This document shows, piece by piece, positions 1 through 64,000 of a stretch of 64,000 nucleotides of DNA. The notes under the pieces are model-generated. The model saw nothing but the letters and a program-made list of their open reading frames with translations, was not told where the DNA came from and searched no databases. A program made the translations under genes and the position numbers. This DNA is from Phycisphaerae bacterium (GTDB lineage Bacteria > Planctomycetota > Phycisphaerae > UBA1845 > Fen-1342): NCBI GenBank assembly GCA_022072445.1, contig JAJVHV010000019.1, positions 62,001-126,000 on the forward strand, read 5' to 3'. Each line of letters starts with the position of its first letter. Position 1 is the stretch's first letter.

Positions 1-773
1 TTGCGGCGCAGCACGCCATTATCGACGAAGATGCAGATGAGGCGGTCGCCGATGGCGCGATGGATGAGGGCAGCGACGACGCTGCTGTCGACGCCGCCGG
101 AGAGGCCGCAGATCACGCGGGCGTTGGGGCCGACCTGGCGGCGGATGTCGTCGATGGTCGAGTCGATGACACTGCCGACTTTCCAATCGCCGGCGCAGCC
201 GCAGATTTCATAGACGAAGTTGCGGATGATCTGGTCGCCGCGCGGCGTGTGCGTCACCTCGGGATGGAACTGGACGCCGAAGACCGGCCGGCTGACGTGT
301 CGGACGGCGGCGACCGGGGAATTGGGCGTGCTGGCGAGGCTGATGAACTGCTCTCCGGCGTGGGTGACGACGTCGCCGTGGCTCATCCAGACGGTGGTTT
401 CGCCGGCGAGGTGCGCGAGGACGCCTTCGGGGCGGGTGACGTTAACGCGGACGCGGCCGAACTCGCGTGCCGCGCCGGGCTTCACGTCGCCGCCGAGGAG
501 CAGGCAAGCCAGTTGCATGCCGTAGCAGATTCCCAGGACGGGGATGTCGAGCTCGAAGATGGCGGGGTCGCAGCGCGGGGCACCGGGCTGATAGACGCTG
601 GATGGACCGCCGGAGAGGATGATGCCGCGGGCACCGGCGTCGCGGAGCTGCTGGGGTTCGACGGCGGGGGGGAAGATTTCGCTGTAGACGTGGTTTTCGC
701 GGACGCGGCGAGCGATGAGGTGCGAGTATTGGCTGCCGAAGTCGAGGATGGCGATGCATTCGGAGGGTTTCAT
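1..773 (-). CDS. guaA: GMP synthase (glutamine-hydrolysing), N-terminal part, cut by the window edge
   Basis: GMP synthase converts XMP to GMP using ATP and glutamine in the cytoplasm. The reading frame begins with ATG at 773 and stays open to base 1, so about 257 residues are visible and the C-terminus lies outside the window. The class I glutamine amidotransferase domain comes first: its nucleophile is Cys83 in GICYGMQ, and the His/Glu pair appears later in FGVQFHPEVTHT. The ATP-pyrophosphatase P-loop SGGVDSS follows near residue 233. The order of the domains and all key residues fit a normal GuaA. It is read away from the tRNA-Ser gene on the other strand. The call is secure; only the missing 3' half is unseen. 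Confidence 0.95.
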   Translation of the reverse strand, partial: MKPSECIAILDFGSQYSHLIARRVRENHVYSEIFPPAVEPQQLRDAGARGIILSGGPSSVYQPGAPRCDPAIFELDIPVLGICYGMQLACLLLGGDVKPGAAREFGRVRVNVTRPEGVLAHLAGETTVWMSHGDVVTHAGEQFISLASTPNSPVAAVRHVSRPVFGVQFHPEVTHTPRGDQIIRNFVYEICGCAGDWKVGSVIDSTIDDIRRQVGPNARVICGLSGGVDSSVVAALIHRAIGDRLICIFVDNGVLRR

Positions 774-999
774 TGCTCGATTATGGTCGCGCGCGGGTCG
801 GATGGGAATTGTGGGTGAGGTTGCGAGCTGGGCGGCGAGTGGGCGTGGGTGAGGCGGTGAGGCGGCGGAGCCGACGTTGGCGGCGTCGGGTGGTGGCGGG
901 AGGCTCAGCTTGACGGTAACCGGCGGCGAGCGTAGGGTTTTGCTCGAAAGCGCTGCCGCGGCCTTGCGACCGGGGCGGGAGCGGCGTGCGGCGTGATGA

Positions 1000-1090
<91 letters not shown>

Positions 1091-1163
1091 TTTCCCTTCG
1101 GTTGTACTTCTGGGTTCCGTTCTGCTCGTTCCGTTGAAATGCTGTCGTGGCGATTGAGGGTGT

Positions 1164-1994
1164 TCAGGGGCGCTGGGCGGCGAGGGCTTCGACTCGGCGG
1201 CGGAGCTCCGATTTGGCGGCGGGGCTGAGCATCGAGAAGCCGTGCGCGTGGAAGGCACGCGTTTCGGCGCGGGTGGGGTGTCCGAAATAGGAGCGGCGCG
1301 CGAGGTCCTGCTCGCGGCCGTCGGCGAACGACGTCGCGCCGTCGAAGAAGCGGTTCAGCATGGGTGAGACGCACGAGGCCATCGCCAGCGCCACGTCGAG
1401 GGCGCTGCGCCATCCACTCATGTCGCCGGTGGTCTGCTCGATGATCGGCCCGGCGTCGAGCTTGAGCGTGATGCGATGGAGCGTGACGCCGAAGCGCGGC
1501 TCGCGATTGTGCAGGTGCCAGTAGTAGGGCGACAACCCCGCGTACGCGGGCAGCGCACCGAAGTGCGTATTGATCGCACCCTGGGCGGCGGCGTCGATCA
1601 GCGGCTGGCGGAAACGCTGGGTGGCGCTGAAGGAGACGATCAGATCGGGCCGAAGCGCACGCACTTCGTCCACCACTGCCGGCGTGTTGACCGAATCGAC
1701 CGGCTGCACGGGCGCCGGCAGCCCGCGGCGGCGCAGATAGTCGGCGACCGAGACGGGCAGGCCGGCGGCCCGCAGGCGGCGCGGCGCGACGATGTTCATC
1801 CATATTTTGAAGTAGGTGTAATCCCAGCCGCTCTGCCGCCACATGCTCCAGACGCCGGCGACGTTGCTTTTCTGCGAGGGCAGCTTGTGCGTCACGTAGA
1901 CCTTGGCGATCTGGTCGCCGTGGGCGCGCATCCATCCGCCAAGCGAGATCATCGAGAGAAGGTTGCCGTTGGTGATCAGCACGCAGCGATACAT
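1164..1994 (-). CDS. Formyltransferase-fold protein (Fmt/GART-like), possibly sugar N-formyltransferase
   Basis: This 276-residue protein has the formyl-transferase N-terminal fold. The conserved catalytic trio is present: Asn142 and His144 in INTHFGALPAY, and Asp180 in KLDAGPII. The family transfers a formyl group from 10-formyltetrahydrofolate. It is shorter than Met-tRNA formyltransferase and lacks that enzyme's C-terminal domain. An aromatic-rich insertion (residues 49-66, with several Trp and Tyr) is unlike Fmt. Its neighbours upstream on the same strand are a glycosyltransferase and a sulfotransferase, which favours a role in formylating an amino sugar or other glycan precursor. This substrate is an inference. 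The start is the first ATG of the frame, and no stop interrupts it. Confidence 0.75.
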   Translation of the reverse strand: MYRCVLITNGNLLSMISLGGWMRAHGDQIAKVYVTHKLPSQKSNVAGVWSMWRQSGWDYTYFKIWMNIVAPRRLRAAGLPVSVADYLRRRGLPAPVQPVDSVNTPAVVDEVRALRPDLIVSFSATQRFRQPLIDAAAQGAINTHFGALPAYAGLSPYYWHLHNREPRFGVTLHRITLKLDAGPIIEQTTGDMSGWRSALDVALAMASCVSPMLNRFFDGATSFADGREQDLARRSYFGHPTRAETRAFHAHGFSMLSPAAKSELRRRVEALAAQRP

Positions 1995-2033
1995 CGGATT
2001 CTCACTGCCTAGAGCCTATCCCAAATCCTGGGG

Positions 2034-2052
2034 GACCGGCCCTTGGCCGGTC
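2034..2052 (-). terminator. Short perfect hairpin between glycosyltransferase and formyltransferase genes
   Basis: GACCGGCC and GGCCGGTC form an 8-bp stem around a 3-nt loop, just after the stop at 2065 and 40 bp before the start at 1994. No T-run follows on the minus strand, so it could be a weak terminator, a processing site or a repeat remnant. Confidence 0.35.
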
Positions 2053-2064
2053 TTGGCGCGCCTT

Positions 2065-3336
2065 CTAGGACGCGTCGCCACGGAGCGATGCGTCGGGTGC
2101 GGCGGAACTTGTGCCTTCCAGCCCGCGCAGCACGACCTCGTCGCCGTGGTGGCTGGTGATCCGCTCGGGATCGGGAGTCTGCCGGGCGTGGAGCGTGCGG
2201 TAGAGGTATTCGAGCCGGTCGAGTACGGCGTTTTCGTCAAAGTGCTGCGCGGCGCGGCGGCGGCTGGCCTCGCCCAACGTGCGGCGCAGGGCGTCGTCCT
2301 GGCACATTCGGTCGAGGGCGGCGGCCAGGGCGTCGGCGTCGCCGGCGGGCGCGAGCAGGCCGGTGCGTTCGTTCACGACGACCTCGTCGGTTCCGGGGAC
2401 GTCGGTGGCGACGGCCGGCCGGCCGAGCGCCATGCCTTCGATCACGGAGCGCGGCAGACCTTCCTTGTCGCTGGTCAGGCAGGTGAAATCCGCCGCGGCG
2501 AGCACGTTCCAGGGGTCGTTCCGCTGGCCGGCGAGCAGCAGCCGGCCGCCCAGATTCAGCTCGGCGGCCCGGGCCCGCACGCGCGGAAGCTCGGGTCCTT
2601 CGCCGCAGACGACGGCTTTCAAGCGCGGGCTGCGCACGCGAGCCAGGGCGTCGATGAAACGGTCGACGCGCTTGATGGGCTCCAGCCTGGCCAGCATCAC
2701 GACCAGCACGTCGTGGGCGGCCGCGCCGAACTCGGCGCGGACGCGTTCCACCGCCGTCGCGTCGCCGACCGAGCAGACCATGCTCAGGTCGACGCCATTG
2801 CCCTCGATGGCGGTGCGGTGGGGCGGGACGACGCGATGCTGGATCAGGCGGTGGTAGTCGCGCAGGTTCTGGCTGAAGACGTAGTCGGAGAGCCGCGCGG
2901 CGAGCCGTTCGAGCCGCTTGTAGAGCTCGAATGGCAGCCGCGCCTGTCCGTCGTAAAACGGCAGACCATGGGTAGTGTGCAGGACGATGCGCACGCCGGC
3001 CAGGCGTGCCGCCAGCCGGCCCAGCAGTCCGGCTTTCGCGGTTCGCGTATGCACGATGTCGGGCCGATGGCGGCGGAAGATGGCGCGGATCTGCCGCAGC
3101 GCCAGCAGATCGCGCAGCGGCGAGACGTTCCGCGGAATGGGCACGTCGAAGAGCGTCGCTCCGTCGGGGACGGTCACGGGCTGACCGTCGTCGGCGGCGA
3201 TGACGAGCTGGCGGAAGCCGCGCTTGGCCAGCCCGTCGAGCTTCGAGCGCATGATGGTCCGGACGCTGTAGCGCGACGTGACGACGTGCGCCAGCAACGG
3301 CGGTGCGCCGGCGAGTTGGGACGGGTGTTGCTCCAT
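2065..3336 (-). CDS. Glycosyltransferase family 4 protein
   Basis: This 423-residue GT-B fold glycosyltransferase resembles GT4 enzymes that transfer a sugar from a nucleotide-sugar donor with retention. The N-terminal half has the acceptor-side pattern (DIVHTRTAKAG, LHTTHGLPFY). The C-terminal half has the donor site, with the EX7E-type motif EGLPRSVIE (Glu292 and Glu300) followed by GRPAVATDVPGTDEVV. The open frame runs further upstream, but that part is only the antisense phase of the preceding gene. The ATG at 3336 overlaps the upstream sulfotransferase stop as TGATG, indicating translational coupling. It probably builds a cell-surface or exopolysaccharide glycan; donor and acceptor are unknown. 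Confidence 0.88.
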   Translation of the reverse strand: MEQHPSQLAGAPPLLAHVVTSRYSVRTIMRSKLDGLAKRGFRQLVIAADDGQPVTVPDGATLFDVPIPRNVSPLRDLLALRQIRAIFRRHRPDIVHTRTAKAGLLGRLAARLAGVRIVLHTTHGLPFYDGQARLPFELYKRLERLAARLSDYVFSQNLRDYHRLIQHRVVPPHRTAIEGNGVDLSMVCSVGDATAVERVRAEFGAAAHDVLVVMLARLEPIKRVDRFIDALARVRSPRLKAVVCGEGPELPRVRARAAELNLGGRLLLAGQRNDPWNVLAAADFTCLTSDKEGLPRSVIEGMALGRPAVATDVPGTDEVVVNERTGLLAPAGDADALAAALDRMCQDDALRRTLGEASRRRAAQHFDENAVLDRLEYLYRTLHARQTPDPERITSHHGDEVVLRGLEGTSSAAPDASLRGDAS

Positions 3337-4271
3337 CACGGTGTGCCGACGAGCCGGCCGCCGCCGGGACCGGCCGAAGCGGCGCGTGTGCGGCGGCGCT
3401 GCGTTTCGGCGTCGAGGCGGGCGAGCATGGACTCGCAGAGTTCTTCGATCGGGGCTTCGAGCTCGATGCAGCGGCCGCGGGCCAGCGAGCGGGCGTGGAC
3501 GGAGGCGGCCATTTCGCTGGAGAACGCGAGGCCGAGAAAGTCGCACATGCGGGCGAATTCTCCGAGCGGATTCGTCACCAGATCGCGATAGGCATACAGA
3601 TCGACGTCGTCGTGCTGCTCCAGGTGCTGCGAAAAGTACGTCCGGTTGCGCAGATACCAGTAGAGGGCGGCGGCGCCGTTGGCGCTCAACCGTTCATGGA
3701 TGTGTTGGCGTACCTCGTCGAGCAGCTCGGGCGTGTAGCCGCCGCGCGTCCACTGGCTCCAGCCCCAGTCGCCGCCGCCGGCCAGCAGGTCGAGCAGGTG
3801 GCGGCGGTTGGTGTCGCCCCATTTGGCGACGGCGGAGCGGGCCACGTCGCGGTAGTCGCGGTAGAGCCAGACGGCGCGTGACGGCCGGTGCCACTCGAGC
3901 AGCTCGCTGACGCGGTGCGAGTCGCAGATGGGCTTGAACACCACGAGCGGTGCGCGACTGCGCGTGATCAGCCGGCGGACCGTGTCGGCATCGCGGATCA
4001 GGCAGAAGTGGAAGGCGGCGCGGTGATTCTCGTTGAACCGGTCGACGTCCAGCGAGCGGTCGAGCAGGTAGATGGTCATCTCGGTGCCGGAGCGCTGACA
4101 ACCCACAACGTGGACCGCCGTCTTCACGGCCGGCGGCTCGGCGCCGCGACGATGCCAAGCCTTCCGCACGCCCAGGCGCAGATCGAGCCACCACTGCGCC
4201 ACGCGTTCCGTCATCGCGCGGCGCGCCGACAACTTCAGCAACAGGCGTGACGGACGGGGTGGGTCAGACAT
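3336..4271 (-). CDS. Sulfotransferase family protein
   Basis: This 311-residue protein has the two PAPS-binding signatures of cytosolic/Golgi-type sulfotransferases. The 5'-phosphosulfate loop is VVGCQRSGTEMT at residues 55-66. The 3'-phosphate region is YRDYRDVARSAV at 137-148, preceded by FKPICDSHR. The family transfers sulfate from PAPS to a hydroxyl or amine, often on a carbohydrate. It is coupled by a one-base TGATG overlap to the GT4 gene. A formyltransferase-like gene follows, so the three genes look like a glycan assembly and decoration unit. The acceptor is unknown. The ilvE stop lies 19 bp beyond the start, suggesting possible cotranscription. Confidence 0.8.
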   Translation of the reverse strand: MSDPPRPSRLLLKLSARRAMTERVAQWWLDLRLGVRKAWHRRGAEPPAVKTAVHVVGCQRSGTEMTIYLLDRSLDVDRFNENHRAAFHFCLIRDADTVRRLITRSRAPLVVFKPICDSHRVSELLEWHRPSRAVWLYRDYRDVARSAVAKWGDTNRRHLLDLLAGGGDWGWSQWTRGGYTPELLDEVRQHIHERLSANGAAALYWYLRNRTYFSQHLEQHDDVDLYAYRDLVTNPLGEFARMCDFLGLAFSSEMAASVHARSLARGRCIELEAPIEELCESMLARLDAETQRRRTRAASAGPGGGRLVGTP

Positions 4272-4290
4272 GCGCGCGGCGTCGTCCCGA

Positions 4291-5250
4291 TCAGTTCGAG
4301 CGCACCGCGGCCGTCGCCCGGCGCGCCAGTCCCTCGACGTCCTCGACGTGCGCCCGGACCAGCTTGCGATACGCCTGGATGAGGTCGCGCGTGATCGGAC
4401 CGACCTGGCCGTCGGCGATCGCGCGGCCGTCGATGCTGACGACGCCGATGATTTCGGCGCCCGTTCCGCACAGGAAGCACTCTTCGGCGGAATAGAGGTC
4501 CATGCGGGTCAGGTCCTTCTCGACGACCTCGATGCCGCGTTCGCGGGCCAGCTCGATGACGTTGCGGCGGGTGATGCCTTCCAGGAGGCCGGCGGCGGTG
4601 GGTGGAGTCTGAAGCTGTCCGAAACGGACGATAAAGACGTTGTCGCCGGTCGCCTCGGCGACGTTGCCCTGGGCGTTGAGCATGATGGCTTCCATCACGC
4701 CGGCGTCGTGGGCCTCGATCTTTCCGAGGATGTTGTTCAGATAGTTGAGCGACTTGATCTGCGGGGGCATGGCGTTGTTTGAGTTGCGCGTCACCGAGCT
4801 GATGATGACCGGCATGCCCTTTTCGTAGAGCTCGGCGGGGTACATCTCGATGCTGTCGGCGATGACGTACATCGACGGCTTCCAGGTTTTCACCGGCGAG
4901 ATGCCGAGCACGCCGACGCCGCGCGTCGCGACGAGGCGGATGTAGCCGTCCTTATCGGCCCCGAGCAGGTCGTTGGCCTCGATGGTGGCTTCGAGCGCTT
5001 CGTTGATCTGCTCGTAGGTGTAGGGCAGTTCGAGGCGGATGCCTTTGGCGGAATTGACGAAGCGGCGGATGTGCTCGTGCTTGGCGAATATGCGGCCGGA
5101 ATAGACGCGGATGCCCTCGAACACGCCATCGCCATAGAGCAGACCGTGATCGAAGACGCTGATCGCGGCCTGCGGGGCGGGGAGGAACTGTCCGTTGAGC
5201 CATACTTTCAGGTTCGGTTTCGGATCGTAATTTTCGTTCTTTGCCGCCAT
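4291..5250 (-). CDS. ilvE: Branched-chain amino acid aminotransferase
   Basis: This 319-residue class IV PLP aminotransferase performs the last step of valine, leucine and isoleucine synthesis, with glutamate and 2-oxoglutarate as partners. The N-terminus has WLNGQF and DHGLLYGDGVFEGIR. The Schiff-base lysine is Lys166 in IKSLNYLNNI. Glu199 in AEATGDNVF and the phosphate-binding GLLEGITR and CGTGAEI motifs follow. Length and motif spacing match IlvE rather than D-amino acid transaminase or PabC. A GGAGG-like site (CAGGAGGCAACGATG) precedes the start. It is divergent from the Sua5-phosphatase gene. Confidence 0.93.
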   Translation of the reverse strand: MAAKNENYDPKPNLKVWLNGQFLPAPQAAISVFDHGLLYGDGVFEGIRVYSGRIFAKHEHIRRFVNSAKGIRLELPYTYEQINEALEATIEANDLLGADKDGYIRLVATRGVGVLGISPVKTWKPSMYVIADSIEMYPAELYEKGMPVIISSVTRNSNNAMPPQIKSLNYLNNILGKIEAHDAGVMEAIMLNAQGNVAEATGDNVFIVRFGQLQTPPTAAGLLEGITRRNVIELARERGIEVVEKDLTRMDLYSAEECFLCGTGAEIIGVVSIDGRAIADGQVGPITRDLIQAYRKLVRAHVEDVEGLARRATAAVRSN

Positions 5251-5431
5251 CGTTGCCTCCTGCCGCCGACGGACTGACGCGAGGGGATCGGCTCACTTCA
5301 GAATACCGGCTGGTTGAAATCCGAGCAACCCGTCACGACATTGCCCATGACGTCGGTGCACGCGGCGCGCCGCGCGGGGACAATTCAACCCGCCACGCCC
5401 ATTCTACGCGGCAGACTTGCGCTTGTTCGTG

Positions 5432-5461
5432 TTGACACGCGTTCGCCGAGTGGGGGAGAAT
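5432..5461 (+). promoter_or_regulatory. Possible sigma-70 type promoter for the Sua5-phosphatase/rpiB unit
   Basis: TTGACA at 5432-5437 is followed after 18 bp by GAGAAT at 5456-5461. The proposed -10 lies 19 bp upstream of the ATG at 5481. The -35 is a perfect consensus match and the -10 matches at four of six positions, in otherwise GC-rich sequence. No transcript data support it. Confidence 0.4.
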
Positions 5462-5480
5462 TCGATGTTTCAGGGAACCT

Positions 5481-6620
5481 ATGGGCACCGTCACGATTGC
5501 AGCTCCGCAAACAGCGGGTTATGAGACCGCGCTTGGCGACGCCGTCCGCGCCTGGCGTGACGGCGGGCTGGTGATTTTCCCGACGGAGACGGTTTACGGG
5601 ATCGGGGCGAACGCGTTCGACCCGCGGGGGATGGGGCGGCTGCGGCTGGTCAAGGGCCGCAACGACGGGCGGCCGTTCACGCTGCATCTGGGGCAGCCGG
5701 CGGACGCCGCGAACTACGTCGGGGAGCCCTCGGCGCTGCTTCGGCGTCTGGTGCGGCGGGCGTGGCCGGGCGCGCTGACGCTGATCGTGCATACCGATCC
5801 GGCCCAAGCCCCGATTGCGCAGGGCAGCTCGGCCGAGCAGCTCGGCGAGCTGTACCACGACGCGACCATCGGGCTGCGCTGCCCCGACCATCCGGTGGCG
5901 GAGTACCTGCTTTCGGCGGCGCAGGTTCCCATCGTCGCCAGCAGCGCCAACCGCGCCGGCGGGCCTCCGCCGCGCGACGTGCACGAGGCGCTGCGCGACC
6001 TGCCGGACGCGGCGGACTTTGTGGTGGATGGGGGCCGGGCGCGGCTTGGCTCGGCCTCGACGATTCTGGAAATCTCCGGCAACGAGTGGAAGATGGTACG
6101 ATCCGGCTCGCTGGATCAGCGTACCATCGAGAGAATGGTGGAGAGCCAGATCCTGTTTGTCTGTACCGGTAATACTTGCCGTTCGCCAATGGCCGCGTAC
6201 ATGTTCCGGAGCGCCCTGGGCGCCGCGCTGCGGCTCACGCCGCAGGAGATGGCACGGCAAGGGTACCGCGTCGCGTCGGCCGGCATTGCGGCGTTCGCCG
6301 GGGCGCCGATTTCGCGTGGGGCGCGTGAAGAGCTGCTCGCCCGCGGCATCGACGCCGGGGGGCACCAATCGTCGGCCCTGACGGTTGAAGCGCTGATTCG
6401 CGCCGAGCGGGTCTTCGCGATGACCGAAGAGCACCGCCGGGCGGTGCTCGACCTGGCGCCCGGCATGGCGCACAAGCTGGCGCTGCTCGACCCGGCGTCG
6501 CCGGTGCGCGATCCGGCGGGCGGCACAAGCGAGGAATACCAGCGCTGCGCGCGGCAGATTGAGGCCGCGATACGCACGCGCGTCGAGGAGTTCGTGAATG
6601 AAGATCGCCATTGGCAGTGA
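5481..6620 (+). CDS. Fusion: threonylcarbamoyl-AMP synthase (Sua5/YrdC) plus low-molecular-weight protein phosphatase
   Basis: The first part (about residues 10-205) is a Sua5/YrdC/YwlC domain. It makes threonylcarbamoyl-AMP for the t6A37 tRNA modification; FPTETVYGIGANA, KGRNDGRPF and ASSANRAGG are visible. The second part (221-376) is a low-molecular-weight tyrosine/arginine phosphatase. Its P-loop is VCTGNTCRSPMA, with Cys228 and Arg234, and the general acid region is VRDPAGGTSEEY. The frame runs through RSGSLDQRTIERMVESQ with no stop, so it is one polypeptide of 379 residues. In Bacillus the separate genes ywlC, ywlE and ywlF (rpiB-like) are neighbours, and here rpiB overlaps the 3' end by 23 bp. 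The fusion appears to join adjacent genes of that conserved cluster. Met219 could also serve as an internal start for the phosphatase. Confidence 0.88.
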   Translation: MGTVTIAAPQTAGYETALGDAVRAWRDGGLVIFPTETVYGIGANAFDPRGMGRLRLVKGRNDGRPFTLHLGQPADAANYVGEPSALLRRLVRRAWPGALTLIVHTDPAQAPIAQGSSAEQLGELYHDATIGLRCPDHPVAEYLLSAAQVPIVASSANRAGGPPPRDVHEALRDLPDAADFVVDGGRARLGSASTILEISGNEWKMVRSGSLDQRTIERMVESQILFVCTGNTCRSPMAAYMFRSALGAALRLTPQEMARQGYRVASAGIAAFAGAPISRGAREELLARGIDAGGHQSSALTVEALIRAERVFAMTEEHRRAVLDLAPGMAHKLALLDPASPVRDPAGGTSEEYQRCARQIEAAIRTRVEEFVNEDRHWQ

Positions 6621-7059
6621 CCATCGCGGATTCGATGCCAAGGAGAAAGTCCGAACGCTGCTGCACGAGATGGGGCAGGAGGTGGTCGATCACGGAACCG
6701 ACTCGCGCCAGGCCTGCGACTATCCCGATCCGGCGCTGCGCGTCGCGACCGACGTGGCCAGCGGCCGGGTCGAGCGCGGCATTCTCTTCTGCGGCAGCGG
6801 CATCGGCATGTCCATCACCGCCAACAAGGTCGACGGCGTGCGCGCCGCGCTGTGCCACGACGAGCTGACCGCGCAGATGTCGCGCCGACACAACGACGCC
6901 AACGTGCTCTGCCTGCCGGCCGACCTGGTGGGCGACTCGCTCATGCAGATGATGGTCCGGCTCTGGCTGCAGACGCCGTTTGAAGCCGGCCGTCATCAGC
7001 GCCGCGTCCAGAAGATCGTGGAGTACGAGCACCAGCGCCGCGACGACGCCTGCGGATGA
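6598..7059 (+). CDS. rpiB: Ribose-5-phosphate isomerase B
   Basis: This 153-residue LacAB/RpiB-family enzyme interconverts ribose 5-phosphate and ribulose 5-phosphate in the pentose phosphate pathway. It begins MKIAIGSDHRGFDAKE. The active-site Cys lies in LFCGSGIGMSITANK, and the family signature RRHNDANVLCLPA follows. Length and motifs are standard. The ATG at 6598 lies inside the end of the preceding fusion gene, so the two are almost certainly cotranscribed. LacA/LacB-type galactose-6-phosphate isomerases share the fold, but nothing nearby suggests lactose metabolism. Confidence 0.93.
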   Translation: MKIAIGSDHRGFDAKEKVRTLLHEMGQEVVDHGTDSRQACDYPDPALRVATDVASGRVERGILFCGSGIGMSITANKVDGVRAALCHDELTAQMSRRHNDANVLCLPADLVGDSLMQMMVRLWLQTPFEAGRHQRRVQKIVEYEHQRRDDACG

Positions 7060-7086
7060 TGGCTCGCGGCCGCAGCGGGAATTCTT

Positions 7087-7267
7087 CGCGAAGGTTCGCC
7101 ACTCTCGGTCAAGGCCCCTCACTGGCGTGAGGGGTTCGGATGTGACGCGTCTCGCGAAGGTTCGCCACTCTCGGTCAAGGCCCCTCACTGGCGTGAGGGG
7201 TTCGGATGTGACGCGTCTCGCGAAGGTTCGCCACTCTCGGTCAAGGCCCCTCACTGGCGTGAGGGGG
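7087..7267 (+). repeat. Tandem 66-bp repeat, nearly three copies, each with a perfect hairpin
   Basis: Copies start at 7087, 7153 and 7219; the last is truncated at about 7267. Each contains CCCCTCAC-TGGC-GTGAGGGG, an 8-bp perfect stem with a 4-nt loop. The array lies between the convergent ends of rpiB and ispE. It may act as a bidirectional terminator. All six frames are open through it because 66 is a multiple of three, which creates spurious ORFs on both strands. Confidence 0.95.
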
Positions 7268-7278
7268 TTGCGGCGCCG

Positions 7279-8127
7279 CTACTCAAACCTCACCAGCTCG
7301 GTCCGCGTCTCCAGCTCGTCACGAATCTCGTGCGCGAAGCGCTCAGCCGCGCGGCGATCGTCGAATAGCCGGAAGAACGCGGAGCCCGACCCGCTCATGC
7401 AGACCGGTCCGCGCCGCCGCAGGGCCCCGGCCAGCTCGCCGAGCCGCGGCTGGACCTCGCACGCGGCCGGCTCGAGGTCGTTGCGGGCCAGCGCCATCAG
7501 CTCCGCAGCGCTCAATTGGCCGGCGGGCGCTGGCGCTGGTGAGCCGGGCGTGTCGCGCCGCGACCAGGCCGCATAGACGGCCGCGGTCGAGCTGTGGATC
7601 GCAGGCAGAATCAGCACCACCACGCCCGCAAATGCCAGGCGCAGCGGCTCAACGACCTCGCCGCGTCCACTGATGCGGCAGGCGGCGGCTGGCTGCAGGA
7701 AGACGGGCACATCCGAACCGATCGTCGCCCCGATCCGCGCGAGCTCCGCATCCGAGACGTCGAGCCGCCAAAGCTCGCGCAGCACACGCAGCGCCGTCGC
7801 GGCATTCGAGCTGCCGCCGCCCAGCCCCGCGGCGACCGGAATCCGCTTGTGCAGGGCGATCTCGACTCCCGGCAACGGCCGGCCGGCGCGGAGTGCCTCG
7901 GCGGCGCGGGCCGCGAGGTTGCTGGCATCGCTGGGCGCGGCGGCGTCGTCGCAATGCACGACAATTCGCTCGTCGCCGCGCAGCGCGAATGACATGGCGT
8001 CGCAGAGCGAGATGCGCGCCACGAGCGAGTCGATTTCGTGATAGCCGTCGGGCCGGCGGCCGAGTACCGCCAGCGAGAGGTTGATCTTCGCCGGACAGCG
8101 GGCCTGTGCGGTTCGCATGGTCACCAT
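7279..8127 (-). CDS. ispE: 4-diphosphocytidyl-2-C-methyl-D-erythritol kinase
   Basis: This GHMP kinase phosphorylates CDP-methylerythritol with ATP in the non-mevalonate (MEP) isoprenoid pathway. With the ATG at 8127 it has 282 residues, the usual IspE length. It begins with CPAKINLSL (Lys14). The GHMP ATP loop PVAAGLGGGSSNAA lies at about 98-110, and GSDVPVF carries the catalytic Asp139. The late motif MSGSGSAFF is also present. A second ATG at 8118 is equally possible, and neither has a convincing ribosome site. The frame stays open to 8328, but this would overlap the promoter side of the divergent CCA gene and shows no IspE similarity. The gene ends just after the hairpin array shared with rpiB. 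Confidence 0.9.
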   Translation of the reverse strand: MVTMRTAQARCPAKINLSLAVLGRRPDGYHEIDSLVARISLCDAMSFALRGDERIVVHCDDAAAPSDASNLAARAAEALRAGRPLPGVEIALHKRIPVAAGLGGGSSNAATALRVLRELWRLDVSDAELARIGATIGSDVPVFLQPAAACRISGRGEVVEPLRLAFAGVVVLILPAIHSSTAAVYAAWSRRDTPGSPAPAPAGQLSAAELMALARNDLEPAACEVQPRLGELAGALRRRGPVCMSGSGSAFFRLFDDRRAAERFAHEIRDELETRTELVRFE

Positions 8128-8248
8128 CGTCGGCTTCGCGGCCCGGCGGTCAAGCGGCCTCTCGGTCGGGAGGGTCCGCCGCGGCAGGACGGCCGTTGCG
8201 GCCCGCCGCGCCGGCGGCTGCCTGACCGCGACGCTATCATCTGCGCGT

Positions 8249-9490
8249 ATGCGGGAACGCTTCCCACTGAACCGGACGCTGCCCGACGAGGCCGTGCCGG
8301 CGATCCGCGTCGCGCAGGCGCTTGCCAAGGCCGGACACGCGGCGCTGCTGGCGGGCGGCTGCGTGCGCGACCTGCTGCTGGGCGCCGCGCCGCAGGATTA
8401 CGACGTGGCGACCGACGCGCGGCCGGAGCGCGTCAGCGCGTTGTTCAAGACCACGCGGCACGTCGGGGCACAGTTCGGCGTGGTGCTGGTCCGCAGCGGG
8501 AAGCGCTGGATCGAGGTGGCGACGTTTCGCGCCGACGGCACGTACAGCGACGGCCGCCGGCCCGACCAGGTCACGTTTGGCGACGCGCAGCTCGATGCGC
8601 AGCGCCGCGACTTCACCATCAACGGCATGTTTCTCGACCCGCAGCGGCTCGAAGTCATCGACTTTGTGGGCGGAGCCGCCGATCTGCGGGCGCGCGTCGT
8701 GCGGGCGATCGGCGATCCGGCCGAGCGATTCGCCGAAGATCACCTGCGGCTGCTGCGGGCGGTGCGGTTCGCGGCGCGGCTGGAGTTTGCGATCGAGCCG
8801 CGGACAGCGGCGGCCATCCGCGCGGCGGCTCCGTTTCTGGCGCGGGTCTCGGCGGAGCGCGTTCGCGAAGAGCTGGAGCGCATGCTGGCGCAGGAGGGCC
8901 GGTCGCGCGCCTTTGAGCTGCTGAGCGGCGTCGGGTTGCTGACGCACCTGTGGCCCGGTGCTTGGTGGAGCGACGGGCAGCGCGCCGCGGTTGCAGCCGC
9001 GCTGGCGGGGCTGCCGCCGCGCGTCAGCTTCGCGCTCGGCTTCGCGCAGCTGGTCTGCGACCGCCGGCCGGAGGAAATCGAGCGCATCGGGCGGGCGTTG
9101 ACGTTCTCGAACGTCGATCGCGAGACGGTGCTGTGGCTGGTCGAGCACCAGGCCGACCTGGACGATCCGAGCGGCATCGCGCTGGCCGCGCTCAAACGGC
9201 TGATGGCGCACGAGGCGTTTGCCGACCTGCTCGAACACGCGCGCGTCCGCAACGCGAAGCGCCCCAACGCCGGCGCCCGCACCGCCGCGCTTCAGCACCG
9301 CCTCGCCGCGGTCGATCCGGCGCTCGTCCGCCCGCCGCCGTTTGTCACCGGCGACGACCTGCTGGCTGCGGGGGTGCCGCAGGGCCCGCAGTTCAAGCAC
9401 ATCCTGGACGAGCTCTATACGCGGCAGCTTGACGAGACGCTTGCGACGCGCGAGGCGGCGCTGGCGGCGCTGCGGGCGCTGCTGGGTTGA
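8249..9490 (+). CDS. CCA tRNA nucleotidyltransferase / poly(A) polymerase family (class II)
   Basis: This 413-residue class II nucleotidyltransferase adds CCA to tRNA 3' ends or A-tails to RNA. The head domain has LAGGCVRDLLLG and the metal-binding Asp50/Asp52 in PQDYDVAT. The second strand motif RRDFTINGMF is at about 119-128. The neck motif EDHLRLLRAVRFAARL is typical for the family. The start chosen is ATG at 8249, just before the conserved region; the frame is open from 8081, but that part has no family similarity. A CCA-adding role is favoured because the tRNA-Ser in this window lacks an encoded CCA. A PcnB-like or A-adding role cannot be excluded, since Planctomycetes-type genomes may have more than one such enzyme. 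Confidence 0.88.
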   Translation: MRERFPLNRTLPDEAVPAIRVAQALAKAGHAALLAGGCVRDLLLGAAPQDYDVATDARPERVSALFKTTRHVGAQFGVVLVRSGKRWIEVATFRADGTYSDGRRPDQVTFGDAQLDAQRRDFTINGMFLDPQRLEVIDFVGGAADLRARVVRAIGDPAERFAEDHLRLLRAVRFAARLEFAIEPRTAAAIRAAAPFLARVSAERVREELERMLAQEGRSRAFELLSGVGLLTHLWPGAWWSDGQRAAVAAALAGLPPRVSFALGFAQLVCDRRPEEIERIGRALTFSNVDRETVLWLVEHQADLDDPSGIALAALKRLMAHEAFADLLEHARVRNAKRPNAGARTAALQHRLAAVDPALVRPPPFVTGDDLLAAGVPQGPQFKHILDELYTRQLDETLATREAALAALRALLG

Positions 9491-9529
9491 TGCCGGGTCG
9501 CGCGGTGCGCGGCCGGCAGGGAAATGACA

Positions 9530-9558
9530 CGGGACGGCCGGTGGCTCACCCGCCGTCC
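9530..9558. terminator. Probable bidirectional hairpin terminator
   Basis: GGGACGGC (9530-9537) pairs with GCCGTCCC (9551-9558). An inner GGTG/CACC stem closes a GCT loop, with one C-C mismatch between the two stems. It sits between the convergent CCA gene and the secreted propeller gene. There is no strong T-run on either side. Confidence 0.55.
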
Positions 9559-9624
9559 CGCGTACCGTTTGTGCGGCCGGGTGCGCGGCCGTGTCAGGAC
9601 GCGCCGCGACCGCTCACTGCGATG

Positions 9625-11853
9625 TTACGGGCAGACGCCGGTCAGGATGTCGACGAATCCGTCGACGTCGAAACCATTGGCGCTGCCATCACCATTCACG
9701 TCCACCGCGACCGGCGAGCAGGGGCTGCTTCCGCCGGTGAGCACGTCGACGAACGGATCAACGTCGAAGCCGTTGATGCTGCCGTCGCAGTTGGCGTCGC
9801 CGCGGAGATAGAGCGGCTTGAGCGCCACCAGTTCGGCCGTGTTGGCGTGCAGGTAGTAAAGCTTGCCATCGGGGCCGGCGAGCACGCCGCTGCGCGTCGT
9901 GAAGCCGTGGTCGTTGGCAATCTGCGTGTCAAACGCGACCCACGGATCGTTGTAGTCGCCGCCGTCGACCGGCGGAGTGGCTTCGAGCTCGAATCCCACG
10001 CCGTAGATGGCGTCGGTCTGGTTGAAGCCCTGATCCTGGGTGGCGCTGGCCGACTGCGCCGGGTTGTCAATGTCGATCGTGACCGTGCGGTTCGCCGGCG
10101 TCGGATCGTTGATGTTGCTGTACGTCACGGTGACGGTCTGCCAGAAGCAGCGCTCGGGCTTGACCTGTCCGCCGCCGAAGTGATAGGCAAAGTAGCGGCC
10201 GTCGTTGATGTCCCAGCCGAAGTTCCAGCCTCCGGCGAAGTCGCCGGCGAAGTCGCCGTAATACGGCCAGGCGTTGTCGCCCATGCCCTCGCGATACTGC
10301 CGCCACTGGATGCGGACGACATCCTGCGTGGAGTCGGTGAAGTTGTGATACATGCCGACCCAGCCGCCGCCGCCACCCGCCGCGTCGATCGCCGCACACT
10401 GATTCGGATCAGCGCCGGTCGGATCGTCGACGACCTTGGCCACGTCGGTCTGCGGCGCGCCGGGGTCATCTTCCCAGCCGCCCTGCGGCGGCAGGTCGCC
10501 GAGCGTGTAGCTCTCGAAGTCGTCGGCGAAGATCTGCGTCAGGTTGTTGACGTCCGGCCCTTCCGACACGACCACGTCGTCGATGTACATGGCCGAATCC
10601 TCGGCCGGAATGTTGCCGGGGACCTTCATGACCGCAGCGCGGGCCTTGTAGGTGGCGCCGAGGTCGTTATTGCGGCTGTTGGTGCCGCTGACCAGGACTG
10701 TCTCACCATTGCAACACAGGAGCTGGCCATAGACGCGATACTCGCCATACCAGCTCGTCGGGCACTGGCCGTCGGAATAGGTGTACACCTGATCGGTCGT
10801 GGTTCCGCCGCCTGTGTCCTGATAAATGACGACCTGGCCGCTGAAGCCGCCCGTGACGATGCTGTTGTTGTCGAAATCGAGGCAGCCCACGTCATAGAAG
10901 CCGTGGCCGGCGTCGGTGGTGTTGTTGTTGACCGTCACGTTGCCGTTCTGCGGATCGTAGGCATAGAACTCTCCGCCGTAATCGTGCCACGTGTGCGAAT
11001 AGAGCAGGTCGGTGACCGGGTTGTAGATCAGGTGCGAGCGGGCGGCCTTTCCGCCATCGACCTCCCAGATCAGCGAAGCGGCCGTGGCGGTGATCTTGAT
11101 GCCGTAGGCCTCGCCGAAGAAGTCGGTGCCGCTGCCGCTGTCGCCGTTGACGTACAGGCCGTGCTCGCCGCTGGCGAAGGCGTCGGGCACGAACGTCATG
11201 CAGCCCTTGAGCAGGACGGTGATATCGACCGTGTTGTTCCAGTCGAGCGCGCCATCGGCGGCGTTGACGCGATACACCTCGCAGTTAAAACCGTTGCTGC
11301 GGCCGAGAATGTAGAGCTTGCCGTTGTAAAGCACCGGCGTGAGCTGGTCGCGCGAGCTGTAGTCGGCATTGGGCAACGCCGTCTGCCAGATTCGCACGCC
11401 CGTGGCCTTGTTGATGGCGGCGACGTAATCGTTGCCCGCCGCACCGCCACCGAGCACGTACACCGCCGCACCGCCGACGACGGCCGACGAATCGGTGAAA
11501 CCGCCCAGGTTGATGACGGTCGAGCCGTCGGTGGTGGCATTCCAGCGCCACGCGCCGTTCTTGTCCACGCTCGAGAGCTGGCCGGTGAACGACCGCCAGT
11601 AGATGTTGCCGGCGGCGTCGAAGGTCAGCGAGGTGTAGCCGGCGGAGCGGTTGGAGCCGTTGGCCGTGGTGCTGATGCGCCAGGCCTCGGCGGCGCCGCT
11701 GCCGTTGCCGAACATCACGGGAATGTCCGTGGTGCGGGCGCGGCCGAACAGGTCGCCGTTGGCCGTGCCCCACGGCCCTTCGATGTTATCCTGCGCGAGA
11801 GCCACGCCGACGCCAAGCAGCGCCAGCGCCGCCAGGAACTTGACACTTCTCAT
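9625..11853 (-). CDS. Secreted PQQ-like beta-propeller protein with C-terminal dockerin-like tag
   Basis: This 742-residue exported protein starts at ATG 11853, with AGGAGG six bases upstream. A signal peptide (MRSVKFLAALALLGVGVALA) follows; the longer open frame upstream is rejected because it would bury this signal. Residues of about 40-420 contain repeated blades such as AAGNIYWRSF, NGKLYILGR and VTGGFSGQVVIYQD, resembling PQQ/WD-type propellers. A later region of about 465-640 (DDFESYTLGDLPPQGGW, FHFGGG-like aromatic-rich strands) resembles a jelly-roll or concanavalin-like domain. Residues 685-742 are two EF-hand-like repeats, [17 protein letters not shown] and [16 protein letters not shown]. 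No catalytic motif is recognised. Extracellular or surface binding is likely; the ligand is unknown. Confidence 0.8.
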   Translation of the reverse strand: MRSVKFLAALALLGVGVALAQDNIEGPWGTANGDLFGRARTTDIPVMFGNGSGAAEAWRISTTANGSNRSAGYTSLTFDAAGNIYWRSFTGQLSSVDKNGAWRWNATTDGSTVINLGGFTDSSAVVGGAAVYVLGGGAAGNDYVAAINKATGVRIWQTALPNADYSSRDQLTPVLYNGKLYILGRSNGFNCEVYRVNAADGALDWNNTVDITVLLKGCMTFVPDAFASGEHGLYVNGDSGSGTDFFGEAYGIKITATAASLIWEVDGGKAARSHLIYNPVTDLLYSHTWHDYGGEFYAYDPQNGNVTVNNNTTDAGHGFYDVGCLDFDNNSIVTGGFSGQVVIYQDTGGGTTTDQVYTYSDGQCPTSWYGEYRVYGQLLCCNGETVLVSGTNSRNNDLGATYKARAAVMKVPGNIPAEDSAMYIDDVVVSEGPDVNNLTQIFADDFESYTLGDLPPQGGWEDDPGAPQTDVAKVVDDPTGADPNQCAAIDAAGGGGGWVGMYHNFTDSTQDVVRIQWRQYREGMGDNAWPYYGDFAGDFAGGWNFGWDINDGRYFAYHFGGGQVKPERCFWQTVTVTYSNINDPTPANRTVTIDIDNPAQSASATQDQGFNQTDAIYGVGFELEATPPVDGGDYNDPWVAFDTQIANDHGFTTRSGVLAGPDGKLYYLHANTAELVALKPLYLRGDANCDGSINGFDVDPFVDVLTGGSSPCSPVAVDVNGDGSANGFDVDGFVDILTGVCP

Positions 11854-12066
11854 GGTTTTCCTCCTGGGAACCGATATTGGAGATTGGAACCGAGCAGTTC
11901 GAAGAACACACAAGGGAGGGTTTGCGTCCAGACGTCCACCTCCTTTCAATGGCGAGCGCGCCACGGATCGGCACTCGCGCTCCATCCCACGCGCCGCGCC
12001 GCGGCGCTTCCTGTCCCCCGACTTCTTCGGTCCTCTAACTCCCGCCGTTGCACGCCGCGTGCCAGA

Positions 12067-12480
12067 CTACGGCCATTTCGGCAAATCGACGCGGCCGGCG
12101 ACGTCCTGCTGCTCCGGGTCGTCTGGATAATAGGAGCCGGTGCGGCTTCCGCCGCAGCCGGTGCAGACCGGCACGACCGGCATCTTGGGCGGTCCGCCGT
12201 CGCTGGCGGCTTCGAGCCGCGGGATAAAGAGCTTCTTGCAGCCGTGGCAGAACATCCACGGGTAGACGCTGCGTTCCTTGCAGGTGGGGCATTCCCACGG
12301 GGCGCGCTGCTCGCGCTTGGCTGAAGCGCTCACATCCTGCCTACATTTCAGGCAGATGCCGTCGAAGTTGAGCGTGTCGGGAAACGGCTTGGGCGCGCCG
12401 GGCTTGGCGACAAACATCCAGATCGCGCCGCCGATGGCGAGAATTCCGATGACGCCGAGGATCAGGTCGCGCTTGTTCAT
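12067..12480 (-). CDS. Small membrane-anchored protein with four CxxC zinc-ribbon knuckles
   Basis: This 137-residue protein has one N-terminal transmembrane helix (about residues 7-25), followed by a Pro-rich linker and a Cys-rich soluble part. Four CxxC pairs are present: C43/C46, C64/C67, C78/C81 and C106/C109. They suggest two zinc ribbons. It lies between a pseudopilin-like gene and a secreted propeller gene, all on the minus strand, but with separate gaps. The family is not recognised. A structural or redox role at the membrane is possible; no function is assigned. Confidence 0.7.
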   Translation of the reverse strand: MNKRDLILGVIGILAIGGAIWMFVAKPGAPKPFPDTLNFDGICLKCRQDVSASAKREQRAPWECPTCKERSVYPWMFCHGCKKLFIPRLEAASDGGPPKMPVVPVCTGCGGSRTGSYYPDDPEQQDVAGRVDLPKWP

Positions 12481-12565
12481 TTCACAACTGAGTTACCGTT
12501 GATGCCCGCTTAACCGTCGAGGCAGTCGAGTACGCGGTTGGCGGCCATTGACGCTAGTATTGCAG

Positions 12566-13534
12566 CTACTTCCGATCCGCATCCTTGTTCGGCAGTTCGC
12601 GCCATATCTTTTTCACCGTCCGGTAGTTCGCGCTGAGCTCCGGCGGAAAACCGGCCGGCATGAATTGCCCCGGCAACTGCTGACCGTTCTCCAGCGTCCA
12701 CCGTGGTACTCGGCCGCGCCAATCCAGAATCTCACCGTTATACGGGTCCCAGTCCATCCGCGTGCCCGGCTCTGCGGGCAACCACGTGAACGACTTATTG
12801 TTGTCGATCGACTTGTTCGGAATGTCCTGAAGTCGCTCCGGCATTCGCGGCGTCAGAACTGCGACGTGTCCGTCCACGTAAAGTGTGTTTGCGCTGTAGT
12901 CCCTCGGGTGCCGCCATCCGACCATCGTGGCTTCCCAGTTCGGGTAGTCGAACGCCCTGGGTCGGCCGGTGATGCGCCAAGACATGAGCCATTGCGCATT
13001 GAGGCTCCCGAACCAGCTCCACCAGCCATCAATCGCACAGACTTGCCGGGCCCCATCGTTGAACCGGTCCCCAGGATGGTTCCAGTGAATGATCGCGTTG
13101 AGCGCGTAGCTGCCGCGTACTCCCGGTAACGACTGCTGGCCGACGCCGAACTTGTCCACGAAGTTGAAGCCCCAGGCGCTGCCGCGCTCGCGCGCGAGAT
13201 CGTCCGGCCGTTTGTCGCTCGGGCAAAGCGCTGCTTCGTAGGCGCCCAGGTAGCCGGTGTCGAAAAGCACATCAGTCCACGTGAGCATGTTGCGGGCGAC
13301 GCCACCGTCGTCCCATGTCGGGCCGTAGCCCTTGTTGTCGGTCCAGCACGAGTGCATGGCTTGGCCGACCGAGCGCAGGTTCGCCCCACACTTGACGCGC
13401 TTGGCCTGCTCGCGGGCCTGTTGCAGGCCCGGCAGCAGGATCGAGATCAGCAGCGCGATGATCGCGACCACCACCAGCAGCTCGATCAACGTGAAACCCT
13501 GGGGGGCGGCGGACGCCCGGCGTGTCGAGAACAT
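12566..13534 (-). CDS. Type II pseudopilin-like protein with N-terminal methylation motif
   Basis: This 322-residue protein begins with a short basic leader and [18 protein letters not shown]. That is the prepilin signature, with cleavage expected after Gly13 and Glu at mature position 5. Proteins of this kind (DUF1559/type II secretion G-like, H-X9-DG region [15 protein letters not shown] near the C-terminus) are greatly expanded in Planctomycetes. The GGAG site before ATG 13534 fixes the start. The long upstream open frame, which runs to 15670, is antisense to the metalloprotease-like gene and is not coding. The mature body is a globular domain with conserved Trp and Cys. Its role as a secretion pseudopilin or as a surface protein exported by a PilD-type peptidase is not resolved. 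Confidence 0.85.
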
Positions 13535-13957
13535 GGCGTGTCTCCTTCGGCCGTGGGGGGTCGCGATGGTCGGGAAAGGCGTGAGGCCGGTGCGACCCGT
13601 CGTGTGCACAGGCACTGTACGGCCGATCTTCTCGGCGGACAAGCTATCAATTCGCATGCCAGAGAGCATTTGGCGACAGCGATTGTCGCTTGTTATGAAC
13701 GCGTGGAGGGACCGCGCCAAGCCCTCCCTGACGGTCGGGCCTCGGCTGGGGGACGCTTCCCACGTTCTCACATTCCCATTTCGCACATTCACACCTCCCG
13801 CGTGGCACGCCGCGTGAACGCCGAGAATCGACGATCCGAATCCGCCACGCGAGTGGCGGGCGCCTCCCGCGTTCGGCATGCGGTGGCTGGGTCGCCGTGC
13901 GGCCAAACCGGTACAATTCACGGGCGCCGGCCGCGACTCACCGACTGGAGGCAGAAC
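13535..13957. other. Divergent intergenic region of 423 bp
   Basis: This gap lies between the pseudopilin-like gene and the metalloprotease-like gene and must carry both promoters. It contains a 6-bp stem hairpin GCGACA/TGTCGC at 13673-13689 and one copy of the dispersed repeat at 13721-13752. No convincing ORF or RNA gene is seen. Confidence 0.6.
13721..13752 (+). repeat. Dispersed GC-rich repeat element, copy 1
   Basis: GCCCTCCCTGACGGTCGGGC is followed by CTCGGCTGGGGG. The same core occurs in reverse orientation at 16125 and 16211, forward at 16382, and in a variant form at 22357. All copies are in intergenic DNA. Confidence 0.75.
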
Positions 13958-16108
13958 ATGCGCTACATCCCCCACACACTGCGGATTCTCACGCTGGCCG
14001 CCGTCGCGACGGTCGCGCTGGCGGAGACCGACCTCGAAGTGACCTACATCGAGCGGACGCCGAAGTACTTCAGCTATCAGGACCACGTGCAGTATTACAT
14101 CAACCACACGTTCAACGACGACTACCTGCCCTACAGCATCGACATCGCCTATGGCCTGTGGGGGCAGAACCAGAACACCAAGCGCTGGCCCGACGCGGGC
14201 GAGACGGTGACGTTCACGGCGTACGTGCTGAACCGCGGGACGACGACGGTCAGTAGTTTTGCCTATACTTGGTACCTGGACGGTGCGTTCTGGGCCTCGG
14301 GCACGTACTCGACGTCGCTGGCGCCGGGGGCAGTGGCCGCGATTTCGCGCAATTGGGCGTGGGATTTCGCGCCGCACACGGTGAAGCTGGCCGTGACGCT
14401 GGCGTCCGACGGGCATCCGTCCAATAACGCGGTGGAGGATTTCACGCACGGGCTGTCGCTCTTCACGTTCATCGACAAGGGCTATGCGGCGGCCTTCAAG
14501 GCGAACACGGTGAATTATCCACAGGCGGACACCGACTCGCTGACCGAGTGGCTTCAGCGGCACCGGGCGCGCATGAACCAGATGTTCGCCGACGCGGGCA
14601 GCCCGCTGCGCTGGCGCTACGACCGGCTCGAGCTGCTGAACGACGGCGCGCCGACGCCGCCCTACGACCGCGCGAACTACGACGGCAACTTTCCGACGCG
14701 CTATTACGCCGGCGACGGCGACGCGCGGCTCAGCGGCTATTACGACGCGAGCGAGGACATCGACTTCGGCCTGCTGCACGAGATCGCGCACCAGCTCGGC
14801 ATCATCGACATCTATCGCATCAACGTGTCGCCCCAGCAGAACCTCGTCAACGGCGCGGGCTACAACAGCACGCCCTGCCTGATGAACGGCGTGAGCCACT
14901 TCATCAGCCCGCACACGGCTCTGGCGATGGGCGCGTGGCATGGAAAGCGGCGCGGCTATTTCGGGCAGTATCTGTTCGCGACGCCCGACAACATCCGCCT
15001 GCGCTTCCTGAGCAACAACGGTCAGCCGTTGAACGGCGCGGCGGTGCGCGTGTATCAGAAGATCGAGAGCAGCGGCGTCGGCGAGCGTATTCCGAACGCG
15101 GTGAAATTCAGCGGCACGACCGACGCGAGCGGCTATTACACACTGCCCAATGTGCCGGTCGACGATTCGCTCTTCTGGGCCGACACGGGCGACGTGCTGA
15201 AGCCCAACCCGTTCGGCTACCTCAGCAACCACGGCGAGAACGGCGTTTTCCTGATCAAGGTCGAGGCGAACGAGTTCGTCGATTACGTCTGGTTCGACAT
15301 CACCGAGGCCAACGTCGCCTACTGGAGCGGGCAGACCGGCACGGCGACGTTCGACCGCCAGACGGCGATCGGCGACGGCGTGCAGAACTTCCCGCCGCCC
15401 GACCTGGCCGAGAACAACGCCGCGAGCTGGGCGAAGTGGGCCCAGGACGGCGCGCTGACACTGAGCGACGACGCGGCGTTCAAGCAGTATGGCGACGCGT
15501 CGCTGCGGATCGACGCGACCGGCGGCTTCGACAATTACGTCCGCTATCCGGGCGACACGCTGGCGAAGTGGGATTTGTCCGCTGTGCAGCAGATTCGGCT
15601 GTGGGCGTACGCGGAGAATGAGAACTGGCCGGGCTTTCAGGAGCTGAGCCCATGGGTACGGCTGGGGCACTATCAGGACGGCTATTTCCAGTGGAAGCCG
15701 ACGAGCGACATTCTGAATAATTCAATCGGGCACTGGGTCGAGTTCGTCATCCCGATCGCGGGCAATGGCACGTGGCAAAAGACGACGAGCGGCGCGCCGT
15801 CGCTCTCCGAGATCAACTACTTCGAGCTGCACGCCGACACGTGGGGCGCGGGGTTCGTGCTGTGGCTTGACGGCGTGCGTTTCGAGCCGTCGCCGCGGCC
15901 CGATCCGGGCGACATGAACTGCGACGGCAGCGTGAACGGGTTTGACGTCGACGGATTTGTGCTGGCGCTGAGCGACGCGGCGGGTTACGCGACGGCGTAC
16001 CCGGATTGCGACATCACGCTGGCGGACTGCAATGCCGACGGCAGCGTCAACGGTTTCGACGTTGATCCGTTTGTCGGTCTGCTGGGCGGCGGGGCGCCGC
16101 GCCCCTGA
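13958..16108 (+). CDS. Secreted metzincin-like metalloprotease with C-terminal dockerin-like tag
   Basis: This 716-residue exported protein starts at ATG 13958, with GGAGG seven bases upstream. The signal peptide ends near ALA at residues 20-22. Residues of about 65-165 resemble a CARDB-type beta-sandwich ([16 protein letters not shown]). A zinc-binding sequence [11 protein letters not shown] spans residues 274-284 and fits HExxHxxGxxD, as in snapalysin-like metzincins. CLMNG some 30 residues later could be the Met-turn. A carboxypeptidase-regulatory-like region ([12 protein letters not shown]) and a CBM-like jelly-roll (about 480-645) follow. Residues 651-716 are the [17 protein letters not shown] tag pair. 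Catalysis is inferred from the motif only; the substrate is unknown. Confidence 0.78.
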
Positions 16109-16124
16109 TTGGGAGGAGGCAGCG

Positions 16125-16280
16125 CAACCGAGCCCCGACCGTCAGGGAGGGGTTCGACGTCGAGTTGTCATCGGACTCGGTGCAGCGCGCTCGCGACCAG
16201 AGAGGCGGACCAACCGAGCCCCGACCGTCAGGGAGGGGTTCGACGTCGAGTTGTCATCGGACTCGGCGCAGCGCGCTCGC
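16125..16280 (-). repeat. Two 70-bp direct copies of the dispersed repeat, reverse orientation
   Basis: Copies at 16125-16194 and 16211-16280 differ at one base and are 86 bp apart. Each starts with the complement of the CCCTCCCTGACGGTCGGG core and continues into a shared flank GGTTCGACGTCGAGTTGTCA. They lie after the metalloprotease gene and before the sigma factor gene end. Confidence 0.92.
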
Positions 16281-16381
16281 AAACGTCCGAACGAGTGTTA
16301 TTCACGGTGCGCGGCAGAGTGCGGGGTCGACTCCGACGCCGGCAATCCTCGCCGAGACATTGAGACGTGCCGCCGCCCCGG

Positions 16382-16502
16382 ACCCCTCCCTTACGGTCGG
16401 GGCTCGGCTGGGGGCGCCGGCTCGGCTGGGGGCGCCGGCTCGGCTGGGGGCGCCGGCTCGGCTGGGGGCGCCGGCTCGGCTGCGGGCGCCGGCTCGGCTG
16501 GG
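16382..16502 (+). repeat. Dispersed repeat core followed by an 18-bp tandem array
   Basis: The core CCCCTCCCTTACGGTCGGGG at about 16384 runs into GGCTCGGCTGGGGGCGCC, repeated from 16401 at 18-bp steps. There are five full units (the fifth with one change) and a partial sixth ending near 16502. The array lies downstream of the sigma factor stop at 16537. On the minus strand it would read as Pro-Ala-Glu repeats in a frame different from that of the sigma gene. Confidence 0.9.
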
Positions 16503-16536
16503 ACGCGGGTTCCGCTACGGGCGCGGCGCGGATGCG

Positions 16537-17115
16537 TCATGGTGGCGAGTCTGAGCCGGTCGCCAACGCGTTCGACAGCCAGGCCCGCGCCAGGCGCCAA
16601 TCCGCCTCGACGGTCGAAACCGACACGTTCAGCACGTGCGACGTCTCCTCGACCGACATCCCGCCGAAGAAGCGGCACTCGACCACGTCGACCTTGCGCG
16701 GATCGAGCTTCGCCAAGCCCTGCAGGGCTTCGTCGAGCGCGAGCAGATCGAGCGAGCGCGGCGGCTCGGCGGGTTCCACGCTCATGCTCAGCGTCGGCGC
16801 CCCACCGCCGCGCTTTTCCGCGTTTCGGGCCGCGGCGTGATTGACGAGGATTCGCCGCATGGCGCGGGCGGCGACGGCGAGGAAGTGGGCGCGGCCCTTC
16901 CAATCGACGCCGCCGGCGTGGATGAGCCGCAGGTAGACCTCGTTGATCAGCGCCGTGGGCTGGAGGGTGTGATCGGGCCGCTCGCGGCGCAGATAATTGG
17001 CGGCCAGGGCGCGAAGCTCGTCGTAGACCAGCGGGACGAGTTCGGCGGCGGCGCGCTGGTCGCCGGCGGTGAGTTGGAGCAGCAACTGCGTGGTTCTAGA
17101 GCTGTCGGGCGGCAT
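16537..17115 (-). CDS. ECF-like RNA polymerase sigma factor (TIGR02999 type)
   Basis: This 192-residue sigma-70 family protein has region 2 near the N-terminus (LVPLVYDELRALAANYLRR, then ALINEVYLRLI). An RAHFLAVAARAMRRILVNHA segment is characteristic of this ECF-like group. Region 4 follows, with VVECRFFGGMSVEETSHVLN as the helix-turn-helix. It begins at ATG 17115. The kinase-TPR gene stops 50 bp upstream on the same strand. Sigma factors of this group are often encoded beside Ser/Thr kinases, and a sigma/kinase pair also occurs at 45072-48832. The likely control route is kinase signalling to sigma, but no anti-sigma gene is seen. The protein is acidic-aromatic poor and ends in SDSPP. Confidence 0.9.
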   Translation of the reverse strand: MPPDSSRTTQLLLQLTAGDQRAAAELVPLVYDELRALAANYLRRERPDHTLQPTALINEVYLRLIHAGGVDWKGRAHFLAVAARAMRRILVNHAAARNAEKRGGGAPTLSMSVEPAEPPRSLDLLALDEALQGLAKLDPRKVDVVECRFFGGMSVEETSHVLNVSVSTVEADWRLARAWLSNALATGSDSPP

Positions 17116-17164
17116 AGGCAGCGGTCCTGTGTTCGCGACCGGCGGCGCGCGAATCGACGACAGC

Positions 17165-19714
17165 TCAACGGGGCGGCGTCGACGCCAGCAGCGCACGATA
17201 CTGCGCGGCGCAGTCGCGACGTTCCCACGCATCGTACAGCGCAATGACGCGCTGCAGCGCCGTGCGGGCGGCATGGCTGCGGGCGCCGCGCGACCGGCGG
17301 ATCTTCTCGTACGCCGGCAGCAGCAGCGCTTCGGCGTCCGCGTAGCGCCCCTGCGCCCGCAGGCACGCGCCCAGGACGCTTTGCGACTCGGCAAACCACC
17401 AGAAGTTCTCGCGCTTCTGGCGACGATGCATGCCGAGCGCTTCGATCGCCAGCGCCTCGCCCTCGATCGCCGCGGCAACGTCGCCCGTGGCGGCCAGGGC
17501 GTCGGCCGTCTGGTTGAGATTCACGCTGATGAGCAGATGCTCGGATGGGAAAGTCGCCAGACGGCATTCGAGCGCGCAGCGTGACAATTGCTCGGCGGCG
17601 ATCGGATCGCCGCGGGCAAGCAGCACGTCGGCGGCCAGCGTCATGAGCCGGCTCGATTCCGGATGCTGCGGACCGAACAGCCGCTCCGCACCCGCCAGCG
17701 CGGCGCGCGCGACCGGCTCGGCTTCGTCGACCCGCCCGCGCTCGAGCAGCAGCGCCGCGTAGTTGTTGGCGTTCATGATCACGACGCTGTGGTCCGCAAC
17801 GAACAGCTCGCGGGCCATGTCGTACGCCTGGCGCATCACGGGCTCGGCGTCGGCGATTCGAAACACGTCGAACAGCAGCGATCCGAGATTTCCCAGCACC
17901 GCCGCCACCTGCTCGCTCGTGCCGCCGTAGAGTTGCGTGTAAATCGCGATGACTTCGCGATAAGCGGCCTCGGCGGCGACAAAGTCGCCGCGCTGCCCGC
18001 GCAGCAGGTCGGCGTGAAGCATCAGCGTGCGGGCATAGGTGGGCGACTGCTTTCCGACAACCGCCGCGTGGACGGCGAGCGCCGCCTCGCACAGCTCAAA
18101 GGCCTCGCCCTCGCGGCCGGTCAGTTGCAGCAGCCGCGCCAGCGTCACCGCCGTTGCGGCGGTCGCGGCGTGCTGCGGGCCATACAGTTGCCGCTGCAGT
18201 TGCAGCGCCGTGCGGAGCTGCGTCTCGGCGTCCTCATAGCGGCCGAGATAGAGGTACGTCTCGCCGATGGTCGAGCGGATGGCAGCTTCGACGTCGGGTT
18301 CGGCGCCCAGTTCGTCGTGGACGCGTGCCGCGCTCTGGTCGAGCAGGTCGCGCACGCTCAGATCGCGTCCGCGGGCCAGGTTCGGTTGCACCGAGGCGAG
18401 CATGCGCTGCAGGAAGCCGCTGACGCGCTGCGCCTTGCGCGCCTCGCTGCGCGCCAGGTCGCGCTCGCGCGTCGCGCGGACGGCCTGCCAGGTCGTGCCG
18501 ACGACGCCCAGCACGAGTGCGGCAACCGCCAGCGTCGCGACGCTGATCAGCGCCGTGTGCCTCGCGGCCAGTTTCCTGAAGCGGTACACCATGCTGGCAG
18601 GCCGGGCGGCGACGGTGCGGCCGGTCAGATGCGCGTCGATGTCGCCGGCCAGGTGCGACACGGACGGGTAACGCCGCTCCGGATCCTTCTCGAGCGCCCG
18701 GCCCACAATCGCTTCCAGGTCGCCGCGCAGCTCGCGCCGTAGCGCGCCGATCCGCGGCGCCGTCTCCTGGCAGATCACGCGGACCGCCTCCGGCAGCGAG
18801 CGGCTGGACACGTCGTGCGGCAGCCGGCCGGTGAGAAGCTGAAACAGGATCACGCCCAGCCCATACACGTCGGAGCGCGTGTCGATCCGCGTCGGATCGC
18901 CGGAGACCTGCTCCGGGCTCATGTAACCCAGCGTGCCGAGGAGTTGCCCGGCGCCGGTCTGCACCGCCAGCGACGACTGCGCGTCGACCGTCCGCGCCAC
19001 GCCGAAGTCGACCACCTTGGTGCGGCCCTCTTCGTCGACCAGGATGTTCTCCGGCTTGAGATCGCGGTGAATCACGCCGCACTGATGCGCGTGCTGCACC
19101 GCCGCGCAGACGCGCAGAAAAAGCTCCAGCCGCTGGCGCACGCCCAGCGGGGCGCCGCCGAAGCGCGCCGACTCGGCGTACGCGACGAGGTTGGCGCCGC
19201 GGACATATTCCATCGCGAAGAACGGCTGCTGCGTGGCTCCGCTGCGCGTCACACCCGCCTCGTAAATCTGCGCGATTCCCGGGTGGCGCAATCGTCCGAG
19301 AATGTGCGCCTCGTACTCGAAGCGCCGCGACATGCTCGACGACGCAAAGGCGACGCGCAGCACCTTCAGCGCGACCGACCGCCGCGGATTCTGCTGCTCC
19401 GCCAGGTACACCACGCCAAAGCCGCCCTCGCCGAGCTTGCGAATGACGCGATACGGGCCGATCCACTCGGGCACATCCGGCTCTGCTTCCGGCGGCGCGG
19501 GCGCGCGCATCGCGCCGAGGAGAATGCCCGGCTCGGCGTGCAGCGCCACCGCGGGTCGCGCGTCGTGCTCCAGCAGCGCCGAGACCGCCGCGCGCAACTC
19601 CGCGTCGTCACCGCACGCGCGGGCCACAAACGCGGCGCGCTGCGGCGATGGCTGCTCGCAGGCGGCACGGAAGATAGACTCGACCTGTCGGAATTGCTCC
19701 GGCGTCATGAGCAC
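17165..19714 (-). CDS. Transmembrane Ser/Thr protein kinase with C-terminal TPR repeats
   Basis: This 849-residue protein has an N-terminal helical region (1-60) shared with the kinase at 45755. The kinase domain (88-350) has Gly loop KLGEGGFGVVYLAE, Lys117, catalytic HRDLKPEN (Asp218), DFG at 237-239 and APE-like MSPEQ. All key residues are present, so it should be active. One membrane helix lies at about 388-408. A long TPR array (about 455-845) of the tetratricopeptide TPR_12 type (ATAATAVTLARLLQLTGREGEA) follows, probably outside the cytoplasm. The chosen GTG at 19714 has GGAG six bases upstream; ATG 19708 is an alternative. The ECF-like sigma gene follows, suggesting a signalling pair. 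Confidence 0.9.
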   Translation of the reverse strand: MLMTPEQFRQVESIFRAACEQPSPQRAAFVARACGDDAELRAAVSALLEHDARPAVALHAEPGILLGAMRAPAPPEAEPDVPEWIGPYRVIRKLGEGGFGVVYLAEQQNPRRSVALKVLRVAFASSSMSRRFEYEAHILGRLRHPGIAQIYEAGVTRSGATQQPFFAMEYVRGANLVAYAESARFGGAPLGVRQRLELFLRVCAAVQHAHQCGVIHRDLKPENILVDEEGRTKVVDFGVARTVDAQSSLAVQTGAGQLLGTLGYMSPEQVSGDPTRIDTRSDVYGLGVILFQLLTGRLPHDVSSRSLPEAVRVICQETAPRIGALRRELRGDLEAIVGRALEKDPERRYPSVSHLAGDIDAHLTGRTVAARPASMVYRFRKLAARHTALISVATLAVAALVLGVVGTTWQAVRATRERDLARSEARKAQRVSGFLQRMLASVQPNLARGRDLSVRDLLDQSAARVHDELGAEPDVEAAIRSTIGETYLYLGRYEDAETQLRTALQLQRQLYGPQHAATAATAVTLARLLQLTGREGEAFELCEAALAVHAAVVGKQSPTYARTLMLHADLLRGQRGDFVAAEAAYREVIAIYTQLYGGTSEQVAAVLGNLGSLLFDVFRIADAEPVMRQAYDMARELFVADHSVVIMNANNYAALLLERGRVDEAEPVARAALAGAERLFGPQHPESSRLMTLAADVLLARGDPIAAEQLSRCALECRLATFPSEHLLISVNLNQTADALAATGDVAAAIEGEALAIEALGMHRRQKRENFWWFAESQSVLGACLRAQGRYADAEALLLPAYEKIRRSRGARSHAARTALQRVIALYDAWERRDCAAQYRALLASTPPR

Positions 19715-19918
19715 TGCGTGCTCCGACCGGCTTGATCGCGCCGGCTGCGCGATCGGAAACCGGGGCGCACGCCCAGCTTAGCCCGCGCCGCCGAAGTTGG
19801 GCAAGTTTTTCCAAGGCGGCCCGTCCGGTTTCCGGCATTCCCATTGTGACCGCGGGATGCCGGATGTGAAACGCCGGATCGTCGCGGACCAAAAACCCGT
19901 CTCGACAGAGGAATCGCC

Positions 19919-22087
19919 ATGTTGAATCGACGTCGTTTGTCCGCCGTGATGCTCGTTTCCGCGGCACTGTCAGCGCCCGTGTGGGCTCAGAGCTTCAACG
20001 TCGACATCGAGCATCCCGACAGCGGATGGCCTGGGGATGGGCTGCCGCCGTCGTCCTACGGCGCCGCAGCCAGCCAGCCCGGTTACTGGAACGCCATCGG
20101 CGCGATGGGGCAGGTCTACACGCTGCGTGATCTGAGCGGGTCGCTGACCGGCGTGACGGTCGAGACGATCGGTCCGGGATCGGCGGTGGGTACCGACAAT
20201 CCCAATGCCAGCGGCGACTTCGCGCGGCTGATGGAAGACGGCCTGCGCGTCGGGAACGAGGACGCCGACGTGCTGCTGTTCAACATCGAGAATCTCGCGC
20301 CCGGCCGCTATTTGGTCTACACCTACGCCGGCCTGCGCGAGTACGGCGAGTGCTGCGGCACGCGCGTCAGCATCAACTTCTTCACCAATTCCAACGTCGG
20401 CGGTTATCCGCTGCCCGGAAACACGTTCCATCAGGGAAACTACCACGGCTACGAGGGCGGAACGCACGCCCGCAACATGGTCGACTTGCCGCCGAACGTC
20501 CGCATCCAGATCGGCATTCGCACGAACCTCGACGGCAGCGGCCAGGGCACCATCACCGGCATTCAGCTCCAGAAACTGCCCGAGCGGCTTTACGTCCGCT
20601 CGGCGGCGCCGGACGGCGGCGACGGACGCACGTGGCAGACGGCCTACAACAACCTTCAGGAGGCCATGGCCAAGATCCGCGAGTGGGAAGGTGCGGTCGA
20701 CGAAATGTGGGTCGCCGAGGGCGCCTACTATCCGTCCGAGACGGACGACCAGTACGACACCTTCGACGTGCTCACGGGAATGGCCAGCATGTATGGCGGC
20801 TTCGCCGGCGACGAGACGCGCTTCAGCGATCGCGACCCCGCCGCCCACCCGACGATGCTGAGCGGCAACATCGGCGGCTCGCTGCCCTTCGACAACACCA
20901 ACACGATCCTGACCATGTCGCAAAACATCTGGGGCGACGATGACGCGCTGATCGACGGCTTCGTGATCGTCGGCGGCAACAGCGGACTGGACGGGACGAA
21001 CGGCGCCGGCGCCGGGCTGCACGTCTACGGCGGCGATCTGACGATGCGCAATTGCCGCTTCATCAGCAACCACGCCGAGACCGGCGCGGCCGCGTATGCC
21101 TCGGGCGGCACGGTTCGCTTCATCGACTGCGAATTCTCGAGCAACGTTGCCAGCTCCAACGGCGGCGCGTTCGCGGCCGAGGCGCTCGACCCGAACCCCG
21201 GCCCGGTGGCGAAGTTCATCAACTGCCGCTTTCACAACAACGACGCCGGATTCTGGGGCGGCGCGGTCGATCTCTCCAGCGCGACCGCGACGTTCGTCAA
21301 CTGCGTCTTCACCGGCAGCGACAGCGAATTCGAGGGCGGCGCCGTACACGCCAACTACTCGGACAGCACGATTTACCTCTACAACTGCACGTTCGCTGGC
21401 AATCGTACCGACAATTTCGGCGCCGCGATCGGCCTCGACAGCGGCGCGCAGGCCGAAATCTACAATTCGATCCTGTGGGACAATCACGGCAGCGCGGCGT
21501 GGAACAACCTGATGAAGTCGCAGCTCTCGTTCGATCTCTCCAGCGTGACCGCCAGCTACACGACGGTGCAGTTCCACACACCCGGGCAGCTTCCCGGCGC
21601 CGGCAACAACGGCGTCAATCCGCAATTCGTCAACTCCACCGGCGGCGACGGCTACGGCGGTCTGAATGACGACGTGCGCCTGGCCGCTGGTTCGCCGCTG
21701 ATCGACGCGGGCGATAACGCCAAAACGTTGAACGACTTCAGCGATCTAGACCAGGATGGCAACTACTTTGAAGCCACGCCCCTCGACCTCGACCGGCACG
21801 CGCGGCGCATCGACGACCCGGCGACGGCGGACACAGGAAACGGCACGGCGCCGATTGTCGATCGCGGAGCTTACGAATTCTCGCCGGCGACCTCGCCGCT
21901 CGGCGACATGAACTGCGACGGCAGCGTGAATGGCTTCGACATCGACCCGTTCACCCTCGCTCTGAGCGACCCCGCCGGCTACGCCGCCGCGTATCCCGCC
22001 TGCGACATCAACAATGGCGACGTCAACGTCGACGGCTCGGTGAACGGATTCGACATCGACCCGTTCGTCGGCCTGCTCGGCGGATAA
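19919..22087 (+). CDS. Secreted right-handed beta-helix protein with C-terminal dockerin-like tag
   Basis: This 722-residue exported protein starts at ATG 19919 and has a signal peptide ending near VWAQ at residues 21-24. Residues of about 25-215 form an N-terminal domain of unknown type that is unlike known enzymes. Residues 220-640 have the choice-of-anchor parallel beta-helix pattern seen in polymorphic-outer-membrane-like surface proteins (MRNCRFISNHAETGAA, FINCRFHNNDAGFWGGA, LYNCTFAGNRTDNFG). The final 61 residues are [17 protein letters not shown] and [15 protein letters not shown], ending GLLGG. No catalytic residues are apparent. It is likely an adhesin or polysaccharide-binding surface protein. 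It is divergent from the kinase gene across 204 bp. Confidence 0.82.
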   Translation: MLNRRRLSAVMLVSAALSAPVWAQSFNVDIEHPDSGWPGDGLPPSSYGAAASQPGYWNAIGAMGQVYTLRDLSGSLTGVTVETIGPGSAVGTDNPNASGDFARLMEDGLRVGNEDADVLLFNIENLAPGRYLVYTYAGLREYGECCGTRVSINFFTNSNVGGYPLPGNTFHQGNYHGYEGGTHARNMVDLPPNVRIQIGIRTNLDGSGQGTITGIQLQKLPERLYVRSAAPDGGDGRTWQTAYNNLQEAMAKIREWEGAVDEMWVAEGAYYPSETDDQYDTFDVLTGMASMYGGFAGDETRFSDRDPAAHPTMLSGNIGGSLPFDNTNTILTMSQNIWGDDDALIDGFVIVGGNSGLDGTNGAGAGLHVYGGDLTMRNCRFISNHAETGAAAYASGGTVRFIDCEFSSNVASSNGGAFAAEALDPNPGPVAKFINCRFHNNDAGFWGGAVDLSSATATFVNCVFTGSDSEFEGGAVHANYSDSTIYLYNCTFAGNRTDNFGAAIGLDSGAQAEIYNSILWDNHGSAAWNNLMKSQLSFDLSSVTASYTTVQFHTPGQLPGAGNNGVNPQFVNSTGGDGYGGLNDDVRLAAGSPLIDAGDNAKTLNDFSDLDQDGNYFEATPLDLDRHARRIDDPATADTGNGTAPIVDRGAYEFSPATSPLGDMNCDGSVNGFDIDPFTLALSDPAGYAAAYPACDINNGDVNVDGSVNGFDIDPFVGLLGG

Positions 22088-22146
22088 GCCGGACGACCGC
22101 GGCATCGGACGCGGCATCGGACGTCGCGATGCTGCCGACAGCACGG

Positions 22147-22176
22147 ATCGGCGCGAGCGAACCCGCTCGCGCCGAT
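22147..22176 (+). terminator. Long perfect hairpin after the beta-helix gene
   Basis: ATCGGCGCGAGCG and CGCTCGCGCCGAT form a 13-bp perfect stem with an AACC loop, 60 bp after the stop at 22087. No T-run follows, so termination would be unusual or Rho-assisted; it could also be an operator or structured 3' end. Confidence 0.55.
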
Positions 22177-22312
22177 TCGGCATGCGCCACGACTCACGGC
22201 TGCCCGCCGCCCGGTGGTGGCGCGGGGGTGAGCTGAACGATTTTGGCGCGGGAGGGGAAGCGGATTCCGGCGCAGTCGCCGTCCTTCAGAATGAACAGCA
22301 AGTAGCGGTGCG

Positions 22313-22411
22313 GTGCATCAGGGATGCACCCTACGCAACTCCGGGTGGGCTAGGAAACCCCTCCATTCAGGCTCGCTCCTCGCTCGCCTTCATGGTCGGG
22401 GCTCGGATGGG
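22313..22411. repeat. GGTGCATC palindrome and variant dispersed repeat
   Basis: GTGCATC-AGG-GATGCAC (22313-22329) is a perfect 7-bp hairpin. A variant of the dispersed element follows at 22357-22411: CCCCTCCATTCAGG and GGTCGGGGCTCGG are separated by a longer central part than in the other copies. The surrounding gap (22088-22454) has no convincing gene. Confidence 0.65.
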
Positions 22412-22454
22412 CTTCCCGCGCGGCGACGTCGCGAATCGGCGTGCACCGTAGCGC

Positions 22455-23804
22455 TCACTCGCCCTTCCGAAGCACCTTCAGCGCTGCTTCGATCACCGGA
22501 TCGCCTTTCCTGAAGTCGCCCGCCTCCGCCTTGACGGCGACATCCGGCGGCACGCCCTTTCCCTCCAGCGGCGATCCGTCGGGCAGCATGTCCTGCCATG
22601 ACGGCAACATCACGGTGACGCCGTTCGAGAGATCGTGCGGCTTGGGATTGCCCGAGCTGCCGTAGGTCTTGGCGCCGACCAGCGTCGCGCCGCAGTGCTT
22701 CATCATCAGGATGAACGACTCGTTGCTGCTCATGTTGGTCGGGCCGATCAGCAGGGCGACCTTGCCCTTGAAATGCGGTCGCGCCTTGTTCGGCTCGAGC
22801 ACGCGCTCGCGAACCGCCGTGAATCCGTCGCTCTGGCTCACGTCGCGATTGCGATGCTTCGAGTAGACGGCGTTTTTTTCGGCGAAGCAGCCGGCGAACT
22901 CCTGCGCCAGCGTCTCCGACCCGCCGCCATTGGGACGCACGTCGACGATCAGCGCCTTGGCGTCGGTGAATTCGCCCAGGGCCTCGAACGCGGCGGTCAG
23001 CCCTTCCTTGCAGTCCAGCGACCAGCTCGGCAGCAGGATGTAGCCGATGCCGTCGTCGAACCTGCCGGTCGAGACGCATGCGTTGCGCTGCACGAAGCCC
23101 GGAACGGCCTTACGAGCCGCGTCCTTGTCGAAATTCGGCTTGGCGTTATGCCGAAACACGGGCACCGGCGCGTCGCCGACCAGCACGCTGATGTGCATGT
23201 CCTTGGCCTTTGCCAGCAGCCGCGCCACGCCGCGGCCAAACGCCGCCGCCGAATCCGACTTCAGCAGCCCCGCCTCGGCTTCGCTGAAGGCCTTGTCCCA
23301 ATCGACGCCGCGCAAGTCGCGGTACGAATATGACTCGTCGATCGCCTTGCGCAGCGTGTCGAGCGCGGCTTTGTTCTGCTCGGGCGTGAGCTTGGCCGGC
23401 TTGGACTTGCTGCTCGCCGTGCCGGTCTTGAAGGTGATGGGGTAAATCTCCGCTGATTCGCCGCTGGTCGACACGAAGTTCTGCGCGCTCGGGCAGTTGA
23501 TGCTCAGATCATACTGGCGGTTGGGCTCCAGCTTGACCGGAATCACCAGCACGCGCGGCGATTTCCAGCGCGGCTTGCCGTCGAACTTGGGAAAGCTCGG
23601 CCCGCCGCCGCAGATCGAGCGCCCGCCAGGGTCCATGTCCTGATCGAATTCGATCACGATCTCCTTGAGCGTCGGGTCGACATCGGTGTCGCCGTTGTCC
23701 GGCGAGGCTTTGACGACGCGCGGCTGATCGGCGGAAGCGGCGGCCAGCAGCGCGAGGAGCAGCGGCGTGAGCAGGCGGTGCGGTCGAGGGAAGTGCGGGA
23801 ACAT
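22455..23804 (-). CDS. Secreted S41-family serine peptidase with N-terminal Ig-like domain
   Basis: This 449-residue protein starts at ATG 23804, with GGAGGT five bases upstream; the in-frame ATG-type start further out is rejected because it precedes the signal peptide. The signal ends near ASA at residues 24-26. A bacterial Ig-like (Big_5/SbsA) region follows (VKASPDNGDTDVDPT, EFDQDMDPGG). The S41 (tail-specific protease-like) domain occupies about 150-440. Its DVRPNGGGSETLAQEF strand and PTNMSSNESF motif place a nucleophile Ser near 359. The usual PDZ domain is not evident, and the catalytic Lys could not be assigned. It probably degrades or processes extracytoplasmic proteins. Confidence 0.82.
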   Translation of the reverse strand: MFPHFPRPHRLLTPLLLALLAAASADQPRVVKASPDNGDTDVDPTLKEIVIEFDQDMDPGGRSICGGGPSFPKFDGKPRWKSPRVLVIPVKLEPNRQYDLSINCPSAQNFVSTSGESAEIYPITFKTGTASSKSKPAKLTPEQNKAALDTLRKAIDESYSYRDLRGVDWDKAFSEAEAGLLKSDSAAAFGRGVARLLAKAKDMHISVLVGDAPVPVFRHNAKPNFDKDAARKAVPGFVQRNACVSTGRFDDGIGYILLPSWSLDCKEGLTAAFEALGEFTDAKALIVDVRPNGGGSETLAQEFAGCFAEKNAVYSKHRNRDVSQSDGFTAVRERVLEPNKARPHFKGKVALLIGPTNMSSNESFILMMKHCGATLVGAKTYGSSGNPKPHDLSNGVTVMLPSWQDMLPDGSPLEGKGVPPDVAVKAEAGDFRKGDPVIEAALKVLRKGE

Positions 23805-23882
23805 GCGGACCTCCGGTTTCGTGGCATCTGTCACCGGGGTCAATTTAGCGGGTTGGGACGAGCGGCGGCAAGGCGGATAGCG

Positions 23883-25889
23883 CTACGCGGTCGCGATCTT
23901 GGCGAGCGTCGCCTCGCCGGCCGGCGTCGGCCGCGCTGTTCCCGCGGTCTGAAGCGCGGGCGGGGTCTCCAACTGAAACTCGGGCACGATCTGGCGCAGC
24001 CGCCGGCGTGCCTCGTCGCGCGCCAGCTCGTCGGCCGACGCCACGAGATCGTCGATCGCCCGGACGAGCGGTTCCCACTCCTCGGGGCGGTTCTTCCAGA
24101 TTCCGATCTTGGGATGGGCGGTGCGCGAGACGTCCTCGCCCTCGATCGACAGCTCTTCATAGAGCTTCTCGCCCGGCCGCATGCCGGAAAAGACGATCTC
24201 GATGTCTTCGCCCGGGCGGAAGCCCGAGAGCGTGATGAGGTCGCGCGCCAAATCGACGATCTTGACCGGATCGCCCATGTCGAGCACGAAGATTTCGCCG
24301 CCGCGGCCCATGAAGCCGGCCTGCAGGACGAGCTGGGCGGCCTCGGGAATCGTCATGAAGTAGCGCACCATGTCCGGATGCGTCACGGTCACCGGCCCGC
24401 CGCGCGCGATCTGCTCTTTGAAGATCGGTATGACGCTGCCGCTGCTGCCCAGGACGTTGCCGAAACGGACCGTCACAAACTGCGTGTCGCAGCGCTGGTC
24501 GAGACCCTGGATGTACATCTCGGCGACGCGCTTGCTGGCGCCCATGATGCTCGTCGGGTTGACGGCCTTGTCCGTTGAAACCATCACAAACTTCTCGCAG
24601 CCGTGCCGCGCCGCCGCGTCGGCGATGACGCGCGTCCCAGCCACGTTGTTCTTGATCGCCTCGCCCGGGTTGTACTCCATCATCGGAACGTGCTTGTGCG
24701 CCGCGGCGTGATACACCGCCGCCGGACGCTCCGCCGCGAAAAGCTGATCGACGCGCCGCGCGTCGGCGATGTCGCACAGGCAGGGCACGACGTTCAGCGC
24801 CGGGAAGCTCCGCCGCAGCTCCTGCTCGATCTCGAACAGGTGCTGCTCGGCCCGCTCGACGAGAACGAGGCGCTGCGGCCCGAAACTGGCGATCTGCCGG
24901 CACATCTCCGAGCCGATCGACCCGCCCGCGCCGGTGACCATCACGACGCGCGTGCTGATGAAGGCGCGAATGTCGGTCGCGTCGAGCGCCACCGGCGCGC
25001 GCCCCAGCAGGTCGTTGATCTCCACGTTGCGAAACTGGCTGACGCTGACCTTGCCGGCGATCAGGTCCGCCATGGCCGGGACGGTCTTGAAGCGGATGTT
25101 CGTGCCCTGGCACAACTCGACCACGCGCCGAATCTGCGCCTTGGTCGCCGACGGCATCGCGATCAGGATTTCGTCGACGCTCCGATCCTCGGCGAGCTGC
25201 TTGATGTCGGCGATCGGCCCGAGCACCTCCACGCCGTGGATGCGCGCCCGGTGCTTGCTCGTGTCGTCGTCAAGAAACCCAACCACGCGGTAGCGCAGGA
25301 GCGGCATGCGGAGGATTTCGCGCACGACGTTCGCGCCGCAGTCGCCGGCGCCCAGGATCAGCAGCCGCGGCAGGTTCGATTCGCCCTCCGGGCGGATTTC
25401 CTCGTGGTAGAGCCGCACGGCGACGCGGGCGCCGCACACCAGGGCGATCGTGCCGGCGAAATCAAGCAGGAAGACCGAGTCGGGGAAGTCCTGGCCGGCG
25501 CTGGGCATCGGGCCGATCCCCAGCAGATAGGCGTTCATGGTCGCGTAATAGACCGCCCAGATCAGCAGAAAGCAGATCCACGAGGCCTGTGTGACGGCGA
25601 ACAAATCGCGCAGCCCGACGTATCTCCACCAGGCGTGAAACAGCCCGCGTACGTGGAAAATCACCAGCTTCACGACCACAACCAGCGGAAGCATCGGCAG
25701 GAAGAGATCGAGAAACCAGACCGGCTGCGTGAAGCGGAAGTTGTATGCCAGGCAGAACGCCAGAAACCAGGACAGCGCGAAGAGCACCAGGTGCGACGCA
25801 ACGCTGACCCACACGCGCTGCGTGCGCATCAACTCCGTCCAGCCGTTCTGTGCCGCGCTGCCTGCCGCCATGTCGGAATTCGCCCGCAT
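23883..25889 (-). CDS. Membrane nucleoside-diphosphate-sugar epimerase/dehydratase (FlaA1/CapD/WbpM-like)
   Basis: This protein has four N-terminal membrane helices (about residues 25-140), a CoA-binding-like Rossmann region (LLILGAGDCGANVVREIL) and a C-terminal SDR domain. The NAD(P) loop is VMVTGAGGSIGSEM. The active site STDKAVNPTSIMGASKR has the Met-for-Tyr pattern of UDP-GlcNAc 4,6-dehydratases of this group. Such enzymes act at the inner membrane face to make deoxy-amino sugars for surface polysaccharides. It can be read from TTG 25898, ATG 25889 or ATG 25871; 25889 is used because it is the first ATG and no ribosome site decides. The open length is 668 residues, normal for the family. 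Confidence 0.87.
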   Translation of the reverse strand: MRANSDMAAGSAAQNGWTELMRTQRVWVSVASHLVLFALSWFLAFCLAYNFRFTQPVWFLDLFLPMLPLVVVVKLVIFHVRGLFHAWWRYVGLRDLFAVTQASWICFLLIWAVYYATMNAYLLGIGPMPSAGQDFPDSVFLLDFAGTIALVCGARVAVRLYHEEIRPEGESNLPRLLILGAGDCGANVVREILRMPLLRYRVVGFLDDDTSKHRARIHGVEVLGPIADIKQLAEDRSVDEILIAMPSATKAQIRRVVELCQGTNIRFKTVPAMADLIAGKVSVSQFRNVEINDLLGRAPVALDATDIRAFISTRVVMVTGAGGSIGSEMCRQIASFGPQRLVLVERAEQHLFEIEQELRRSFPALNVVPCLCDIADARRVDQLFAAERPAAVYHAAAHKHVPMMEYNPGEAIKNNVAGTRVIADAAARHGCEKFVMVSTDKAVNPTSIMGASKRVAEMYIQGLDQRCDTQFVTVRFGNVLGSSGSVIPIFKEQIARGGPVTVTHPDMVRYFMTIPEAAQLVLQAGFMGRGGEIFVLDMGDPVKIVDLARDLITLSGFRPGEDIEIVFSGMRPGEKLYEELSIEGEDVSRTAHPKIGIWKNRPEEWEPLVRAIDDLVASADELARDEARRRLRQIVPEFQLETPPALQTAGTARPTPAGEATLAKIATA

Positions 25890-26027
25890 CGCCGTCAACC
25901 GATGTTATCGGCACGGCGGCCGGCACGCTCCATATCCTCTCGTCGATGCTGCGCTCGCGTCACGCCGCGCGGGGCGCGCACGGCGCCCGCGACTTGCGCC
26001 AAGTGCCGAGGCGCCGCACGAAGCTGC

Positions 26028-27080
26028 TCATTTCGCCAGCGCGGGGCGCATGGCGTTGACAAACGCGTTGACCTGGGTCGCGATGCGCTCGTCCGCCGCC
26101 TCGCCCGCCTTCTGCGCCGCGTCCATCGCGGCGAGAGCCGTCACCTTGTCGCCCAGTTGCCAGGCACCGTAGCACTTGAGGACCTGCGCCGTCCAGTTGT
26201 CCTCGCCCGTGATGCGCGACAACAGGCGCATCTGCCGGTCCATCTCGTCCGGATCGCCGTAAAACTCCTTCACCGGCAACCCTTCGACGAACAGCTCGGG
26301 ACGCTCCTCCACCGCCATCATGAGCCAGTTCACCGCGCTGGAGAACTGATAACCCTCGACCGCGGCGTGGGCGGCCAGGACGAGGTCGCCGTGCGATCCG
26401 CGCGGATCCATGCGATGCGCCGTGACCAGCAGCGACGACGCGTCGCGGAACTGTCCGGCCTTGAACGCGTCGCGGCCGCGTGTCCGCATCGAGATCGCGT
26501 CGAGCTTTGTATCAAGCCGCATCAGGTCGCTGATGTCCTGCGCCGTCACGTCGTTCGCGGCCGGCTCGGCCGGCTTGAGGTCGAAATACCGCCGATACGG
26601 ATCAACGTCCGATTCGGCACCGACGATCGGCGTTGTGAGCGGCGGGAGCGTCAGCGTCCGGCCGCGGAGCGGCGTATCCAGCCGGATGGCGCCATAGAAA
26701 CCGCTGGCGACGGCCAGCTCGCCCTGCGTGACCCTGCTGGAGTCGATCGCCCCGCTGCGAAAGCGCGTCACGTACGGTAGCGTCGACGGGTCGACCAGAT
26801 CGGATTGAGCATAGAGCGTGCTGTTGGCCAGCGCTCCCCCGCCACGACGGCCGGTTCTCACGCTGGCGCCAATGCCGCGGTCAGCGCCCAGCCGACGGCC
26901 GGGCGAGGTGTCCTTGTAGCGTCCGGTATTCAGTCCGCCTGTGCGCCCGACGTTGCGCGAGGCCGAAAACTCCGACGGCCGCGAGACGCGCGCGTTGGTG
27001 TGCAACTGGGCGTGAACCGCCGGGGCAAGCGCCGCGAGGGCCAGGAAAGCCGTTGCGCGAGCGAGACAAATGCGGATCAT
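26028..27080 (-). CDS. Exported helical-repeat protein of unknown function
   Basis: This 350-residue protein starts at ATG 27080, where a signal peptide (MIRICLARATAFLALAALAP) begins and ends near AHAQ. The first third is low-complexity, rich in Gly, Arg and Ser. The last part (about 220-345) looks like TPR-type helical hairpins: GRDAFKAGQFRDASSLLVTA, AVEGYQFSSAVNWLMMAVEE and LKCYGAWQLGDKVTALAAMD. No enzyme motif is seen. The frame is open to 27203, but that part lacks a signal. The gap to the epimerase gene on the same strand is about 140 bp. A periplasmic scaffold or assembly factor is possible; no function is assigned. Confidence 0.72.
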   Translation of the reverse strand: MIRICLARATAFLALAALAPAVHAQLHTNARVSRPSEFSASRNVGRTGGLNTGRYKDTSPGRRLGADRGIGASVRTGRRGGGALANSTLYAQSDLVDPSTLPYVTRFRSGAIDSSRVTQGELAVASGFYGAIRLDTPLRGRTLTLPPLTTPIVGAESDVDPYRRYFDLKPAEPAANDVTAQDISDLMRLDTKLDAISMRTRGRDAFKAGQFRDASSLLVTAHRMDPRGSHGDLVLAAHAAVEGYQFSSAVNWLMMAVEERPELFVEGLPVKEFYGDPDEMDRQMRLLSRITGEDNWTAQVLKCYGAWQLGDKVTALAAMDAAQKAGEAADERIATQVNAFVNAMRPALAK

Positions 27081-27320
27081 GGGTCCCGATTTCCGTGGGC
27101 AGCGGGCGTCGCTGCACCGCAAGTCATCATAACATCGGCGATTACGCCCGTCATGCGTGAACGGCAGCCGGGTCGCGCCGGGCCTGAATTGGCGTACGGG
27201 CACGCTTCAATCGATCCATACGATTCGTATCGGCAGGACGTTCGGGGTTGTGAGCGAATTCTGCGCGTCGATTCACGAGTCCACCTATCCGCTTTGATCC
27301 GCTTCGAGGGGATCCGTCCG

Positions 27321-27389
27321 AAAAAGAAACCCGCCGCCCATGGCGTCCGACCTCGCTGCTTGGAGGTCGGCCGCCGCCGGACGGCGGGT
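27321..27389 (-). terminator. Compound Rho-independent terminator of the DUF11 giant gene
   Basis: On the minus strand, ACCCGCCG (27389-27382) pairs with CGGCGGGT (27336-27329 region). An inner CCGACCTC/GAGGTCGG stem is enclosed, and the sequence runs into TTTCTTTTT at 27329-27321. It begins 23 bp after the stop at 27412. Confidence 0.8.
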
Positions 27390-27411
27390 GATGAATCAGA
27401 CTGTGTGCGAC

Positions 27412-30400
27412 CTACGGCGACTTCTTCGGTTCGCTCGGCGTCGACTGATCGGTCTTGGTCGAGGTCGGCGTCTTGTCGAGGAACTCGCCCAGGTTAATCG
27501 AGTTCTCAAGGTCCTTCTTGAGGGCGAACAGCGTCAGGTCGGTGTCGAGCTCGTCGATGCCGAGCGGGTCGCTGGCCGTGTTCGTCGTCGCGATGAAGTG
27601 CATCAGCAGCAGCGCCGGTGCGTAGTTGTACTCGATGCCGTTGAAGTCCAGGTGACCATACGGCGGCAGGAGCAGGTTACCCTCGGTGCTGGCGACGGCC
27701 TGGAACGCCCACGCGTCAGCTTCCCAGGTCGACTGCTCGGCGTAGTTGACCGTCAGCGACTTGCCGCTCAGGTGGTTCCAGCGGATCTCGCGCTCCTGGC
27801 TGTCGGTGATCCACGCCAGGATGTAGCCGTGCAGGTGACGGCCGCCCGGGTTCTTCGGATCAGGATCGGGGATGCCGTCCGGATCGAGAATCGTGAACGA
27901 CGTGACCGGCGTGTTCGGGAAGTCGGGACCGGGCCGGCCCGTAAAGACCGACCAGTACGCCGGCTGCTCGGCCGTCAGCTCGGTCGCGAAGTCGACCGAG
28001 TTGCACTCCAGCGGGTCGCCGTTGACGAAGTACATCTTGAGCCGCACGTCTCCGGCGCGATCGTTGACCAGCGAGATGAACACGTCCTGGATCAGCTCAG
28101 TCTGGAAGTTGATCGTGCCGTCGCCGTTCACGTCGGCCCACTTGAGCTCGACCTTCGGGAAGATGACGAAGCTGCCCTTGAAGTGCGCCGCGGGTGACGG
28201 GTTGTCGAGCACGTTGTTGTCGTTGCCCATGCCCGGCGGGGTGCCTGCGGCGCCGTCCGGACCCGTATGAACGCCGCCGTCGCCGCCGACCAGCTTGTCG
28301 TCGGCGTTGTCGGGCTGATTCGGGCCGTTGTTCGGGAAGCACGACGGACCGGTCGCGTTGATGCAGCCGACTTCCTCACCCTCGCCCACCAGATGTGCGC
28401 CCGAACGATCGATTCCGCCGTTGGTGAAGTCGATAATCCGGAACGCCACGCCGATGAGCGGGGCGGCGAAGTTCTGATTCGGATCGTTGCCGCAGGCCGA
28501 GCCCTTGATGCCGTCGATGCGGGCCTTGCCGGCGTTGGTCTGCAGCAGCGTCCGCAGGAAGTAGTTGGGCGACGAGATCGTGCTCACCAGCCGCTCATCC
28601 CACGAGAGGATGCAGTTCCGCATGCCGGTAAACTTCACCTCGTTCTGGTTCCACACGTCGTAACGGACCTGCACGATCGGCGGGCAGTTCGGAGCGCAGA
28701 CGCGGGCCGAGCAGCCGACCGTCACGGCACCCGCCGTGCAACCGCCGGCGTTGCCCGTGATCGTCGCGTTGTTGATGTAGCAGTTCTCGTCGCCGTCGGC
28801 GTCGCGACCAGCGAAGTCCAGGAACTCGCTCGACGTGTTGAAGAGCAGCGTGACCTCGGCCGTGGCAAACTGGCCCGGATCGAGATCGCCGGCGAAGAAC
28901 GCGACGGTTCCGGCCGCGGCGCAATTCGCATCGCGGTCGAAATCGCTGTTCAGGATCGTGATGCCGGCGTTGGTCGCGTCAGAGATCAGCTCCGGGTCCT
29001 TAATGCACACGTCCGCCACTGTCACCGGACCGACGTTGGTCGCGGTGATGGAGAACGTGACCGCGGCCGGGAAGGTGTAGACCGCGACCTCTTCACCCTG
29101 ATCCTCGATCGAGCCGTTGTTACCGGCGTCGATCTTGACGATCTTGGTGCAATCGAGCGCGCCGCCCTCGGCCATCAGCACGTCGGCCGTGTCGCTGTCC
29201 GTATCGCACGTGCCGCTGCCGGCACACACGTCGAGATAACCCTCGACGGTGAACGTGTTGCGGCAGACGCCCGTCGTCCCGGCCGGGACGATCGCGTCAA
29301 ACTCGATCGTCAAGACCTCGCCCTTCTTGATGTAGGGCTCGGCCGAGCGGGTACTGAAGTCGTGGCAAGTCTTCACGCCGTTCATGTTCAGCGACGCGAA
29401 TTCTGAGCTCACGGTGGTCGCGCCAAGCTTGGCGACAATCGATCCCGGAACGATCGACCAGCCGGCACAGCTCATCGTGTCGGTCACGCAAATCTTCGGA
29501 ATCTTCTTGTCGGTCGCCGTGTTGCCGTTCGTAATCGTGATGCAGAACGTGACCTTGTCGCCCGGCTGCGCCAGCACCGACTCGGCACATTCGCTGGCCG
29601 GCTCGTCCTTGCAGCGGACCTTCTTATCCACCTCCAGGTTGCAGCCCGGCGGCGGGAAGCAGACGGTCGCTTCGCAGGTCGTGCCCACGTCAGTGCCCGG
29701 CGGGCTCGGCGGCACGCAGACTCCCGTCGTACCGGCCATTTCGCCGGCGGCCGAGGCCTCGCTGATGAAGCACCCGTCGCCCGCGCTGCCGTCGCAGTCC
29801 GCGAACAAGAGCGCGCATTCAAGAGTCTCGATGCGGATGCGGTAGATCCAGCAGACCGTCGCACCCGGAGCAACCGGCTTGCTGACGCCCAGTTCGCTCG
29901 ATTCGAACTTCACGCACGGGTCGAAGCCCGGGACGCAGAACTCCAGTTCCGGATCGGTCACCGTGACATTCAGGTTGATCAATCCGGTGTTGGTCACGCA
30001 GGTCTCGTACTCGATGCAGACCGGGAAGACCTGATCGGTGAACGTGAACGTCGAAGCGTTGACGTTCTCGAACTCGTTCGCTTCGCAGGCCGTGCTGCAA
30101 TCGGCGTCCTTGTCCCACGCGATGCGCTTGATCTTCTTCGTGCAGGTCAAGCCGAGCGGCAGGATGTCCACACCCTCGGTGTCCTCGTCCAGGCAGGTGT
30201 AATCAAACGGCGGCGTCGTATCGACCGCGGCCTCCACGATCACATGATTGCAGGGGCTCTTGCTCGGATCGACGACGCCCGGGTTCTTCAACGTTGCCTG
30301 GAACAGGATGCGAAGCTCCTGACCCGGACCGAACGTGCCGTCGCAGGTGAACGGAACGCCGTCGACGTTGAAGTTGGCCGGAATGGTCGCACAGGGCGCC

Positions 30401-33400
30401 GCGCCGCCGATGCTGAAGACGCGGACGTTGAACGGCACCGAGGCGAATTGGGCCTTCTCACTCAGCGTGTCGGTGATCCGCAGCGAGCGGATCGTGCCTT
30501 CCGCTTCCGTGCACAGGTTGATGATGCGGATGCGATACTCCAGGCACGCGGCCGGCGACGCCTTCAGCCAGCTCTCGGCCGTATCGAACGTGCAGTCGCC
30601 GTCGGTGTCGGCGTTCACCCAGCCGGTCTCGTTGTTGCCCGGCGACGTGCAGTTGTCCAGGCAGCGCACTTCCTTGATGACCTGGATGTTGCAGTTACTC
30701 AGGCGCACCGTGCAGTCGCACGGGTTGCTCACCGTGCGCGTCGCACCCTGGTCGCAGACGGTTGAACCGTCGGCCTCGCCGCTCGAGGTCGAGTTGTTCG
30801 TGTACGCGTTCTCGCAGCCGGCGTCCTGGCCGTCCTGCGCGGCGAACAGCACGAACTGGTTGATGTTCGCAATCGGAATGCGGCAGAACTTCTGCTGCGA
30901 CGCGGCAATGGCCAGCGAGCCGATCGAAGCGCACAGGTCGTTGCCGCCGCTGGCGCACGACCCGGTGCACAGGTCGCACACCGTGACGTTCGAACCCGCC
31001 GCGATCGCGTCCTTCACCAGCTCGTTGTCGCAGACCTGCGCGTTGATCAGATTCACTTCGCCGTCGTTGGTGACGCTGAAGCGGTAGATGAGCTGACTCG
31101 TCGCGCTGAACGACACACCCGTGATGTCCAGATCGTCGCTGAAATCGCGATCGCCATCGGCCGCGCCGCCATTCACGTCGCCGTCGCCATTGCCATCGAA
31201 GCCGACTTCCTTCGTGCAGGCGATGCTCGGGATGACGACGTTGATCGCGGCGGTGTCCGGACCGGCGTCGCAGGTTTCCTGGATGCCGCAGCCGCCCGGA
31301 TTGGCGCAGGCCTCGGTGTATCCCGCGACCGACACGCTGTTGACGCAATCCGGATCAACGCCCTTCGTGTTGAAGTTCGCCGGCACGCGCAGGTCAAACG
31401 TGATCGTGAGCGTCTCGCCCACGCCGATGCCCAGCGGCTTGCTGCACGCCGCGAACGTGAAGCACTGCTCGGTGCCGTTGTTCAAGCCAGTCTCGAACGC
31501 CGTGCGCACGCAGTTGGTCACCGTCGTCGCGGCGATGGTCGCATTGGTCGAATTCGCCACCAGCCACGGCCGGCAGGCCGGGTCGAGAATGTCCGTGATG
31601 CAGACGCGCGGGATCGGAACCGTGCCAGCGTTGGCCACACGGATGCGGAAGCGAACCAGCGAACCCGGCAGTGCATTGACCTTCTCGGTGTACGCCGCGT
31701 CCGAATCCTCGGCGCATTTCACGTCTTTGACCACCGTCAGGGCGCACGGCGGCGGGAAGCAGACCGTCGTCCCACACGTGCTCGTCTGAGCCGGACAGTT
31801 GTACGGCGTCGGAATGCAGACCTGCTCGCTGTTCGTGCCGTCGCAGTTCGTGTCGCCGTTCGGAACGCCGCTGACGGTCGCGAGATTGTCATAGCAGTCG
31901 CCGGTGGTATTGCCGTCGAGGTCGGCGAGCTGCCGGGCGGCTTCGGCGGTCAGGATTTTCACCTGACAGATGAAGTCGCGGAATCCGCCGGCGGGAACGC
32001 ATTTCGCCACCGTCTGAAACTCGCACTCCGACGTCTGAATCGTGCCGTCGCCGTTGATGTCGAACGTGACGCACGGCGCCAGGGCGGCGACGTCGGCCTG
32101 TAGCGCGTCGTCGTCCACCGTGGTGGTCAGCGCCACCTCACCGGTGTTGGTCGCCCGGACGCGCAGCTTGAGCACCATTGGGAAGTTCTTGCTGAGCAGA
32201 TCGGTTTGAGCGTTGGTAATCGCCACGAACGCGTCGTCGGTCAGGCAGTTGCCGTTCACGTCCGACGCATACTCGATCCACGCCTTCGTGCACGTGATGC
32301 CCAGCCGCTTGACGACCACGCTTGCATCCTCGGCGTCGCAGGGCGTGAAGCACGGGCAGCCGCCCTGCGCATCGCCCTCGACGACGACCGTGTTCGTCAC
32401 GGTTTGCGGCGCCGTGTCGCACGGCGAGCAGACGTCGAACGTGATGGTGATCTTGTCGCCGGCGACCATCGGACCCGTCGCGCAATCCGCGGCCAGGTCG
32501 ATAGTGAACGGCGTGCCGTCGGCGCGGACCTTAGCGGCCGCGGCCGGACAGTTGATCGCACTCCCGCCGTTGGGCGTGAACTGCACCACCGCCGAGCCGA
32601 CGATGGGGCTGAAGACGGGCAGCAGGTCAGTGACGCGGACAGACGCCTGCGGCGAGCCGCCGATGTGCGTGATTGTAACGACGAACCGGAACGCGGCACC
32701 CGGCACGATGTCAAGCGAGTCGAGCAAGCCGCCGACCGTGGTGCGGCCAGTGTCGCAATTCGTCAGGCACTGCACTTTCTTCTCGACAGTCAGCGGGCAC
32801 AGCTCGCGGCAGACCACCGCGACCGAGTCGAATTGCAGCGTCGAGCCGGCGCCGCACACGTCGCCGCTGGCATTCGGCGTCGCCGTGGCGCGGGCGCAGT
32901 TGGCGTAGCAGTTCGGATCGCCGGCCGGACCGCCGTTCGGATCGCCGTCTTTGGTCGAGCCACCGCCGAGCGACTGGAAATCCCTGCCCAGTCCGGCGCC
33001 GCCGCCCTCGGGTGTCTGCTGGCAACTGCCGTGTCCGGGCTCTTCGTCTTGCGAGAGGAAGCACGTCAGGTCGTCGATCGTCTCGATGCGAACCCAGCAG
33101 TAGATCGATTGCGTCTCGCCTGGTCCGACGACGATGGTCTTCGAACCGCCCCCGGTTTCACATAGCTCGCAGCAGCCGTCGGGGAACGAAACGCCCGGCG
33201 AGCAGTTCTGCACGTCATTGCACAGGAACTGATCGGTAATCGTCACCGTCTCGGGGATTTCGGTCCCAGTGTTGGTCACCGTGTAGCGATAGACGATGGC
33301 CAGCGGGAAGCAGGACGGATCCTGCGGTACGTCGACGCTCGCGTCGAAGTCGGCGTCGACTCCGCCCAGGTCGCACGTGCCGTCGAAGTTGCAGTCGAGG

Positions 33401-35289
33401 CCGACGTCCTTGACGAAAGCGACATTGCGGCAGATGAGGTTGACGAACGCCTCATTGTCGTCGCCGGAGATGAAGTCGTCGCCGCCCGCGACGGAGTCGA
33501 TCACGCCGTTCGGACCGGGCAGAATGACGATGCCGCCGGCGGTCAGCAACTGACCGTTCACAACGACCTGGATGTCGTCGCCGCCGGCAGTCGATTCGCT
33601 GACGCCGTTGCCGCCGTCAACGATCGTGATCGCCTTGGGAATCTCAAGCCGCGTGTCGGTGTCGCGGGCGATGTCGAAGACGTCGTCGGCGGCGTTGGCG
33701 TCATCGGCGCAGGGGCCCTTGCCCGCGGCGATCGGATCGCCGAAGGCCGACACGCTGTTCAGCCCGTCGATCAGGAACTTCGGCCCGTTGCAGAACGTCT
33801 CATCGTCGCGCAAGCAGTCATTCGCCGGCCCGACACACACTTTCGCCTGAAACGTGACTTCGACGCGGTCGCCAAGGATCACCTCGGTGATGTCGTCGCC
33901 ATTATCGTCGATGCAAGTAGAGCCCAGGAGAACTCCCAGACAACGGCGCGTGCCGTTCACAACATCGACGAGGAACTGATTCCCTGACGCGCCGAAAAAC
34001 GCCGGGTTGAAATTGAAGCCGCCCGCGTTGCTGAAGTCGATGGTCTGGCCGGCACCACCCGTATCCGAGGGCCGGAAGAGCTTGACCTGCAACGTGCCAT
34101 TGATGGGCGTCAGCGTCGCCGGCAGAACCGCCTGAATCTTGTCCTGCAGGTCAACCGCCAGGTCGAGCGAGCCGGTGTTCTTGACCGTGATGCGAAACTC
34201 GACAGTCGAATCGGGCAGCGCATCGACGCTGCGGCGCCAGATGCCGTCGCCGCCCACGCAGCGCACTTCCTTGAACACTTCAATCTCGGGCACATGCACC
34301 GAGACGCGGGCGAAGTCTTCAGTGCCGTCGCCCGAGGTCGAACCGCCGCGAAGCTGCACGGCCAGATTGAACATCCGGCTGACGCGCTGCTCAAACGTCT
34401 CACCCGGGAACACAATTGCGACTTTGCTATCGATTTCGGCCACGAGGAACTCGACGTCATCGTTGCCGAAACCATCCGGAAACGCCTTGATCCCGTCGCG
34501 GCCGCGATCGCGGATTTCTGTGGTGGTCGAACCCGTCGGCGGGAACACGGTCACGCCGGTCAGGTTGTCGCCGAAGCGATTCCGCGCGATGATTTCCGTG
34601 TTGAATGTCGAACGCTGACTCTGGGCAAAAATCAGGTCGGCGATGGCGTTCTCGAATGGAATGTTGTCCGGCAGACACACGAACAGGTCGACTTCGTAGT
34701 CCTCGGTCGTGTTGTTCTCGCTGAACAGAGGTTGATTCAGCGGCCCCCAGCGGTTCTCAGGATTCGTCGTGAACGTCCGCGACGGGTCGCCGTCGCCATC
34801 CGCGTCGAACGGCACCATCACGTGCGGAACGGGCTTGAGGGCGGTCTCGTCCGGGAGATCCGGCGGCGTCAGGAGCTTCGGGGCGGCCGCAAACGCGTCT
34901 TTGCGGCCCGCCACGGCACTGAAGTCGCCGTTGCAGATATTGACGCCGAACGCGATGAAGCTGTCGTCAAATGACAGATCGCCGTCGGTGTCCGGCTTGT
35001 AGACGACGTAAAAATCGCCGATGTTAATCGGCGAGTGCTGAAGGCGAGCGTTGGGGTTCGAAGCGGCGGCGATGGGTTCGTCCTGGAAACCGTCGGCACC
35101 GGGGTTGCCGGGGTCGAACTTGGTGTCCAGCGCCCAGACCACCACGTGCCCCAGCGGCGGATCGTTCAGCAGGGCCTTGAAATCCGAGAGGTTGCCATCT
35201 AGGACAACCTGGCCCGACGCCGATCCGCACAGACTGAGCAGCGACGAGAGCACGATCCAGCAGCGGGTGGAACACTTCGACGTAGACAT
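27412..35289 (-). CDS. Giant secreted DUF11-repeat surface protein
   Basis: This 2,625-residue protein starts at ATG 35289, which begins the signal peptide MSTSKCSTRCWIVLSSLLSL. An N-terminal domain (about 30-300) is followed by about ten DUF11-like (conserved repeat, TIGR01451-type) modules. These are beta-sandwich folds such as DSTVEFRITVKNTGSLDL and GSLVRFRIRVANAGTVPIP. Two forms alternate: one opening with a Val-Lys-Lys/Asp-Val-xx-Cys motif, the other with a CTK motif followed by a long Asp/Asn-rich loop. Cysteines are abundant. The C-terminal 430 residues hold two modules shared with the 42284 protein, in the opposite order. No catalytic or anchor motif is seen. It is likely a cell-surface or extracellular matrix protein. 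Confidence 0.85.
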   Translation of the reverse strand: MSTSKCSTRCWIVLSSLLSLCGSASGQVVLDGNLSDFKALLNDPPLGHVVVWALDTKFDPGNPGADGFQDEPIAAASNPNARLQHSPINIGDFYVVYKPDTDGDLSFDDSFIAFGVNICNGDFSAVAGRKDAFAAAPKLLTPPDLPDETALKPVPHVMVPFDADGDGDPSRTFTTNPENRWGPLNQPLFSENNTTEDYEVDLFVCLPDNIPFENAIADLIFAQSQRSTFNTEIIARNRFGDNLTGVTVFPPTGSTTTEIRDRGRDGIKAFPDGFGNDDVEFLVAEIDSKVAIVFPGETFEQRVSRMFNLAVQLRGGSTSGDGTEDFARVSVHVPEIEVFKEVRCVGGDGIWRRSVDALPDSTVEFRITVKNTGSLDLAVDLQDKIQAVLPATLTPINGTLQVKLFRPSDTGGAGQTIDFSNAGGFNFNPAFFGASGNQFLVDVVNGTRRCLGVLLGSTCIDDNGDDITEVILGDRVEVTFQAKVCVGPANDCLRDDETFCNGPKFLIDGLNSVSAFGDPIAAGKGPCADDANAADDVFDIARDTDTRLEIPKAITIVDGGNGVSESTAGGDDIQVVVNGQLLTAGGIVILPGPNGVIDSVAGGDDFISGDDNEAFVNLICRNVAFVKDVGLDCNFDGTCDLGGVDADFDASVDVPQDPSCFPLAIVYRYTVTNTGTEIPETVTITDQFLCNDVQNCSPGVSFPDGCCELCETGGGSKTIVVGPGETQSIYCWVRIETIDDLTCFLSQDEEPGHGSCQQTPEGGGAGLGRDFQSLGGGSTKDGDPNGGPAGDPNCYANCARATATPNASGDVCGAGSTLQFDSVAVVCRELCPLTVEKKVQCLTNCDTGRTTVGGLLDSLDIVPGAAFRFVVTITHIGGSPQASVRVTDLLPVFSPIVGSAVVQFTPNGGSAINCPAAAAKVRADGTPFTIDLAADCATGPMVAGDKITITFDVCSPCDTAPQTVTNTVVVEGDAQGGCPCFTPCDAEDASVVVKRLGITCTKAWIEYASDVNGNCLTDDAFVAITNAQTDLLSKNFPMVLKLRVRATNTGEVALTTTVDDDALQADVAALAPCVTFDINGDGTIQTSECEFQTVAKCVPAGGFRDFICQVKILTAEAARQLADLDGNTTGDCYDNLATVSGVPNGDTNCDGTNSEQVCIPTPYNCPAQTSTCGTTVCFPPPCALTVVKDVKCAEDSDAAYTEKVNALPGSLVRFRIRVANAGTVPIPRVCITDILDPACRPWLVANSTNATIAATTVTNCVRTAFETGLNNGTEQCFTFAACSKPLGIGVGETLTITFDLRVPANFNTKGVDPDCVNSVSVAGYTEACANPGGCGIQETCDAGPDTAAINVVIPSIACTKEVGFDGNGDGDVNGGAADGDRDFSDDLDITGVSFSATSQLIYRFSVTNDGEVNLINAQVCDNELVKDAIAAGSNVTVCDLCTGSCASGGNDLCASIGSLAIAASQQKFCRIPIANINQFVLFAAQDGQDAGCENAYTNNSTSSGEADGSTVCDQGATRTVSNPCDCTVRLSNCNIQVIKEVRCLDNCTSPGNNETGWVNADTDGDCTFDTAESWLKASPAACLEYRIRIINLCTEAEGTIRSLRITDTLSEKAQFASVPFNVRVFSIGGAAPCATIPANFNVDGVPFTCDGTFGPGQELRILFQATLKNPGVVDPSKSPCNHVIVEAAVDTTPPFDYTCLDEDTEGVDILPLGLTCTKKIKRIAWDKDADCSTACEANEFENVNASTFTFTDQVFPVCIEYETCVTNTGLINLNVTVTDPELEFCVPGFDPCVKFESSELGVSKPVAPGATVCWIYRIRIETLECALLFADCDGSAGDGCFISEASAAGEMAGTTGVCVPPSPPGTDVGTTCEATVCFPPPGCNLEVDKKVRCKDEPASECAESVLAQPGDKVTFCITITNGNTATDKKIPKICVTDTMSCAGWSIVPGSIVAKLGATTVSSEFASLNMNGVKTCHDFSTRSAEPYIKKGEVLTIEFDAIVPAGTTGVCRNTFTVEGYLDVCAGSGTCDTDSDTADVLMAEGGALDCTKIVKIDAGNNGSIEDQGEEVAVYTFPAAVTFSITATNVGPVTVADVCIKDPELISDATNAGITILNSDFDRDANCAAAGTVAFFAGDLDPGQFATAEVTLLFNTSSEFLDFAGRDADGDENCYINNATITGNAGGCTAGAVTVGCSARVCAPNCPPIVQVRYDVWNQNEVKFTGMRNCILSWDERLVSTISSPNYFLRTLLQTNAGKARIDGIKGSACGNDPNQNFAAPLIGVAFRIIDFTNGGIDRSGAHLVGEGEEVGCINATGPSCFPNNGPNQPDNADDKLVGGDGGVHTGPDGAAGTPPGMGNDNNVLDNPSPAAHFKGSFVIFPKVELKWADVNGDGTINFQTELIQDVFISLVNDRAGDVRLKMYFVNGDPLECNSVDFATELTAEQPAYWSVFTGRPGPDFPNTPVTSFTILDPDGIPDPDPKNPGGRHLHGYILAWITDSQEREIRWNHLSGKSLTVNYAEQSTWEADAWAFQAVASTEGNLLLPPYGHLDFNGIEYNYAPALLLMHFIATTNTASDPLGIDELDTDLTLFALKKDLENSINLGEFLDKTPTSTKTDQSTPSEPKKSP

Positions 35290-35561
35290 GACCTCTTCCC
35301 TCATGCAATTTCACGTAGAAGAGTGTGAAGCCCGCGCCGCCATATCCGGACGACGATGCGGCGCGCTTCGGCCCGATCGGAGCGCGGACACTGAGGTCTT
35401 GTAACTTGCCGCGGACGAGTGACTTCCCACCGTTCCGCGACCGCCCCGAACACGCGTCGCTTCCGGAACTTCACCTCCTCGAAGGCGCGAGTTTACGTTA
35501 TCGGTTTCGAAGTGTCAACAAACTCACGCGTCTTTTTCTCGGAACCCGCGCGCCGGGACCC

Positions 35562-35587
35562 AAAAAAAAGGGCGCCAGATGGCGCCC
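35562..35587 (-). terminator. Rho-independent terminator of the PKD-repeat gene
   Basis: On the minus strand, GGGCGCCA (35587-35580) and TGGCGCCC (35577-35570) form an 8-bp perfect stem with a 2-nt loop, followed by eight T (35569-35562). It lies 27 bp after the stop at 35614. This is a textbook intrinsic terminator. Confidence 0.95.
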
Positions 35588-35613
35588 TGAAGAGTCCGAA
35601 AATGTTCGCCCGA

Positions 35614-38600
35614 TCAATCGAGCAGATCGATGGTCGCAATACGGTGATTCGTGTTTCCGATAATCAACGTGCCAGCGCGAATCACCGGCGCCAGGTTGAT
35701 CCCGCTCATCGTGTCGCTCTGGACCCATTCCACCAGTGACGGATTCGTCGGATCCAGCACGTCAAACCGAGCGATGCGTGGCGGTCCGCCCCAGATTGGC
35801 CCCGACGCGACGTAGAGCCGACTGTCGCTGGCAAACGTCATGCCGCTCGAATTCCAGCCGCCGAAGAGTGCCGCCAGGTCGAACGACGACTCCAGAACGA
35901 TGTTCAGAGCGTTTGACGCGTCATACAGATTGCACGACGCCGCCGCGTCGACCGCGACGATGTTCGCCGGCGAGATTGCGAACTGCTGGATATCGGTGCC
36001 AACGTCGATCGACCCTGCGGCCGAGAGCGACCGCCACGTCGGCGTCCAGAGATCGTAGCCCGACACGTCGACGATTCGGATGCAATTCGAGGGATACTCG
36101 ACCAGGTACACGCGACCGTTCGCGTACTTGATCATCCGTGCGGCGTTGCCCGCCGAAACGGCCAGCGTGCCCACCACCTGCGGCGCGGCCGGATTGACGA
36201 TGCTCAGCACTTTCAGTCCCGCCGGACCGGCCGCTACGAACGCGGTCCGTCCGGTCGTATCCACGTCGAAAACGACCTGGCCATCGCTGCTGGCCGTGTC
36301 AAAAACGGAAAGCAGTGGCGGATTGGGCGCCTGTGCGCGGTAAATTCGCAGTCCATCCGCCGAAGCAAGCAGCAGATTGCCGTTCGCCGAAGCGATCGCC
36401 CAGGCCGCGGGTACGTTCGACTGACTCAGCAGCGCCGGATTGGTGACGTTGCTGATGTCGATCGCCGACAGGTTGTCGGTCAGATGCGAGACCCACGCGA
36501 TGTTGCCCTCGATCGCCAGGTCGCTGGCGGCCAGATTCGCGAACGGCAGCGAGTTCAGGAAGGTCATGAACCGCTTCACGTGAACCGTCTTCGTCACCGT
36601 CGCCGAATTCACGCCGCCGGCGTCATACACCGTCAACTTGACGGCGAACTGTCCATCGCTCGTGTAACGATAGAACACCGGCTGGCCCCAGCGCGAAACG
36701 CCCTGCGCCAGCTCCCACTCATAAAACGCCGCGCCCTGCGACAGCGACGCGTCAAATTTCACTTCCACGCCGAATTCAACCGGGTTGTTCGCGGTGAGAC
36801 CGACCTCGGCCCAGACATCCGGATTCACCGACGTGCGCTCGTAGACCTTGAAATCCGCCTTCAGGTTCGACGCCTGAATCGTCGCCACCATCGCATCCGC
36901 ATGCGTCGCGCCGCAAGCGTCCGTCACCGTCAGCGTCACGTTGTACGTCCCAGCCGATGACCAACTGTTCGTCACCGTCTTGCCCGTCTTCGTGTTGCCG
37001 CCGCCGAAATCCCACGAGTACGACTGAATCGTCCCGTCCGGATCGCTCGACCCGCCGCCGTCGAACGTCAGCGTCTGGTTCGGCACGCCGCTCTGGTCCG
37101 CTCCCGCGTTCGCCGTCGGCGGCTGGTTGCTCGCGCACGGATCGCCGATCGTCACCGTCGCCGTATCCGCCGCCGACTGCGCGTTGCACGTGTCCTTCAC
37201 CCACAGCTTCAGCGTGTACGTCCCCGGCGAGGCGTAGGCGTGCGAAGCGGTCGGCGTCGTCAGCCAGCCGCTGCTCTGCCCGTCGCCGTAGTTCCACCAA
37301 TACTTGCTAATCGTGCTATTCCCGTCCGGATCGGTCGATCCGCTACCGTCGAAGTTCACCGCCACCCCGGGCGTACCCGACTTATCGGGCCCGGCTTCGG
37401 CGACCGGCGGGTGATTGGTGGAGCACGGATCGGACGTGATCGTCACGACCGCGACGTCGGTCCGCGAGCTGCCGCGATCGTCCGTCACGGTCAGCGTCGC
37501 GGTGAACGAGCCCGCCGCCGACCAGCTCTGCGTGACGATCTTGCCGACCTGGGTCGAACCGGACTGCGTGCTGCCGGTGAACACCCAGGTGTAGTCCTGA
37601 ATCGTGCCGTCGGGGTCGCTCGACCCGCTGGCATCAAACGTCAGCACCTGCCCGATGCCGCCGCTCTGATCGGCGCCGGCGTTGGCCACGGGCGGGGCGT
37701 TGATGATCGCGACGACCGTGTCGGTGTCGCTGCCGCCGCACTCGTCGGTGACCGTCAGCGTGGCCGACTTGCTGCCCGAGCTGCTCCAGCTATTCGTGAC
37801 GACCTTCCCGGTTTTGGTCACGCCGCCGCCAAAGTCCCACGAATACGTCTGGATGGTGCCGTCCGAGTCGGTCGACCCGCTGGCGTCAAACGTCAGCGTC
37901 TGGCCGGTCTCGCCGCTCTGGTCGGCGCCGGCGTTCGCCACCGGCGCGACGTTGCCCGCACAGTGATTGATCGTCGCCACGACCGTATCAGGCGATGACG
38001 AGCCACCGCACTCGTCGGTCACCGTCAGCGTGACGTTGTAGGTGCCGTCGGCCGACCAGCTATGCGTGACGACCTTGCCGGTCTTGGTCACGCCGCCGCC
38101 GAAATTCCACGAATACGTCTGAATCGTGCCGTCCGAATCGGTCGACGCGCCGCCGTCGAACGTCAGCGTCTGGCCCGTGTCGCCGCTCTGGTCGGCGCCG
38201 GCGTTGGCCACCGGGGCCGTGTTATTGAGGCAGTGATTGACGTTGACGACGACCGTGTCATTGCCGCTGCCGCCGCACTCGTCGGTCACGGTGAGCGTGA
38301 CGTTGTACGTGCCGTCGGCCGACCAGCTATGCGTGACGACCTTGCCGGTCTTGGTCACGCCGCCGCCGAAGTTCCACGAATACGTCTGAATCGTGCCGTC
38401 CGAATCGGTCGACGCGCCGCCGTCGAACGTCAGCGTCTGGCCCGTGTCGCCGCTCTTGTCGGTGCCGGCATTGGCCACCGGCGGCACGTTGCCAATGCAG
38501 TGGTTGACCGTGACGGCGGCGCTGTCGAACGCTGACTCGACGCAGGCGTCCTTCACCTTCAACTTCGCGGTGTAGCTGCCGTCGGCCGCGTACGTGTGCG

Positions 38601-41193
38601 TCGTCAGCTTGTTGGCCCAGCTCAGCCAGCCGCTGTTCTGCCCGTCGCCGAAGTCCCAGTAGTACTGCTGAATGGTGCTGTTGCCGTCCGGGTCGGTCGA
38701 GAGGCTGGCGTCAAACGTCACCGCCACGCCGCGATCAACCGACTTATCGGCGCCGGCGTTCGCCACTGGCGCGTGGTTGCCCTGGCACGGATCGGTCGGC
38801 GTGATCGTGGCGACACAGGCGTCCGTCGCCGTGGCGCTGCAATTATCCGTCACCGTCAGCGTGACAGTGTACGTGCCGGCCGTGGCCCAACTGTGCGTCA
38901 CGATTTTCCCGGTCTTGGTGACGCCGCCGCCAAAGTTCCACGAATACGTCTGAATCGTGCCGTCCGAGTCAGTCGACGCGCTGGCATCGAACGTCAGCAC
39001 GTCGCCGGTCTCCGCGCTCTGATCCGGACCGGCACTCGCCGTCGGCGCGTGATTTCCCTCGCACGGATCGCCGCTGCTCACCGTCACGACGCACGTGTCG
39101 AACGACGACCACATGCCGCACGAGTCCTTCACGCGCAGCTTGACCTGGTACGTGCCCGTCGCAATAAACGTATGCGAAGCGGTGGCTCCGCCGCCGGTGC
39201 CGCCATCGCCGAACGTCCACTCGTACACCTGTATCGTTCCGTCTGGGTCGCTCGACGCACGGCCGTCAAAGGCGACGCTTTGCCCGACGATTGCGGACTG
39301 GTCGGCGCCGGCATTAGCCGTCGGAGCCTGGTTGCCCAGGCACGGATCGCTGACCACGATCGCCAGCAGGTCGTAAGACGACCAGGCCTCGCAATTATCG
39401 CGGACGCGCAGCGCGACGGTGTAAAGTCCCGGTTCGGCATAAACGTGCGTCGGCGTGCGGCCCTCGCCCATCGTGTCGTCGCCAAAATACCACTCGTACG
39501 CGACGATCGAGCCGTCGGCGTCGCTCGACGCGCCGCCGTCGAAGTTGACCGTCACACCCGGATCGACCGTCTGGTCGGCGCCGGCGCTGGCCGTTGGCGG
39601 CTGGTTGTTCGTACACCCGCCGCCCCCCACCACGATCGTCGCATGGTCGGCGCCCGACTGGGCGCCGCACGCGTCTTTCACCCACAGCTTCGCCGTCAGC
39701 GTCCCGGCGTTCGAATACGTGTGCGTCACCGTCGGCGTCGTGATCCAGCCCGACGCCTGCCCGTCGCCGAAATTCCACCAAAATTTCGCAATCGTGTCAT
39801 TCCCGTTCGGATCGGTCGAACCACTGGCGTCGAGCAGCAGCGGCTGACCGGTCGCGACCGTGCGGTCCGGGCCGGCGTTCGCCGCTGGCGGCTGATTGTT
39901 CGCGCAGGGGTTGTCGGACACGGTCACGACCAGCGTGTCGTCATCCCACCGCGCGCAGTCATCCATCACCTTCAGCGTGACCGTGAACGAACCCGCGGCG
40001 GCGTACACGTGGGTCGGCGCCGTGCCGTAGCTACGGCCCGAGTCGCCGAAATCCCACTCATAGACGCGGATCGTGCCGTCGGCATCGGTCGATCCGCCGC
40101 CGTTGAACTGCGCCGTCTGCCCGACGCCGATGAACAGGTCGGCACCGGCCGCGGCGGTCGGGGCCTGGTTGTTCAGGCACGGATCGCCTTCGGCGACCGT
40201 CACCGCGACGAGATCGGGCGCGGAGCGCGCGCCGCAATCGTCATGAACCACCAGTTCAACCTGGTACGTGCCCTGATGGCCGAAACGATGCGTCACATTC
40301 TTGCCCGTGGCGCCCGATCCGTCGCCGAAGCTCCACACGTACGAGCGAATCTCGCCATCGCTGTCCTGCGACGCCGATCCGTCAAATGCCACGTCCGTGT
40401 CAGCCAGGACCGAGCGATCGGCGCCGGCCTCCGCGGTCGGCGGCGTGTTATTGGCACACGCCTCCGTTTGCCGCACGTTGACGACGATCTCGTCCGGTGC
40501 CGAATACGCCTGACAGTTATCCACCACGCGCAGCGACACGACGTACGTCCCCGCCGCCGGATAAACGCGCGAAACCTCCGACTCGTGCGCGGGCGTCCCG
40601 TCCTCGAAAACCCACGCAAAACCGACAATCTGCCCGTCCGGATCGCGCGAACCGGCGGCGCTGAACTGCACCACCTCACCCGCGTCGATGGTCACGTCCG
40701 CGCCAGCGTGCGCGACCGGGCGCTGGTTGTTGATGCACGGATCGCTGTATGGCTGCACGGTGATGACGGCCGCGTCCGAAATCGACTGCGCGCCGCAGTT
40801 ATCCTTCACCCAGACGCGGGCCACGTACGTGCCCGGAGCTGCGTAGATATGAGGAACGGTCAGCTCGCGCTGCCAGCCCGTCCAGTTGCCGTCGCCAAAA
40901 TTCCACCACGCGCTGACCACGCGCCCGTCAAAGTCGCGCGAAAACGAACCGTTCAAATAAACCTTCTGCCCGACCGTTCCAGAAAGATCCGGACCTGCGC
41001 TCGGAATCGGCGGCGCATTGCGGCCGCAATCGCCGTCGTTATCGCGCAGCTTCTGCGGGCCGTCGCCAAAAAGCAGGTCGATCAACGTCGAGCCGTCGTC
41101 GGAATCCTGCGCACGGACGGGCGCTGCGAACGCGCATACAACGAGGATGATCGCGAACGCGCTGCGGAGTCGCGCAAGATGTGCGTCGAGCAT
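35614..41193 (-). CDS. Giant secreted PKD-repeat protein with C-terminal LVIVD-like propeller
   Basis: This 1,859-residue protein starts at ATG 41193, where the signal peptide begins (MLDAHLARLRSAFAIILVVC); an earlier open frame is rejected. A short acidic linker is followed by fifteen PKD domains. Each opens with NxxPxAxAGxD (for example NQRPVAHAGAD) and has the WNFGDG-type centre (WNFGGG in some) and the VTLTVTD-type last strand. A sixteenth, divergent PKD-like domain is at about 1,400-1,500. The C-terminal part (about 1,520-1,859) has LVIVD-type repeats (VSHLTDNLSAIDISN, VVGTLAVSAG), a predicted beta-propeller. No dockerin tag is seen. It is likely a surface or matrix protein. Adjacent repeats have almost identical DNA. 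Confidence 0.88.
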   Translation of the reverse strand: MLDAHLARLRSAFAIILVVCAFAAPVRAQDSDDGSTLIDLLFGDGPQKLRDNDGDCGRNAPPIPSAGPDLSGTVGQKVYLNGSFSRDFDGRVVSAWWNFGDGNWTGWQRELTVPHIYAAPGTYVARVWVKDNCGAQSISDAAVITVQPYSDPCINNQRPVAHAGADVTIDAGEVVQFSAAGSRDPDGQIVGFAWVFEDGTPAHESEVSRVYPAAGTYVVSLRVVDNCQAYSAPDEIVVNVRQTEACANNTPPTAEAGADRSVLADTDVAFDGSASQDSDGEIRSYVWSFGDGSGATGKNVTHRFGHQGTYQVELVVHDDCGARSAPDLVAVTVAEGDPCLNNQAPTAAAGADLFIGVGQTAQFNGGGSTDADGTIRVYEWDFGDSGRSYGTAPTHVYAAAGSFTVTLKVMDDCARWDDDTLVVTVSDNPCANNQPPAANAGPDRTVATGQPLLLDASGSTDPNGNDTIAKFWWNFGDGQASGWITTPTVTHTYSNAGTLTAKLWVKDACGAQSGADHATIVVGGGGCTNNQPPTASAGADQTVDPGVTVNFDGGASSDADGSIVAYEWYFGDDTMGEGRTPTHVYAEPGLYTVALRVRDNCEAWSSYDLLAIVVSDPCLGNQAPTANAGADQSAIVGQSVAFDGRASSDPDGTIQVYEWTFGDGGTGGGATASHTFIATGTYQVKLRVKDSCGMWSSFDTCVVTVSSGDPCEGNHAPTASAGPDQSAETGDVLTFDASASTDSDGTIQTYSWNFGGGVTKTGKIVTHSWATAGTYTVTLTVTDNCSATATDACVATITPTDPCQGNHAPVANAGADKSVDRGVAVTFDASLSTDPDGNSTIQQYYWDFGDGQNSGWLSWANKLTTHTYAADGSYTAKLKVKDACVESAFDSAAVTVNHCIGNVPPVANAGTDKSGDTGQTLTFDGGASTDSDGTIQTYSWNFGGGVTKTGKVVTHSWSADGTYNVTLTVTDECGGSGNDTVVVNVNHCLNNTAPVANAGADQSGDTGQTLTFDGGASTDSDGTIQTYSWNFGGGVTKTGKVVTHSWSADGTYNVTLTVTDECGGSSSPDTVVATINHCAGNVAPVANAGADQSGETGQTLTFDASGSTDSDGTIQTYSWDFGGGVTKTGKVVTNSWSSSGSKSATLTVTDECGGSDTDTVVAIINAPPVANAGADQSGGIGQVLTFDASGSSDPDGTIQDYTWVFTGSTQSGSTQVGKIVTQSWSAAGSFTATLTVTDDRGSSRTDVAVVTITSDPCSTNHPPVAEAGPDKSGTPGVAVNFDGSGSTDPDGNSTISKYWWNYGDGQSSGWLTTPTASHAYASPGTYTLKLWVKDTCNAQSAADTATVTIGDPCASNQPPTANAGADQSGVPNQTLTFDGGGSSDPDGTIQSYSWDFGGGNTKTGKTVTNSWSSAGTYNVTLTVTDACGATHADAMVATIQASNLKADFKVYERTSVNPDVWAEVGLTANNPVEFGVEVKFDASLSQGAAFYEWELAQGVSRWGQPVFYRYTSDGQFAVKLTVYDAGGVNSATVTKTVHVKRFMTFLNSLPFANLAASDLAIEGNIAWVSHLTDNLSAIDISNVTNPALLSQSNVPAAWAIASANGNLLLASADGLRIYRAQAPNPPLLSVFDTASSDGQVVFDVDTTGRTAFVAAGPAGLKVLSIVNPAAPQVVGTLAVSAGNAARMIKYANGRVYLVEYPSNCIRIVDVSGYDLWTPTWRSLSAAGSIDVGTDIQQFAISPANIVAVDAAASCNLYDASNALNIVLESSFDLAALFGGWNSSGMTFASDSRLYVASGPIWGGPPRIARFDVLDPTNPSLVEWVQSDTMSGINLAPVIRAGTLIIGNTNHRIATIDLLD
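38042..38457 (-). repeat. Recently duplicated PKD module, 267-bp period
   Basis: Bases 38042-38190 and 38309-38457 are almost identical (one change seen), 267 bp (89 codons) apart, inside the PKD gene. Neighbouring modules are more diverged, so a recent in-frame duplication or gene conversion is indicated. Confidence 0.85.
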
Positions 41194-42283
41194 GATTCCG
41201 TTCAGAAAGTTGTCGCCGGTTGAAATGACCGACGTATTTGCGTTAACGGTATCGGACCGGCGCGTGAACCCGGATCGCATCGCTCCTCTCCCCTCCGGCG
41301 AACGCCTGAGGGGCCGATCCGACAATAGCGTATCGGACTGCGATCCTGCAAGGCGCCCGGCCAGATTTTACCGGTTGTCGTACCCTGCTTGCCCCCCAAG
41401 TCCGCATCCGGCGACCGGACCCTGCGGAACTGGACGGTACGACAGTGTTAGTTTAGGAAAAGTTGCGCGGCCCGGCGCTCGGGTCCGCGAACATGTCCAC
41501 GTTATCGACATTGCGGGTCGCGGTGTCGTAATCCAGGTTATCGGCGCTGGCGGCCGTTGCTCGACGGTTCGAGCGGGCGCCCGTCGCAGGACAGCTTTTC
41601 TTCAGAGAGAATCATCGGGAGCCCGTTGGTGTTCGGCTGTGCCGGCAGGTGGATGATGCACACGATTATGGAAGTAGGCGCGGTGCGCGGAGTTGCGGGT
41701 CGTGTCGCGTTGCCGGTGCTGGTTGGCGGGCAGGGCTTTTCACGGCTGAGCGGTCTTGGTAAGATGCGGTCGGTCGTGCGCGTGCGCGTGCGAGCGGAAT
41801 TGCGAAAATCGCGACCGTGACCGCTTGCATCGCTTGACGCGATCGGTTAAGATTCGCATCACGGAAGCGGTAACGGACTACCGCCGCTCCTTGGGTCTGT
41901 CGGGTGAAGTGGCCGGCCTGAAGGAGAACGCGGGCCTGATTCGCGCGATATGTGACGGACCACGTTTGGCGGTCGCGGCGTCGAGATTGGCGACGATGCG
42001 TGTGCTCGCTCAAAGGTTGGGTCGGCTCGACAATTCTGGCGATATGCGGGTTTACGAGCCATCGATACACCTTGTCAGAGGGTCAGAGTGGAATTGCGGA
42101 TTGCAGAAAGGAGGAGGAGTATGTAGGCTGTCACGTGCCGTGGAGGTCGTGAACAAACAGGGGTAATCCAAACGGCCCCTTTCGGTGGTTGCGACGCGGC
42201 ACGTAGGAGGCTTCGAAGAGAAGTCGGGGGCTCCGAGTGGAGTTCCAGGATCTTGGTGTTCTAACACGTTTGGAGGGTTAGAA
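41194..42283. other. Gene-free divergent region of 1.09 kb
   Basis: It separates the divergent PKD gene and the 42284 secreted protein gene. Short ORFs on both strands (for example 41756-42166) lack a convincing ribosome site, codon pattern or known motif. No tRNA, riboswitch or IS feature is recognised. GC content appears lower than in the neighbours. A long 5' leader or a decayed gene is possible. Confidence 0.55.
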
Positions 42284-43558
42284 ATGCTTAGAAATCTGTT
42301 GGCAGGGAGCATCTCCCTCGTTCTGGCGGCTGCTGTTCCGTCCCTGGCGCTCGCGCAAGGTGAGGATGACAATCGCGGCAACTTCGCGAAAAAGGGCAGC
42401 CTTCTGTTTGTCCCCAACGTCGAACTGAACTGGGATGCGAGCACGGGCGAGATCGTCCGCGACACGTTCATCCAGCTCACGAACGACGGCCCGTCGACCG
42501 TGAAAGTCCGCCTGTGGATGATCAACGGCGACCGCCCGGTGTGCGACGGCTCCGAGCCCGGCTGCAACAGCCGCGACTTCGTGGGCACGCTCACCCCTGA
42601 GCAGCCGGCTTACTGGGCTGCCTCGACCGGTTCGCCGGGTCTGGGTGTTCCGCAGAGCAGCGTCGGCCGTTTCGACGAGCTCGATCCGGATGGCCGCATC
42701 GATCCGAATGGTTCGGGTCGCCTGGTCCTCCGCGGCGCGATGATCATCTACGCCGTTGACACCGCCGAGAAGCCGATTCGTTACAACCGCCTGTCGGCGA
42801 GCGTGACGCTGATCGACTACGCCAACGCCAGCGCGTACGAGTACAACGCGACGGCGTTCCAGTCCGAGGCCGTCAATGAAGGCGAGCACACGGACGTCAA
42901 CTACGACGGCGAGATGGATCTGGACGGCACCGAGTATGACTACGCCCCTGGCAAGCTGCTGCTCGAGTTCTACGCTGACTCGACGGCGGCCGCCGACAAC
43001 ACCGCGCTGAGCGGTGCGCAGTCGGCCGTCACGGTCAAGGTCAACACGCAACTGATTCTGTTCCCGGTCGACAACGACACCCGCGACAACGTGGAAGAGC
43101 CGTATCACACCGTCACGGTCGCGGACTACGTCCTGCACGATCAGAACGAGAATCGCCGTTCGTTCACGTCGAACCACTGCGTGGCCTGCTATGACAATCG
43201 CTTCCTGTCGGCCATTCACCCCATCTTCACGCGGTTCTTCCTGCAGCATGACAAGGGCAAGGCCCGCATCGATACCAAGGCCAACTCGTCGGCTTGCGGC
43301 GACGTCGACTGCGACGGCGGGACTGACCTGTCGGTCAACACGGCCCTGCTGGGCGTGTCGGTGAAGGTGCTGACGTTCGTCGACAACGGCGGTATCGCCG
43401 AAGCCGGTTCCTCGCTGGTCGGTCAGGAGACCGAGGCCGGCTGGGTCCGCTTCGAGATTCCGGACGGCGGCGGCGAAATCATTGACGGCAAGACGATTCA
43501 GGGCACGATCAACGGCACCACCAACCTGGGTGGCGGCCGCAAGCTCGGTGGCAAGTAA
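42284..43558 (+). CDS. Secreted protein sharing two modules with the giant DUF11 protein
   Basis: This 424-residue exported protein starts at ATG 42284, with TGGAGGG nine bases upstream. The signal peptide (MLRNLLAGSISLVLAAAVPS) ends near ALAQ. Module A (about residues 36-265, opening KGSLLFVPNVELNW, with TPEQPAYWAASTG) and module B (about 280-390, YVLHDQNENRRSF, KGKARIDTKANSSACG, LVGQETEAG) are both recognisable in the C-terminus of the protein at 27412, but there B precedes A. No enzyme motif is visible. A strong ribosome site and strong terminator suggest an abundant product. It ends in a short Gly/Thr-rich tail, with no dockerin tag. Function unknown; a surface structural protein is the best guess. 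Confidence 0.82.
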   Translation: MLRNLLAGSISLVLAAAVPSLALAQGEDDNRGNFAKKGSLLFVPNVELNWDASTGEIVRDTFIQLTNDGPSTVKVRLWMINGDRPVCDGSEPGCNSRDFVGTLTPEQPAYWAASTGSPGLGVPQSSVGRFDELDPDGRIDPNGSGRLVLRGAMIIYAVDTAEKPIRYNRLSASVTLIDYANASAYEYNATAFQSEAVNEGEHTDVNYDGEMDLDGTEYDYAPGKLLLEFYADSTAAADNTALSGAQSAVTVKVNTQLILFPVDNDTRDNVEEPYHTVTVADYVLHDQNENRRSFTSNHCVACYDNRFLSAIHPIFTRFFLQHDKGKARIDTKANSSACGDVDCDGGTDLSVNTALLGVSVKVLTFVDNGGIAEAGSSLVGQETEAGWVRFEIPDGGGEIIDGKTIQGTINGTTNLGGGRKLGGK

Positions 43559-43614
43559 TTTGCTCCCGGAGTTGATCACCTGATGTGACTCAACTCAGTG
43601 CAGACTGAACCAAG

Positions 43615-43652
43615 CGGGGCGGGCAGGTTAATCCTGTCCGCCCCGACTTTTT
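43615..43652 (+). terminator. Rho-independent terminator of the 42284 gene
   Basis: CGGGGCGGGCAGG (43615-43627) pairs with CCTGTCCGCCCCG (43633-43645), a 13-bp stem with one G-T wobble and loop TTAAT, followed by ACTTTTTG. It lies 57 bp after the stop. Confidence 0.95.
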
Positions 43653-43691
43653 GTCGGACTCCGGCGGCGCCGCAGCCGCCGCGCGACGCAC

Positions 43692-44927
43692 TCACCCGCC
43701 GAGCAGGTCGACGAATCCCTCGATGTCGAATCCGGTCACAAAGCCATCGTCGTTGATATCCACGTTGTAGACCCCGCAGGCTTGCCGATAGGTGGTGGCG
43801 TACTTGTCTGGATCGGTCAGGGCCAGAACGAACGCCTCGATGTCGAAGCCGTCGACCGCGCCGTCGCAGTTGGCGTCGCCCTTGAGCACGTGAGTCCGCA
43901 GAATCTCGAGCGCGTCGATGTCGGCGTAGCCCGCGAGCAGAAAGCCGAGGTCCTCGCGCTCCACCAGACGCGTGACGCAGATTCCGCCGCCGCCGCGGTA
44001 GACCATGAAGACGTCGGCGGCGTGGCCGTCAAGCGCGAAGCGATACGGGCTGCCGGCCGTGGTCAGCGAGGGACTGCCGGCCTTCAGGCTGAGCAGGACA
44101 GCGTCGCCGACGCTCCAGAGGCCGTTGTTGTCGGCATCGAAAACCACCAGACCATCAACTTCGTCGAAGCTGCTGAGCAGGCCAAGATCGATGCGCGTGG
44201 CGTAGACCGGCGGGAAGTCGCCGGCGGTGGGGGCTTGCGTGCCGGCGGGCAGATAGAAGATGAACCCGCCGTAACTCGTGCGGCTGTCCTCGGTGACGGA
44301 GAAGTAGATGGCGCGATCGAGCTTGTCATCGTTGTCGGCGTCGAAGGTCTGAAAATCGAGCGCGTCGAGATTGTCGAGGTCGTCGGGATCGTCGCCGCCG
44401 AAGGCCACGTCGTCGGCGAGCGTCGGGACCAGGTCGAGCGACTTCTGGCCGCGGTAGAGGTCGTTGCCGATGGTGCCGTCGTCGCCGTGCGGCCCGCAAG
44501 GCGGCATGGGGTGGTAGCAGCCGGCGCTGATGAAGAGGTCGGCGGGCTGCTGGTGCAGGATGTGCTGCTCACCGACGCTCCAGCCGGCGTCGTCGTCGCC
44601 GGGGCGGACGCTGAAGACGATCTTGAACGCCTCCGTCGGACCGACCCCGATGGAACCGTGGTTGCTGCTGATGGCGTCGATGTCGATCGGCGCGAATGGG
44701 CCGCGAAACAGCGAGCCAGGCATGTTCACCGTTGGTCCGTCGCCCGCGGCGATGTCCTCCCCCGGAGAGGTCGGGTTGATCATCAGCAGGTCGTCGGAGC
44801 GATGGACGTCGGCGACGTAGGTGTCGACCGTCGGGGAGGTGCGGTCGAGCGAATAGGTCTGCGCCGCCGCGGCACCCGTCACGGCAAGAATTCCACAAAC
44901 GGCCGAGAGCTTTGAACGCGCGTACAT
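43692..44927 (-). CDS. Secreted protein of unknown fold with C-terminal dockerin-like tag
   Basis: This 411-residue exported protein starts at ATG 44927, with AGGAG seven bases upstream. The signal peptide ends near AAAAQ at residue 23. Most of the body (about 25-345) is Asp/Gly-rich beta-type sequence with no recognised family. Local patterns such as FDADNDDKLDRAIYFS and VFDADNNGLWSVGDAV may bind calcium. The last 62 residues are GDANCDGAVDGFDIEAF and VDINDDGFVTGFDIEGF, ending LLGG. The tag repeats are more diverged from the consensus than in the other four tagged proteins. It is likely exported to the surface; the ligand is unknown. Confidence 0.78.
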   Translation of the reverse strand: MYARSKLSAVCGILAVTGAAAAQTYSLDRTSPTVDTYVADVHRSDDLLMINPTSPGEDIAAGDGPTVNMPGSLFRGPFAPIDIDAISSNHGSIGVGPTEAFKIVFSVRPGDDDAGWSVGEQHILHQQPADLFISAGCYHPMPPCGPHGDDGTIGNDLYRGQKSLDLVPTLADDVAFGGDDPDDLDNLDALDFQTFDADNDDKLDRAIYFSVTEDSRTSYGGFIFYLPAGTQAPTAGDFPPVYATRIDLGLLSSFDEVDGLVVFDADNNGLWSVGDAVLLSLKAGSPSLTTAGSPYRFALDGHAADVFMVYRGGGGICVTRLVEREDLGFLLAGYADIDALEILRTHVLKGDANCDGAVDGFDIEAFVLALTDPDKYATTYRQACGVYNVDINDDGFVTGFDIEGFVDLLGG

Positions 44928-45071
44928 GATCTGTCTCCTGAATTCGTTTTCAGCGGCCGAGCAGGGCTGTCGCGTCCGCACGGACGAGCGGGCCCGCTTG
45001 CCGCCGCTGCTGGTGAACGCGAGAATGCGGCGCGGAACGGATCAGAAATCCATCTCCCAGCGTGGTGCGGT

Positions 45072-45668
45072 GTGAAGGGCGATGCGCCAGCGGATGTGAC
45101 GCAGTTGCTGATCGCGCTGAGCGACGGCGCCGCCGACGCCATGGAGCAGCTCGTGCCGCTGGTGTACGACGAGCTGCGCGGCCTGGCGCAGCGTGTGCTG
45201 CGGAACGAGCGGCCCGACCGCACGCTCGGGGCCACGGCGCTGGTGAACGAAGCCTACCTGCGCCTCATCGATCAGAAACGCGTCCGCTGGCAGCACCGCG
45301 CCCACTTTCTGGCCGTCGCCGCACGGCTCATGCGCCGCATCCTGGTCGATCATGCCCGTGCCCGGCGGACCGCGAAGCGCGGCGGCGGGCAAGCCCGCGT
45401 GCCGCTCGACGACGCGGTGGTGGTCGCGGAGCAGCAATCGGGCGACCTGCTGGCGCTTGACGAAGCCATGACGCGCCTGGCGGCACTCGATCCGCCCCAG
45501 GCCCGCGTCGTCGAGCTGCGGTTCTTCGGCGGGTTGACCGTTGAGGAGACGGCCGAAGTCGTTGGCACGTCGCCGGCGACGGTGAAGCGCGAATGGACGC
45601 TGGCCAAGGCCTGGCTGAGGCGCGAAGTGGAACAGGCCGACACGTCCGGCGGGACGAGCCAGGGGTAG
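45072..45668 (+). CDS. ECF-like RNA polymerase sigma factor (TIGR02999 type), second copy
   Basis: This 198-residue protein is closely similar in plan to the sigma factor at 16537. Region 2 has LVPLVYDELRGLAQRVLR and ALVNEAYLRLI, followed by RAHFLAVAARLMRRILVDHA and then the region 4 HTH VVELRFFGGLTVEETAEVVG. The start is GTG 45072, the first possible codon; no good ribosome site is seen. The kinase-TPR gene follows 86 bp downstream on the same strand. Here the sigma gene precedes the kinase, the opposite of the 16537-19714 pair. The likely promoter targets are unknown. Confidence 0.9.
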   Translation: MKGDAPADVTQLLIALSDGAADAMEQLVPLVYDELRGLAQRVLRNERPDRTLGATALVNEAYLRLIDQKRVRWQHRAHFLAVAARLMRRILVDHARARRTAKRGGGQARVPLDDAVVVAEQQSGDLLALDEAMTRLAALDPPQARVVELRFFGGLTVEETAEVVGTSPATVKREWTLAKAWLRREVEQADTSGGTSQG

Positions 45669-45754
45669 GACCTGGAGGGCGACGCGGGTGAGAATCCGCG
45701 AGGATTTTCTGAGCCGGGTGTGGCGGCGCCGACGCGTATGGAGTCGGTGAAGCG

Positions 45755-48700
45755 ATGGACTCCGAACGCTGGCTGCGAGTCAAGGACCTGTTTCACGCCG
45801 CCCTGAGCTGCGAGCCGCAGTCGCGCGGCGCGTATCTGTTGAGCGCCTGCGGCGACGACATGGCGCTGCGCCGCGAGGTAGAATCACTTCTGGGCTCGCA
45901 CGAGCGTGCGTCGAGCTTCATCGAGCTGACGGCGGCGGAGGAGGGGAACCGTGGCGCGGCTTGGGAGGGGCGACGGGCGTCGGCGGCGCTGATCGGCCGG
46001 CGGCTGGGGCCGTACCGTCTGACAGATGAACTGGGTACGGGCGGGATGGGGGTGGTGTATCGCGCGGTCCGGGCCGACGAGGCCTACCAGCAGGCGGTAG
46101 CCGTCAAGATCATTCGCGAAGCCGGTGGTGTGCACGCCGCCGGGCTGAGCGAGGCGCTGCGGCGGCGATTCCGCGTCGAGCGGCAACTGCTGGCGGACCT
46201 GGATCATCCGAGCATCGTGCGGCTGCTCGATGGCGGGACGACCGACGACGGCGTCACGTACCTGGTGATGGAGTGCATCGCCGGGACGCCGATCGACCGC
46301 TACTGCGAGTCGCGGGATTTGTCGCTCCGGGCGCGGGTGGAGCTGTTCTGCAAGGTTTGTGACGCGGTGCATTACGCGCATCAGCACCTGGTCGTGCATC
46401 GCGACCTGAAGCCGGGCAACATTCTGGTGACCGACGAGGGCGTTCCGAAACTGCTGGATTTCGGCATTGCCAAGCTGGTGGAGCCGTCGGCGGTGTCGGA
46501 GGAAGCGACGACGTCGCCGCTGCTGATGACGCCGGCCTACGCCAGCCCGGAGCAGTTTCAGAGCCGGGCGGTCACGACCGCCAGCGATGTTTATGCGCTT
46601 TGTGTGGTTCTGTACGAGCTGCTGTGCGGCCGGCGGCCGTATTCGCTGGAAGGGTTGGCGATTCACGAGGCGGCTCGCGTCATCTGCGAGGAGACGCCTG
46701 TTCCGCCCAGCGCCGCGCGGGCCGGCGAGCCGGGCGCGCCGCTACGCCGCACGCAGCTCGTCGGAGACCTCGACGCGATCGTGATGAAAGGGCTGGCCAA
46801 GGAACCGCGGCGGCGCTACGCGTCGGCCGAGCAACTGGCCGACGATCTGCGGCGGTATCTGGACGGCCGGCCGGTCCTGGCGCGGCCCGACACGCTGCTG
46901 TACCGTGGCGCGAAATTCGTCCGACGACACCGGCTTGCCACGGCCGCCGTTCTGCTGGCGATGCTGGGGATCGCGGGCGGCAGCGCGGCGGCGCTGTGGC
47001 AGGCGCAGCAGGCCCGCGCGGCGCGTGACGCGGCGGAAGAGTCGCGCCGCCTCGCCGAGAAAAAGACGGAGACCGCCGAGCGTATCAGCACGTTCCTGCA
47101 GGACATCCTGGGGGCCGCGACGCCGGGCTTTGCGCGCGGCAGAGACACGGCGGTGCTGAGCGACCTGCTCGAGCAGACCAACCGGAAGATCGACACGCAA
47201 TTGGCGGATCAGCCCGAGGTGGCGGCAGCGGTTCATGATGTCATCGGCCGCACGTACCAGAGCCTGGGCAAGCTCGACACGGCCGAACGGCACCTGCGCG
47301 CCGCGCTCGAGCTGCGCCGCCAACGGCTTGGCGACGATCACGCCGATACGGTCACGAGCGTGACGCACTTGACGAAGCTGATGTTCGCGCGCGGCGACCT
47401 GAAGGGCGCCGAGCCGCTCGTGCGTGAGACGCTCACCCGGCAGAAGCGGCTGCTGGGCGAGGAACACGTCGACGTGGCGACGACGCTGAACAACCTGGCG
47501 TCGCTGCTGTATTCGGACGGGCAGTTGGATGAGGCGGCGGCGCTCTTTCGCGACGCGCTGGCGATGCGCGCGCGGCTGCTGGGCCGGCGTCACCGGCACG
47601 TCGCGCAGAGTCTTAACAACCTCGCGACCGTGCTGAAGGCGCAGCGCGCGTATGACGCCGCGGAGCCCATGCTGCGCGAGGCGCTGACGCTGAATCGCGA
47701 GTTGCTGGGAAACGATCATCCTGAGACCGCGCAGTCGTGCAACAACCTGGCCGCACTGTGGTGGGAGATGGGGCGGTTCGACGACGCCGAGCCGCTCTAC
47801 CGCGAAACACTCGCGCTGCGCGAGCGTTTGCTGGGCGCGCGGCACCCGGACGTGGCGGAGAGTCTCTCAAACCTGGGTGTCATGGCGCACACCCGCGGCC
47901 GCGACGCCGAGGCCGAGCCGCTGCTGCGGCGTGCCCTGGAGATTCGTCGTGAGGCGCTGGGCGCATCGCACGCGCTGGTCGCCGGCACATTGGGCAATCT
48001 CGCGTCGGTCGTGCAGGCGCAGGGACGGCTGGACGAGGCCGCCGAGCTGTTTGAGCAGGCGCTGCGCGTTCATCGCGAGCAGTTTGGCGACGCCCACGCG
48101 CTGGTGGCCAGCGACCGGCACAACCTGGGCGTGCTGGCGCAGCTGTGCGGGCGGCTCGAAGACGCCGATGCGCAGCTCACAGCGGCGCTTGAGATCCGCC
48201 GCGCGTTGTTCGGCGAGCGGCATCTCGACGTGGCGGAGAGTCTGACGGCGCTGGCGGCACTGGAGTCCGAGCGCGGCGAGGCGGACGAGGCGCGACAGCA
48301 TTACGAAGCCGCCTTGGAGATTGAGCGCGAACTGGGCGGCGGACATCCGCGGATCGCGGTCAGCCTCGCGGGGCTGGGCAAGGTGCTCATGCAGGGTGGG
48401 GAGATCGCGCCGGCCGAGGCGCGGCTGCGCGAGGCGCTAACGGTTCGCGAAGGCGCATATCCAGCGGATCACCCGGAAGTGGCCCACTCGCGGGCGCTGC
48501 TCGGCGAGTTGCTGATACTGAGCGGCCGCGCGGCGGAGGGCGAGCCACTTCTGCGCGCGGCGCTCGACGTGCTCGTGCAACGCACGCCCACGGCGTGGCC
48601 GACGGCGCGGACGCGCTCGCTGCTGGGCGCGTGCCTGGCGGCACAGCAGCGCTTCGACGAGGCCGCGCCGGCGCTGCTGGAGGCCGACGCGGCGCTCGCC

Positions 48701-48832
48701 GCGGTCCGCGGGCCGCGCGATCCGCTGCGGATCGAGTCGCTCCAGCGGCTGGTCGATCTGTATGAGGGCTGGGGGCAGCCGGATGAGGCGGAGCGCTGGC
48801 GGGAGGCGCTGGCGCAGCACGGCGAGGAGTAG
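45755..48832 (+). CDS. Transmembrane Ser/Thr protein kinase with long C-terminal TPR array
   Basis: This 1,025-residue protein has the same N-terminal region as the kinase at 17165 (residues 1-60). The kinase domain (84-355) has Gly loop ELGTGGMGVVYRAV, Lys118, HRDLKPGN (Asp217), DFG at 235-237 and SPEQF. All catalytic residues are present. A membrane helix lies at about 394-415. Residues 440-1,010 are a run of kinesin-light-chain-type TPRs (TTLNNLASLLYSDGQLDEA and similar), about ten in number, probably for protein binding. It follows an ECF-like sigma gene by 86 bp. The array is longer than in the other kinase, so the two probably sense different partners. Confidence 0.92.
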   Translation: MDSERWLRVKDLFHAALSCEPQSRGAYLLSACGDDMALRREVESLLGSHERASSFIELTAAEEGNRGAAWEGRRASAALIGRRLGPYRLTDELGTGGMGVVYRAVRADEAYQQAVAVKIIREAGGVHAAGLSEALRRRFRVERQLLADLDHPSIVRLLDGGTTDDGVTYLVMECIAGTPIDRYCESRDLSLRARVELFCKVCDAVHYAHQHLVVHRDLKPGNILVTDEGVPKLLDFGIAKLVEPSAVSEEATTSPLLMTPAYASPEQFQSRAVTTASDVYALCVVLYELLCGRRPYSLEGLAIHEAARVICEETPVPPSAARAGEPGAPLRRTQLVGDLDAIVMKGLAKEPRRRYASAEQLADDLRRYLDGRPVLARPDTLLYRGAKFVRRHRLATAAVLLAMLGIAGGSAAALWQAQQARAARDAAEESRRLAEKKTETAERISTFLQDILGAATPGFARGRDTAVLSDLLEQTNRKIDTQLADQPEVAAAVHDVIGRTYQSLGKLDTAERHLRAALELRRQRLGDDHADTVTSVTHLTKLMFARGDLKGAEPLVRETLTRQKRLLGEEHVDVATTLNNLASLLYSDGQLDEAAALFRDALAMRARLLGRRHRHVAQSLNNLATVLKAQRAYDAAEPMLREALTLNRELLGNDHPETAQSCNNLAALWWEMGRFDDAEPLYRETLALRERLLGARHPDVAESLSNLGVMAHTRGRDAEAEPLLRRALEIRREALGASHALVAGTLGNLASVVQAQGRLDEAAELFEQALRVHREQFGDAHALVASDRHNLGVLAQLCGRLEDADAQLTAALEIRRALFGERHLDVAESLTALAALESERGEADEARQHYEAALEIERELGGGHPRIAVSLAGLGKVLMQGGEIAPAEARLREALTVREGAYPADHPEVAHSRALLGELLILSGRAAEGEPLLRAALDVLVQRTPTAWPTARTRSLLGACLAAQQRFDEAAPALLEADAALAAVRGPRDPLRIESLQRLVDLYEGWGQPDEAERWREALAQHGEE

Positions 48833-48908
48833 CGGCGGCGGCAGGTCGCAACGGCGCGGCCGGCTTCGGACTTTTCTGGTCGGGTGGGGCGAGTTTTCAG
48901 CCCGCCCA

Positions 48909-49052
48909 CGCAGGCTAGGAGACACAGGCTAATAGTCTGTGCCACACAGGCTAGGAGACACAGGCTAATAGCCTGTGCCACACAGGCTAGGAGACACAGG
49001 CTAATAGCCTGTGCCACACAGGCATAGGAGACACAGGCTAATAGAATGTGTT
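48909..49052 (+). repeat. Tandem 36-bp repeat with internal palindromes
   Basis: About four units start near 48909, 48945, 48981 and 49017. Each contains CACAGGCTAATAGCCTGTG, a near-perfect palindrome of two 9-base arms around one central base, except where the last unit changes. The units are contiguous, with no unique spacers, so this is not a CRISPR array. Confidence 0.93.
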
Positions 49053-49101
49053 TCACAGGATAGGAGCCCACCCCTCGACTTTGGCCTTTCGAGTAGGGCG
49101 G

Positions 49102-49147
49102 GGCGGGTTTTCAACCCGCCTCGGCAGGTCGCAACGGCGCGACCTGC
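49102..49147. terminator. Two adjacent hairpins between the kinase and HD-output operon
   Basis: GGCGGGTT-TTC-AACCCGCC (49102-49120) is an 8-bp perfect stem. GCAGGTCGC (49124-49132) pairs with GCGACCTGC (49139-49147). The gap has convergent genes on both sides, so these may serve as a bidirectional terminator. T-runs are weak. Confidence 0.5.
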
Positions 49148-49183
49148 CCGACCTGTCTGCCCTATCGGTCGGCTCTACGTCGG

Positions 49184-50305
49184 CTATGTTCGGGCCCGGC
49201 CGACCACGCGGACAAGAACGTGGACCGGGCCGGAGACGCGGCCGCTTTCGGCGAAGTTGGCGAGCCGCTCGCGCATTCCGAGCGTCACCTCCAGACCCTT
49301 CGCCAGAAGGAGCGTTCCGTCGTTCATACGCACGTCCTGCGCCAGCAGCATGTGGTTGGCGAGTTCCGAAATCGGCAGCAGGCGGGGCTCGTAGCGCTCC
49401 TCGACGTTCAGCACGCTTTCCAGCGCCGCCAGCAGCGCCGCGTCGTGCGGCTCGGGCGAGGCGCGCAGCTGGGCCACGACGTCCCGGTCGCTGAGTCCGC
49501 GGCTCCGCAGGCGGTCGACCTCGAGCGTCAGCCGCAGCACGCGCGACTCCACCGGGGCTTCGGCCGCGACGTCGGCCTGACGCGCCACGATTCTCGCGAC
49601 CGGCTCCAACCGCGGAATGTGCGACAGCAGCCGCGCTCCCAGCTCCGGCGCCCGACCCAGCGCGCGACACTCGGACTCGCTCAGTGACTCACCGCCGTAA
49701 GCCCTTTCCAGAATCGCGGGCGGGACGGCGATGCAACCAATCTGCGAGAGCAATGCGGCCAGCTCGATCTGCCAGACGTTGGCGAGCTTGAGCTCCGCGG
49801 CCAGCGCGAGCACGAGCTTCGCGATGCGCGTCGCGCAGCCGAACGCGGTCGGACAGGCCAGCGACATCAGCTCGCAGAGCACCTTGACCGCCCCGCGCAG
49901 CGTCTGCTCCAGCAACACACGCTCCGACTCGATCAGCTCGAATTGCCGCAGGCCGTCGTCGAGGGCGGCGACAAGCCGCTCGGGCGGGCAAGGCTTGGTC
50001 AGGAACCGGAACACGTTGCCGTTGTTGACCGCTTCCATCGCGACCGAGAGCTCGGCGCAGCCGGTCAACATCATGCGGACCGTATTCGGCGAGGCGGTGC
50101 GGACGTGCGATAGAAACGTGACGCCGTCCATGCCCGGCATGTGCATGTCCGTCAGCACGACCGCGTACGAGCGGCCCTGGCGGATCCACTCCAGCGCTTC
50201 GTCGTAGCGGGTGGTGGCGTCGAGATCGAAGCGGCGTCGCAGGTGCCGGCCAATGCCTTCAAGCACCTTCGATTCGTCGTCGACGCACAGGATTCGCCGC
50301 GTCAC
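49184..50305 (-). CDS. Response regulator with degenerate HD-type output domain
   Basis: This 373-residue protein has an N-terminal receiver domain with Asp9/Asp10, phospho-acceptor Asp53 in LTDMHMPGMDG and Lys104 in TKPC. The output (about 140-290) resembles an HD-GYP-like fold, but the metal-binding His-Asp is replaced: the region ELAALLSQIGC has Ser187/Gln188 where LLHDIGK is expected, and no GYP motif is seen. It is probably inactive as a phosphodiesterase and may bind partners or nucleotides. A further C-terminal part (about 300-373) is unassigned. Its start overlaps the HDOD gene by four bases (ATGA), so it is the last gene of the operon. Confidence 0.82.
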   Translation of the reverse strand: MTRRILCVDDESKVLEGIGRHLRRRFDLDATTRYDEALEWIRQGRSYAVVLTDMHMPGMDGVTFLSHVRTASPNTVRMMLTGCAELSVAMEAVNNGNVFRFLTKPCPPERLVAALDDGLRQFELIESERVLLEQTLRGAVKVLCELMSLACPTAFGCATRIAKLVLALAAELKLANVWQIELAALLSQIGCIAVPPAILERAYGGESLSESECRALGRAPELGARLLSHIPRLEPVARIVARQADVAAEAPVESRVLRLTLEVDRLRSRGLSDRDVVAQLRASPEPHDAALLAALESVLNVEERYEPRLLPISELANHMLLAQDVRMNDGTLLLAKGLEVTLGMRERLANFAESGRVSGPVHVLVRVVGRART

Positions 50306-51492
50306 GCCCGCGCCTCCTGCTGCGCCTGCTGATCGGCGAGCGCCGCCCAGGCCGCGACGCGCTGCACCTTGCCGATCCGCTCCAGGTGAGCCTGGTCGAG
50401 CGCGGCCTCGGCCGGGCGGTCGCCGCGGCGATCAAGCGCGTCGGCCACGTACACCGCCGTGAGCGGGCCGAACGCCGGGTCCGGCAGCCGCTCCGGCTGA
50501 TGATGCAAAGCGACGGCCTCGACGATCGAGTCGGAGAAACCCCACAACCCATAGAGATAAGCCGCGACTTCGGCGTGCGTCACGCCGAAAACGCGCTGCT
50601 CGGCGCTGGCCGCGGATTCCGATGCCTCGCGCGCGCTCACGCTGGCGTAGAGCTGGGGGTGCGATTGGGCCAGGACCAGCTTGCCGGCGTCGTGCAGCAG
50701 CCCGGCCAGGAAGGCGTGATCGGCCAACAATCGATCCGCTTGCTCGGTCTTGCAGATCGCGCGGGCCAGCGTCGCGACGCGCAGGCTGTGCGCCGCGATC
50801 GCCTCGATGTTCGCTTCGCACAGGCCCGAAAAGTGCTGAAAGAGCTGAAGCGAGAGCACCAGCGACGAGATTGTCTCGGTGCCCAGGAGCTTGGCCGCGT
50901 CGACCGGGCTGGCCACGTGGCGCCGAAGACCGAAAAAGGCCGAATTCACGACGTGCAGGACCTTGGTCGTCATGGCGAGGTCCTGCACGATGATCGCGCC
51001 GATGTGATTGATGGACGGCTCCGCGGCGCGCAGCTCGTCCTGAATCCGCAGGTAGGGCTCGGGCAGGCACGGCAGCGCCTCCAGACTGGCGATGACCTGT
51101 TCGAGAGCGTCGCTATGCAGCAGGGCCCGCAGGCCGACGGCGCGCTGTACCGTCTGGCGGAGCACGTCGGGCTCGCACGGCTTGGCGAGAAACTGGTGCG
51201 CCGGCCCGACCGAGCGCAGGATCATGCCGCGGTCGCAGTCGCCCGAGAGCATGACACGTGCGATGCGCGGGTGTCGCTCTCGGACGGCGCTGAGCAGCGC
51301 GGCGCCGTCCATGCCTGGCATGCGCAGGTCGGAGACGACCATGTCAAACGGGGCGCGCTCCAGCTCGGCCAGCGCCGCCGCCCCGCTCTCGACGAACGTC
51401 AGCTCCCACGCGTGCCGCTGCTCGCGGAGCATGCGTCGCAGCCCGTCGAGCACGCGCGGTTCGTCGTCGACGAAGAGGATTCTCACGGACAT
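50302..51492 (-). CDS. Response regulator with HDOD output domain
   Basis: This 396-residue protein has a receiver domain (Asp9/Asp10; phospho-acceptor Asp55 in VSDLRMPGMDG; Lys of AKPC near 104). The HDOD domain follows (about 125-330), recognisable by LPCLPEPYLRIQDEL, ILVQDLAMTTKVLHVVNSAFFGL-type sequence and LLHDAGKLVL. HDOD proteins commonly regulate c-di-GMP or stress signalling by protein binding rather than catalysis. The gene overlaps the HD-GYP gene by 10 bases and the next regulator by four, so translation is coupled. The cognate kinase is probably the membrane histidine kinase at 52622. Confidence 0.87.
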   Translation of the reverse strand: MSVRILFVDDEPRVLDGLRRMLREQRHAWELTFVESGAAALAELERAPFDMVVSDLRMPGMDGAALLSAVRERHPRIARVMLSGDCDRGMILRSVGPAHQFLAKPCEPDVLRQTVQRAVGLRALLHSDALEQVIASLEALPCLPEPYLRIQDELRAAEPSINHIGAIIVQDLAMTTKVLHVVNSAFFGLRRHVASPVDAAKLLGTETISSLVLSLQLFQHFSGLCEANIEAIAAHSLRVATLARAICKTEQADRLLADHAFLAGLLHDAGKLVLAQSHPQLYASVSAREASESAASAEQRVFGVTHAEVAAYLYGLWGFSDSIVEAVALHHQPERLPDPAFGPLTAVYVADALDRRGDRPAEAALDQAHLERIGKVQRVAAWAALADQQAQQEARA

Positions 51493-52625
51493 GGGGCATC
51501 CTCGCCGCCGGGCCCGCCACCCGGGTCAGTCCAACGGACCTGCACCGCGCGCAGCGTCGGAAGCGCAGCCTGAAACGCTGCGACGACCGCGGGGTCGAAC
51601 TGCCGTCCGCCGGCCTGGACGATCATTCCGGCGGCCGTCGTCAGGTCGCAGGCGGGCTTGTAGGGCCGCACCGAGCAGAGCGCGTCGAAGACGTCGGCGA
51701 CGGCGACGATGCGGGCTTCGAGCGGAATCTGCTCGCCGGCGATGCGGTCCGGATAGCCGTGGCCGTCCCAGTGTTCGTGATGGCTGCGGGCGACACGGGC
51801 CGCCATCTCGAGGACCGGGTTTTCGACGCCGTCGATGGCGGCGCCCAGCGTTTCGTGCGTGGCGTCGAGCAGGCGCGAGCGATCGCGCAGGATCGCCGCT
51901 CCGATCAGGCAGTGCCGCTGCATGTCGGCCCGCTCCTGCTCGCTGAGCGGCCCGCGCTTCCTCAGGATGGCGTCGGGAACGCCCAGCTTGCCGATGTCGT
52001 GCAGCGGCGCCGCCAGCAACAGGTCGCGGGCGACGTCGGGCGGCACTCCCAGCGCGACCGCCAGGTGGTGGCTGAACCATCCCACGCGCATGACGTGGTA
52101 GCCGGTCTGCTCGTCGCGCAGCTCGCCGGCCTTCGCCAGCCGCCAGACGATCTCGCGCTTCGATTCCTCCAGCTCGGCAGTCCGCTCGCGGACGCGCTCT
52201 TCCAGGCGCGTGTTGCTTTCGCGCAGCGCGTCCTGATACGACTTGAGCCGCAGCGCGCCGCGCAGCCGCGCCAGCAGGTCCTCGCGCTCCACGGGCTTGT
52301 TGAGCAGATCGGTCGCGTCGGAGTCCAGCGCCCGCCGCTTCAGGTCCGTCTCCTGCCGGCCGGTCAGGAAGATGACGGGCAGGCGCTCCCCCGCCGCGGT
52401 GGCGCGGATCGCCGAGAGCAGCTCGAAGCCGTTCATGCCGGGCATGTCGACGTCGCTGACCAGCACGTCGATCTCATCGCGCGAGGCCTGCGCGAGCACG
52501 GCGGCCGGGTCGCTGGAGAAGTCGAACGCGCACCACCCGCTCTCACGCCTCAGCAGGCGGCGCAGGCCGTCGAGCACGCTGGGCTCATCGTCAAGAAACT
52601 GCACGCGCGGCAGCCGCTCGCTCAT
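51483..52625 (-). CDS. Response regulator with HD-GYP phosphodiesterase domain (RpfG-like)
   Basis: This 380-residue protein starts at ATG 52625, overlapping the kinase stop (ATGA). The receiver domain has Asp12/Asp13 and phospho-acceptor Asp58 (in VSDVDMPGM). A coiled-coil linker (about 130-165) is followed by an HD-GYP domain. Its metal-binding His209-Asp210 in LHDIGKLG and HHEHWDGHGYP (GYP at 290-292) are intact. These domains hydrolyse cyclic-di-GMP (or cGAMP), lowering its level. The phosphorylated receiver probably controls activity. It is likely the catalytic output of this operon, unlike the degenerate paralogue at 49184. Confidence 0.92.
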   Translation of the reverse strand: MSERLPRVQFLDDEPSVLDGLRRLLRRESGWCAFDFSSDPAAVLAQASRDEIDVLVSDVDMPGMNGFELLSAIRATAAGERLPVIFLTGRQETDLKRRALDSDATDLLNKPVEREDLLARLRGALRLKSYQDALRESNTRLEERVRERTAELEESKREIVWRLAKAGELRDEQTGYHVMRVGWFSHHLAVALGVPPDVARDLLLAAPLHDIGKLGVPDAILRKRGPLSEQERADMQRHCLIGAAILRDRSRLLDATHETLGAAIDGVENPVLEMAARVARSHHEHWDGHGYPDRIAGEQIPLEARIVAVADVFDALCSVRPYKPACDLTTAAGMIVQAGGRQFDPAVVAAFQAALPTLRAVQVRWTDPGGGPGGEDAPCP

Positions 52626-54196
52626 GAGGCGGCCTCCTGCGGCTCCGGCTGCTTGCACGGCAGGCGCAGGATGAACGTCGTGCCCTGGCCGACCTGCGTC
52701 TCAAACGTGAGGCTTCCGCGGTGCTTCTCGACGATGACCGCCCGCGCCACGGCCAGCCCCTGCCCCGTCCCGCGCCCCACGCCCTTGGTGGTGAAGAAGT
52801 GCTCGAAGATGCGTTCGCGATGCTGCGGCGGAATCCCGCAGCCCGTGTCGGCCACGCGGATTTCCGCGTGCTCAGACGCGGCGCGGGTCGAGATCGTGAT
52901 CGTGCCCTTCCGGCCCGACTCCCGCCCGACGGCGTCCTCGATGGCGTGCGCGGCGTTCACGACCAGGTTCAGAATCACCTGGTTAAACTCCCCCAGCGAA
53001 ACCTGCACGGGCGGCAGTGCCGGATCGAGGTCGAGCACCAGATCGGCCACGTACTTCCACTCGTTCCGCGCCACGGTCACCGTGCTTTCGATAGCGCGGT
53101 TCAGATCGGCGGAGTTCAGCTCGTCGCGGGCCGGGTGCGAATAGTCCTTCATCGCGCGGACGATCCGCGTCACGTGCGCCAGCCCCTCCAGCGACTGCTC
53201 GATCGCCTTGGGAATCTCCCGCCGCGCGAATTCGTAGTCCAGCACTTGAAGCGCGGCACGCAGCTCCGCGGCGCGCGGCGACGGCTCCGCCTGGGCCGGG
53301 GTCCCCTTCAGCTCGTCGGCCACGCGATCGACGATCTCAAGCAGTGACAGGCACGTCTCCTTCAGGAAACGCACGTTGTCGTTGATGAACTGCGTCGGCG
53401 TGTTGATTTCGTGGGCGATGCCGGCGGCCAGGCGTCCGATCGATTCGAGTTTCTGCGCCTGCGTCAATTGCGTCAGCAGCGCTTCGCGTTCGGCCATGCC
53501 GGCTTTCAGGGCCGCCGTGCGCTCGGTCACGGTGTCCTCAACGCGCAGCTTCTCAGCCTCGAGCGTGGCCTGCTTGTGCGCCAGCTCGCGCATGTCGCGC
53601 ACGCCGACGACGCAACTGTAAATCAGAAACGTGTCCTCGAACGCCACCCATGCCGTGTGTTCCAGGACCCGCGCCAAACCGGCGCCAGCCTGACCGAAGA
53701 CCGACTCCGGCCACCAGGCTCCACGCAGCGCGTGGTCGAACGCTACGACCAGCGTCGCGGGAATGAGCACGCGCCAATCACGATAGAATCCCAGAAACGC
53801 CAGCGAACCAAAGACGTGGAAATGCGTCTCGATCCGGCCCCCCGAAAGATGAATGAACAGGGCGGAGAAGAGCATCTGACTGATCGCAATTACGTGCCGG
53901 GTCAGCACGCCGCCCGGCGCTTCCAGAACGAGAATCAGCGGCACGACTGTCAGCACGCCGCCAAGCCACGTCGCCAAATGGACGTGCAAGTGCACCGCGC
54001 GGGTCGCGCCCGACCACGCATACGGCGACAAGGCCAGTGCCACGCCGACGCCGCACAGCCATTGCAGCAGCAGCAGCCCGGCGAAGAGCCGGTCGGCGCG
54101 GGCGCGCAGCTCTCCCAAACGTTCGCGCAGCAGACACGCCTGGCGCCGTGCGATCGATTCGTCCAGGTTTGCGGCGGCGGCATGCATCGGCTTCAC
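52622..54196 (-). CDS. Membrane-bound sensor histidine kinase
   Basis: This 524-residue protein has an N-terminal region of about six membrane helices (about 35-210) with several His residues, including LHVHLATW and ETHFHVFGS. Such His-rich segments may bind haem or a metal. A coiled coil (about 205-255) leads to the HisKA motif GIAHEINTP with His262. The HATPase N box NLVVNAAHAIED, the D box DTGCGIPP and the GTGQGLAVA glycine loop follow. The kinase is active by motif. It starts at ATG 54196 (or M4), overlapping the thioredoxin-fold gene by four bases, and it is coupled downstream to three regulators. The stimulus is unknown; redox is one option given the upstream gene. Confidence 0.87.
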   Translation of the reverse strand: MKPMHAAAANLDESIARRQACLLRERLGELRARADRLFAGLLLLQWLCGVGVALALSPYAWSGATRAVHLHVHLATWLGGVLTVVPLILVLEAPGGVLTRHVIAISQMLFSALFIHLSGGRIETHFHVFGSLAFLGFYRDWRVLIPATLVVAFDHALRGAWWPESVFGQAGAGLARVLEHTAWVAFEDTFLIYSCVVGVRDMRELAHKQATLEAEKLRVEDTVTERTAALKAGMAEREALLTQLTQAQKLESIGRLAAGIAHEINTPTQFINDNVRFLKETCLSLLEIVDRVADELKGTPAQAEPSPRAAELRAALQVLDYEFARREIPKAIEQSLEGLAHVTRIVRAMKDYSHPARDELNSADLNRAIESTVTVARNEWKYVADLVLDLDPALPPVQVSLGEFNQVILNLVVNAAHAIEDAVGRESGRKGTITISTRAASEHAEIRVADTGCGIPPQHRERIFEHFFTTKGVGRGTGQGLAVARAVIVEKHRGSLTFETQVGQGTTFILRLPCKQPEPQEAAS

Positions 54197-54879
54197 TCCC
54201 CGCCCGTCAAGGAGCAGCCGAAAACCGGCCTGGGAATCGTCACCCGCTCGCCGGCGATGGCCCGACGCAGCACTTCGGCTCCGACGCCCTGCCCGCTCAT
54301 CCCGCGCGCTTCAGTCATGCCGCCCCAGTAGAGCACATGCCCGGCGGGTGAGTAGAGCGCGACCAGGCCGGAAGTCTTCGCGCCGAAGGCCCGCGTCACG
54401 GCGGCGTCCGAGTCGTGCATCACCGTACACGAAGGAAGCGCCGCGGCCGCCGCCAGCAACGCGGCGGCGCGCCAGTCGGGATCGCGGCGCGACGGATCAC
54501 ATGCGATGACGAAGGTCTGGACGGTGTCGCCGCACGTGCGGAGGACACGATCGAGCGTTTCAATCGTCGCGCGGGTGCAGGGGCAGCGCGGGTGCACGAA
54601 CACCAGAAGCGTGAGGTGCGTGGCGCTGCGTTGTAGCGAAACGTCGTTGGGCCACGCGCACGGCGCTGCGCCGGGGCCGGGGGTTCGCTCATAGCGCGCC
54701 GCCATGACGCGCGCCGCTACGATCGCCGCAAGCCACACAACGACGAGCGCGATGAACCCGAGCGTGCGGCTGTTTCTGAAAGCGTTTACAGGGTGGGGAT
54801 TTCTGTGTTTCTGTTGTGTGTCGTCTTCAGCTCGCCCGTGAACCGCGCACGGAACGGTCATTGGCAACTTCACATCCAT
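54193..54879 (-). CDS. Membrane-anchored thioredoxin-fold protein (RedB-like)
   Basis: This 228-residue protein has an N-terminal membrane helix (about 39-58) and a thioredoxin-like domain outside. The motif VFVHPRCPCTRATIE contains a CxC pair, Cys99/Cys101, similar to RedB-type proteins (HPxCPCxxA). An ALYSPAGHVLYWGGMTEARG region follows. ATG 54879 is chosen as start because the longer open frame to 55161 covers the intergenic promoter region; M7 is a possible alternative. It overlaps the histidine kinase by four bases (ATGA). It may pass redox information to the kinase, but this is inferred from gene context only. Confidence 0.72.
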   Translation of the reverse strand: MDVKLPMTVPCAVHGRAEDDTQQKHRNPHPVNAFRNSRTLGFIALVVVWLAAIVAARVMAARYERTPGPGAAPCAWPNDVSLQRSATHLTLLVFVHPRCPCTRATIETLDRVLRTCGDTVQTFVIACDPSRRDPDWRAAALLAAAAALPSCTVMHDSDAAVTRAFGAKTSGLVALYSPAGHVLYWGGMTEARGMSGQGVGAEVLRRAIAGERVTIPRPVFGCSLTGGE

Positions 54880-55153
54880 CGATGATCCCCCGCGCACCGC
54901 GCTGGCGCATCCGTCAGTCGCGGCGAGGCCATGCTCGCAGACAATCGGCCCGTGCGCGCCCGCCGCTCGCAACACTGGGAAACATCGGCGCCGCGTTGTC
55001 CGCATTACATACGTAAGTTCACGTAAGAGATCAATTCGCACTCCACGCTGTTCGAATGAGAGGTGAATGCCGCATATCGACAACGCGGTAATTTGTCGAT
55101 CTAAGATGAGATACGTACGCGGGCGCTGATCACCGACAACCTCGGGCGAGTGC

Positions 55154-56788
55154 ATGTCCACAGGGCGCGATCAACGGCAAACCGAACCGGGCTCCGTTGA
55201 GCGTACACCTGCATTCCCCAGTGATGCGTTCGATCATCTCGTCAGCCAGATCGACGACGTCTTCTGGCTTTACGACTGCCAGCGCGAGCGCGTCGATTAC
55301 GTCAGCCCGGCGTACGACCGCGTCTGGGGGCGAAGCGCCGCGCGCCTGCTGGCTGATCCACTGGACGGCCTCAACAACGCCGTCGTCGCCGAGCACCGGG
55401 AGGAGGTGCGGCGGGCGTTCCTGGCTGGCCTTGAAAGCGGCCGATTCGAGGCGAAGTATCGCATCCGCCTGCCCGACGGCAGCGAGCGCTGGATTCATGA
55501 TCGCGGTTTTCCGATCCGCGATCCGCAGGGGCGCGTGGTGCACTTCGCGGGCGTGGCGCGCGACTTCACGGAGCGCAAGCTGACGCAGGATCGGCTGCGC
55601 GAGTCGGAGGCCTTTCTGCGAGCCACGCTCGACGCGCTGCCGGCGCACATCGCCATCGTCGACCCGCAGGGAGTCATCCTCGCGGTCAACCGGTCCTGGC
55701 GCCAGTTTGCCGAGTGCAACGGCTTGGCCGCGCCGGACCACGCCGTCGGGCTGAATTATCTGAAGGTCTGCGACGACGCCGTCGGGCCCGACGCGGCGGT
55801 GGCCCGCGAGGTGGCGCGCGGCATGCGCGGCGTGCTGGATGGCAGCCAGAGTGAGTTGATGGTGAGCTACCCCTGCGACAGCCCCGACGAGCGGCGCTGG
55901 TTTGAGCTGCGCGTGGCGCGCTTTGAAACCAATCGCTGCCCGCTGCTGGTCGCGATTCACCTGGACGTGACGGCCCGGCGGCGGGCCGAGGAGCAGGCCG
56001 TGCGTCAGCAGGCCGAGCTGGCGCACGTCGCACGCGTCGCCACCATCGGAGAAATGGCCGCGGGCATCGCCCACGAGCTGAATCAGCCGCTGTCCGCCAT
56101 CGCCAACTACGCCGAAGGCTGCCTGGACCGTGTCGGCGACGACCGCCGGCCGCGGAGCGACCTCGTCGACGCGCTGGTTCACATTCGCAACCTGGCGCAA
56201 TCGTCGGGCGCGATCATCCGCCGCCTGCGCTCCGCGGCTCGCAAGTCGGAGCCGCGGCGTTCGTCGATCTGCCTGAACGCGGCCGTGCGCGAGACGGTCG
56301 AGTTGGTCCGCTACGAGCTGGAGACCGACGGCGTCGTGCTGGAAATGCAACTCGCCGATCATCTGCCCGTCGTACAGGGCGACGCCGTCCAGATTCAGCA
56401 GGTGCTGCTGAACCTGCTGCTCAACGCGCAGTCGGCCGTCAGGCACCGCGAGCAGCCGCGCCTCACGATCGCCACCCGCTCGGGAAAGAACGACGTGCGC
56501 GTCTCGGTCGTCGATAATGGCCCGGGGTTCGGGGCCGTCGCACCCGACCGCATGTTCGAGTCCTTCTACAGCAGCAAACCCGACGGCCTGGGCCTCGGGC
56601 TGGCCATCAGCCGCTCGATTGTCGAGGCCCACGGCGGGTCCATCTGGGCGGAGCGCGTCGACGGCTGCTCCTTCTTCCACTTCACGGTCCCCTATTCGCG
56701 ACCCGACATCGCATCGGGTCCGCCGCCCGGAGTATCTGAAACGGGCCGCAGACTCGGGCCGGCGCAACACAAGGAGGCGACGGCGTGA
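55154..56788 (+). CDS. PAS-domain sensor histidine kinase (FixL-like)
   Basis: This 544-residue soluble protein has no membrane helices. Two PAS domains occupy about 25-145 (with DRGFPIRDPQGRVVHFAGVA and TERKLTQ) and 150-280. The HisKA motif GIAHELNQPLSA has His307. The N box NLLLNAQSAV, the D box VVDNGPGFG and GLGLGLAISRSIVEAHGG follow. It lacks a visible haem-binding FixL signature, so oxygen sensing is not shown. The response regulator gene overlaps by four bases (GTGA), so they form a standard two-component pair. It is divergent from the HD operon across 274 bp. The ATG at 55154 is used; no ribosome site is obvious. Confidence 0.9.
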   Translation: MSTGRDQRQTEPGSVERTPAFPSDAFDHLVSQIDDVFWLYDCQRERVDYVSPAYDRVWGRSAARLLADPLDGLNNAVVAEHREEVRRAFLAGLESGRFEAKYRIRLPDGSERWIHDRGFPIRDPQGRVVHFAGVARDFTERKLTQDRLRESEAFLRATLDALPAHIAIVDPQGVILAVNRSWRQFAECNGLAAPDHAVGLNYLKVCDDAVGPDAAVAREVARGMRGVLDGSQSELMVSYPCDSPDERRWFELRVARFETNRCPLLVAIHLDVTARRRAEEQAVRQQAELAHVARVATIGEMAAGIAHELNQPLSAIANYAEGCLDRVGDDRRPRSDLVDALVHIRNLAQSSGAIIRRLRSAARKSEPRRSSICLNAAVRETVELVRYELETDGVVLEMQLADHLPVVQGDAVQIQQVLLNLLLNAQSAVRHREQPRLTIATRSGKNDVRVSVVDNGPGFGAVAPDRMFESFYSSKPDGLGLGLAISRSIVEAHGGSIWAERVDGCSFFHFTVPYSRPDIASGPPPGVSETGRRLGPAQHKEATA

Positions 56789-57429
56789 ACGATACCAGGC
56801 TCATCCGCGTGGTCGACGACGACCCCGAGCTGCGCCGCTCGCTCGGCTGGATGCTCGGGGGCGCCGGGCTCGCCGCCGAACTCTACACCTCGGCCGAACA
56901 GTTCCTGGAACGCGACGACCTGCACCGCAGCGGTTGCGTCCTGGTCGACGTACGCATGCCGCACATGGACGGACTGGAGCTTCAGCGGCGTATCCGGCGG
57001 AGAGGCAGCCAGTTGCCGGTGGTCGTCATGTCGGGGCACGCCGACGTACCGACCGCGGTCCATGCCATGGAAGAGGGAGCATTGTCGTTTCTTGAGAAAC
57101 CGTTCACCAAGGACGAGCTGCTGGGTGTGCTGGGCCGGGCGCTGCAGCGGGCCGACGAGCTGGTGCAGCGCGAAGCGGCGCACCGCGCCGACCTGGCGCG
57201 CATCGCCGATCTCACGCCGCGCGAGCTGGAAGTCATGCGATTGGTGGTCGGCGGCGAGCTGACCAAGCGGATCGCGCAGCAGCTCGGGATCAGCGAGCGG
57301 ACCGTGGACAAGCACCGCGAGCGGATTCTGGCCAAGACGGGCGCCGAATCGTGGGCCGGGCTCACGCTGCTCGCCGCGCGGCTCGAGCTGGTGTCCGGCC
57401 AGCCCGTCGAGGCGCTCGCGACCGCATAG
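56785..57429 (+). CDS. FixJ-type response regulator
   Basis: This 214-residue protein starts at GTG 56785 within the kinase stop (GTGA), with AAGGAGG at 56771-56777. The receiver domain has Asp11-13, phospho-acceptor Asp55 in VDVRMPHMDG and Lys in LEKPF near 106. The output is a LuxR/FixJ-type HTH (about 145-205) with LTPRELEVMRLVVGGELTK and SERTVDKHRERI. It is most likely a transcription factor for the PAS kinase. Targets are unknown; the small ORF 120 bp downstream could be one. Confidence 0.93.
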   Translation: MNDTRLIRVVDDDPELRRSLGWMLGGAGLAAELYTSAEQFLERDDLHRSGCVLVDVRMPHMDGLELQRRIRRRGSQLPVVVMSGHADVPTAVHAMEEGALSFLEKPFTKDELLGVLGRALQRADELVQREAAHRADLARIADLTPRELEVMRLVVGGELTKRIAQQLGISERTVDKHRERILAKTGAESWAGLTLLAARLELVSGQPVEALATA

Positions 57430-57547
57430 TCGCGCCCGCCGCGCCGCGGCGTACGTAGGATTCCCTACGGACAACGGGCCGCGCGTTTCCGACACTTCAT
57501 TCGGACGAATCTCGAACGTCTCTGCGGACCAAGGGGGAGTGATCGCC

Positions 57548-57832
57548 ATGACAACCGGCGTCGAGAGCGCGAGGGCGGCATTCGCCGTTCCGTTGACGAC
57601 TGCGACACCCCGGACGGCTTCCGCGGCCGGCGGGATCGAAGACCCCGATTCCGCCGAACGCGTCTACTTCAGCCCGCAGGCCGCCGCCCTGCGGCTCGTT
57701 CTTGACTCCTGCAAGCTCCAATCCGCGGCGCGCTCTTCCGGCGGACGGCCCGACGAGCACGCAACGAATGACCCCGATCATTCGTCGTCACTCCGCCGAA
57801 GCGCGCCGCCCGGTCTGAACGTCCTGGCGTGA
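57548..57832 (+). CDS. Possible small protein of unknown function
   Basis: A 94-residue ORF starts at ATG 57548 (GTG 57539 is also in frame). AAGGGGGAG lies about eight bases upstream, giving a good ribosome site. The sequence is Ala/Ser/Arg-rich, with no membrane segment or known motif. It follows the FixJ-type gene by 118 bp on the same strand. Coding status rests mainly on the ribosome site, so it is uncertain. Confidence 0.35.
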   Translation: MTTGVESARAAFAVPLTTATPRTASAAGGIEDPDSAERVYFSPQAAALRLVLDSCKLQSAARSSGGRPDEHATNDPDHSSSLRRSAPPGLNVLA

Positions 57833-57878
57833 GCATCCGTGTGCTGAGCTGTGTAGATGCGTGAAGAAGTGTGTAGAG

Positions 57879-57982
57879 CAGCCGTCCCGGCTGCACTGCC
57901 GATCCAGCCGTCCCGGCTGCACTGCCGATCGAGCCGTCCCGGCTGCACTCCCGATCCCTCGCGTGCGCCTGCACTCCCGATC
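57879..57982 (+). repeat. Tandem 26-bp repeat with a palindromic core
   Basis: Units start at 57879, 57905 and 57931, with a partial fourth at 57957. Each holds AGCCGTCCCGGCTGC; the first has the perfect stem GCAGCCG-TCC-CGGCTGC. The units are contiguous and have no spacers. Confidence 0.88.
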
Positions 57983-57989
57983 ACGCGCT

Positions 57990-58107
57990 TGCATTCTGCA
58001 TTCTGCATTCTTCACTCTGCATTGCCGTTACCGCAGCCGCCGCGCTTGCCCTCCCGTTTCACGCGCGTGCATTCTGCATCCTGCATTCTTCATTCTGCAT
58101 TGCCGTT
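57990..58107 (+). repeat. Two degenerate CATTCTGCATT-rich repeats
   Basis: Two copies of a 38-40 bp pyrimidine-rich block (around 57990-58029 and 58067-58107) share CATTCTGCATT, CATTCTTC and TGCATTGCCGTT. The blocks are about 78 bp apart, and the second abuts the stop of the 58107 gene. Confidence 0.7.
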
Positions 58108-60104
58108 CAAGGGCTGGTCAGCAGCTCGACGAAGCCGTCGATGTCCAGCCCGTTGACCGAGCCGTCCGCGTTCACGTCGCACGTGACCTGCGTGCACCAC
58201 GCCACGTCGAGTTGATACTGGACCGGCGTCGATAGCGCCCGCACGAAATTTTCAACGTCGAACCCGTTGACCGACCCGTCACAATTCGCGTCGCCGGGAA
58301 TGGCCGTGCTGCGATACACCGCCAGGCCCGAGAGCTCGACCGTCCCCGCGCGGCCCGGGTCGATCTGTGTGCCGACGTCGGCGATCTCGTGCAGCTCGCG
58401 CGTCACGAGGTCGAATTCGTACAACTTGGCCGGCACGAATTGCAGCACAAACGCCACCACGCCCGGCGAGCGCTCCAGCAGCCCGATCGGCGCGTCGACG
58501 TACACGCTGCTGGCATTGCTCGGCAGTTCGGTCACCGTGTTCGTCACCAGCCCATCGTCCACCAGCGCCGTGCCCACCAGCAGCGTCCGATCGCCTGTGA
58601 TCGGATCAATCTCCAGCAGGCCGCCGTCCCACGGCGGTCCGGGCAGGCCGATCGCCTCGCCTACCAGAATTCGGCCGTCCGTGACCAACACGGTCCGGAA
58701 TTGAAGGTTGGCCACCGGTCCGGCGCCGCCCTCGTCGTCACCGAGCATCACCGTGCCGATCTCGACCCCGCCCGACATCATCGGCCGCTCGAACGGCGCC
58801 GGCGTCAGCCGGCTGAGAAACGTGCGGTCTCCGCTGGCGACGTCGACCCGGTAGACGCCGGCGCCACTCCACATGCCCACCGCGAATCCGCTCTCGACCA
58901 CCACCAGCGTGGTTGCGTCGAGCATCCCCATGGCCCGCGGCCGCTTCAGCACCGGCCCGTCGCCCAGCGTGTCACCGGAAACGAGCGTCGTCGTCTGCGC
59001 CCGCAGGTCGTAGAGCAGGATCCGGCCGTTGCCGGTCGGGCCGGCGAGCCAGCCGTCGGCGGTGACGAACGCGTGCTCGCTATCGATAAACAACGGGTCG
59101 CCGCCCTGGTCCCACTCGGGCGCCTCGGTGCCGTTCAGCACCGTCCGCCGGCCGCTGACCACGTCGACCGCCGCCAGCCCGTAGCGCGTCGGCCGCGCGA
59201 AGCGACATACCAGCCGCCCGAATTCGTTGATCGCCAGGGCATCGGTGAACGCGTTGCTGAGCACGACGCCCTCGCCGCGCACCAGCCCGCTTGCGTCGCG
59301 CAGCTCCAGCCCGCTCAGGAGCGCCCGCAGCTCGCCGCTGGCCGGATCGAGCGCGTACAGCGAGCCATACGTGCGCGAGATCACCAGATAGTCACCGGGC
59401 TGCGGCATGTTCGGCGCCGCCGTCAGTCGATAAATCGTCAGATCGACCAGTGTGCCGTCGTCGTCATTCGAGTCCACGGCGCTCACCACCACATCGACCG
59501 TGCTTCCGGCCTCGACGCCCATGGCGACGAGGTCGAAGTGCTGGCCGACCGCGTCCTCGGGTGCCAGCGTCACGTCCAGCACGCTGACGCCGTCGACGTA
59601 GACCAGCACGCGCACGCCGTCGCCCTCCGCCGCCACGCTCTTGCGGACGTACCCGACCAGCCGCACGCCGTCGCTGTAGGCGGCGCCCGTCTGCCACCGC
59701 GCGACGACAAAACCGTCGGCGGCGGGTCGCGGATGCATCAGCATCGATCCGCCTTCCGAGCGCGCCAGTGCGTCGGCGTTAAAACCGTCCGCGTGGTCGA
59801 AGCCGGGGCTTTCGAAGAACTGCGCGCTGGCGTCCCATTCCAGATCCGCCAGATTCGCACCGCTGTCGCTGGGGTTCAGTGTCTGCGACGCGAGGTAGTG
59901 CCACGTCCCGACGCCGAAAGTGTCCGCAGGCGTCCGCACCTCACCCGCCGCGACGCCCGGCTCAAAGTCCGCCGAAAGGTGCGCGACGACGATCTGGCCG
60001 GCGGAAACAGCCGGCGACATTGCCAGAACTCCGATCACGCCCGGCAATAACGTCACAACGCCGGACGCCGCCGCGGCAGTCCGCCGCAGGATGCTTCTGT
60101 GCAT
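58107..60104 (-). CDS. Secreted beta-propeller-like protein with C-terminal dockerin-like tag
   Basis: This 665-residue exported protein starts at ATG 60104, with a GGGAG-type site upstream. The signal peptide ends near VSAG at residues 34-37. An N-terminal domain (about 40-240) looks beta-rich, with possible calcium loops (VDSNDDDG). Residues 245-600 contain repeated blades such as YGSLYALDPASGELRAL, VDVVSGRRTVL, VDVASGDRTFL and IDPITGDRTLL, suggesting a six- or seven-bladed propeller. Residues 604-665 are [17 protein letters not shown] and [15 protein letters not shown]. Enzyme motifs are not recognised. It may bind a carbohydrate or another surface ligand. Confidence 0.8.
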   Translation of the reverse strand: MHRSILRRTAAAASGVVTLLPGVIGVLAMSPAVSAGQIVVAHLSADFEPGVAAGEVRTPADTFGVGTWHYLASQTLNPSDSGANLADLEWDASAQFFESPGFDHADGFNADALARSEGGSMLMHPRPAADGFVVARWQTGAAYSDGVRLVGYVRKSVAAEGDGVRVLVYVDGVSVLDVTLAPEDAVGQHFDLVAMGVEAGSTVDVVVSAVDSNDDDGTLVDLTIYRLTAAPNMPQPGDYLVISRTYGSLYALDPASGELRALLSGLELRDASGLVRGEGVVLSNAFTDALAINEFGRLVCRFARPTRYGLAAVDVVSGRRTVLNGTEAPEWDQGGDPLFIDSEHAFVTADGWLAGPTGNGRILLYDLRAQTTTLVSGDTLGDGPVLKRPRAMGMLDATTLVVVESGFAVGMWSGAGVYRVDVASGDRTFLSRLTPAPFERPMMSGGVEIGTVMLGDDEGGAGPVANLQFRTVLVTDGRILVGEAIGLPGPPWDGGLLEIDPITGDRTLLVGTALVDDGLVTNTVTELPSNASSVYVDAPIGLLERSPGVVAFVLQFVPAKLYEFDLVTRELHEIADVGTQIDPGRAGTVELSGLAVYRSTAIPGDANCDGSVNGFDVENFVRALSTPVQYQLDVAWCTQVTCDVNADGSVNGLDIDGFVELLTSP

Positions 60105-60304
60105 GATTCCCACTCCCGGTCGATTTCCACGTCGGGGCCGGTCTCGCGTGTGCCCCACCAGGCCGGAAGTATAGCGATCGCGCGCACGTCTTGAAATGAG
60201 CGCCGTGGAGTGGGTGCGGCGCGGCACCTCTGTCGAGTCAGCCGGCCGCATGCCGGGGACGATCGGCGCGTGCGGACGCACTCAACTGCTCACCGCCGAT
60301 CCGG

Positions 60305-61129
60305 TCAACGCGTCGCGCGACGGCCGAAAACGCGGCGATAATCAAACCCGTGCGGCCGGCTCGCGGGCCGGTTGCGCACGTAAACGACGCCATCGCAGAT
60401 CAGCCAGCGCGACAGAACCCGCCGGGAGACCACGCGGCGCGTCTCGCGCCAGCCCAGCATCGCGTGCAGAATCCGCGCCGGCATGTTGCTCGCGTACACG
60501 AATCCGGACAGCCGGCGATACCCCAGCTCGGCCATCCGCGCAAAACACCGCGCCACCAACTCGCGCGCCCGGCCGCCGCCGCGGAACGGCGGCGCGAGGT
60601 AGATCTCGAACACGTACGCGCCGTCCTGTCCCAGCTCGAACTGGTAGCGCTCCACGTGCGGATGCGTCACGCCGCCGCACGTCGCACCGCAATAAAACAG
60701 ATAACCGACCAGTTCCGCGTCCTGATAACCGAGATACCCGCCATAGCCGATGCGGACGTATTCACGGATGCGTTGCGCCGCGCCGTCGCCATGTCGGGCG
60801 CTGAACGCCAACAGCTCGTCGAGGTGATCGGACCGCAGCGGCACGACGTGAATCCGCTTTTCGCGGATCGCGTTCTCGGACTCGGTGATGACCTTTTCGA
60901 TCAGAATCTCTTCGGCGACCTGGTAGACGCGTTTTCGGACGATTGCCGCCACGCGGCGCAGGGCGCGCGAGACCAGACTGCCACGCGCGTGTCGTCGCCG
61001 CTGCTGCGCGGCGGCGGGGCATGGCGCGGGACCGGCGGGCGGGTCAGCGGCGGGTGCGTCGGCGATGCTCGATGGAATCTCGGTTGGCACGATAACTCTT
61101 GATTCGGCCGGATGCCGCGCGGGCTTCAA
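60305..61129 (-). CDS. GNAT-family N-acetyltransferase
   Basis: A 274-residue frame starts at TTG 61129; GTG 61090 is an alternative start, and no ATG is available near the beginning. The acetyl-CoA site is FRGGGRARELVARCFARMAE, with the Q/RxxGxG pattern, and the final strand region SGFVYASNMPARILHAMLGW is typical for GNATs. The N-terminal 75 residues are Pro/Ala/Arg-rich and probably flexible. Cys-rich GATCGGVTHPH is unusual. The substrate is unknown. It is divergent from the ligase fusion gene and separated from it by 228 bp, so shared regulation is possible but not shown. Confidence 0.75.
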   Translation of the reverse strand: MKPARHPAESRVIVPTEIPSSIADAPAADPPAGPAPCPAAAQQRRRHARGSLVSRALRRVAAIVRKRVYQVAEEILIEKVITESENAIREKRIHVVPLRSDHLDELLAFSARHGDGAAQRIREYVRIGYGGYLGYQDAELVGYLFYCGATCGGVTHPHVERYQFELGQDGAYVFEIYLAPPFRGGGRARELVARCFARMAELGYRRLSGFVYASNMPARILHAMLGWRETRRVVSRRVLSRWLICDGVVYVRNRPASRPHGFDYRRVFGRRATR

Positions 61130-61357
61130 CGAGCCGACGGCGTCCGATACTCGCCGGGAGCACGTTGGCCCGATAGACGCGGATTTGCCGCCATCGGCGA
61201 TAGAAAATGTCGGCCGGCTCCGTGCGGATGGTGAAAAGAGTTCGCACCATTAGACTTGCTGATTCGAGCGGGCCTACGATTCACGACAGGAGACGATGCC
61301 GCCGGGGGGCGCGTCGTAGGCCGGCGCGGTTCTCGCGTCGGCGGGGGAAGAAGCCCG

Positions 61358-63130
61358 ATGAAGAGGACGTCGTACATCACAGCGCCGCAGGCGGCAGCGA
61401 TTCTCGGCATCGAGCTGAGGACGATTTATCGCTACGTGCGCCGCGGCATCCTGCGAGGCGTGAAGCAGGGTCGCTGCTGGCAGTTCGCCAGCACCGACAT
61501 CGACGCGCTCGCGCGGCGCGAACGGGCGAACGGCGCGGCGGCGCGACCGGCGCTGCGTCTGGTAAGCGGGCCGCAACTGCTGACCGATATTCTCACGAAG
61601 GTGCATCACGTCGTGGGCGAGCGCGGCGGGGTGAGCTGCGGGCATGAGCGGCTCTCGTACGCACAGATCAACCGGCTGGCCGAACGCCTGGCGGGCGGGC
61701 TGCATCGCATGGGCGTGCGGGCCGGCGAGCGCGTCGTGGTCCTGCTGCCGAACTCGATCGATTTCATCGTCAGTTGCTTTGCGATCTGGAAAGTCCGCGG
61801 CATCGTCGTGGCCGACGGCAACAGCATCAAGCCTGGCACGCTGCGGCACATTCTGAACGAGTGCCAGCCGCGGGCCATCATCGCGGACGGCCCGATGGCG
61901 CGGCAGGTCGAGGCGCTGCGGGCCGAAGGCGACCTGTGGCGCGTGCTGGTGGGCTGTGCCGAACCGGCCGCGAATCCGCCGCACGCCTGGGAGTATCTCG
62001 ACCGCATTCTGTCGCTGGACATTGTGCCGCCGGATGAGGCGCTGGACGGCGCTTCGCCCGACGACGTGGTGTCGCTGACGTACACGAGCGGATCGACCGG
62101 CATGCCGAAGGGCGTCATGCACACGCACGCGAGCTGGATCGACGGCGCGGAGTTCACACGCGCGCACGCGGGCCTGCGTCCGCTCGACAAGATCGTGATC
62201 CCGCTGCCGCTCTATCACGCCTACGCCATGCGGCAGGTGCTGGCCTACATGCTGGCGGGCGCTAGCATCGTGCTGGCCGACGTCTACCAGGCGCTGAAGC
62301 TGCTGGACGACGAGAAGCCCACGGCGCTGCTGCTAGTGCCGACGGCGTGCAACATCCTGATTGACCATTTTTCGAACGTGCTGCGCGACGCCGACGGCAT
62401 GCTGCGCTACGTCGAAATCGGCTCGGCGGCGATGCCTGCCGAACGCCTGGAGCGCCTGCGCCAACTGCTGCCATCAACCGACGTCTACCTGCCCTACGGT
62501 CTGACCGAAGCGCGGGTCGGCTTTCTGAAGGCCGGACCCGACGGCCTGCTCAACACGCTGACCGAGGTCGCGCCAGGTCTGGAGCTGCGCGTGCTCGACC
62601 ACGATGGCCGCCCGGCGAAGCGCGGCGAGACGGGCGAGATCGTGCTGCGCGGCCGCGGGCTGATGCACGGTTATTGGAACTGGTCCGACGCCGACAACGC
62701 CGCGATGCGCCGCGACGGCTTCCGCACGGGCGACCTGGCGCGCGTCCAGCGCGACGGGCAGATTTCGCTGGTGGGCCGGATCGACGACGTGCTGAAGATC
62801 GGCGGTCGCAAGGTGATACCCAACGAGGTGGAGATGACATTGAACCGGCATCCGGCGGTGATCGAGTCCGCCGCGGTCGCCGTCGCCGACCCGAAAGGGA
62901 TACTCGAGCACGTCCTGCACGCCTTCGTCGCGTTGCGCGACGGGGCGTCGCCGAGCGAAGCGGAGCTGATGACCCACTGCCGTCAGTACCTGGAGAGCTA
63001 CAAGCTTCCAGCTCGGATTCACTTTCGCACGTCTTTGCCGAAGTCGCCGGTGGGGAAGATTTTGCGTCGTGCATTGGTCCTGGAATCGATGGTTGGTCAC
63101 TATGCCACTAACGGAGGGAGTGAAGAATGA
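61358..63130 (+). CDS. HTH DNA-binding domain fused to an acyl-CoA synthetase/adenylate-forming ligase
   Basis: This 590-residue protein starts at ATG 61358, with GGGGGA upstream. Residues 1-55 match an excisionase/MerR-like HTH (ITAPQAAAILGIELRTIYRY, then GVKQGRCWQFASTDIDA). The adenylation domain follows: YTSGSTGMPKG (242-252), YGLTEA, TGDLARVQRDG, VGRIDDVLKIGGRKV, and the C-terminal LPKSPVGKILR with Lys567. All core ANL motifs are present, so the ligase should be active. The family joins a carboxylate to AMP and then to CoA or an amine. The stop overlaps the MfnB start (ATGA). The HTH is unusual: it could regulate the operon in response to substrate, or may have been recruited for protein or RNA binding. 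Acid and acceptor are unknown. Confidence 0.85.
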   Translation: MKRTSYITAPQAAAILGIELRTIYRYVRRGILRGVKQGRCWQFASTDIDALARRERANGAAARPALRLVSGPQLLTDILTKVHHVVGERGGVSCGHERLSYAQINRLAERLAGGLHRMGVRAGERVVVLLPNSIDFIVSCFAIWKVRGIVVADGNSIKPGTLRHILNECQPRAIIADGPMARQVEALRAEGDLWRVLVGCAEPAANPPHAWEYLDRILSLDIVPPDEALDGASPDDVVSLTYTSGSTGMPKGVMHTHASWIDGAEFTRAHAGLRPLDKIVIPLPLYHAYAMRQVLAYMLAGASIVLADVYQALKLLDDEKPTALLLVPTACNILIDHFSNVLRDADGMLRYVEIGSAAMPAERLERLRQLLPSTDVYLPYGLTEARVGFLKAGPDGLLNTLTEVAPGLELRVLDHDGRPAKRGETGEIVLRGRGLMHGYWNWSDADNAAMRRDGFRTGDLARVQRDGQISLVGRIDDVLKIGGRKVIPNEVEMTLNRHPAVIESAAVAVADPKGILEHVLHAFVALRDGASPSEAELMTHCRQYLESYKLPARIHFRTSLPKSPVGKILRRALVLESMVGHYATNGGSEE

Positions 63131-63864
63131 AGTGCCTTATCAGCCCTATTTCGCTTGAGGAAGCGGCCGGGATTGTCAACTGCGGTGTCGACATCATTGA
63201 CGTCAAGAACGTCAAGGAGGGCTCGCTCGGCGCCCAGTTCCCATGGAACACGCGTGAAGTCGTTGAGTTGACGCGGAAGTACAACATCAAGACCAGCGCC
63301 ACGCTGGGCGATCTGCCGTTCAAGCCCGGCACCGCCGCCCTGGCCGCCTTCGGAGCGGCGAACACGGGCGTCACCTACATCAAGGCCGGCCTGCACGGTC
63401 TGAATACGTACGAGCAGGCTTGCGAGATGATGGACGCCGTCCGCAAGGCGGTTCGCATGGTCAGCGCGACGGCCGACGTCGTCGCGTCGGGCTATGCCGA
63501 TTGGCGTAAGTTCAATGGTCTGAGTGCGTGGGACCTGGTAAAGGCCGCCCGCGACACCAAGTGCGACGTCGTCATGGTCGACACGGCGATCAAGGACGGC
63601 AGCACGCTGTTCGACGTCATGTCGTTCAGCGAGATCCAGGACTTCTGCGACCAGGCCAAGGAGGCCAACCTCGTCGTCGCCCTGGCCGGCTCGATCAAGG
63701 CCGATCACGCCGAGATGCTCTTCAAGCTCGATCCGCATCTGATCGGCGTCCGCGGCGCGGTCTGCGAGGGCAAGGACCGCTCGACGAAGATCTCGCCGGA
63801 GAAGACGCGCTGGTTCTGCGATCTGATCCACACGGGCGCTGCCCAGTATCGCAAGGTGGCGTGA
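63127..63864 (+). CDS. mfnB: (5-formylfuran-3-yl)methyl phosphate synthase (MfnB, former DUF556)
   Basis: MfnB condenses two molecules of glyceraldehyde 3-phosphate into the furan ring precursor of methanofuran. This 245-residue protein shows the family signature VKNVKEGSLGAQFPW with Lys27. Further signatures are SATLGDLPFKPGTAALAAFG, IKAGLHG with Lys86, MVDTAIKDG (Asp152, Lys156), and LVALAGSIK and LIGVRGAVCEG. The positions match archaeal MfnB within one residue. The start overlaps the ligase-fusion stop, so the two are translationally coupled. The furan cofactor is used with tetrahydromethanopterin in C1 metabolism. In bacteria the product is methylofuran-like. No H4MPT pathway genes are in this window. 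Confidence 0.9.
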   Translation: MKCLISPISLEEAAGIVNCGVDIIDVKNVKEGSLGAQFPWNTREVVELTRKYNIKTSATLGDLPFKPGTAALAAFGAANTGVTYIKAGLHGLNTYEQACEMMDAVRKAVRMVSATADVVASGYADWRKFNGLSAWDLVKAARDTKCDVVMVDTAIKDGSTLFDVMSFSEIQDFCDQAKEANLVVALAGSIKADHAEMLFKLDPHLIGVRGAVCEGKDRSTKISPEKTRWFCDLIHTGAAQYRKVA

Positions 63865-63953
63865 AGTAGACGTGGGGAACAGGGAACAGGGAACAGACAA
63901 CGGGAGGTCTGAGAGAGAGACGATCGAAACGCACAACTGAGAGAGCAACTGAC

Positions 63954-63988
63954 GCCGGCGCGGGATGTGTGTCCCGCGCCGGCTCTTT
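63954..63988 (+). terminator. Rho-independent terminator after the mfnB unit
   Basis: GCCGGCGCGGGA (63954-63965) and TCCCGCGCCGGC (63972-63983) form a perfect 12-bp stem with a TGTGTG loop, followed by TCTTTG. It lies 90 bp after the stop. Confidence 0.85.
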
Positions 63989-64000
63989 GCGCGCCGTGCC

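Follow-up and report, generated by a model that had tools for sequence, protein, structure and literature searches.

A helix-turn-helix/ANL ligase fusion conserved beside MfnB and a proposed pathway to a carrier-bound furan acid

In the 64,000-nucleotide stretch of Phycisphaerae bacterium DNA that was analysed here (the window), the gene for an ANL-family ligase that begins with a helix-turn-helix (HTH) domain overlaps the start of a gene for an MfnB-type furan synthase. The same pair recurs in two related genomes, and all three genomes also encode a carrier protein (ACP), an ALDH, an SDR, and a UbiD-family decarboxylase. We propose that these genes specify a pathway that draws on central metabolism to make a furan carboxylic acid, which is then activated on the dedicated ACP, a reading to which we assign a probability of about 0.55, and whose reaction steps and product we infer throughout from sequence.

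The ligase fusion and its coupling to MfnB

The ligase gene (P0001; 61358..63130, + strand) encodes a protein of 590 amino acids. Pfam places an HTH_17 domain (PF12728) at residues 6-55 (61373..61522, + strand; E 6.8e-12, 45.9 bits against a cut-off of 27), an N-terminal AMP-binding ligase domain (PF00501) at residues 94-440 (61637..62677, + strand; E 5.6e-74), and an AMP-binding C-terminal domain (PF13193) at residues 490-567 (62825..63058, + strand; E 9.4e-15). The protein contains the YTSGSTGMPKG and YGLTEA core motifs in the first of the two AMP-binding domains and the conserved lysine K567, in PKSPVGKILR, in the second, and is a member of the ANL superfamily by all of these features. The original prediction of an HTH fused to an ANL ligase was therefore borne out, in that HTH_17 is followed by a complete AMP-binding ligase.

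The ligase was searched for among 120 relatives at E 1e-70. HTH-bearing ligases were found in three of these, namely the window's genome (G000), G001 (L040/L057), which represents another genus of the same family, and G454 (L056), which represents another family of the same order. G060 gave a fourth match, which begins at residue 74 and has no HTH. The three orthologues show pairwise identities of 51-53%, and their alignment shows no variation in K567 or in the ANL core motifs. Moreover, MfnB adjoins the fusion ligase in all three genomes, and no fusion lacking this neighbor was found. The fusion is thus conserved beside mfnB in three genera in total and is not the single-strain oddity that the original prediction had allowed for, and the same domain order and MfnB adjacency in G001 and G454 imply that it is not an artefact of a frameshift or of the start call. 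Further HTH-ligases were not found in the MfnB-bearing genomes of L058-L062 at E 1e-50 or across 392 planctomycete genomes at E 1e-80, where only 3 candidates were scored per genome. The literature searched contained nothing relevant on HTH_17/AMP-binding fusions or furoyl-ACP pathways.

The MfnB-type furan synthase (4-HFC-P synthase; P0002; 63127..63864, + strand; 245 amino acids) matches the 4HFCP_synth family (PF04476; E 3.7e-76) and, over almost its full length, the solved MJ1099 MfnB (4rc1/4u9p; E 2e-61). P0002 retains the position of Lys27 of MJ1099, which is that of the lysine with the Schiff-base role in MfnB (PMC6604932). Its best NCBIfam model, PRK02227.1-3, scores 284 bits against an equivalog cut-off of 304, which is not reached; we judge P0002 from its sequence to be a close MfnB relative just outside this equivalog. 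The ligase-MfnB junction reads GAAGAATGAAG, where the TGA stop and the ATG start overlap as ATGA, just as had been predicted. The same overlap is present in G001, and the likely MfnB start in G454 is an ATG ~20 nt past the ligase stop. The MfnBs of the three fusion-bearing loci are 68-71% identical.

Fold and possible roles of the HTH domain

The AlphaFold model of the full-length ligase, built with three sequences, had a pLDDT of 63, and the fold search was therefore run on the HTH alone. AlphaFold2 modelled this domain by itself as a winged HTH, with a helix-helix-hairpin-helix arrangement and a mean pLDDT of 88, so that the HTH does form a folded domain in structure prediction, as the original prediction required. 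In Foldseek searches, the model resembled the DNA-binding domains of RacA, BldC, Xis, and MerR-type proteins (probability 1.00, E 0.004 and weaker, which are usual values for a 60-residue domain), and the earlier label of "excisionase/MerR-like" was therefore right. A protein-binding relative, in the CbpM-CbpA complex, was also among the structural matches. The Pfam score above cut-off and the predicted winged-HTH fold together place the domain in the HTH_17/BldC-like group. Twenty-odd HTH positions are invariant among the three orthologues, including basic residues R25, R28, R33, and K36.

Judged from the model, DNA binding by the ligase HTH is likely. The winged HTH would bind DNA near its own promoter and would make the ligase a sensor of its own substrate or adenylate. 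Autoregulation of the operon by the HTH, which had been suggested from the original reading of the sequence, is plausible on the basis of the predicted fold, and regulation by the ligase of its own pathway in the manner of BirA, an argument by analogy, has in our estimate somewhat less than an even chance of being correct. A candidate control region is the intergenic region 5' of the ligase gene (61130..61357, no strand), which contains an imperfect 15-nt inverted repeat (61265-61279/61314-61328) that is found in the window only and is not kept at the other two loci. No 10-mers common to the three loci and no conserved palindromes were found in a comparison for a shared upstream operator, and no sigma-70-like promoter was found upstream. 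Since no operator motif is common to the loci, support for regulation goes no further than the HTH fold.

The lack of a conserved operator across the three loci would also fit a different role, in which the HTH does not regulate and instead docks another protein (the ACP or MfnB) or a complex. This role is compatible with the furan-acid pathway, and MerR-like folds also bind proteins, as illustrated by the match to CbpM with the CbpA J-domain. However, the closest structural matches are DNA-bound RacA and BldC, plus Xis, and the basic residues listed above are invariant in the three orthologues. We regard docking as the less favored role, with perhaps one chance in a handful or slightly better.

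Partner genes and the proposed furan-acid pathway

In G001, the partner genes form one six-gene operon in the order HTH-ANL, MfnB, ACP, ALDH, SDR, and UbiD-family decarboxylase, which was joined across contigs C253 and C94 through an exact 127-base overlap, such that the SDR gene continues onto C94 and the UbiD gene is next. In G454, an ALDH gene begins on the ligase/MfnB contig, and ALDH-SDR-UbiD and ACP genes are on C207; the ALDH pieces at the two contig ends share 7 bases and stay in frame when joined there, from which adjacency of ligase-MfnB to ALDH-SDR-UbiD is likely. Both G001 and G454 come from metagenomes and are fragmented, and their operons span contig ends. In G000, ACP-ALDH-SDR-UbiD form a tight second operon on a contig other than that of the ligase (G000:C25, 47669-51695), where the SDR and UbiD genes overlap as GTGA and the ACP and ALDH are 56% and 67% identical, respectively, to their G001 orthologues. 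UbiD orthologues (E 1e-75) are present in 3 of the 120 relatives, and these are exactly the ligase-bearing set. The G000 loci are on different contigs, away from contig ends, which implies that in that genome ligase and UbiD do not occur together merely through physical linkage.

The carrier protein is free-standing and has a DSLGH serine motif. The ACP of G510, which adjoins an FkbH-like protein, was rejected as an orthologue. The ALDH and SDR are members of broad families, and their best models, which for the SDR is the NCBIfam model of pyridoxal 4-dehydrogenase, fall below curated cut-offs; the substrates of both are consequently guesses. The UbiD is a full UbiD family protein, and its best PDB matches (E 1.5e-57 and 5.2e-68, with only about 30% likeness) are 6h6x/6h6v, which we take to be HmfF, a furan-2,5-dicarboxylate decarboxylase. 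The arginine that makes the second substrate contact of HmfF (R304) is apparently not conserved in this UbiD, which implies that its substrate is probably not FDCA itself. By position, residue 296 of the 6h6x/6h6v chain corresponds to H313, which is invariant in the three UbiDs; alignments show no histidine there in AnInD or E. coli UbiD. The HmfF residue reported to be key for furan-type specificity is H297 (PMC7976604), and the mismatch of one residue was taken as a difference in numbering; 6H6V is among the structures used in a published comparison of HmfF (PMC8379154).

In the proposed pathway, MfnB would condense two glyceraldehyde-3-phosphates to 4-(hydroxymethyl)furfural phosphate, which is a 2,4-substituted furan. 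After loss of the phosphate, the SDR and ALDH would oxidize the alcohol and the aldehyde to give furan-2,4-dicarboxylate or a 4-substituted 2-furoate, and a prFMN-type UbiD would remove one carboxylate, with 3-furoate as the likeliest product. The HTH-ANL ligase would then adenylate the furan acid and load it onto the ACP for onward transfer. The six-gene set contains no phosphatase, although this route would need one. In Akkermansiaceae, an SDR-ALDH fusion protein is encoded directly after MfnB (L061:766-3018), which we read as an independent link, at the level of gene order, between MfnB and oxidation. Taken together, the UbiD/HmfF match, H313, the MfnB lysine, the ALDH and SDR, and the Akkermansiaceae fusion suggest formation of the MfnB product followed by oxidation, decarboxylation, and loading of the ACP.

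As an extension of this pathway, a nearby GNAT might take the furan acyl group off the ACP and attach it to a surface glycan. GNATs that are 33% identical (E 3e-35) flank UbiD in G001 and G454, and these loci also include glycosyltransferase and sugar genes that follow in G001 and a PfkB-cytidylyltransferase (HldE-like) gene in G454; in addition, the close MfnB of L058 sits within a 38-kb polysaccharide cluster. By contrast, there are no glycan genes next to either G000 locus, and the L058 genome is without the HTH-ligase at the threshold given above. The window does contain a gene for a divergent GNAT-family acetyltransferase (60305..61129, - strand; PF00583, E 2.8e-8), whose membership as a possible acyl-transfer partner is doubtful; its similarity to the UbiD-flanking GNATs is weak and generic, and it was rejected as their orthologue. 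On balance, glycan decoration is a doubtful end point for the pathway.

Rather than biosynthesis, the ALDH, UbiD, and an acyl-CoA ligase could degrade furan acids through furoyl-CoA, with MfnB incidental or acting on a breakdown product. Indeed, the ALDH, the UbiD closest to HmfF, and the ANL ligase parallel the oxidase/dehydrogenase, HmfF, and HmfD of HMF degradation (PMC6604932). Yet the furan-forming MfnB is kept beside the ligase in three of three genomes, a dedicated ACP is likewise retained, and the operons hold no furoyl-CoA dehydrogenase, all of which makes catabolism improbable compared to the biosynthetic pathway.

Methylofuran serves H4MPT-linked formaldehyde oxidation, and its bacterial genes are found within an archaeal-like cluster with fhc genes (PMC8141765). 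The expectation that H4MPT-type C1 genes would be present in the same genome failed, in that Mch, Ftr, and Fae were all not found in G000 in searches whose controls were positive in methanogens; likewise, neither Ftr nor Fae was found in G001. Ftr is present in 11, and Fae in 10, of the 18 MfnB-bearing genomes searched. A tree of 49 MfnBs places the three fusion-linked proteins and that of L058 in one clade with MfnBs of Desulfobulbaceae, Akkermansiaceae, and G412, apart (support 100/99) from 31 planctomycete MfnBs that form a block; this block takes in the C1-linked MfnBs, and those of its genomes that were checked encode Ftr and Fae. Thus, despite the homology of MfnB to the archaeal enzyme and the adjacency and translational coupling of the two genes, a methylofuran- or methanofuran-like route in which the ligase links an acid to the furan was rejected as very improbable, because of the missing C1 genes, the placement of this MfnB in another clade, and partners (ACP, ALDH, SDR, and UbiD) that are not the MfnC/MfnE/MfnF/ATP-grasp set of MYFR (PMC8141765). 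Another part of the original prediction is supported, in that the substrate activated by the ligase is probably a carboxylic acid that comes from the MfnB product.

Several other gene contexts were recorded in the course of this work. At L058:6697-8765 (G510:C296), the stop of a glycosyltransferase gene overlaps MfnB by ATGA, and the 38-kb cluster there holds several sulfotransferase-like genes. In L059 and L060 (Desulfobulbaceae) and in L061 and L062 (Akkermansiaceae), MfnBs of the same wider clade are near genes for an AA_kinase (MfnE-like), a UbiA prenyltransferase, and a polyprenyl synthase (L059 and L062), and in L059 also for a radical SAM protein and an MMPL-type exporter; this may be another MfnB context that is not linked to C1 metabolism. 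At L051:5433-7642 and L049:1999-4295, in planctomycetes of different families, a dihydrodipicolinate-synthase-like gene is followed directly by a divergent MfnB homologue. Finally, short-unit tandem repeats at L006:11698-12390 and 14269-14965 read as PTVKSALSRA-type peptides and are probably non-coding.

Significance and comparison with known systems

If the furan-acid pathway is correct, the role of MfnB would reach beyond C1 cofactors into another kind of pathway, and the six-gene operon, which is compact and directly testable, points to genes by which 2,4-substituted furans, for example furan-2,4-dicarboxylate, could be made. The dimethyl ester of this compound is known from Streptomyces, where its origin is unexplained (PMC3778384). 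The full proposal of a new pathway from glyceraldehyde-3-phosphate to a carrier-bound furan acid (e.g., 3-furoyl-ACP), with a repurposed MfnB and a BirA-like, self-sensing HTH-ANL ligase, is tentative, and we consider it unlikely to hold in every part. If the HTH does regulate, the ligase would parallel BirA within the ANL family, as a single enzyme that both uses a metabolite and reports it to the genes. We know of no earlier BirA-like self-sensing arrangement on the ANL fold.

The MfnB-type 4-HFC-P synthase is common to the present genes and to methanofuran/methylofuran biosynthesis (MfnA-F; Orf22/21/9, MyfA/MyfB). Here, however, an ANL ligase, ACP, ALDH, SDR, and UbiD replace the aminotransferase, kinase, MfnF, and ATP-grasp ligases, in a genome (G000) without the formaldehyde-oxidation genes. 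Degradation of HMF and furfural (hmfABCDE, hmfFGH) similarly combines oxidation of a furan alcohol and aldehyde, decarboxylation by a UbiD-family enzyme, and activation of furoic acid by an ANL ligase, whereas the pathway proposed here would start from a 2,4-substituted furan made by MfnB, not from 5-HMF of external origin, includes a carrier protein dedicated to it, lacks a furoyl-CoA dehydrogenase, and appears biosynthetic. Stand-alone adenylation and carrier pairs (DhbE/EntE, NRPS A domains) resemble the full-motif ANL ligase and free-standing carrier; in contrast to those pairs, this ligase has an HTH, its predicted substrate is a furan acid, and the operons contain no NRPS or siderophore genes. 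BirA, a group II biotin protein ligase, likewise combines an N-terminal DNA-binding domain with an adenylate-forming ligase, modifies a carrier protein, and regulates the genes of its own pathway; for the HTH-ANL ligase, regulation driven by the adenylate would be the corresponding step. The ANL and biotin protein ligase folds are unrelated, and the catalytic part of the present ligase is AMP-binding only by Pfam, without a biotin protein ligase catalytic domain, and is joined to a BldC/Xis-like HTH. The resemblance to BirA, drawn by analogy, is one of logic and not of family membership.
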